DNA of 27,467 bases from a virus (IMGVR_UViG_3300005518_000036:1-27467), one strand, 5' to 3'; numbered from the stretch's first letter, positions 1 to 27,467 are shown. Notes: generated from the sequence alone by a model not told the origin. Numbers and translations are program-made.

Positions 1-63
1 CGCTACGACGTGATCGGCTTCATGCTCCGGGCCGCCGGAGGGACGGGGAACCTGCATGGCTGA
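1..63 (+). CDS. C-terminal end of upstream gene, probably portal protein (partial)
   Basis: The first reading frame is open from base 1 and ends with TGA at 61-63, giving the last 20 residues of a protein that starts outside the window. The tail is Gly-rich and shows no motif. It overlaps the scaffold start (ATG at 56) by eight bases, which is typical of co-translated phage genes. In T7-type genomes the gene directly before the scaffold is the portal (head-tail connector), so portal is the likely identity. That call rests only on gene order, not on sequence. Confidence 0.5.
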   Translation, partial: RYDVIGFMLRAAGGTGNLHG

Positions 64-880
64 CGAGACGGCAACCGCTGAGACTGCTGCTCCCCCCGCT
101 GCGCCCACCGGCAACGGGGACGCCCCCGACTGGCGTGGCACGCTGCCCGAGGACTTGCGCGCCGATCCCTCGCTCAAGGACTTCAAGGACGTGGGTGGGC
201 TCGCCAAGTCCTACGTGGAGACGAAGAAGCTCGTGGGGGCGCAGGGGATCAAGCCGCCTGCCGACGATGCCCCAGACGAGGAGTGGGGGGCGTACTACGG
301 CAAGCTCGGCCGCCCCGAGTCGCCGGAGAAGTACACCTTCAAGCCCCCCGCGCTGCCCGAGGGCATGGGCGAGGTGGACGCCGAGGGCCTCGACGGCTTC
401 CGCAAGCAGGCGCACGCGGTAGGGCTCACCGACCGGCAGGCGCAGGGCATCCTCGACTGGTACGGCACCTACCACGTGGCCGGCGTGGACAAGCTGACGC
501 AGCACACGGCCACCGAGCGCAAGGGCGCGGAGACGGCGCTCAAAGCCGAGTGGGGCGCGGCCTATCCCCGGAACATCTCCCTCGCCCGGCAGACGGTGCG
601 CGATCTGTTCGCGGATTCGCCCACGCTGGCCAGCGCGGTGGAGAACGCCGGCAACAATGCCGATCTGGTGCGTGGGCTCGTCAGGATCGGGGAGCGCATG
701 CTGGAGCACGGGGAGATCACCGGTAACGTGCCGGCGGGGGAGTCGGCCAGCGATCTGGACGCCAAGATCGAGAAGATGGCGGCCGATCCCAACGCGCAGA
801 ACTGGAAGCGCGAGACGCTGGACGAGTACGCCGCGCTGCTCCAGCGGCGAGAACGCTTGCGGGAACGGGAGCGCAAGTAG
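56..880 (+). CDS. Capsid assembly scaffolding protein (T7 gp9-like position)
   Basis: This 274-residue protein is predicted to act as the internal scaffold on which the procapsid shell assembles, and to leave before or during DNA packaging. It begins with a low-complexity Ala/Thr/Pro stretch (about 1-25). A 'DWRGTLPEDLRADPSLKDF' segment near residue 25 and 'GRPESPEKYTF' near residue 85 are typical of scaffold proteins in many podovirus-like genomes. The C-terminal part is helical and highly charged and ends in a basic Arg-rich tail (RRERLRERERK), as expected for a scaffold that contacts coat protein. A GGAGGG ribosome-binding site lies about 15 bases before the ATG. The gene sits directly before the major capsid gene. 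Assignment is from composition, these motifs and synteny; exact family is unverified. Confidence 0.8.
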   Translation: MADETATAETAAPPAAPTGNGDAPDWRGTLPEDLRADPSLKDFKDVGGLAKSYVETKKLVGAQGIKPPADDAPDEEWGAYYGKLGRPESPEKYTFKPPALPEGMGEVDAEGLDGFRKQAHAVGLTDRQAQGILDWYGTYHVAGVDKLTQHTATERKGAETALKAEWGAAYPRNISLARQTVRDLFADSPTLASAVENAGNNADLVRGLVRIGERMLEHGEITGNVPAGESASDLDAKIEKMAADPNAQNWKRETLDEYAALLQRRERLRERERK

Positions 881-886
881 TATAAG
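857..886 (+). promoter_or_regulatory. Candidate sigma70-type promoter for the capsid transcript
   Basis: TTGCGG at 857-862 and TATAAG at 881-886 are separated by 18 bases. The -10 box matches the consensus at five of six positions and the -35 box at three of six. TATAAG stands out in very GC-rich sequence and lies right at the scaffold stop codon. A start near 893 would produce a leader beginning just before the hairpins at 901-1036. In T7 the major capsid gene also has its own promoter. This is a motif reading only. Confidence 0.35.
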
Positions 887-900
887 CGTCGGTAGCACAC

Positions 901-1036
901 AACCGGATTACTCGCGCCCTGCGGGCCCGGTTGACGGCGTGGAATAGACACGCCGGGGGAACCCCCGACGACTCGGGGGAAGACGTGCCGGCATTGGGCC
1001 GAGTACACGTCGTAGCAGCGCACTTCGGCTGACTAC
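901..1036 (+). promoter_or_regulatory. Structured RNA leader upstream of the major capsid gene
   Basis: The 160-base gap between scaffold and capsid has no convincing gene and folds almost continuously. Helix I pairs 901-906 with 927-932, with an inner 916-919/923-926 stem. Helix II pairs CGGCGTG 935-941 with 949-955. In region III, CCCCC at 962-966 can pair with GGGGG at 955-959 or, as part of a 7-bp stem, with 973-979, so the two folds exclude each other. Helix IV pairs 982-987 with 1006-1011, with an inner 989-992/998-1001 stem. Helix V pairs 1012-1019 with 1028-1036, with one bulged A. The last helix ends just before the GGGGG that serves as ribosome-binding site for ATG 1053. Likely roles are transcript processing, mRNA stability or translational control of capsid. 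There is no U-run for a classical terminator. Confidence 0.5.
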
Positions 1037-1052
1037 GGGGGTGTACTCACTC

Positions 1053-1931
1053 ATGGCCGAAACGGTCGATGTCAGTTTCGTCAGAGGCTACTCGGCGGAG
1101 ATCATGCGCCGGTACGCCGCCACCGAGGACAAAGTACGGGACTCGGTGACCGTCAAGACGAACGTCGTGGGCAAGTCCTACGACTGGGAGCGCCTCGGCT
1201 CCTCGGACTTCGGCACCATCACCACGCGGCACCAGCCCGTCATCGTGCTGGCCCCGGTCCACTCCGTGCGCCGGGTGACCTTCACCGACTCGGGCGGCTC
1301 GATCCTCCTGGATCGCACCGACGAGCCCAAGATGCTCATCCAGCCCAAGAACGACTACGCGCGCAACCACGCGGAGGCGTTCAAGCGGCTCATCAACGAC
1401 ACCGTGATCGACGCCGCCGTGGCCTCGGCCACCGCCGTGGACGGCGCGGACGCCACCAGCAGCGTGGCCATCGGGTCGGGCCAGCAGATCGCGTCCGGCT
1501 CCGTGGGCCTCACCTTCGAGAAGGTCAACCAGGCCGCGCGCATCCTCAACACCAACAACGTGCCGCAGGAAAACCGCACCGCGCTGGTGTCCCCGCAGGC
1601 TGTCGAGGATCTGCTGGCCGAGGCGGAAGTCACCTCGCGCGACTACACCGACATGATGCGGCTCAAGAGCGGCACCATGGGCAGCGACACGTTCATGGGC
1701 TTCCGGTGGATCATGACCACGCAGCTCAACATCTCCTCCACCACCCGCACCTGCCTCTTCTACCACAAGGACGCCATCGGGCTGGCCATCCCGATGGAGC
1801 TGGAAGTCTTCATCGACCGCCGCGTGGATCTCGCCACGCACGCCTGGCAGGCCACGGCCATCTGCTCGGCTGGCGCCGTGCGGCTTCAAGAGGAAGGTGT
1901 CATCCAGTGTGACATCACGGAGGCCACGTAA
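1053..1931 (+). CDS. Major capsid protein (HK97-fold, podovirus type)
   Basis: This 292-residue protein is the predicted coat subunit of the icosahedral head. The pattern fits podovirus-type coat proteins: an N-terminal 'VSFVRGYSAEIMRRY' helix, an early beta segment (VKTNVVGKSYDWERLG), then an AFKRLINDTVIDAA helix. Further on come the A-domain phrase 'EKVNQAARILNTNNVP', 'ALVSPQAVEDLLAE' and the C-terminal 'LFYHKDAIGLAI ... IDRRVDLATHAWQATAICSAGAVRLQEEGV', which is the classical end of these coats. An in-frame GTG at 1041 would add four residues. ATG 1053 is preferred because a GGGGG ribosome-binding site sits about 11 bases before it. The gene follows scaffold and a structured leader, the expected place. 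Identity is strong; the exact Pfam coat family (possibly Phage_capsid_2) needs a profile search. Confidence 0.88.
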   Translation: MAETVDVSFVRGYSAEIMRRYAATEDKVRDSVTVKTNVVGKSYDWERLGSSDFGTITTRHQPVIVLAPVHSVRRVTFTDSGGSILLDRTDEPKMLIQPKNDYARNHAEAFKRLINDTVIDAAVASATAVDGADATSSVAIGSGQQIASGSVGLTFEKVNQAARILNTNNVPQENRTALVSPQAVEDLLAEAEVTSRDYTDMMRLKSGTMGSDTFMGFRWIMTTQLNISSTTRTCLFYHKDAIGLAIPMELEVFIDRRVDLATHAWQATAICSAGAVRLQEEGVIQCDITEAT

Positions 1932-2384
1932 ATGGCAGCCACGGCGGCGTACAGCGTCCAGTACACCCTCGTCAATGCCGGCCGCAAGGCCGACCCCGCG
2001 TTCTGGGGCGACGAGACGCGCAGCGACACCTACGAGGCCGCTGGCGGCGTGGGCCTCGTCATCCACATGTTCCCGCTGCATCCGGGCGAGATCCTCAAGG
2101 GCGGCCGCGTCTACTGGGACGCCCTCGGCTCCTCGACCGCCCTCACCGTGGGCACCACGGACAGCACGTCGCGGTTCATGACGAGCGCGCCCTCGGTGTC
2201 CACCAGCGCCAACGGCGTCGTCGGCGCGGCGGGCAGCCCCACGGGGCTGTTCAACGTGATCGACGGCATCAACTACGAGAACACCACCAGCGCCGACATC
2301 GACATCTGCGTCTGCTCGACGGACGCGGCGATCACCGGCACGATCCACTGCGTGGCGCAGATCAGCCGCCGCGCGAACAGCTAA
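1932..2384 (+). CDS. Small capsid-associated structural protein (candidate head decoration)
   Basis: This 150-residue protein starts directly after the capsid stop codon, with a GGAGG site at 1919-1923 inside the end of the capsid gene, so the two are co-translated. The sequence is Ser/Thr/Gly/Ala-rich with alternating hydrophobic residues, suggesting a beta-sandwich. No catalytic motif or membrane segment is seen. Its place directly after the coat gene, and before a strong hairpin, fits a decoration or cement protein made in large amounts. That function is inferred from position only. It could equally be a minor virion protein. I do not recognise the family. Confidence 0.6.
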   Translation: MAATAAYSVQYTLVNAGRKADPAFWGDETRSDTYEAAGGVGLVIHMFPLHPGEILKGGRVYWDALGSSTALTVGTTDSTSRFMTSAPSVSTSANGVVGAAGSPTGLFNVIDGINYENTTSADIDICVCSTDAAITGTIHCVAQISRRANS

Positions 2385-2393
2385 CCCCGAACC

Positions 2394-2447
2394 CCGGTGG
2401 GCACGGGGCGTGTCGAGGGCTCGCCAGCCTCGGCACGCCCCACCCGG
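2394..2447 (+). terminator. Strong hairpin after the capsid gene pair (terminator or processing site)
   Basis: Bases 2405-2418 pair with 2428-2441 in a 14-bp stem containing one G-U pair, closed by a 9-base loop. An outer CCGG/CCGG helix (2394-2397 with 2444-2447) extends it. It fills the 80-base gap between two structural genes. No U-tract follows, so it is not a textbook intrinsic terminator. T7 has its late terminator in the same place, just after the capsid gene, which supports a partial terminator or RNase processing site. Confidence 0.5.
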
Positions 2448-2464
2448 CGACGAGGCACTGAACG

Positions 2465-2851
2465 ATGGCGAATGTGGCGTGGAGTGAGCTCAACGTCCTC
2501 GTGGGCCACCGCAATACCCGCGTCTACAAGTGGGCGGCGGTGAACGGCGGCGACGAGTGCCAGGCCGTGCCCTGCGGCGGCTACAACGACAAGACGGTGT
2601 ACGGGTGGCGGCCCACCGGGAGCTCGTTCGGCGGCACCGTCACGGTGGCGGGCTCGCCCGATCCGAGCAAGGGGGCCTACACCGACACCACCGACACCTA
2701 CCAGACGCTCTCCGATCCCCAGGGGAACGCGATCAGCAAGACGGGGAATTTCGTGGAGGCCGTGCTGGAGCACGCCTACTGGATCAAGCCCGTGGCCGGC
2801 ACGGGCATCACGCTGACCGACTTCTACGTCGTGCTCGCGAGCAGCAAGTAA
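2465..2851 (+). CDS. Hypothetical virion protein, 128 residues
   Basis: This small protein has no recognised family. It begins 'MANVAWSELNVLVGHRNTRVYKW' and continues with short beta-type segments rich in Gly, Thr and Tyr, including a 'GWRPTGSSFGGTVTVAGSPDP' stretch and a C-terminal 'GTGITLTDFYVVLASSK'. No signal peptide or membrane helix is seen. A GAGG motif lies about 10 bases before the ATG. It is the first gene after the hairpin that follows the capsid block and leads a run of small late genes before the tail-tube genes. A minor structural or appendage protein is likely, by context only. Confidence 0.6.
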   Translation: MANVAWSELNVLVGHRNTRVYKWAAVNGGDECQAVPCGGYNDKTVYGWRPTGSSFGGTVTVAGSPDPSKGAYTDTTDTYQTLSDPQGNAISKTGNFVEAVLEHAYWIKPVAGTGITLTDFYVVLASSK

Positions 2852-2859
2852 GGAGCCCC

Positions 2860-3372
2860 ATGGTCACCAAGGCGACGGAGAAGGCGACGGAACCGACGAA
2901 GCCCAGCCAGTCGTGGGGCGAGCGGCACGACAACCTGATGCGGCTGCACAAGTGGGCCGAGATGATCCTCACGGCCACGGCGGACGTGGAGGGGATGATC
3001 CATCTCGAGCAGGACGCGGTGCGCCTGCGCGGGGAGATCCAGGCGGCCGGCGCCAAGATCGCCGCCGCGCAGGAGGCCACCACGAAGGCCGAGGCCACGC
3101 AGCGGCAGGCCGAGGCGCGGCTGGTGGAGACGGAGCAGCGCGTGACGGCCGCGATCACGAAGGTCAACGCGGCGCACGCCGAGGCCACCAGCAAGGCGGC
3201 GCAGGCCGATGCCGACGCCAAGACGAAGGGCGACGCCCTCCGCGCCGATCTGGCGGCCAAGCACGCCACGCTCGTGGGCGAGCAGCAGAAGGAGATCGCC
3301 GGGCTCGAGCGCACGAAGGCGCGGCTGGAGGCGGACATCAAGGCGCTGCGGGAGCGCGTGGGGGCGCTGTAG
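2860..3372 (+). CDS. Coiled-coil protein of the structural module
   Basis: This 170-residue protein starts at an ATG with a clear AAGGAG site (2850-2855), eight bases after the previous stop. The frame is open far upstream, but that part is a shadow of the preceding gene. The N-terminus (1-25) is Lys/Thr/Glu-rich and hydrophilic. From about residue 45 to the end the sequence is a nearly uninterrupted Ala/Glu/Lys/Gln-rich helix with heptad spacing, ending 'LEADIKALRERVGAL'. A long trimeric or dimeric coiled coil is expected, as in a fibre shaft or an assembly chaperone. No enzymatic motif is seen. Function within the virion is not determined. Confidence 0.65.
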   Translation: MVTKATEKATEPTKPSQSWGERHDNLMRLHKWAEMILTATADVEGMIHLEQDAVRLRGEIQAAGAKIAAAQEATTKAEATQRQAEARLVETEQRVTAAITKVNAAHAEATSKAAQADADAKTKGDALRADLAAKHATLVGEQQKEIAGLERTKARLEADIKALRERVGAL

Positions 3373-3611
3373 TGGCCACGCTGACGACCGCGCAGTTGGG
3401 CGAGATGCGCCGGGGCTCGGAAACCGAGCGATTCCCGCATAGCCATACCCGCGCGCAACTCAACGCCGCATTCCAGGCCGTCGAGGATCGCTTCCAGGTC
3501 GTGTCGGCCTCGTTCGGCACCGCCATCGAGACGGCCGCGCCCGGTGTGTTCAGCGGGAGCCAGAAGACGGCCATCGTGAAGTTCTGGGCGCGCCTGAAGC
3601 TGGGGATCTAG
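3372..3611 (+). CDS. Small hypothetical protein, 79 residues
   Basis: The GTG start shares one base with the previous stop (TAGTG), indicating translational coupling; the frame itself is open further upstream. The protein begins 'MATLTTAQLGEMRRGSETERF' and has a helical middle (AQLNAAFQAVEDRFQ) and a basic aromatic C-terminus (IVKFWARLKLGI). Its first half resembles the short linker or connector proteins found among fibre genes, but no family is recognised. It is soluble, with no signal or membrane segment. It belongs to the 2465-7179 run of late structural genes. Confidence 0.55.
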   Translation: MATLTTAQLGEMRRGSETERFPHSHTRAQLNAAFQAVEDRFQVVSASFGTAIETAAPGVFSGSQKTAIVKFWARLKLGI

Positions 3612-3614
3612 CCG

Positions 3615-4127
3615 GTGGCCACGCACATCGTCTCGTGCATGGGCGCCGGCACGGTGCCGGACGCCACGGGCTCGTGCTTCTTCAACACGTTCGATCAGAC
3701 GGCCACCAACGACGTGTTCAAGCATCTGGTGGCGCAGTTCATCGACCCCACGAGTACCGGCGAGCAGTTCGGCATCTACGGCACGTTCGAGGTGCCGCAG
3801 AACTACGTGGGGACGGCCGTCATCATCCCCCGGTGGACAAGCAGCGCCACCACCGGCAACGCGCGCTTCGAGTTCAGCTACCGGGCCATCGGGGGCGATG
3901 ACGCCGAGTCCCTGGATCAGACGACCTTCCAGGAGACGGTGATCGTGACGGACGCCGCCCCGTCCGCGGCCTTCGAGCGCAACACGCCAAGCATGGCGCT
4001 CACGTCAGGCAACCTCGCGGCGGGCGACACCGTGGAGTGGTACTTCACCCGCAAGGCTGATGGCAACGACACCATCGCGGCGGCGGTGACGCTGCACGAT
4101 CTGGGCTTTTCCTACGCGGACGCTTAG
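3615..4127 (+). CDS. Beta-rich structural/appendage protein
   Basis: This 170-residue protein uses a GTG start with GGGGA about nine bases upstream. It alternates short hydrophobic strands with Thr/Ser/Gly loops. Segments 'FEVPQNYVGTAVIIPRW', 'ARFEFSYRAIGGDDAESLDQ' and 'GDTVEWYFTRKADGNDTIAAAVTLHDLGFSY' form a pattern common in small beta-sandwich proteins of phage appendage clusters. No catalytic residues are evident. The next gene begins immediately at its stop codon (TAG followed directly by GTG). It is probably a virion surface or fibre-associated protein. This comes from composition and context, not a named family. Confidence 0.6.
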   Translation: MATHIVSCMGAGTVPDATGSCFFNTFDQTATNDVFKHLVAQFIDPTSTGEQFGIYGTFEVPQNYVGTAVIIPRWTSSATTGNARFEFSYRAIGGDDAESLDQTTFQETVIVTDAAPSAAFERNTPSMALTSGNLAAGDTVEWYFTRKADGNDTIAAAVTLHDLGFSYADA

Positions 4128-4910
4128 GTGGCCATCGACTTCGACGGGGCGGCGAGCAAGCTGGAGAACACGACGTACTCCATCACCACGTCGGGGATTC
4201 TCTCGCTCGTGTTCTGGAGCCTCGCGGATGGCGTGGGCGAGGCCAGCGAGGGCCGGATCATCACGCTCCCCGAGGGCGGCTCGTCGTTCCTCCGCCACCG
4301 GAACGCCACCGCCAACACGCTGGAGTTCCTCGCCGACTTCACGGGCGGCGGCTCGGCGGATGGCAACTTCAGGTTCACGGCCAACGATAACGTCTGGAAC
4401 AAGATCGGCTTCAGCTACAACGCCACGGCCACCACGAACGTGCCGGTGGTGGTGGTCAACGGCGTCACGGTGACGGTGACGGTGGTCACCACACCCGTGG
4501 GCACCAGCCCCACGTTCAGCGGCGGCTACTGCGTCGGCAATAACACCGCCGTTTCGCGCACCTGGGACGGGGCGATCCAGTACATGCAGGGCTTCAACGT
4601 CGCCCTGACGGTGGGCGAGATGATCCAGGCGTGTAACCGCCCGGGCTCCGTCAGCCGAGGCCGCACGCTGTTCCTGCGGATGCAGGACGCCACCGACGTG
4701 AAGGACTACTCCGGCAACGCGGGGCACGCGACGGCCACCACGCTGGGCACGCGCAACAGCGCGCCGAGTGCGCCGTTGTGGCCGGGGCGTGCCGGGTGGC
4801 AGGGGCAGAAGGCCGCCGGGGCCGCGACGGCCGCCGGCACGGTGTTCGCCTCCCGCGTGATCCAGAGCGCCCGGCGCAGCAGCCAGGGGCGCGTGCTGTC
4901 GGCGGCCTAG
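4128..4910 (+). CDS. LamG/concanavalin-like lectin-fold appendage protein
   Basis: This 260-residue protein starts with GTG directly after the previous stop. Residues 1-200 read like a laminin-G/concanavalin jelly-roll: 'IDFDGAASKLENTTYSITTSGILSLVFWS' at the start, 'NVWNKIGFSYNATATTNVPVVVVNGV' (the strand reporting displayed ligand area), 'WDGAIQYMQGFNVALTVGEM' and 'LFLRMQDATDVKDYSGNAGHATA'. These are the usual landmarks of LamG_3-type domains. The C-terminus (210-260) is a Gly/Ala/Arg-rich tail that may anchor it to another virion part. LamG folds bind glycans or proteins, so a receptor-binding or adhesive role is likely. Around 4456-4490 the DNA has a short GTGACG-type repeat encoding the Val/Thr run. 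Confidence 0.7.
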   Translation: MAIDFDGAASKLENTTYSITTSGILSLVFWSLADGVGEASEGRIITLPEGGSSFLRHRNATANTLEFLADFTGGGSADGNFRFTANDNVWNKIGFSYNATATTNVPVVVVNGVTVTVTVVTTPVGTSPTFSGGYCVGNNTAVSRTWDGAIQYMQGFNVALTVGEMIQACNRPGSVSRGRTLFLRMQDATDVKDYSGNAGHATATTLGTRNSAPSAPLWPGRAGWQGQKAAGAATAAGTVFASRVIQSARRSSQGRVLSAA

Positions 4911-4911
4911 C

Positions 4912-5922
4912 GTGCTGATCCCGATTGACGAGGTGGTGACGTTCGATGTGGTGACGCACCTCGCCTCGACGGGGGCCTCCACGAACGCCGACTCCTCCGG
5001 CACCTACGAGGTATACGAGGAGACGACGGACACCGCGATCCTCTCCGCGCAAGCCCTCGTGCTGCGCGCCGGGGCCACTGGCGTCTACCGAGGCACCTTC
5101 ACCGCGTCGGCCGCCAATGGCTTCGAGGCCGGCAAGTGGTACTCGGTCGTGGCCGCGTCCACGGTGAGCAGCGTCGCCGGCAAGGCGGTGGCGATGCACT
5201 TCCGGGTGGCCCCCGCGGAGAGCGTGGCCGGCGTGCCCGAGGTGGACGTGACGCACGCGGGCGGTGTGGCCGGCGCGATCCCGGCGGTCGCGGCGGGGGC
5301 GGTGGGCGGGCTGCCGGTGCTCGACGCGCGATTCAGGGTGTTGGCGCGGGACGGCGGCGCGCAGATTGCCATTGCTCAAACTGGCACGCTCTCCACGACG
5401 CAGGCGACCACCACCTTGACCGGCTACGGCGACGACCACTTCAACAATCGCTTTATGATCTGGTGGCCGGACGTGTCGGGAAACGGGGCCGCGATCATCA
5501 CTGACTACGACAGCGCGACTGGAATGCTCACGTGGTCGCCTGCCATCGCTGGCGCGCCCTCGAATGGAGACAGCGGATTCCTGTTCCCCGCCACCACCGG
5601 CCTCGCCGTGGGCGACCGCACGGGGAGCCTGAGCGGGAGCGTGGGCAGCCTCGGGGCCACGGCCAAGAGCGACGTGAACGCCGAAGTGCTCGACGTGCTG
5701 AACGTGGACACGTTCTCGCAGCCGGGCCAGACCACGCCGGCCGCCACCACGTCGATCCGCTTGATGCTCGCGTGGATTTATAAAGCATGGCGCAACAAGT
5801 CCACGCAGGATGCGACGGATTACAAACTCTACAATGACGACACGACTACGGTAGATCAGAAGGCCACCGTCTCTGACTCCGGCACAGTGTTCACCCGCGA
5901 CGAAGTGGGGACCGGGCCGTGA
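4912..5922 (+). CDS. Large beta-rich structural protein (tail/appendage)
   Basis: This 336-residue protein has a GTG start one base after the previous stop. The first 100 residues form an Ig-like module (a 'VVTFDVVTHLASTGASTNADSSGTYEVYE' opening, ending in 'AMHFRVAPAE'). Then comes a Gly/Ala/Val linker (about 105-140), a second beta module (about 155-230) and a C-terminal helix-plus-tail region. That last region includes 'RLMLAWIYKAWRNKSTQDA' and 'LYNDDTTTVDQKATVSDSGT', phrases that recur at the end of phage appendage proteins. No enzyme motif is visible. The last 67 bases overlap, on the opposite strand, the 3' end of the HNH endonuclease gene. A virion appendage or fibre component is likely. 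Confidence 0.65.
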   Translation: MLIPIDEVVTFDVVTHLASTGASTNADSSGTYEVYEETTDTAILSAQALVLRAGATGVYRGTFTASAANGFEAGKWYSVVAASTVSSVAGKAVAMHFRVAPAESVAGVPEVDVTHAGGVAGAIPAVAAGAVGGLPVLDARFRVLARDGGAQIAIAQTGTLSTTQATTTLTGYGDDHFNNRFMIWWPDVSGNGAAIITDYDSATGMLTWSPAIAGAPSNGDSGFLFPATTGLAVGDRTGSLSGSVGSLGATAKSDVNAEVLDVLNVDTFSQPGQTTPAATTSIRLMLAWIYKAWRNKSTQDATDYKLYNDDTTTVDQKATVSDSGTVFTRDEVGTGP

Positions 5923-6326
5923 CAGGTTCTCGCGCATCTCGAGGTCGCCCGCTGCGGCTTACGCCTAGGCACGAAGAAGCGGCCACACCGCTCGCACCGG
6001 ACAGGTTGCGGGTGCCACTTGGTGTGGTGCAGTCGCGCGTGTGCAGCGCGCGTCGTGAGTTCAAGGTTATCAAGACGATTGTCTGTCTTGATTCCATTCA
6101 AGTGATGCACAAGCTCGGCCTTGGTCAGCAAGCGTTTCATGCTTGTCGCCATGACCAGCCGGTGTTCGGTGATGTAGCCCTTCGCGTCACTCATCGGGTG
6201 CCAGGGTGCCCAGATGTAGACGTATCCATACGAGCCAATGTATCGACCGCCGCGCCAGGAATTGCCCGTTGCTCCAAAGCGCCCAGTCAGGTGCTTGCCG
6301 GTGTATCCCCTCTTTCCAGGTTCCAT
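5856..6326 (-). CDS. HNH homing-type endonuclease
   Basis: This 156-residue protein (ATG 6326; an in-frame GTG at 6353 would add nine residues) carries a clear HNH nuclease core. 'SWRGGRYIGSYGYVYIW' (23-39) and 'GYITEHRLVMA' (50-60) lead to 'LVHHLNGIKTDNRLDNLEL' (72-90), with His74-His75, Asn77, Asn83 and Asn87 in the expected places and His96/His100 after. Cys111, Cys114, Cys131 and Cys135 form a probable C-terminal zinc-binding module. Such genes are free-standing mobile nucleases that nick or cut target DNA and spread by repair. It is the only minus-strand gene inside the late plus-strand block. Its DNA is visibly richer in A and T than its neighbours, suggesting recent arrival. No good ribosome-binding site is seen. 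Confidence 0.88.
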   Translation of the reverse strand: MEPGKRGYTGKHLTGRFGATGNSWRGGRYIGSYGYVYIWAPWHPMSDAKGYITEHRLVMATSMKRLLTKAELVHHLNGIKTDNRLDNLELTTRAAHARLHHTKWHPQPVRCERCGRFFVPRRKPQRATSRCARTCHGPVPTSSRVNTVPESETVAF

Positions 6327-6382
6327 GGTTTGAATGGTAGCACCGGATGCCACTAGATTCGAGAGACAAACGCGCGTCCGCG

Positions 6383-6553
6383 ATGAACCCGGCCATGCCG
6401 TGGCGGGGCCTGTGGCCGCTCCCCGATGGCACGGTAGGCACGGGCGACCGCGCGATGGCCGACTTCATGTACTTCACCGCAGGCGGTGGGGGCACGCCTC
6501 CTGTCTCCGGTGCAAGCGATTACATTCCCACGTGGCGCCCAAGGAGGCGATAG
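6383..6553 (+). CDS. Small hypothetical protein, 56 residues
   Basis: This short plus-strand frame lies between the HNH insert and the next structural gene. From ATG 6383 it encodes 'MNPAMPWRGLWPLPDGTVGTG' and continues with 'ADFMYFTAGGGGTPPVSG'; an upstream in-frame ATG at 6347 lies within HNH-flanking sequence. The stop (6551-6553) sits within the ribosome-binding region of the following gene, and base composition returns to that of the late genes. Length and Gly/Pro/Trp content fit a short linker or peptide of the appendage cluster. No family is recognised and no strong ribosome-binding site is seen. It may be the surviving part of a longer gene disturbed by the HNH insertion. Confidence 0.45.
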   Translation: MNPAMPWRGLWPLPDGTVGTGDRAMADFMYFTAGGGGTPPVSGASDYIPTWRPRRR

Positions 6554-6555
6554 TC

Positions 6556-7179
6556 ATGGCCGACGCCGAAGTCACGATCACGCATAGCTTCGTGTCCACG
6601 AAGTCGGATGGCGCGGACACCACGAAGGTCAAGCCGTCGGACTGGAACGCCGCGCTGATCGGCGCGGGCGGCGACGACGGCGAGGTCGTCACCTTCGACT
6701 CCGCGTTCAACTCCGGGCTGGGCGCGCACCGCCGCGCGCAGGTGCTGAGCAGCCAGCACACCACGGTGGGCAACGTGGGCGGCGGCTCGGATACGCTCAT
6801 GTCCTACGTGCTGCCGGCCGCGACCCTGGGGAGCAGCGACCGCATGGTGTCCATCATCGGCGCGGGGCGCACCTCGGCCACCGGCTCGGCCAAGACGCTC
6901 GTAGTGCTCGTGGGGGCCGCGGCCTATGTCCTCAACCCGGTCACCACGAACCCAAGCGGCTCCACCTGGAAAGCGGAGCTGATCCTCACGCGCCTGACGG
7001 CCACCACGCAGCGGCTCACGGGCTGGTGCTCGGTGGGCTCGCAGATGCAGACGACGCTGATCGAGTCGCCCGTGGAGAACCTGGCCGCGGCCGTCACGCT
7101 GGCGTTCGCGGCGACCGACGGCGGCTCCGTCACGGACGCGATCCGCCAGGACGAGATGATCGTCACGCTCCTGAACTAG
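6556..7179 (+). CDS. Tail-fibre-type structural protein
   Basis: This 207-residue protein starts at ATG 6556 behind an excellent AAGGAGG site (6541-6547); the longer open frame upstream runs through the HNH-flanking region and is not used. Its N-terminus 'ITHSFVSTKSDGADTTKVKPSDWNA' is a motif seen at the start of many phage tail-fibre or appendage proteins, in the general form H-F-S-x-K-x-D-G-x-D-x-T-x-V-x-P-S-x-W-N. The rest (60-207) is Ser/Thr/Ala-rich with beta-strand periodicity and no catalytic motif, consistent with a fibre head or adaptor. It is the last gene before the tail-tube protein A gene. A role in fibre assembly or host contact is likely. Confidence 0.65.
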   Translation: MADAEVTITHSFVSTKSDGADTTKVKPSDWNAALIGAGGDDGEVVTFDSAFNSGLGAHRRAQVLSSQHTTVGNVGGGSDTLMSYVLPAATLGSSDRMVSIIGAGRTSATGSAKTLVVLVGAAAYVLNPVTTNPSGSTWKAELILTRLTATTQRLTGWCSVGSQMQTTLIESPVENLAAAVTLAFAATDGGSVTDAIRQDEMIVTLLN

Positions 7180-7183
7180 CGCC

Positions 7184-8026
7184 ATGTCCACCGATCTCCA
7201 GATCACCAACATGGTGCTGCGCCGGCTCGGGGATAGCCCCGTGTCGGCCACCACCGAGCAGACGACGAAGGCCCGGCTGGTGGCCGAGCTCTACGCCACC
7301 ATCCGACAGGCCACGCTGGCGGCGCATCCGTGGAACTTCGCCCTGTCGCGCCGCACGCTCCTGGCCTACACCGTGCCGGCGGCCACGCTGACGCCGGGCA
7401 CGGGGGCCACGGTGGTGGACACCACGGGCGTGACGTTCACGGCCTCGGCGGCCGTGTTCGTCAGCACCGACGTGGGCAAGGTGCTCGACCACATCGCCGG
7501 GACGGGCACCGCGACCATCACGGCGTTCTCAAGCACCACCGTGGTGACGGCCACCATCACCGAGGCGTTCCCGTCGCTGGCCGCCATCGCGGCTGAGGAC
7601 TGGCGGCTCAATTACGCCCCGCCCGCGTGGGGGCCGCTCTATACCATCCCCAAGCCCGCCGATGCCCTGCGCGTGTGGCGACTGGAGGACTCGACGCCCT
7701 ACGAGGTGGAGACGAACGGCACGCAGGAGGTCATCGTCACCGAGTCGGCGTCGATCAACGCGCGCGTGATCACCGACGTGACGGATCCGACGCGGTTCAC
7801 GCCCCTGTTCGTGACGGCGTTCGTCTCGCATCTGGTGGCGATGTGCGCCGAGCCTATCACGGGCCAGCAGGCCAAGGGCAACGCCGCGTATCAGCTCTAC
7901 GAGCTGACGCTCAAGCGCGCCCGCACGATGGACGGCATGGAGGGCTCGGCGGCGGTCCTGCGCTCGCGGGATCTCATCGATGTACGCGGCGGTGGCGGGG
8001 ACGCCACCCGAGCATGGCCGCGCTGA
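7184..8026 (+). CDS. Tail tubular protein A (T7 gp11-like head-tail adaptor)
   Basis: This 280-residue protein is predicted to form the ring joining the portal to the tail nozzle. The opening 'QITNMVLRRLGDSPVSA' followed by 'ELYATIRQATLAAHPWNFAL' is characteristic of the gp11/tubular-A family. So is the later 'WGPLYTIPKPADALRVWRL' and a long helical C-terminal half with 'PLFVTAFVSHLVAMCAEPITG'. Between these, residues about 68-142 (7385-7609) form an extra beta domain with 'STDVGKVL ... ITAFSSTTVVTATI ... AEDWRL'. This extra domain resembles one in the tail B protein downstream. In T7 the B gene follows at once; here three genes intervene. Confidence 0.85.
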   Translation: MSTDLQITNMVLRRLGDSPVSATTEQTTKARLVAELYATIRQATLAAHPWNFALSRRTLLAYTVPAATLTPGTGATVVDTTGVTFTASAAVFVSTDVGKVLDHIAGTGTATITAFSSTTVVTATITEAFPSLAAIAAEDWRLNYAPPAWGPLYTIPKPADALRVWRLEDSTPYEVETNGTQEVIVTESASINARVITDVTDPTRFTPLFVTAFVSHLVAMCAEPITGQQAKGNAAYQLYELTLKRARTMDGMEGSAAVLRSRDLIDVRGGGGDATRAWPR

Positions 8027-8032
8027 TCTGAT

Positions 8033-9241
8033 ATGGCTGTCGCTATTGCGTGGACGCTCGCGCTCGATGCCACTGGAAGCTCCGGCTTCCAGGGGCTCGC
8101 CGACATTGGGAACAGTCGGCTCCTTGCCACGCGCCTCAATCGACAGGTGTGGCGCTCGGCAGATCGCGGGGCGACGTGGACGCAGTTGAGCGATCTGCCG
8201 ATCGGGGCAGGGGCCGCGACCTCTCGCATCCTCTCCATGGCCACGGACGAGTGCTTGGTCGCCGTCCAGAATGCCGCCGCTGGCGCATTGCACATCTATC
8301 GCACTACGGACGGTGGAGATAACTGGACGAAGGTCCACGACACCGTGACGGGGTTCACGCTCACGATCTGCCACGGGTTCCTGCAAACCGGGGCGAGTAC
8401 CGTCACAGCCTATGGGTCATTCAATCCCACCCTGGGCGGCGGATCGGATTACCACTTCCTGACTTCTGGGGATCGTGGGGCATCATGGACGCCGGGCTCG
8501 CTCATCAACGCCACCGTCGCGGGTTCCTCGGTGGGCGGGATGGCCCTGGTCGGCTCCACGTTCATCGCCGGCCAAGCTGATTTCAGTGCTCCCCCGTTCG
8601 TCTGGACCTCGGGCGATCAGACGACGTGGACCAAGGTCATCCTGCCCGGCAACACGGCGGGGACAAATGCGAACACGTGGGATCTGGTAGCCCTGAGCGC
8701 CACCGCCGCGCTGGCCACGGGTGGATTCATCAACGACAGCGACATTGGCCCGTCGCCAGACCATCAAGTGCTGTGGATCTGGAAGACGACCGACGCGGGC
8801 GCGTCGTGGACTCGCGTCCCCAATGCGTCGATAGCCTCGGCCCCGACCGATAACGTCTCCGCTGCCGCCCTGATCTTCTTGGACACGGATATTGCGGTGG
8901 TGGGCTACGGCTACACGAATGACCCCGAGATCGGCTGGCGGCACACCGAGGATGGCGGGGCCACATGGGCGGTCAATACCGGCAGCCTCCCGCCCGATGC
9001 GACGTTCTACTCCCCCGCGCAGATGGTGTTTTACAACAATAACGACGGCACTGGCCTACTCGTGTCGGCCGCCGGGTGGGACGAAGCCGCGAGCGGCGGC
9101 GGCGAAATCTGGCTCGGCGCGGTGACCGGTCTGCCCTTTGAAGAAGACGATCAGCAGGACGCCAGCTCCGCCGTCACGCCTGCCGTCGTCCACTGCTCCG
9201 GCGCGGCGTTCGCCACTAAAGGATGCCGGCAACGATGCTGA
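8033..9241 (+). CDS. Asp-box (BNR) beta-propeller protein, sialidase-like fold
   Basis: This 402-residue protein contains six Asp-box motifs of the S-x-D-x-G-x-T-W type. They are SADRGATW (about 42), TTDGGDNW (91), SGDRGASW (145), a degenerate TSGDQTTW (192), TTDAGASW (252) and TEDGGATW (304). The regular spacing of about 50 residues predicts a six-bladed beta-propeller like that of sialidases and related glycan-binding proteins. The catalytic Arg triad and Tyr/Glu of true sialidases cannot be recognised with confidence, so binding rather than cleavage is possible. There is no signal peptide, consistent with a virion part. It lies between the tail-tube A gene and the subtilase gene, suggesting a tail-mounted receptor-binding or glycan-processing protein. 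The C-terminus ends in a short Cys-containing tail (KGCRQRC). Confidence 0.8.
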   Translation: MAVAIAWTLALDATGSSGFQGLADIGNSRLLATRLNRQVWRSADRGATWTQLSDLPIGAGAATSRILSMATDECLVAVQNAAAGALHIYRTTDGGDNWTKVHDTVTGFTLTICHGFLQTGASTVTAYGSFNPTLGGGSDYHFLTSGDRGASWTPGSLINATVAGSSVGGMALVGSTFIAGQADFSAPPFVWTSGDQTTWTKVILPGNTAGTNANTWDLVALSATAALATGGFINDSDIGPSPDHQVLWIWKTTDAGASWTRVPNASIASAPTDNVSAAALIFLDTDIAVVGYGYTNDPEIGWRHTEDGGATWAVNTGSLPPDATFYSPAQMVFYNNNDGTGLLVSAAGWDEAASGGGEIWLGAVTGLPFEEDDQQDASSAVTPAVVHCSGAAFATKGCRQRC

Positions 9242-9507
9242 CCCACGATCACGCCTGCGCCGGCTGCGGCAACACGTGGCCCTGCGTCAACCGCGTCTGC
9301 ACGGACGTGCGCGTGCGCTCCTGTGGCTGTGACGCCCCGGTGCCCGTCGTGGTGACGTGGACGATGGGCCTGGAGGACGCCGGGCATAGCCTGCACGAAG
9401 CAGCGCAGGCGTTCCGCATGCGCGGGGACATCGCGCAGGCCGAGGGGTGCTTGCGGGTGCGCGCGGCGCTGCTCCGGCAAGTCCAGCGACTCGCGGGGCG
9501 CGGCTGA
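9235..9507 (+). CDS. Small Cys-rich, zinc-finger-like protein
   Basis: This 90-residue protein starts at ATG 9235, overlapping the end of the propeller gene, with AAAGGA 11 bases upstream; ATG 9223 is in frame but has that site inside it. The N-terminal half has Cys spaced as CAGC, then CVNRVC and CGC, with a His-rich start (LTHDHA), fitting a small zinc ribbon or knuckle. The C-terminal half is a helical, Arg/Ala/Gln-rich hairpin (HEAAQAFRMRGDIAQAEGC). Its stop overlaps the start of the subtilase gene by one base (TGATG). A chaperone, adaptor or regulator of the neighbouring protease is possible, but no function can be assigned from the sequence. Confidence 0.65.
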   Translation: MLTHDHACAGCGNTWPCVNRVCTDVRVRSCGCDAPVPVVVTWTMGLEDAGHSLHEAAQAFRMRGDIAQAEGCLRVRAALLRQVQRLAGRG

Positions 9508-11168
9508 TGGCGGCGCGCGTCTCGGTCATCGTGGGGTTCGCGGCCGGCGTCAGCGAGGTGGAGCAGCGGGCCGTCTACGCCACGCTCGGCACCGGCAAGC
9601 CGGTGGGGATGGTGAAGTCCCGTCGGCACATCGTCAAGGTGCTGCCGGAGCGCGTGCAGGAGGTGCTGGCCACGCTCCGCGCGGATGCCCGCGTGGCGTA
9701 TGCCGAGGTGGACAGCAGCATGCCGCTGGCGCTGACGCCGAACGATCCCCTGCTCTCGGCGCAGTGGCACCACGCCAAGATCGGCACGTCGGGGACGGGC
9801 GGGGCGTGGGACACGCAGACAGGCGCGGCGGGGATCATCATCGCCATCCTCGATAGCGGCATCGACGGCACGCACCCGGACCTCACAGGCCGGCTGGTGG
9901 GCGGCTACAACACGTTCACGGCGACCGCGGCGGCCGGCGACTGGTTCGGCCACGGCACCAAGGTGGCCGGCGTCGCCGTCTCGACGGGGAATAACGCCAT
10001 CGGCGGGGCGGGCGTCGCCTACGGGTGCAAGCTGATGCCCGTGGTGATCTCGGACAATACCGGGTACGCCACGGCCTCGCGCATCGCCATCGGGATCGAT
10101 TGGGCCGCCGATCACGGGGCGAAGATCATCAACATCTCGATCAGTGGCCTCGCAGGGAGCAGCACTGTGAAGGCGGCGGCCGAGGCCGCACGGGCACAGG
10201 GCGTGTGGGTGGTGGCCGCGGCGGGCAATAGCGGCACAGTGGACCCGTATCCCGCCACCACGGCCCTGTTCTCGGTGACGGCCACCGATCAGAACGACGC
10301 CCTGTGGTCAGGCTCGAGCCGGGGCGCGTTCGTGGATCTGGCCGCGCCGGGCTATCAGATCCGCACCACCTCGCCGGGGGCTACGTATTCCGTCTCGACG
10401 GGCACCTCGTTCGCCGCGCCCATCGTGGCCGGAGTGGCGGCGCTCCTGTGGTCGGAGATCCCGACGCTGACGCTGGCCGACGTGGAAACGGCGCTGACGA
10501 CGACGGCCACGGATCTGGGCACGGCCGGCTACGATCAGAGCTTCGGCTACGGCCGCGTGAATGCGGCGGCGGCCATGGCGTCGATCACCACGCCGACCGC
10601 GGACACCACGCCGCCCGTCGTCACGATCACGAGCCCCGCCAACGGGGCCACCGCGAGTGGCAGCCTCACGGTGAGCGTGACGGCCACCGATGCCGGCGGG
10701 GTGGCCAGCGTGACGCTCTACCTCGACGGCGCCCTAGTGGGCACCGATGTGCTCTCGCCCTATACCTTCGTGCTGAACACCACGCCGTACACCGCCGGCA
10801 CGCATACGCTGGTGGCCAAGGCCACCGATGTGGCTGGCAACGTGGGCACCTCGGCGGCCGTTACCTTCACGGTGGCCGCGCCCGTCGTGATCCCGTCCAG
10901 CACCGGGACGGTGGTCATCACGTCCGCCGTCATCACGGGGGGCAATCTTCTCACCGTGATCGTGACGGCCTCCGATCCGGCCGGCATCACGAAGGTGGAC
11001 TGCTACCTCGACGGCGTGCTCAAGCGCACCAAGACGACCGCCACGTCCTACAAGTTCACCATCGGCGTGGGGTCGCTCAGGACGGGCTCACGGCATGCGG
11101 TCCAGGTCAAGGCCACCACCGCGACGCCGGCCGAGATTCTCTCCACGGTGGTCGAGGTCGTCAAGTAA
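9507..11168 (+). CDS. Subtilisin-family (S8) serine protease with two Ig-like domains
   Basis: This 553-residue protein carries a full subtilase core. Residues 1-72 resemble an I9-type propeptide/inhibitor. The catalytic Asp116 lies in 'IAILDSGIDGTHPD', His149 in 'DWFGHGTKVAG', the oxyanion Asn241 in 'VVAAAGNSG' and Ser301 in 'STGTSFAAPIVAGVAALL'. The usual GHGTH has Lys for its second His, a non-catalytic position. From about 370 two Ig-like domains follow ('PPVVTITSPANGATASG' and 'VVITSAVITGGN'), typical substrate or surface attachment modules. There is no signal peptide, so it is not secreted by the general pathway and fits a virion-borne or cytoplasmic enzyme. It lies between tail-tube genes A and B, stop-start overlapped on both sides. 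Host-surface protein cleavage or tail-protein maturation are candidate roles. Confidence 0.9.
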   Translation: MAARVSVIVGFAAGVSEVEQRAVYATLGTGKPVGMVKSRRHIVKVLPERVQEVLATLRADARVAYAEVDSSMPLALTPNDPLLSAQWHHAKIGTSGTGGAWDTQTGAAGIIIAILDSGIDGTHPDLTGRLVGGYNTFTATAAAGDWFGHGTKVAGVAVSTGNNAIGGAGVAYGCKLMPVVISDNTGYATASRIAIGIDWAADHGAKIINISISGLAGSSTVKAAAEAARAQGVWVVAAAGNSGTVDPYPATTALFSVTATDQNDALWSGSSRGAFVDLAAPGYQIRTTSPGATYSVSTGTSFAAPIVAGVAALLWSEIPTLTLADVETALTTTATDLGTAGYDQSFGYGRVNAAAAMASITTPTADTTPPVVTITSPANGATASGSLTVSVTATDAGGVASVTLYLDGALVGTDVLSPYTFVLNTTPYTAGTHTLVAKATDVAGNVGTSAAVTFTVAAPVVIPSSTGTVVITSAVITGGNLLTVIVTASDPAGITKVDCYLDGVLKRTKTTATSYKFTIGVGSLRTGSRHAVQVKATTATPAEILSTVVEVVK

Positions 11169-13552
11169 TGCCCGCCCACCCGTTCAAGACGGGCTTCACG
11201 TCCGGCGAACTCACCGAGCGCCTCGGGGCGCGGGTGGACGTATCGAAGTACGCCCAGGGTGCCTCCTGTCTCAAAAACTTCTCCGTGCATGTCCACGGGG
11301 GCGCGGCGGTGCGGGCGGGCACCGTCTACATTGCGGAGACGAAATCCTCCGGCGCGTTCCAGTTCGACACGTTCCAGGAAGATGCCTTCGACGTGGAGAC
11401 GGGCAAGGCCGGCGTCCGCCTGATCCCGTTCCAGTTCTCCATCGATCAGGCATACATGCTGGAGATGGGCAGCGGGTATATCCGGTTCTTCCAGAACCGC
11501 GAGCAGATCCTTGATGTGAACGGCGACCCCCTGGAGATTGCCTCGCCCTATACCGGGGACGCGCTCCGGGCGCTCCGGTGGACGCAATCGGCCGACGTGC
11601 TCTACATCGCGCATCAGGACTACGCCCCCCGCAAGCTGTCCCGGGTGACGGCGGATCCCACGTTCGTGCTCACCGAGATCACCTTCCTGCCGCCGCCCAC
11701 CACCGAGGTGCCGCTGACGCTGGCGGCTGATCTCACGCTCTCGGCGGTGAGCGGCAGCGGCGTCACGGCGACGGCCACCAACCCCGTGTTCCAGACGGGG
11801 GACGTGGACCGCGTGCTCAAGTCCGGGGCGGGGCGCGCCATCATCAACGCGTTCACGTCGGCCACCGTGGTGACGCTCGACGTGCTGGACCCCTTCGAGG
11901 ACGTGGGCCCCTTCGCGGCGGGCGACTGGACGCTGGAGGGCTCCCCCTCGGGCACCATGACGCCCAGCGCGAAGGAGCCGCTGCACAAGATCATCGCGCT
12001 CACCGGCTCGCTGGATGCGTTCCGCGCCGAGGACGTGGGCAAGTACGTCACGATCCACAGCGGCGTCGTCAAGCTCACCGTCTACTCGTCGCCCACGCTC
12101 ATGTCGGGCGAGATCCAGAAGCTCCTGACGGCCATCACGGCGGCGCCCGCGGGCGCGTGGACGCTGGAAGCGCCCGCGTGGAGCGTGGCGCGCGGCTATC
12201 CGGGCACGGTGGGGTTGCAGGGCCAGCGGTTGCATTGGGCGGGCTCACCGGCGCAGCCGGATACCGGGTGGAGCTCGGTCGTGGCCGACTACGAGAACCA
12301 CGGCACCGGCGCGGACGACGACGACGCCCTCGTGTGGACGATTGCCCAGGATCAGGTGAACGTGATCCGGTGGCTCAAGTCGCTCAAGACGCTGATGGTG
12401 GGCACGACCGGCGGCGAGTTGCGCGTCCACGGCGAATCCGACGGCCCGCTCACGCCCTCCACCATCCAAGTGGACGACGAGAGCCTGTGGGGCGCCGACT
12501 TCAACGTGGACGCGATCCGGGTGAGTAACCTCGTGCTCTTCCTCCAGCGTGGGGCGCGCAAGGTGCGGGAACTGGCGTTCAGCTTTGAGGTGGACGGCTA
12601 CCTCTCGCCCGATCTGTCGCTCCTGGCCGAGCATCTCACGCAGGACGGCATCGTGGAGATGGCGTACCTGCCACAGCCCGACTCCACCTTGCTGGCCATT
12701 CGCAGCGACGGCGTGCTGCTCGGCATGACCTACGAGCGGCCGGAGCAGGTGGTGGCGTGGCACCACCACGTCACGGCTGGCACGTTCCAGTCGGTGGCCG
12801 TCATCCCCAACGACTGCGGGCACGAGATCTGGGTGGCGGTGGAGCGCGGGTTCCACACGCTCGACAATGCGTTCCAGGCCAGCGCCTTCCAGGCCGACGC
12901 CTTCCAGGTGCGTGGCGTGGCGCTGGAGAGCAAGCGGTTTCTCGAGGTGTTCGAGGGGGCACTCAACACCGATGCGGCGCTGGTGTACGATGGCCCGCCC
13001 GCGACGCAGATCGCCATGCCACACCTCGAGTCAGCTCCAGCCGCCGCCGTGTGGACCGAGCGCGCGTTCCAGGAGGACACGTTCCAGGAGGATCTGGTGC
13101 AGGGCGCGCTCATGGGCGCGGAGACGGGCACCGTGCTGGATGGCCTGTTCACGCTCTCGGCGGCACGCAGCTACGTCGAGGTGGGCCTGCCCTTTGACGC
13201 GCATATTGAACTACTGCCCGCCGAGCTCCAACTCGGCAACGGCAGCGCGCAGGGACGGCGGCAGCGGTACAACGAGCTGACGCTGCGGCTGCTCTGCACG
13301 TATGGCGACATTCGGGTAGGCCCGCGCGAGCGTGGGTACACCTTGCCGGCGGGGGGCGATCCGCTGGACTGGCAGGGCCAGCTACTCACCTATCCCGAGG
13401 GCGAGGGCGGCGGGGAGACGGAGTTCACGGGCGACGTGCGGGTGACGGAGGTCGGCTGGACCCGTGGGAGCCGGCCGCGCATCGTGCGCAGCGAGTCCTT
13501 GCCCATCGTGGTGCTGGGCGTGGGCGGCAGCATCCAGGTGGACGATGGCTAG
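11168..13552 (+). CDS. Tail tubular protein B (T7 gp12-like nozzle protein)
   Basis: This 794-residue protein starts at ATG 11168, sharing one base with the protease stop (TAATG). The opening 'FKTGFTSGELTERLGARVDVSKYAQGASCLKNF' pattern, then 'GGAAVRAGTVYIAE' and 'RLIPFQFSIDQAYMLEMGSGYIRFF', is the classical beginning of gp12-type nozzle proteins. Length matches T7 gp12, which is also about 790 residues. Two related beta modules lie at about 191-256 and 281-334 ('GDVDRVL', 'EDVGKYV', each ending in a W-T-L-E segment). Three F-Q-x-D-type repeat patches occur at about 63, 567 and 632. The downstream genes follow the T7 order 13-14-15-16. Tail nozzle assembly is the expected role. Confidence 0.88.
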   Translation: MPAHPFKTGFTSGELTERLGARVDVSKYAQGASCLKNFSVHVHGGAAVRAGTVYIAETKSSGAFQFDTFQEDAFDVETGKAGVRLIPFQFSIDQAYMLEMGSGYIRFFQNREQILDVNGDPLEIASPYTGDALRALRWTQSADVLYIAHQDYAPRKLSRVTADPTFVLTEITFLPPPTTEVPLTLAADLTLSAVSGSGVTATATNPVFQTGDVDRVLKSGAGRAIINAFTSATVVTLDVLDPFEDVGPFAAGDWTLEGSPSGTMTPSAKEPLHKIIALTGSLDAFRAEDVGKYVTIHSGVVKLTVYSSPTLMSGEIQKLLTAITAAPAGAWTLEAPAWSVARGYPGTVGLQGQRLHWAGSPAQPDTGWSSVVADYENHGTGADDDDALVWTIAQDQVNVIRWLKSLKTLMVGTTGGELRVHGESDGPLTPSTIQVDDESLWGADFNVDAIRVSNLVLFLQRGARKVRELAFSFEVDGYLSPDLSLLAEHLTQDGIVEMAYLPQPDSTLLAIRSDGVLLGMTYERPEQVVAWHHHVTAGTFQSVAVIPNDCGHEIWVAVERGFHTLDNAFQASAFQADAFQVRGVALESKRFLEVFEGALNTDAALVYDGPPATQIAMPHLESAPAAAVWTERAFQEDTFQEDLVQGALMGAETGTVLDGLFTLSAARSYVEVGLPFDAHIELLPAELQLGNGSAQGRRQRYNELTLRLLCTYGDIRVGPRERGYTLPAGGDPLDWQGQLLTYPEGEGGGETEFTGDVRVTEVGWTRGSRPRIVRSESLPIVVLGVGGSIQVDDG
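11354..11392 (+). repeat. F-Q-x-D repeat patch 1 in tail protein B
   Basis: Residues about 63-75 read AFQFDTFQEDAFD, three units of the F-Q-x-D-x type. The patch is inserted between conserved strands of the gp12-like N-terminal region, where T7-type proteins have a loop. It is one of three such patches in this protein. Confidence 0.6.
12869..12909 (+). repeat. F-Q-x-D repeat patch 2 in tail protein B
   Basis: Residues 568-580 read AFQASAFQADAFQ, encoded by near-identical GC(G/C)TTCCAG units every 15 bases. The period-five FQ pattern is the same as in patch 1 and patch 3 (13064-13096), suggesting spread of one short unit within the gene. Confidence 0.6.
13064..13096 (+). repeat. F-Q-x-D repeat patch 3 in tail protein B
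   Basis: AFQEDTFQEDL is encoded by two close copies of TTCCAGGAGGA, with period five in the protein. It matches patch 1, which also has FQED. Confidence 0.55.
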
Positions 13553-13988
13553 CCTCCTCGTGCGCCCCTACGTGGCCGCCGACTATCTGGCGCTCACCGC
13601 GCCCACGTCGATCTTCTTCGTGGCCCCCGAGGAGGCCGCGCGCCAGTACGCTGGGCACCCGGCGTTCACGGCGACGGTGGATGGCGTGCCGGTGGCGTGC
13701 GCTGGCATCGTCATCTACTGGCCCGGCGTGGCCGAGTCGTGGGCGGTGCTGTCGGATGCGGGCCGGGCGCATGGCTACTTCGTGACACGGAGCGTGCTGC
13801 GGGGGCTCGTGGACCTCGTGCGTCGGCATCGGCTCCATCGCGTGCAGGCCAAGGTGATGGCCGGGTTCACGGTGGGGCGGCGGTGGGTGCAGGCGATGGG
13901 CTTTGAGGAGGAGGCGCTCTTGCGCGCGTATGGCCCCAAGCGGGAGGACATGATCTCGTACGTCCTGTTCCCCAAGGAGATGGCATGA
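13545..13988 (+). CDS. T7 gp13-like (GNAT-fold) protein
   Basis: This 147-residue protein starts eight bases inside the end of the tail B gene (ATGGCTAG overlap). It has the layout of a small GNAT acetyltransferase-like fold: 'VRPYVAADYLAL' at the start, beta strands 'FTATVDGVPVACAGIVIYWPGVAESWAVLS', then a helix and the acetyl-CoA-side 'VGRRWVQAMGFEEEALLRAYG' ending in a beta strand. The equivalent place in T7 is gene 13, whose family is known to show a GNAT-like fold and is needed for virion internal-protein assembly. Whether it keeps acetyltransferase activity cannot be told; the usual R/Q-x-x-G-x-G/A loop is not clear. It is coupled to the gp14-like gene by an ATGA overlap. Confidence 0.75.
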   Translation: MASLLVRPYVAADYLALTAPTSIFFVAPEEAARQYAGHPAFTATVDGVPVACAGIVIYWPGVAESWAVLSDAGRAHGYFVTRSVLRGLVDLVRRHRLHRVQAKVMAGFTVGRRWVQAMGFEEEALLRAYGPKREDMISYVLFPKEMA

Positions 13989-14632
13989 CCGAGCCGCGCC
14001 TCGCGCCCTGTGCCAGATGCGTCGAGTGTGTCGAGATGCCCGACGGGACGCGCCGGCACGCGATCTCGGGTGGCTACGAAGTCAGTGCGGTGGCCCTCAT
14101 TGGCCTCGCCCTCACGGTGGTGTCCACGGCGGTCGGCGTCTATTCCGCCTACTCCCAAGGCCAGGCCCAGCAGAAGGCGGCGAAGTACAACGCCAAGGTC
14201 GCCGAGAATCAGGCCACCGCCGCGCGCAATGCCGCCGCCGTGCGCGAGCAGCAGCACCGGGAGCGCATCCGCCAACTCGCCGGTACGCAGCGCGCCAACT
14301 CGGGCGCCTCGGGCATTGCGCTCGAAGGCTCCCCCCTCCTCGTGATGGCCGACACCTTGGAGCAGGCCGAGTTGGACGCGCAGCGCATCCGCTACGGCGG
14401 CGAGGTGTCGGCCACCGGCTTTGAGTCGCAGGCGCGGTTGCAGCGGTTCCAGGGCGCGCAGGCGGCGCAGGCCGGCATGATCGGCGCTGGCTCCACGCTC
14501 CTGTCGGGGGCGGCCAAGGCCATGTCGTATGGCGGCGGGGCCACCACGTCGAGTGGCGGCGGCACCGACTTCTGGGCCGGCACCCAGACTCCGGCCTACC
14601 AGGACTACCGACGGGGGGAGCGGGGCTACTAG
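13985..14632 (+). CDS. Internal virion protein, T7 gp14-like (ejection channel)
   Basis: This 215-residue protein begins with an ATGA overlap to the gp13-like gene. A hydrophobic segment at about 33-53 (VSAVALIGLALTVVSTAVGVY) is followed by a long helical Ala/Gln/Arg-rich stretch ('YNAKVAENQATAARNAAAVREQ') and 'ASGIALEGSPLLVMADTLEQAELDAQRIRYGGE', a signature region of the gp14 family. In T7 this protein leaves the virion and inserts in the outer membrane to start the DNA ejection conduit. Unusual is an N-terminal extension with Cys9, Cys12 and Cys15 (CARCVEC) before the membrane segment. An in-frame ATG at 14036 would remove it, but the overlap favours the longer form. Confidence 0.82.
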   Translation: MTEPRLAPCARCVECVEMPDGTRRHAISGGYEVSAVALIGLALTVVSTAVGVYSAYSQGQAQQKAAKYNAKVAENQATAARNAAAVREQQHRERIRQLAGTQRANSGASGIALEGSPLLVMADTLEQAELDAQRIRYGGEVSATGFESQARLQRFQGAQAAQAGMIGAGSTLLSGAAKAMSYGGGATTSSGGGTDFWAGTQTPAYQDYRRGERGY

Positions 14633-14635
14633 CCG

Positions 14636-16342
14636 ATGCCGATCAAGATCCCGCGCTACACGTCGCAGATCGGCATCCCCGACTCCGTGCCCTACGGGCA
14701 GGCGAGCGGGGCGGCGTGGGCTGCGCCGTATGCGGCGGCGGCCGGGGGGCTGGATAGCGTCGCCAACACGCTCGGCGCGATCTACAAGCAGTACCAGCAG
14801 GAGGCGGCGAAGCTGCAGGCCGCCGAGGCCAGCGTGCTGCGGGAGAACCTTGTCGGCAGCGTCAAGGATCAGTACGCCGGGGCCGAGCTGGACGCGCGCG
14901 GGGCCGGGATGGAGCCGGAGCAGTATGAGGCCACCGTGCGGGCGGCGCTGGACCAGCACGTCAACACGGCGCTGGAGCAGGTGCAGGACCCGATGGGCAA
15001 GGCCATCATCGGCAAGGAGTTGGCGCAGTGGAAGGCCGGCAAGGTGGTGGAGGCGCGCGGGCAGGCGTGGCGCATGCGCGTGGAGCGCGTCCAGTCCCTC
15101 TCAGGCGAGCAGTTGGAGCAGTACGCCAACGAGGCCATCTTCGGCACCGAGCAGACGGCACAGGCCGCCTATAACAAGGGGCTGAAGCTCATCAACGATC
15201 TGGTGGTGACCACCGTCTACTCGGGGGAGCAGGGCAAGGGGGCGCTGGCGCTCTACAACGAGAAGGTGGGCACCGGCACGGCCACGCGGTGGTTCAACGA
15301 TCCGGCGCTGCGGCCGAGCATCCTCAAGCAGTTGGAAGCTGGGGAGTGGATCGGCATCCCGGCCGAGAAGCAGCCGGCGCTGGCCGAGAAACTCGTCGGG
15401 AAGCTCAATGCCGAGCGTAAGCAGGCCAAGGACGACGCGCGGGAAGCGACCGAGGAAGCCGAGCGCCGGGCGGTGCTGGCCATTCGGGATGCCGCGACGC
15501 CGGAGCAGTTGGCCGACGTGGAGCAGCAGGTGCGCGAGTGGGCGGCCACGCGCACCATCGCGCCCACGTCGGAGCGCCTGGAGCACTTCCTCGGCGTGAT
15601 CGACAAGAAGAAGAATCCGGCGCTGGCGGATGACCAAGCCACGATCAAGGCGCTCCAGCCGATCATCTATCGGCCGATGGAGAACGAGGCGCAGATCCGC
15701 GATGCCGAGAACAAGGTAGACGCCGCGCTCCGTAACGACCGGCTGACGGGGGCGACGCACCGCACGTTCATGAACGAGCTAGACCAGCGCCGCCAGCGCC
15801 TCAAGGACGGCTCGGTAGATAAGATCCTCAAGGAGACGCACAACGACATTCAGGCCGAGATCCGCTCCCTGCGGAATCTCAAGGGCATGATGTCGGAGAC
15901 GTTCGGCTCGCAGGCCGCGCCCGTGGTGGATCAGGCCCTCGCGGAGCTGGACCGAGTGTCGGCGGCCACTCGCGGGAAGGAAGATCCCCGTGAGTGGTGG
16001 AACCGCCGCCGCGCGTACTTCATCACGCGCTTGGGGGATGTGGCGACCACCTATGCGGAAGGCGTGCGGACCGGCATCCCAGCCAAGTACCGGCCCGAGG
16101 GGATGGACGCGGATAAGCCCGACGTGAGCCTCAAGCTGATCGACCAGGGCGTGGCCAAGCTCCTGAAGGACAAGCCGACGATGACGGACGAGGACTACCG
16201 GGCGGTGGGGCGCAGCTTTCAGGATCTCGCCCGTATCTACGTGCAGTTTGGCAAGCTCCGGTATCAGCAGAGCCAAGCCGAGGTGCAACAGAAACTCAGC
16301 CCGCCGGCTCCTGCGGCCCCGGCTGGTAAGCGGGAGCGGTAG
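14636..16342 (+). CDS. Internal virion protein, T7 gp15-like
   Basis: This 568-residue, almost all-helical, charged protein lies exactly where T7 gene 15 lies. The N-terminus 'YTSQIGIPDSVPYGQASG' with a following helix 'LDSVANTLGAIYKQYQQEAAKLQAAEASVL' is typical of gp15-position ejection proteins. The middle has many Glu/Gln/Lys/Arg helices such as 'ERKQAKDDAREATEEAERRAV'. The protein ends in a Pro/Ala-rich tail. It is shorter than T7 gp15 (about 750 residues). In T7 it forms part of the periplasmic tunnel that carries DNA into the cell. It directly abuts the gp16-like gene, with no gap between the stop and the next ATG. No enzymatic motif is seen. Confidence 0.78.
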   Translation: MPIKIPRYTSQIGIPDSVPYGQASGAAWAAPYAAAAGGLDSVANTLGAIYKQYQQEAAKLQAAEASVLRENLVGSVKDQYAGAELDARGAGMEPEQYEATVRAALDQHVNTALEQVQDPMGKAIIGKELAQWKAGKVVEARGQAWRMRVERVQSLSGEQLEQYANEAIFGTEQTAQAAYNKGLKLINDLVVTTVYSGEQGKGALALYNEKVGTGTATRWFNDPALRPSILKQLEAGEWIGIPAEKQPALAEKLVGKLNAERKQAKDDAREATEEAERRAVLAIRDAATPEQLADVEQQVREWAATRTIAPTSERLEHFLGVIDKKKNPALADDQATIKALQPIIYRPMENEAQIRDAENKVDAALRNDRLTGATHRTFMNELDQRRQRLKDGSVDKILKETHNDIQAEIRSLRNLKGMMSETFGSQAAPVVDQALAELDRVSAATRGKEDPREWWNRRRAYFITRLGDVATTYAEGVRTGIPAKYRPEGMDADKPDVSLKLIDQGVAKLLKDKPTMTDEDYRAVGRSFQDLARIYVQFGKLRYQQSQAEVQQKLSPPAPAAPAGKRER

Positions 16343-19300
16343 ATGGCCTCCGACATGGTGATCCAGTGGGGCGCGGCGCAGCGCGAGCAGGATGACAGAG
16401 CGCTCGATGCGTGGTTGCAGGAGCGCGGGAAGGCGGCGGCCGATGCCGGGCCCATCGCCGCGCCCTCACCTACCGCCGCGCCGGCCAAGCCCAAGAGTAC
16501 GAACCCGATTGCGGCTGGTGCCTCGGCGGCGTGGGACACGTGGCAGCACGGGGCGACGAACTTCCTCAAGGGGACGGCGCGCTCGCTCAACCCGTTTCGG
16601 GGTACGGAGGACGGCTTCCAGTCGATCCCGGTGGGCCAGCAGGTGCTGGGCGTCGTGCAGATGCTGAGCGCGCTGCCGGCGGGGCTGGGGGCGACGGTGC
16701 AGCAGGCCATCGGCAATTACGCCCCCGAGAAGGGCAAGGAGATCGCCATTCCGGGCGGGCGCACGGGCCCCGGTCAGCCGCCGAGCCCGGCCGCGTACAT
16801 CCGCACCATCATGGGCGTGCCGCAGCTCCTGTTCGATCCCGAGACGCGCAAGCAGGATCCTCGGCTCACCGAGCAGATGCTGGCCGAGCCCATCCGGTAC
16901 GACGAGTTGGCCAACATGGTGGCGCAGCTCGCCATGATGCCGGCCATGAACAAGGCGCTGGGCATGGGCCGCAAGCCCGGGGCCGCAGGTGCGCCCGAAG
17001 TAGCAACGGCTCCCGTTGGCCCCGAGGCTCCGCCGCCGGCCACGCTCCGGGCAGCCGATCCGTCCGTGACGCGGATGGGGCAAGCCGCCCCCGCCGCACC
17101 GTCCGCAGAAGTCACCATCACCGTCCCGCGCACGCTGGAGGAGTTGCAAAGCGCGATGCTGGGCGGGCGCACGCTGGCGGAGATCAAGGCTGGGCCGGCT
17201 CCGGCCGCGCCCAGGAGCCCAGCCGTGCAGACGATGGCGGATCTCCAGCAGAAGATGGCGGCGCAGGTGCGCCCGATGACGCCGGAGGAGATCGCGGCCG
17301 AGGTGCGGGCCTCGCTGGAGACGATCCGAGAGGAGACGAAGACGGGATTTGACCAGCCGGCACGGCCACGCTCTGCTGAGGGCGCGCCGGAACCTGCGAC
17401 ACCGGAGGGGCCGCTCGCGAGCGCCGCCGAGGTGGCGACCGAGAAGACGGGCGGCCCACTCAAGAGCCCGACGGATCTCAAGAGCGCCTACGATCTGGCC
17501 GTTGAGAAGGTAGACGCGCAACTCCGGGCGGATCCCGAGTTCGCCGCCGAGATGCAGTCACGCTCCGGTGAAGTGCTGGCGGGCGGACTGCCGGCCGGCA
17601 TGTTCAACGTGGGCATCGTCGCCCGTATGGCGGTCGGCGCGGTGCTCGGCTGCGGCACCGCCGACACGCCGGAGGCGTGCGTCTACCGGGGGTTGATCGG
17701 CGCTGGCGTCGGGGCGGTGGCGTCCAAGAGCCTCGCCAAGAAGCTGGCCGGCTCGATCAAGGGCGAGGCCCCCACGTTGGCCGAGGCCGCGCCGCGCGCC
17801 AATTCAGGCCGTGTCTTGGCCGACGAGCCCTACCAGCCGAACTACAGCCGGATCGCGGCCGATGCCGACGTGATTCGAACGATGAAGACCATTCACCGCT
17901 CGGTGGCCGACAAGATCACCGAGGCGATGAAGCGGCCCACGTCCCACGACGAGACGACGAAAGCGGCCTGGGATCTCATCCAGCAGGGCAAGGTGACGCC
18001 GGAGACGCTGCTGCGGGGCGATCCGGTGGCCGTGGACGATCTGCCGGCCTTCGGCAAGGCGGCGCGGGATCTCTCGGTAGGGGCGGCCACCGAGGTGGTG
18101 GATCTGGCCAAGAAGGTGGCAGCGGGCGAGACGCTGACCCACGGCCAGCTCCGGGCGGCGGTCAGCCTATCCGGGGCGCTCGCCATCCGGGCACGGAGTC
18201 TCCAGACGCGCGGCGGCCAGATGGTCGAGGCGTTCAAGATCAAGGCGGAAGCTCCTGGCACCGGGATGGGCGACCGCAGCGCGCCGGGCCGCATGGCCGA
18301 TCTGGCGGACGCTATCGCGCCGGGCATGACCGACGCCGAGCTGGCGGCCAGCATCCTGGCCGATAGCCGGGCGGCACGGGTGGGCAAGCAAACCACGTTC
18401 ATGGCGGCGCTGCCGGGGGCGCTCCTGGAGTCGATGTACGGCTCCATGTTCTCGGGCGTGTCCATCGTCAAGAACGTGCTGGGCAACACCGTGATGCAGC
18501 CAGCCGCGATGGGGGCTCGCGCTATCGGGGCCCGGGTGCCGGGGTGGCGGGATCCCTCGCGCGTAGCGGTGGGCGAAGCGTCTGCCATGGCGGATGCGTG
18601 GTGGTCTGAGAGCATCCGGCAGATGGGCCTACTGCGCTCGTGGAAGGCATGGCAGGAGCAGGCGGCAGGGCCCGGCAAGATGGGCGAGGTCCGGCACAAC
18701 TACCGGGCCATCGACACCTTGGCCGATACCCTGGAGGGCACGTCGCTGGAGGGCAGCATCCTGCAGAAGGCCATCCGGGGATGGGGCAGCGTAATCCGCA
18801 AGCCGCTCGAGGTCATGAACGCCTCCGATGCCAGCGCCACGGCCATCGCCAACCGCATGGAGTTGGCGGCGCAAGCCCGCCGGCAGGCCGCACTCGAAGG
18901 GCTGGCCCGTAACTCGCCGGAGCATACGGCTCGGATCGCCGAGATCGAGGAGAACCCCGCGCTGCTCACCGGCCGGGCGTGGAACGACGTGCGGGAGTTC
19001 GCCCTTGAGCAGACGTTCATGAAGGATCTGGAGGGGCGGCTCGGCGGAGCGCTGCAGGCCGGGCCTACGAACGAGTGGGCCAACCTCGTCTACCGGGCCA
19101 CCATCGCGCCCGTGTTCCGCACCGCCGTACGCGTCATGGAGGGCTCCCTCGACTACTCGGGTAACCCGATCACGCAGGCCATGTCCGCCCGGTGGCGGGC
19201 CGACATGCTGGCGGGCGGCGCGCGGGGGCAGACAGCGGTGGGCAAGTGGGCTATGGGGGCCACCGCGCTGGGTACGTTCATGTACATGGCGCTCAACGAT

Positions 19301-20431
19301 TGGGTGACGGGCAGCGCGCCGAGCGATCCGAAGAAGCGGGCCCTGTGGGGCAAGCCCGAGGAGTCGTGGTGGGATCCGGTGAGCGGCACGTATCGCTCCT
19401 ACAAGGGCCTCGACCCGCTCAGCAAGTGGGTGCGGAACGCGGCCGATCTGGCGCAGCTCTCTCGGGATCTGCCGGAGAACGACTTTCTGCACCTGATGGC
19501 GCAGCACACGCTCATCACCGTCAACAACCTCGATTCGGAGAACTGGTGGCTGGGCGTGTCCGACGTGATCAAGCTGTTCACCGAGCGCCACGGCCGCGAC
19601 GAGCAGGTGGAGGCCGCGATGGATCTGGTCCGCAAGCGCCTTGCCCTGTGGTCCCCGGCCTTCCTGAACGAAGTCCGCAAGGGCACCGATCCCGGGCAGC
19701 GCGTCACGCGGCCGAGTGGGGCCATCGAGGATCCCCTGGAGCGCGAGTGGGATGCCTTGGTGGGTAAGTACAAGACGCGCACGCCGTTCTTTTCGGATCA
19801 GAAGAACGAGCAGGGGCGCGATCTCTACCCGCTCGCCCGGGATCCGATGACCGGCGAGCACGAGGTGTACGGGCAATTCCCCTTCGCCATCTGGCCGAGC
19901 ATCCCCGACAAGCGGACGCCGGCCCGGAACGAGATCAGCCGGCTCCAGCCGCAAGGCGTGGGCCGGGTGCCGGATCACATCGGCACGCCACGCGATGCGG
20001 GCGGTGGCATCGGCATGGAACCCGCCAAGGCCGGGCAGGTGTCCAGCGGGATCAAGCTCGGGCGGGGCGAGCAGGATCGGTGGGAGGAGTTGAAGACGCA
20101 GGTGGTGAAGGATCCCAACGGGCGGCTGCTCAAGGACGCGATGGAGCATCTCATCACCACGTCGCAGTACACGGGCACCAAGGACCGGCCCACGTCTGAC
20201 TTCCGCAAGCGGGAGCTGCTCTCCCACACGTGGCAGGAGTTCGAGGAAGCGGCCCAGAAGATCCTCCTGCGCGAGCGGCCGGATCTGATGGCCGCCTATC
20301 TCAAGGCGCGTGTCCAGCCGGCCATTCAGCGGCAGTCCCCTGTGGATCAGCCCGGGATGCAGCAGCGGGCGCAGGACGCCATCCGGCAGGCCGTGCCCCG
20401 CGGCGCCGCCCCCGGCCGGCTGAACCAATGA
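16343..20431 (+). CDS. Large internal virion/DNA-ejection protein, T7 gp16-like
   Basis: This 1362-residue protein, the largest in the window, follows the gp15-like gene without a gap. The N-terminal 90 residues are hydrophilic and Ala/Pro-rich. Hydrophobic or amphipathic stretches lie at about 95-122, 412-470 (including Cys-containing 'GAVLGCGTADTPEACVYRG'), 690-735 and 966-990, separated by long charged helices. The C-terminal third carries 'SWWDPVSGTYRSYKGLDPLSKWVRN' and 'FPFAIWPSIPDKRTPARNEISRLQPQGVGR' type phrases seen in podovirus ejection proteins. T7 gp16 begins with a lytic transglycosylase domain. No such Glu-Ser motif is apparent here, so wall cleavage may come from another protein. 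Role: inner-membrane end of the ejection conduit and DNA translocation. Confidence 0.82.
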   Translation: MASDMVIQWGAAQREQDDRALDAWLQERGKAAADAGPIAAPSPTAAPAKPKSTNPIAAGASAAWDTWQHGATNFLKGTARSLNPFRGTEDGFQSIPVGQQVLGVVQMLSALPAGLGATVQQAIGNYAPEKGKEIAIPGGRTGPGQPPSPAAYIRTIMGVPQLLFDPETRKQDPRLTEQMLAEPIRYDELANMVAQLAMMPAMNKALGMGRKPGAAGAPEVATAPVGPEAPPPATLRAADPSVTRMGQAAPAAPSAEVTITVPRTLEELQSAMLGGRTLAEIKAGPAPAAPRSPAVQTMADLQQKMAAQVRPMTPEEIAAEVRASLETIREETKTGFDQPARPRSAEGAPEPATPEGPLASAAEVATEKTGGPLKSPTDLKSAYDLAVEKVDAQLRADPEFAAEMQSRSGEVLAGGLPAGMFNVGIVARMAVGAVLGCGTADTPEACVYRGLIGAGVGAVASKSLAKKLAGSIKGEAPTLAEAAPRANSGRVLADEPYQPNYSRIAADADVIRTMKTIHRSVADKITEAMKRPTSHDETTKAAWDLIQQGKVTPETLLRGDPVAVDDLPAFGKAARDLSVGAATEVVDLAKKVAAGETLTHGQLRAAVSLSGALAIRARSLQTRGGQMVEAFKIKAEAPGTGMGDRSAPGRMADLADAIAPGMTDAELAASILADSRAARVGKQTTFMAALPGALLESMYGSMFSGVSIVKNVLGNTVMQPAAMGARAIGARVPGWRDPSRVAVGEASAMADAWWSESIRQMGLLRSWKAWQEQAAGPGKMGEVRHNYRAIDTLADTLEGTSLEGSILQKAIRGWGSVIRKPLEVMNASDASATAIANRMELAAQARRQAALEGLARNSPEHTARIAEIEENPALLTGRAWNDVREFALEQTFMKDLEGRLGGALQAGPTNEWANLVYRATIAPVFRTAVRVMEGSLDYSGNPITQAMSARWRADMLAGGARGQTAVGKWAMGATALGTFMYMALNDWVTGSAPSDPKKRALWGKPEESWWDPVSGTYRSYKGLDPLSKWVRNAADLAQLSRDLPENDFLHLMAQHTLITVNNLDSENWWLGVSDVIKLFTERHGRDEQVEAAMDLVRKRLALWSPAFLNEVRKGTDPGQRVTRPSGAIEDPLEREWDALVGKYKTRTPFFSDQKNEQGRDLYPLARDPMTGEHEVYGQFPFAIWPSIPDKRTPARNEISRLQPQGVGRVPDHIGTPRDAGGGIGMEPAKAGQVSSGIKLGRGEQDRWEELKTQVVKDPNGRLLKDAMEHLITTSQYTGTKDRPTSDFRKRELLSHTWQEFEEAAQKILLRERPDLMAAYLKARVQPAIQRQSPVDQPGMQQRAQDAIRQAVPRGAAPGRLNQ

Positions 20432-20718
20432 GCGACGAGTTTTGGAAGAGTCTGCCGCTCATCCTCGCCGCCATCGGCACCATCGTAGTGCCGCTGTATA
20501 CCGCCTATCAGGCCAAGCAGGCGCGGACGGATATCAACAAGGTGGAGAAGGCGACCAATTCCATGAAGGATGCCCTGGTGCTGGCGACCAAGACGGCGGC
20601 CACGCTCGAGGGCATCCAGCAGGGCAAGGACGCCGAGATGGCGCGTCAACAGCAGCAGACGGTGACGAAGGCCGAGGGCGCCGCCGAGGAGAAGGCGCGC
20701 ACCACGGGTACGCCATGA
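20428..20718 (+). CDS. Small single-span membrane protein of lysis cassette (holin or spanin candidate)
   Basis: This 96-residue protein starts in an ATGA overlap with the gp16-like gene. One transmembrane helix lies at about 8-27 (LPLILAAIGTIVVPLYTAYQ). It is followed by a charged coiled-coil-like helix (30-90) rich in Lys/Ala/Gln and ending polar. One N-terminal span followed by a long helical tail fits either a small class III-type holin or an inner-membrane spanin. The order holin-endolysin-spanin is usual, and it lies two genes before the endolysin. The sequence does not decide between these roles. Confidence 0.6.
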   Translation: MSDEFWKSLPLILAAIGTIVVPLYTAYQAKQARTDINKVEKATNSMKDALVLATKTAATLEGIQQGKDAEMARQQQQTVTKAEGAAEEKARTTGTP

Positions 20719-21239
20719 CCGCCACCCCGTCCGAGGAGATGCCCGTGCCCCCGCCCCGCAAGCGCCGCGACGATCCCGAGGCGTATGATCCGCTGGAGGA
20801 ACGTGGGCTGCACAACGTCAGCAAGGCGGAAGTGATGGCGATGGTCCGCAACGAGATGCAGGGCGGGAGCAGCGTGGCGGTGGAGACGAAGCTCGGTAAG
20901 GTGGCGATTGCCGGGCGCGATGCGTTGAGCCTGTTCGTGGTGTTCATCCTCGGCGTGGGCGTGGTGGGGGCCATCTACTACGTGCGCGACACGCAAAAGG
21001 ACATTGCGCTCGCGGTGTCGAATGAGTCGCGGGCGCGGCGTGTCTCGGACGAGTGGAACCGCTACGGGCACGAGCTGATCCACTACGACGGGCTGCGGAA
21101 GGACTGCATCCTGCTCCTGAGCAACGGGCAGCGCGAGGCGGTGAACAAGGAGCTGAACATCACGCGCACGATTGCGCCGCTCCAGTTCCGGTGCGAGTGG
21201 CTGGGCGACGCGCCCGCCAAGCCGGTGATGAGCCCGTGA
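20715..21239 (+). CDS. Single-span membrane protein of lysis cassette
   Basis: This 174-residue protein starts in an ATGA overlap. The first 65 residues are polar (PPPRKRRDDPEAYDPLEERG) and predicted cytoplasmic. One clear membrane helix lies at about 70-90 (DALSLFVVFILGVGVVGAIYYV). The rest (91-174) would be periplasmic, with two Cys (LRKDCILLLS and FRCEWLG) that may form a disulfide. The positive-inside rule supports N-in topology because of the KRR before the helix. It stands directly before the endolysin gene, so a holin-related or release-control role is plausible. The tail lacks the long coiled coil of a classical i-spanin. No family is recognised. Confidence 0.6.
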   Translation: MTATPSEEMPVPPPRKRRDDPEAYDPLEERGLHNVSKAEVMAMVRNEMQGGSSVAVETKLGKVAIAGRDALSLFVVFILGVGVVGAIYYVRDTQKDIALAVSNESRARRVSDEWNRYGHELIHYDGLRKDCILLLSNGQREAVNKELNITRTIAPLQFRCEWLGDAPAKPVMSP

Positions 21240-21724
21240 GCTTCGCCCGGGCTGTGGCGTTCACACTGGACCAGGAGGGCGACTGGTCGGACGACGAACT
21301 GGGGGGCAAGACCCGCTACGGGATCAGCAGCGTCTACCATCCCACCGTCAACCTCGACACGCTGACGCCCGAGGGGGCGGCGCGCATCTACAAGACCGAG
21401 TATTGGGACCGCGTGCATGGCGACTCGCTGGTGGACACCGTGCCCGCCGTCGCGTTCTCCCTCTACGAGGCCGCCGTGAACCCGGGCGTGAACGTGTCGA
21501 TCAAGCTGGCCCAGCGCGCCCTGCGCGTCAAAGAGGACGGCGTGATCGGCCCCATCACCTTGGGGCGACTCCGTGCCGCTGATCTCCGCTTCGTGGCGGA
21601 GCATCAAGTGTTGTGCCTGTTCTACTGGATGTCCCGCCCCGGATGGTCCACCAACAAAGGCGGCTGGTCACGTCGCGGATTTGCCCGCGTGCTCGAGGCC
21701 GCGAGACTGGAGATGACGCCATGA
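21236..21724 (+). CDS. Endolysin: GH108-type N-acetylmuramidase with peptidoglycan-binding C-terminus
   Basis: This 162-residue protein starts at a GTG overlapping the previous stop (GTGA). 'FTLDQEGDWSDDELGGKTRYGIS' matches the GH108 start, in which the Glu after the first helix (Glu14) is the catalytic acid, and 'LTPEGAARIYKTEYWDRV' is the second family landmark. The C-terminal half ('AVAFSLYEAAVNPGVNVSIKLAQRALRVKEDGVIGPITL') matches the peptidoglycan-binding module usually joined to GH108. It cleaves glycan strands of the cell wall at the end of infection. Length (about 160-180) is normal for the family. There is no signal peptide, so a holin or pore is required for access. It is coupled to the lipoprotein gene by an ATGA overlap. 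Confidence 0.9.
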   Translation: MSFARAVAFTLDQEGDWSDDELGGKTRYGISSVYHPTVNLDTLTPEGAARIYKTEYWDRVHGDSLVDTVPAVAFSLYEAAVNPGVNVSIKLAQRALRVKEDGVIGPITLGRLRAADLRFVAEHQVLCLFYWMSRPGWSTNKGGWSRRGFARVLEAARLEMTP

Positions 21725-22017
21725 TCTGGGCCACCGTGAAGTTCTACCTCCTCGTGGCGCTGGCGGGCTTGCTGCTGGGGGGCTGCTCGTTCGCACCCAC
21801 CGACAAGGTGATCAACGCGCTGGCGAAGGATCCCGCCTCGGCCTACATGCGCGTCAACGGGCCTGCGCCCTATGGCGGCAGTATCATCCTGTGCCGCACG
21901 GGGCAGCCGAATGCGAAGATCGCGTGCCGCGACGACGGCATGTCGGTGGAGAGTACGCAGGGGCCCGCCATCGTGCCCGTGCCCGTCACCATCGTGCCTA
22001 GGCCCAACGTCCCATAG
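21721..22017 (+). CDS. Small lipoprotein (o-spanin candidate)
   Basis: This 98-residue protein begins 'MIWATVKFYLLVALAGLLLGGC', a signal with a lipobox (L-G-G-C, Cys22), so the mature protein is predicted to be lipidated and sent to the outer membrane. The mature part has two Cys ('ILCRTGQ', 'KIACRDDG') and a Pro/Val-rich end (PAIVPVPVTIVPRPNVP). Proline-rich tails are common in outer-membrane spanins, and it follows the endolysin directly (ATGA overlap), the expected place. No overlapping partner in another frame is seen, so if it is an o-spanin the inner partner is one of the two upstream membrane proteins. A Gram-negative host follows from this. Function is inference. Confidence 0.65.
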   Translation: MIWATVKFYLLVALAGLLLGGCSFAPTDKVINALAKDPASAYMRVNGPAPYGGSIILCRTGQPNAKIACRDDGMSVESTQGPAIVPVPVTIVPRPNVP

Positions 22018-22066
22018 CCGGCCGCCCGGCGCGCGGTAGCATGGGAGGAGAGGAGGGCTGATCGCT

Positions 22067-22258
22067 ATGGGCATCATCGAGTTCATCGTCATTGCCCTGA
22101 TCCTCGGCGTGATCGTCTGGCTCATCCAGACCTACGCGCCCATCCCGGCGCAGTTCAAGACGATCATCCTGTGGGCGGCCATCATCGTGCTGCTCTTGAT
22201 CCTGCTCAACGCGCTGGGCGTCATCGGCCGCGACTGGCAGATTCCTCGGCTGCGGTAA
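22067..22258 (+). CDS. Two-span small membrane protein (Thivi_2564-like, holin candidate)
   Basis: This 63-residue protein has two membrane helices at about 4-22 (IEFIVIALILGVIVWLIQT) and 33-52 (AAIIVLLLILLNAL), with a short loop containing 'YAPIPAQFK' between them. The spacing and the loop Pro resemble the small two-span family annotated in bacteria and phages as Thivi_2564 family. A strong GGAGGAGAGGAGGG site lies about ten bases before ATG 22067. Small size, two spans and placement after the endolysin make it a good holin candidate. The family is also found outside lysis modules, so the function is not proven. Confidence 0.7.
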   Translation: MGIIEFIVIALILGVIVWLIQTYAPIPAQFKTIILWAAIIVLLLILLNALGVIGRDWQIPRLR

Positions 22259-22259
22259 C

Positions 22260-22613
22260 ATGCCGAGACGCCACCACCACGCGCCCAAGGATGATCGGCG
22301 CTCGCCCACGCGGCGGCGTCATGGGGATGCCGCTCTCGTCAAGATCGTCACCACGCTCGGCAAGCTCACGAAGGAGATGAAGGCTATGGCCATCAAGATG
22401 TCGGATATCGTCGCTGCCCTGACCCCGCTGACTGACGCGGTGACCGCGATGGAGACCGTCGTGGACAAGCTCGTCGCCAAGATCCAGGAGCTCGTCACCA
22501 GCGGCGCGTCGCAGGCCGAGATGCAGGCCGCGCTGGACGAGATCACCAAGGACCGGGACCGCCTCGTCGCCGCCGCGCTCAAGGGCACGGTGGCCGACCC
22601 CGCGGCCCCCTAA
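22260..22613 (+). CDS. Small helical protein of unknown function
   Basis: Start at ATG 22260 one base after the previous stop gives 117 residues with a very basic N-terminus (HHHAPKDDRRSPTRRRHG). An internal in-frame ATG at 22386 has a better AAGGAG site (22371-22376) and would give 75 residues. That shorter form, beginning 'MAIKMSDIVAALTPLTDAV', looks like a typical small phage helical protein. The shared C-terminal part is a coiled-coil or helical-hairpin segment ('TVVDKLVAKIQELVTSGASQAEMQAALDEITKDRDRL'). No membrane segment is present. It is the last plus-strand late gene, ending just before the convergent hairpin. Function unknown; start uncertain. Confidence 0.55.
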   Translation: MPRRHHHAPKDDRRSPTRRRHGDAALVKIVTTLGKLTKEMKAMAIKMSDIVAALTPLTDAVTAMETVVDKLVAKIQELVTSGASQAEMQAALDEITKDRDRLVAAALKGTVADPAAP

Positions 22614-22620
22614 GCACCGG

Positions 22621-22654
22621 GCAGGCGGCGGCTAGCTGAACGGCCGCCGCTTGC
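22621..22654. terminator. Hairpin between convergent operons
   Basis: Bases 22621-22632 (GCAGGCGGCGGC) pair with 22643-22654 (GCCGCCGCTTGC) in a 12-bp stem with one G-U pair and a 10-base loop. It lies where the plus-strand late operon meets the minus-strand operon and overlaps the stop codon of the minus gene. A bidirectional terminator is expected. There is no run of T on either side, so it is not a canonical intrinsic terminator. Confidence 0.55.
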
Positions 22655-23018
22655 TCGCGTAGGGGATGTCCGGCACCCGCGGGCTGAACTCTACCGGCCG
22701 CCCCCGCGTCAGCGGCGCCTTAGCCCGCCGCGCTCGCGCCTGCCCAGTGGCCGAACACCGGAGCGAGCAGTAGCGTTGACCCTCCTCGCCCATTCCCCTG
22801 ATCCCGCACACGGGGCAGCGGTAGGGATGCGTGGCCTCAGGGCGCGGCGCGGTGTCGCGCAGCCGCGGGGGCTCCCCCACCTGGACGGTGTGCCCATTTG
22901 AGCAGGTGTAGACCACGTAGGCGAAGTCCCGCAGCGCGTCCATCTCGCCCCGGTTCAGCACGAGGAGCGCCCGGCATTGCCCGTGGGGGCAGGCGGCGGG
23001 CAGCGTGGTGACGATCAT
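22632..23018 (-). CDS. Small zinc-binding protein, double Cys cluster
   Basis: This 128-residue protein starts at ATG 23018, overlapping the previous stop as ATGA. The N-terminal half has 'CPHGQC' and later 'YTCSNGHTVQVG', a possible first zinc site. The C-terminal half has 'YRCPVCGIRGMGEEGQRYC' and 'SLRCSATGQARARR', a treble-clef-like Cys4 arrangement followed by an Arg-rich nucleic-acid-binding tail. Nucleic-acid binding or a nuclease-associated role is suggested by the basic tail, but no HNH or other catalytic motif is present. It is the last gene of the minus operon, ending at the convergent hairpin. I do not know its family. Confidence 0.65.
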   Translation of the reverse strand: MIVTTLPAACPHGQCRALLVLNRGEMDALRDFAYVVYTCSNGHTVQVGEPPRLRDTAPRPEATHPYRCPVCGIRGMGEEGQRYCSLRCSATGQARARRAKAPLTRGRPVEFSPRVPDIPYASKRRPFS

Positions 23019-23257
23019 GGCGTCTGCTCCTGTGGCGGCGGCCCGATCTTGCACCCGTACCGCTCGGCCAGCGCGTGCGTGGCGTTGAGCATGCCCTGCA
23101 CGATGGCGATGCGCTCCTGGGGCGTGTACGTCTGGATCGGCCAGAGCAGCGACCAGCGATACTCGGCGTCGTAGGCGATGACGATCTGGCAGCGGACGGG
23201 CGGGGCGAGGAGATCGCTCGTGGGGGAGCGGAGCCAGCCGAGGAGGCGGCGGATCAC
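23015..23257 (-). CDS. Small hypothetical protein, 80 residues
   Basis: The GTG start at 23257 overlaps the methyltransferase stop as GTGA, and its own stop overlaps the next start as ATGA. The N-terminus is basic (MIRRLLGWLRSPTSD), then 'QIVIAYDAEYRWSLLWPIQTYTPQERIAIVQGMLNATHALAERYG' suggests a small alpha/beta fold with a helical end, and the tail is Pro/Gln-rich. No membrane or zinc motif is seen. It is clearly part of the coupled operon between the methyltransferase and the zinc-binding gene. No function can be assigned. Confidence 0.6.
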   Translation of the reverse strand: MIRRLLGWLRSPTSDLLAPPVRCQIVIAYDAEYRWSLLWPIQTYTPQERIAIVQGMLNATHALAERYGCKIGPPPQEQTP

Positions 23258-23892
23258 AGCGGGAGCACCTGCTGCGCCAGCCGCTTGGCGGCGATCTCGC
23301 AGTACCGCTCCTCGATCTCGATGCCGATGGCGCGATTGCCCATATCCTTGGCGGTTCGCAACGTCGTGCCAGAGCCGCAGAAGGGGTCTAAGACGATCCC
23401 GCCAGGATCAAGCCCGTAGATCAGCGGAGTGCGGACTTGCCCCTGCCCCCACTTGTGGAGCACCGCGCCTGCCCACGCTCCAGGCTCGACGGAGAGTTCG
23501 TCTGAGATGCACTTGTTGTGCGCCGGCCATGTCATCGGCCAGCCGTTCGTGAACCACAGCACGGGCTTGAAACACGCCTCGACGTGGAATCCCCACATCC
23601 GTGGCCGCGCGCCGTCGTTCGGGACCGTACACAGCCAATGCCAGCGGTAGACCTTCGAGAGCGTGGCGATCACGTGGGGCACTTGGTAGTGGCCGCAGAA
23701 CGTGAACAGCGATCCACCGGGCTTGAGCACGGGAGCAGCGAGCGTCAATGCATCCCAGCAGTGGGCGAACGCTTTGGGATAAGGCGGGTCCGTGAACACC
23801 ATATCCACGCTGGCGTCAGCGAGCCCCGGCAACACCTCCCGGCAATCCCCGTGGTAGATCGTGATGCCGTCCTGCTCGTAGTAGGGGGTCAC
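23254..23892 (-). CDS. DNA methyltransferase, N6-adenine/N4-cytosine beta-class
   Basis: This 212-residue protein uses GTG 23892, which overlaps the upstream stop as GTGA; ATG 23922 would add ten residues but breaks the overlap pattern of this operon. Motif IV, DPPY (35-38), comes first in 'DMVFTDPPYPKAF'. The AdoMet motif I, 'DPFCGSGTT' (169-177), is near the end, preceded by 'HKWGQ', and is followed by 'RAIGIEIEERYCEIAAKRL'. DPPY before FxGxG is the beta-class order, and DPPY suggests adenine N6 over cytosine N4. The short length indicates a compact target-recognition region (about 80-145). No restriction enzyme partner is seen, so it is a solitary modification enzyme protecting phage DNA or regulating it. 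Confidence 0.88.
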   Translation of the reverse strand: MTPYYEQDGITIYHGDCREVLPGLADASVDMVFTDPPYPKAFAHCWDALTLAAPVLKPGGSLFTFCGHYQVPHVIATLSKVYRWHWLCTVPNDGARPRMWGFHVEACFKPVLWFTNGWPMTWPAHNKCISDELSVEPGAWAGAVLHKWGQGQVRTPLIYGLDPGGIVLDPFCGSGTTLRTAKDMGNRAIGIEIEERYCEIAAKRLAQQVLPL

Positions 23893-24938
23893 GGTGCGAC
23901 TCGGGCGAAGATCACGAGGCATACTAGCCCCACGGGGGGCGTGCGAAGCGGGAAACTCGTGAGACTCAGCACGCCCGCGATGACGGCGGCGGCCGACCAC
24001 GGATCCCCCCACGTCACCCCGCTGCCCACGCGGTAGACGAGCAGGGCGACGGTGGCGAGGCCGGCGAGTCCGTACTCCCACGCGAGGTGGGCGGGACAGC
24101 AGTGGAGATCCCCCTTCGTCAGCTGCGTGTGGTAACCCGCTTCCCACCTGAACAATGCCCGCGCCATCGTGTCGGGCCCCTCGCCCCCCCACCCGGCCTC
24201 CCGCCGCTGCCGCCACGCCAGCCGGAGCGCCCGGCCCCGGACGGCTAGGGAGTCGATAGAACTCCCCCGCGGCGTCACGTCCAGGAGCCGCCACAGGGGG
24301 CCCGGGAGCGTGTGTTCATAATCGTGCTCACTCCGCGCCCAGACGGCCCCTAGCGCGGCGGCTAGGGCCCCCAGCGTGGCGCTGAGCAGGAGCCCTGAGC
24401 CCGCTAGCACGGGCAGGCCCACCGCCAGGGCGGCCAGCGCCCCCCACGAGGGCCCCGTGATCCACAGGCCGAGCCCCAGCGCCGGCCACAGGCCCCACGG
24501 GGCGAAGGGCAGGCACAGGGCAAGGTAGGCCGCCGCCATCGTCCGCTGGCCGAAGGTGCCGGAGGGGGAGCGGCCCTCCTCGGGGTTGAGCCGCCGGCGC
24601 TGCCACTCGAGGATGCCCACCGTCACCACGCCCCAGGCCACCCAGGCGAGGGGGACGACCTCGAGCGTGGCCCGGGGCACCGCCCGCACCGCGAACCAGC
24701 CCGCCGCCACCGCCATCCACGCCACCAGGGGGCCGAGCTCCCGGTGGGAGCGCCAGCGCCAGGAGAACCAGAAGGCCAATGGGGCGAACACGGGCTCGGC
24801 CATGGTGAGCCAGAGGCCGGCGGCCAGGAGCGTGCCCCGGAGCCACCAGTCGCGGGCGCGGCGGAGGTGATCCGTCGTGAGTTGGGGCACGGGCAGGAAG
24901 GGAGCGAGCGACGCGCAGAGGGCCACGAGCCACGTCAC
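23889..24938 (-). CDS. Polytopic membrane protein, O-antigen ligase/polymerase-like (WaaL/Wzy)
   Basis: The GTG start at 24938 overlaps the previous stop as GTGA, giving 349 residues; the frame is open further upstream. About eight to ten membrane helices are visible. 'SGTFGQRTMAAAYLALCLPF' (126-145) resembles the GTFGNxNxxAxYL motif of the family. After a large soluble loop (about 203-275, Arg-rich, with GGEGPDTM at 251-258), 'DLHCCPAHLAWEYGLAGL' (277-294) resembles the family's H-N-x-Y-L-x-x-x-x-E-x-G-x-x-G stretch, though the His is displaced and two Cys are present. These enzymes polymerise or transfer O-antigen onto lipid A core. In a phage this suggests serotype conversion or superinfection exclusion. 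The key His/Arg residues are not confirmed. Confidence 0.6.
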   Translation of the reverse strand: MTWLVALCASLAPFLPVPQLTTDHLRRARDWWLRGTLLAAGLWLTMAEPVFAPLAFWFSWRWRSHRELGPLVAWMAVAAGWFAVRAVPRATLEVVPLAWVAWGVVTVGILEWQRRRLNPEEGRSPSGTFGQRTMAAAYLALCLPFAPWGLWPALGLGLWITGPSWGALAALAVGLPVLAGSGLLLSATLGALAAALGAVWARSEHDYEHTLPGPLWRLLDVTPRGSSIDSLAVRGRALRLAWRQRREAGWGGEGPDTMARALFRWEAGYHTQLTKGDLHCCPAHLAWEYGLAGLATVALLVYRVGSGVTWGDPWSAAAVIAGVLSLTSFPLRTPPVGLVCLVIFARVAP

Positions 24939-25147
24939 GGGGTGACGAGCCGGATCTCGGTCGCATCCCGCGTGGTGCGGAGACAGTAGATCGCGCCGCG
25001 CACGATCAGGTGATGCTCGAAGCCGGCCCGGTGGCACGCGGCCTTGGCGGTGCGCTCGAGGTAGACGAGCACGCCGAGGAAGCCGAACACGAGGGTGATG
25101 GCGAAGGCCACGGCGAGGCGGGCCAGCGCGTGCGTGAGCCAGCGCAT
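24935..25147 (-). CDS. Small single-span membrane protein
   Basis: This 70-residue protein starts at ATG 25147, sharing one base with the previous stop (TGATG), and its own stop overlaps the next gene as GTGA. One membrane helix occupies about 8-31 (LARLAVAFAITLVFGFLGVLVYLE). After it comes 'RTAKAACHRAGFEHHLIVRGAIYCLRTTRD', with two Cys and a beta-like end. Two spanning Cys beyond the helix suggest an exported, disulfide-bonded domain. It immediately precedes the O-antigen-ligase-like gene. Function unknown; probably acts with its membrane neighbours. Confidence 0.6.
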   Translation of the reverse strand: MRWLTHALARLAVAFAITLVFGFLGVLVYLERTAKAACHRAGFEHHLIVRGAIYCLRTTRDATEIRLVTP

Positions 25148-25425
25148 CACTGATGCCCGTGGAGTGGGCACACCTTCTCGCCCCGCCCCGCGCACGCCAG
25201 CGCCGCGCACTCCCAGGCGTGGGGCTCCCAGCGGCGGAGGGGGGAGGCGCAGGTGTGCGTGTGCAGATCGAGTTGGCGTTCGGCCGCCGCGTGCCCGAGG
25301 ATGCCCACCATCGCCGCCGTCACGAGCGGGCGCCACTCGGCCATGAACAGAGCGAGGTAGGCCGCCCCGATGACGAAGGCCAGCACGGGGAGGGCGAGCA
25401 GGGGCCAGGCGTTGAACGGTGTCAT
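25147..25425 (-). CDS. Two-span membrane protein with Cys/His-rich tail
   Basis: This 92-residue protein starts at ATG 25425 in an ATGA overlap. Two hydrophobic segments fill about 5-27 (NAWPLLALPVLAFVIGAAYLALF) and 31-46 (RPLVTAAMVGILGHAA). The rest is rich in Cys and His: 'DLHTHTCASPLRRWEPHAWECAALACAGRGEKVCPLHGHQ' contains four Cys and several His and could bind a metal. This combination is unusual for a small membrane protein. It lies between a basic soluble protein gene and another small membrane protein gene. No family is recognised. Confidence 0.6.
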   Translation of the reverse strand: MTPFNAWPLLALPVLAFVIGAAYLALFMAEWRPLVTAAMVGILGHAAAERQLDLHTHTCASPLRRWEPHAWECAALACAGRGEKVCPLHGHQ

Positions 25426-25631
25426 GCCGTCTCCAGAATTATTCCCACATAGAGCGCCGGCTTGAGCCGGCGCCGCTGGCTCGCGCGCTTCCCCACATCC
25501 AGCGCCTTGCCCCTGCGCCTCTCTCCACGCCGCCGGTCCATCACCACCGTGACGCGCCCCTGCGCGATGGCCTGCTCGATGGTCACCGCGAGATTGTCGG
25601 CGCCGGGCTGCCTCGCCACCAAGATGGTCAC
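25422..25631 (-). CDS. Small basic protein with DRRRGERRR motif
   Basis: This 69-residue protein is read from GTG 25631, behind GGGAGGGG on the minus strand. It begins 'MTILVARQPGADNLAVTIEQAI', which looks like a short beta-alpha unit, then contains 'VVMDRRRGERRR' and 'GKRASQRRRLKP', and ends 'ALYVGIILETA'. The DRR-x-G-E-RR...RR pattern occurs in a number of small bacterial proteins of unknown function. Basic composition suggests nucleic-acid or membrane-phosphate contact. A longer frame exists upstream (to 25781) but overlaps two other coupled reading frames and is unlikely. Function unknown. Confidence 0.55.
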   Translation of the reverse strand: MTILVARQPGADNLAVTIEQAIAQGRVTVVMDRRRGERRRGKALDVGKRASQRRRLKPALYVGIILETA

Positions 25632-25663
25632 CCCGCCCCCTCCCTGACGCGCGCGAGGGTCAT
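25628..25663 (-). other. 11-codon micro-ORF joining two operon genes
   Basis: ATG 25663 overlaps the preceding stop as ATGA. The frame encodes only 'MTLARVREGAG' and its TGA (25630-25628) overlaps the next start as GTGA. It keeps the chain of stop-start overlaps intact across what would otherwise be a 28-base gap. It may be a translational-coupling leader, or chance. Low confidence that a peptide matters. Confidence 0.25.
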
Positions 25664-25812
25664 CGGATGGCCTTTCCAAAGAGCTTCGGGGCATATGCGA
25701 AACACGCGGAGAGGCCGATACAGACGAGGACGATGGCCCCGATGAATCGCAGCATGGCCCAGATCGTCGCGCCGATCCCATAGAGCGCGATGCCGAACTC
25801 GCACGCGCTCAC
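25660..25812 (-). CDS. Small membrane protein, 50 residues
   Basis: GTG 25812 overlaps the previous stop as GTGA. The frame encodes 50 residues beginning 'MSACEFGIALYGIGATIWAM' and ending 'YAPKLFGKAIR'. Residues about 5-42 are nearly all hydrophobic, with one Arg at 22, giving one long or two short membrane spans and a basic C-terminus, consistent with C-in topology. Three Cys are present. It was found by reading the sequence between the two flanking coupled genes and fits the overlap pattern exactly. It belongs to the same membrane-protein group as the next genes. No family is recognised. Confidence 0.55.
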   Translation of the reverse strand: MSACEFGIALYGIGATIWAMLRFIGAIVLVCIGLSACFAYAPKLFGKAIR

Positions 25813-26069
25813 CCTCTCCCCCCGTCCCCCGCCGAGGGGGCGGGCTCGCCGAACGTGTCGATGATCCAGTGCGCGAACGCGAGGGCCGTCGATGGCGAGA
25901 GATAGTTGGTGTAGGTTGTATTCAGGTACAGGCGCGGCTCTCCCTGCTGCCCTGAGTTGACCATAGCCATCGCTTGCGCTGCCGTTCGCGGGTTACCGCA
26001 TGTGACCTCCGGCAAAAAGAACGCCGGAGGCTCAGAAGCCGTCCGCGCCCACTCCCCCGCCCGGCTCAC
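25809..26069 (-). CDS. Hypothetical protein, 86 residues
   Basis: Starts at GTG 26069 in a GTGA overlap. The protein reads 'MSRAGEWARTASEPPAFFLPE' followed by 'TAAQAMAMVNSGQQGEPRLYLNTTYTNYLSPSTALAFAHWIIDTFGEPAP', probably a small alpha/beta fold, and ends in an acidic Gly-rich tail (SAGDGGRG). There is one Cys, no zinc cluster and no membrane segment. It leads directly into the small membrane protein genes. No family is recognised; the start and stop overlaps are the main support for it being real. Confidence 0.55.
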   Translation of the reverse strand: MSRAGEWARTASEPPAFFLPEVTCGNPRTAAQAMAMVNSGQQGEPRLYLNTTYTNYLSPSTALAFAHWIIDTFGEPAPSAGDGGRG

Positions 26070-26344
26070 GCCCCCGCCTCCTTGGCGAGGCGCTGGGCGC
26101 GGAGGTGTTCAGGCAGTTGCTCCATGAGCGCGTACTGTCCGCGCGCGTGGTGGCACTGGAACGTGTAGACCGGCGTGAAGTTCTCGGCCTTGTCCTGCAT
26201 CGTCCACCAGCCGATGCGGAATCGCTTGACCACCTTCGCATCCTTGTACAGCCAGCACTCGGCCGCGCCCTGCCCGTTGTAGAAATCGTCGGTGCAGCCT
26301 GAACACAGCGCCTTACTCTTGGCCGGCTTCACGTCGTCTCTCAT
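26066..26344 (-). CDS. Small protein with zinc-knuckle-like Cys/His cluster
   Basis: This 92-residue protein starts at ATG 26344 in an ATGA overlap. 'ALCSGCTDDFYNGQGAAECW' and later 'YTFQCHHARGQYAL' give a CSGC...C...CHH arrangement that could bind one zinc. The middle 'LYKDAKVVKRFRIGWWTMQDKAENFTPVYTF' is beta-rich, and the C-terminus is a basic helix (EQLPEHLRAQRLAKEAGA). It belongs to the early part of the minus operon with other Cys-cluster proteins. A nucleic-acid-binding role is possible. The family is not known to me. Confidence 0.6.
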   Translation of the reverse strand: MRDDVKPAKSKALCSGCTDDFYNGQGAAECWLYKDAKVVKRFRIGWWTMQDKAENFTPVYTFQCHHARGQYALMEQLPEHLRAQRLAKEAGA

Positions 26345-26631
26345 GCCCCCTCCTGGTGCCGGATGGCGGCGGCGATGGTCTCGCGGACGCGCATCGGCCT
26401 GAATCGCCACGTTGCGCAGCAGTCGGTGCGGCCAGCGTAGGATGCCTGTTTGGTGGCGCACCACGCGCGGGCCGCAGATCTCGACATAAAGAGCAGCGCC
26501 CGCGTGGGCTCGCCGGGATACGCAGCGGGGTCCGGGCCATTCCAGCCCGTCCCGAGCAGCATCGGCCGGTCGCGCGTGTCCCCAGAGAACACGACGCCCC
26601 ACAGGAGTCGCTGCCACGGCTTCGCCCTCAC
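26341..26631 (-). CDS. Hypothetical protein, 96 residues
   Basis: GTG 26631 overlaps the previous stop as GTGA; the longer upstream frame is a shadow. The protein contains 'WGVVFSGDTRDRPMLLGTGW', 'PGEPTRALLFMSRSAARAWC' and 'GRTDCCATWRFRPMRVRETI', a beta/alpha pattern with a Cys-Cys pair and an Arg-rich end. Such short proteins with 'GEPTRALLF-x-S-R-x-A-A-R-x-W-C' are common in early gene clusters of phages but have no known function to my knowledge. Gene coupling and composition support it as real. Confidence 0.6.
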   Translation of the reverse strand: MRAKPWQRLLWGVVFSGDTRDRPMLLGTGWNGPDPAAYPGEPTRALLFMSRSAARAWCATKQASYAGRTDCCATWRFRPMRVRETIAAAIRHQEGA

Positions 26632-26840
26632 GGCCTCGGCGCCTCCGGGGCGCGCGGGGGCGGGGTGGCCTTGCATCCTCGGTGATCGGCGGTGAACGCT
26701 TTGCCGGCCGCGATGAACACGTTGAGCGAGACTGGCAGCGCCATGCGGTACGACTCGCCGCAGCGTAGGCACTCCTGCTGGCCCGCCGTCTTACCCGGAC
26801 GCGAGCCGTCGTGAATCACGATCCACGAGTAGCGCATCAC
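26628..26840 (-). CDS. Small protein with C-x2-C motif, 70 residues
   Basis: GTG 26840 or ATG 26837 (next codon) follows a strong GGGAGGGGGAGAGG site. The protein starts 'MRYSWIVIHDGSRPGKTAGQQ', continues 'ECLRCGESYRMALPVSLNVFIAAGKAF' and then 'DHRGCKATPPPRAPEAPRP'. The CLRC pair followed by an H-x2-GC pair makes a zinc-ribbon-like site. The tail is Pro-rich. It lies between a 198-residue gene and the 96-residue gene of the coupled operon. Possibly a small metal-binding regulator. Function unknown. Confidence 0.55.
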   Translation of the reverse strand: MMRYSWIVIHDGSRPGKTAGQQECLRCGESYRMALPVSLNVFIAAGKAFTADHRGCKATPPPRAPEAPRP

Positions 26841-26868
26841 GTCCTCTCCCCCTCCCGGCGGCGCGGGG

Positions 26869-27462
26869 TCAGCATGAGCAGGAGAAGAACTGGCCGCGCT
26901 TCTCGCGCTCGACGCTCTTGCCGGTGACGACTTCGTAGAGCGACCAGAACTCCTCCTGATACTCCGGGAAAGTGTCGCGCCATTCCTCGGAGCCCATCTG
27001 GACGGTGTACTCCTCCCCATCGAGCCAGTCCGCAGCGGCGCGCATCAAGCCGTTGTAGCCAATGTCCACCGCGGCGGCGATCTCCGCGATCCGCTTGCGC
27101 GCCGCCTCCTGCGGTTCCATCGGGACGGGAAGCACCCCCGCTTCCGGCTCGCGCCCCACGAATGCCGGGTGCGTCCACTCGTGCCGCAGTGACGTGATCG
27201 TGTTCGGCAGGAGGAACATCCAGCACCGCTCCCCGGGTTGCACCACGTCCACAAGGAACGGGTCCACGATCCCGACAATGGGCTGCCCGGCCCGCCCGAT
27301 CCTGTCGCCCTCGATGATGCCGACGCGCTCGCCTGGGCTCAGCACTTGCCCGGCCGTCATCGGCACCACGGCGACATGGATCGCGTCCTTGGCCTGAGGC
27401 TCCCGGAGAATCGTGCCCAGCGTGAACTGCGCGCCCCGTTCACTCATTCCGCGTTCACTCAT
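26869..27462 (-). CDS. Hypothetical phage protein ending in Cys-Ser-Cys
   Basis: This 197-residue protein is the first minus-strand gene seen; its frame is open to the window edge, so the true start may lie outside. ATGs at 27462 and 27447 both begin 'MSERG', an exact repeat (MSERGMSERG). The N-terminal half is beta-rich ('GTILREPQAKDAIHVAVVPMTAGQVLSPGERVGI' and 'HEWTHPAFVG'). The C-terminal half is helical ('IAEIAAAVDIGYNGLMRAAADWLDGEEYTVQ'), with 'FPEYQEEFWSLYEVVTGKSV', and ends 'RGQFFSCSC', a strongly conserved-looking close. Similar proteins with this end occur near the early region of many phages, with no assigned function. A 28-base gap with a strong ribosome-binding site follows. Confidence 0.65.
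   Translation of the reverse strand: MSERGMSERGAQFTLGTILREPQAKDAIHVAVVPMTAGQVLSPGERVGIIEGDRIGRAGQPIVGIVDPFLVDVVQPGERCWMFLLPNTITSLRHEWTHPAFVGREPEAGVLPVPMEPQEAARKRIAEIAAAVDIGYNGLMRAAADWLDGEEYTVQMGSEEWRDTFPEYQEEFWSLYEVVTGKSVEREKRGQFFSCSC
27433..27462 (-). repeat. 15-bp tandem duplication of the start region
   Basis: Two adjacent 15-base units (27462-27448 and 27447-27433 on the minus strand) each begin ATGAGTGAACG and agree at 13 of 15 bases. Each carries an ATGA that could couple to an upstream stop. It yields the MSERGMSERG N-terminus. Confidence 0.7.
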
Positions 27463-27467
27463 GCCCC

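Follow-up and report, generated by a model that had tools for sequence, protein, structure and literature searches.

A pro-subtilase and an Asp-box propeller encoded between the tail adaptor and nozzle genes of a short-tailed phage

In a linear virus record of 27,467 bases (GC 68.7%), referred to here as the window, three genes are located between those for the gp11-like adaptor and the gp12-like nozzle of a short tail. They encode an Asp-box propeller, a small Cys-rich protein and a pro-subtilase, and occupy an interval of ~3.1 kb. Gene order, gene overlaps, domain content, an intact active site and a prodomain were established directly, as were the absence of the arrangement in relatives and the linkage of Asp-box genes to gp11 in some of those relatives. 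We hypothesize, with evenly balanced confidence, that these genes form a late, tail-linked adsorption module in which a virion-associated pro-protease and an adhesin would clear host surface protein.

The gp11/gp12 locus and its genomic context

On the plus strand, the window encodes a scaffold-like protein, the major capsid protein, a small gene at the position of the decoration-type protein in relatives, several accessory genes and gp11, followed by the propeller, the Cys-rich gene, the subtilase, gp12, a GNAT-like protein, internal virion proteins and an endolysin (Table 1). Homologues of both the adaptor and the nozzle of the gp11/gp12 short tail are present (phrog_394 and phrog_376). The initial annotation had described the genome as T7-type, which is correct for the two tail genes but wrong for the phage overall: by gp12, the nearest named phages are Pelagibacter phage Baldr, HTVC203P, Burkholderia phage BcepC6B and Yersinia phage YeP5. 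These matches identify the phage as one of BcepC6B / BPP-1 / Pelagibacter HTVC010P type that has a gp11-gp12 tail, and not as a T7 autographivirus.

Table 1. Features of the window and, in the last row, proteins of relatives that share a C-terminal motif
Feature	Position	Strand	Evidence
LamG/concanavalin-like lectin-domain protein	4128..4910	+	Laminin_G_3 1.2e-5, just under cut-off; phrog_31148 1.1e-16
Putative appendage-type protein, just upstream of gp11	6550..7179	+	Position and sequence by eye
gp11-like adaptor (tail tubular protein A)	7184..8026	+	phrog_394 4.7e-33; alignments
Asp-box beta-propeller protein, 402 aa	8033..9241	+	Regular Asp-boxes; sub-cut-off Pfam; PDB phmmer 1.2e-6
Cys-rich small protein, 94 aa (90 aa from ATG 9235), 7 cysteines	9223..9507	+	GC3 0.89 in frame
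S8 pro-subtilase, 553 aa	9507..11168	+	PF00082 8.8e-47; Big_7 twice; thermitase 3.7e-45; AlphaFold2; Foldseek
gp12-like nozzle (tail tubular protein B)	11168..13552	+	phrog_376 7.1e-145
C-G-H/A-P-x(4-5)-C tail proteins	L231 2923-4038, 9001-10227; L232 3766-4050, 9001-10260; L233 1698-3023		

The order and coordinates of the three coupled or abutting genes between gp11 and gp12 hold as initially annotated, with successive spacings of 6, -19, -1 and -1 nt from gp11 through the propeller, Cys-rich and subtilase genes to gp12. Overlaps of stop and start codons link the last four genes: the Cys-rich gene overlaps that of the propeller by 19 nt, the Cys-rich stop and subtilase start share TGATG (9505-9509), and the subtilase stop and gp12 start share TAATG (11166-11170; gp12 start ATG 11168). 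The TGATG overlap corrects the subtilase start from the previously proposed GTG 9447 to ATG 9507. The late structural operon runs through the cassette without interruption, no promoter- or terminator-like site being present on the plus strand within 6900-11600, and all three frames show the codon-position GC of real genes. Subtilase codon usage matches that of the structural core (correlation 0.965), so this gene is well settled in the genome. The propeller gene is a GC3 outlier (0.79 versus 0.88-0.97 in other genes; codon correlation 0.864), which suggests a separate, later acquisition; the three genes therefore need not form one functional unit.

A second expansion lies beside the cassette, with 5,252 nt separating the major capsid gene from gp11. 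This enlarged region encodes the LamG protein, by its domain matches a second candidate adhesin, and the appendage-type protein, for which family searches returned no match. It also carries an HNH_3 endonuclease gene (PF13392, 3.9e-8) on the minus strand at 5856-6353, between two accessory genes; the late operon thus probably harbours a homing endonuclease. The same interval in other relatives holds accessory genes (e.g. in L200), and the region thus generally receives add-ons. Membrane proteins resembling O-antigen ligase/Wzy are encoded between the capsid and gp11 genes in L200 (7807-8895; PF04932 3.9e-5, below cut-off) and L235 (7544-8695; assigned by eye); these are possible lipopolysaccharide-modifying genes in a structural operon. 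Elsewhere in the window, a DNA methylase match (N6_N4_Mtase, 2.9e-20) was recorded at 23254-23916 within a 346-aa minus-strand ORF (23254-24294), and Rfam and tRNA scans of the window gave no match.

Three cassette proteins

The subtilase is a full subtilisin-type protease with Ig domains, as first described, to which the present analysis adds an overlooked prodomain (residues 1-68). The catalytic domain spans about 80-360 (PF00082, 160 bits), and Ig domains, both matched by Big_7, occupy the C-terminus at 371-456 and 469-552. Active-site residues D116, H149, N241 and S301 are intact and invariant in two subtilase alignments; with a complete triad and oxyanion Asn, the enzyme looks catalytically competent. 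The nearest solved protein by phmmer is thermitase 1thm. AlphaFold2 modeling from a 16-sequence alignment (pLDDT 78.7) yielded a prodomain, a catalytic domain and two Ig domains, and a Foldseek search with this model placed thermitase and subtilisins at the top (1tec 2.4e-26; thermitase 40% identity). The prodomain was modeled as b-a-b-a-b at residues 5-68; the N-terminus gave a Fervidolysin_NPro-like match at 0.0038, below cut-off, and aligns with the prodomains of three homologues from viral contigs (L097, L099 and L104). Model and alignment agree in giving the protein the I9-like N-terminal prodomain of S8A subtilases.

By hydropathy, no segment of sufficient strength for a signal peptide precedes the prodomain from either start. 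The maximum 12-aa hydropathy is 2.11, in a stretch that is itself a strand of the prodomain, versus 2.75-3.54 in the closest viral-contig homologues; there a signal peptide is followed by the same prodomain, whereas the window frame begins at the prodomain. The earlier remark that all three cassette proteins lack a signal peptide agrees with our result, none being recognizable in any of them. Thermitase and other secreted pro-subtilases (MEROPS S8A) share fold, catalytic residues and prodomain type with the window subtilase but are Sec-exported, whereas the latter starts directly at its prodomain within a phage tail operon. Among viral contigs, one weak match to the subtilase was found, to its Ig part. 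Many of the 80 subtilase loci in viral contigs encode long bacterial-type secreted enzymes, and none of the 80 includes gp11 or gp12. A bacterial chromosome-like MAG locus, 45% identical over the catalytic core, was rejected as a phage relative, having no gp11, gp12 or capsid match.

The propeller contains five Asp-boxes and one short (s-)Asp-box, at residues 42, 91, 145, 193, 252 and 305, following the consensus S/T-X-D/N-X-G-X-T/S-W (PMC2716378). Their spacing of 48-59 residues corresponds to about one blade, and shuffling the protein 20,000 times produced at least two Asp-boxes only twice. A six-bladed propeller, as initially annotated, fits this spacing: the six regularly placed boxes are confirmed, and the blade number is a reading of their spacing alone. 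Single-sequence AlphaFold2 gave a pLDDT of 34, and Pfam returned only Sortilin-Vps10/BNR models below cut-off, with no GH33 or GH58 (sialidase or endosialidase) family match. The best PDB match is the dispase autolysis-inducing protein, a Streptomyces protein that acts on a protease; since Asp-boxes drive the score, this match is a curiosity and not functional evidence. No close relatives of the propeller were found in viral contigs or annotated phages.

The third protein had been called zinc-like, a description that finds no counterpart in family searches: no zinc-ribbon family was detected in Pfam (E up to 1) or NCBIfam (E up to 0.01). Nor did Pfam, PHROG, NCBIfam or tblastn against annotated phages give any other match.

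The gp11/gp12 boundary in relatives and in known systems

The variability of the gp11/gp12 boundary was assessed in the best-scoring relatives, with gaps measured from best-hit matches. In virtually all of 193 other loci (192 contigs) the two genes sit side by side, with a typical gap of -1 to 5 nt; because the sample was chosen by score and many records are fragments, this demonstrates that an insertion like that of the window is rare, not that it is unique. No propeller or protease lay between homologous gp11 and gp12 genes in any of the 192 other contigs, and an S8 protease was found in 0 of 90 whole records of relatives. The cassette order is thus non-standard, as the initial annotation had stated, and no second phage with the gp11-propeller-subtilase-gp12 order was found among these contigs with both genes. 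On this comparison, the insertion in the window is more than chance, since the pair is contiguous nearly everywhere else.

Large gp11-gp12 gaps in L078 and L244 were rejected as insertions, their gp12 frames being broken. In L196, gp11 is duplicated in tandem and in frame within one ORF (3571-4668, 365 aa), and a 94-codon ORF without match sits between gp11 and gp12. L263 carries a minus-strand ORF (3494-4366) between the two genes, homing-endonuclease-like by eye and with no Pfam HNH match.

The window gp11 carries an FCCH-like segment (residues about 68-146) of a kind normally found in gp12, best shared with L194/L231, L232/L234 and L233 (GC about 0.66); an alignment of distant gp11 members revealed no conserved stretch. 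The segment probably matches the gp12 model, and a gap count from the earliest gp12-HMM piece was dropped for this reason. In all three of these nearest relatives, which come from IMG/VR, an Asp-box gene of about 408-441 codons lies directly upstream of gp11 and abuts it. Its product resembles the window propeller in size and in a Cys-containing C-terminal tail, and the gp11 subtype is the same; however, the gene is on the other side of gp11, no protease accompanies it, and global identity with the window propeller is low, at 17-27% for the two aligned, so that these genes count as putative orthologues only. A propeller next to gp11 is, by this linkage, a trait of a small clade, and its recurrence favours a tail or adsorption role for the propeller rather than chance cargo. 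Within the compared clade, the protease and the Cys-rich protein are confined to the window, so a tail role for the protease gains no comparable backing there, and with the propeller-type gene on gp11's other side in relatives, the notion of one conserved cassette was not upheld. In these relatives, a C-terminal C-G-H/A-P-x(4-5)-C tail recurs in different adhesin-like proteins (LamG-type and Asp-box) of a single phage, perhaps as a common anchoring or metal-binding tag. The tail of the window propeller, with cysteines C388, C398 and C402, is looser.

The window is not the first case of a subtilase at a phage tail locus, as annotated genomes of phiSA_BS1 and Atu_ph07 precede it. In the Staphylococcus phage phiSA_BS1 (Baoshanvirus), HOS99_gp021 is an S8 subtilase (PF00082 6.2e-30) encoded in the tail/baseplate cluster between a glycerophosphodiester phosphodiesterase gene and a tail-fibre gene, overlapping the preceding gene by one base. 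As in the window, its N-terminus is prodomain-like (by eye) without a clear signal peptide; unlike the window, the phage is a myovirus of a Gram-positive host, and gp021, about 28% identical, lacks Ig domains, a propeller and a Cys-rich partner. No report of gp021 in the virion was found in the papers searched. The Agrobacterium phage Atu_ph07 encodes gp329 (YP_009611994.1), which combines S8 and Ig-like (He_PIG) domains as in the window, lies one gene from a tail-fibre gene, and likewise has a prodomain-like N-terminus (by eye) with no clear signal peptide. It differs in its length of 1,251 aa and in belonging to a 490-kb jumbo myovirus without gp11/gp12, and is 28% identical over the catalytic domain. 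Bacillus phage subtilases are free enzymes outside structural clusters, some of them annotated as intracellular serine proteases. Seen here for the first time are an adaptor-nozzle short tail as the setting of a pro-subtilase, its position at the gp11/gp12 boundary and its propeller neighbour.

Possible roles of the cassette

From this arrangement we infer a virion location, a role for each part and a protease substrate. The propeller, together with the LamG protein encoded upstream, would form an adhesin attached at or near the adaptor/nozzle that recognizes a host surface polymer. The endosialidase of phage K1F (GH58), a trimeric tailspike with a stalk and a C-terminal chaperone, likewise joins an Asp-box propeller to a short-tailed phage, whereas the window propeller is a lone 402-aa protein without a glycosidase family match. 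An Asp-box propeller can thus serve as a phage tailspike. The K1F propeller has six blades (PMC2716378). In T7, the fibres are held in a groove formed by gp11 and gp12 (PMC6702177). No known tail-docking domain was identified on the three proteins by Pfam or PHROG, gene adjacency alone is no proof of protein contact, and further fibre genes may be encoded beyond the ends of the window, itself a fragment. The subtilase, which has no signal peptide by hydropathy, would be translated together with the nozzle protein as a zymogen inhibited by its prodomain, ride on the particle through its Ig domains or the Cys-rich partner, and mature by autoprocessing. The mature enzyme could then cleave a host target (a proteinaceous surface layer, a pilus or an outer-membrane protein), letting the short tail reach the envelope. 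A more specific version, in which an autoactivating subtilisin zymogen is docked at the adaptor-nozzle junction alongside a propeller adhesin, with independent counterparts in the staphylococcal and Agrobacterium myophages, is offered tentatively.

The main rival to a virion protease is a soluble late enzyme freed at lysis, its gp11/gp12 position serving only late expression: the pro-form would fold in the cytoplasm, become active outside and digest debris, receptors or matrix, so that progeny spread. The lack of a signal peptide, a prodomain typical of extracellular enzymes, the absence of a tail-docking domain and the free state of most described phage subtilases, encoded outside structural clusters, are all consistent with it. 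Tight translational coupling to the nozzle gene, a boundary that is intact in about 190 relatives and the pro-subtilases at other phages' tail loci make it rather unlikely. Passenger or anti-host cargo, cleaving for example a defence or competitor protein and inserted by chance at a permissive boundary, is less probable still: although the L196 and L263 ORFs occupy the same boundary, the window has its own HNH endonuclease and propeller codon usage deviates, the genes are inserted precisely, in frame order and with translational coupling, and the subtilase has an intact active site and ameliorated codon usage. A protease acting in assembly or maturation, where it would trim virion proteins (e.g. 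internal proteins or gp12) during morphogenesis, would suit a gene within the morphogenesis operon and a prodomain able to delay activity; we regard it as improbable, as no S8 protease accompanies these structural genes in relatives (0 of 90 records), so that the virion needs none, and the thermitase-like fold predicts broad specificity. An assembly chimera of two genomes, conceivable for a single metagenomic contig with no second copy found, is highly improbable in view of the exact stop/start overlaps at both subtilase ends, a subtilase codon usage equal to that of the phage core, and gp11 and gp12 flanking in the expected orientation.

Enzymes by which virions breach the host surface are well documented where polysaccharide or peptidoglycan is the target; our literature search found no report of a virion subtilase and no clear case of a virion protease directed at host surface protein. 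If the proposed virion-associated pro-protease and adhesin are real, the zymogen-bearing particle would be the protein-degrading counterpart of depolymerase tailspikes. A protease riding on the tail would reveal how podophages get through S-layers or proteinaceous coats, and would provide a testable explanation of why unrelated phages have signal-less pro-subtilases at their tail loci. The gp11/gp12 boundary also stands out as a site at which a phage can gain functional parts.
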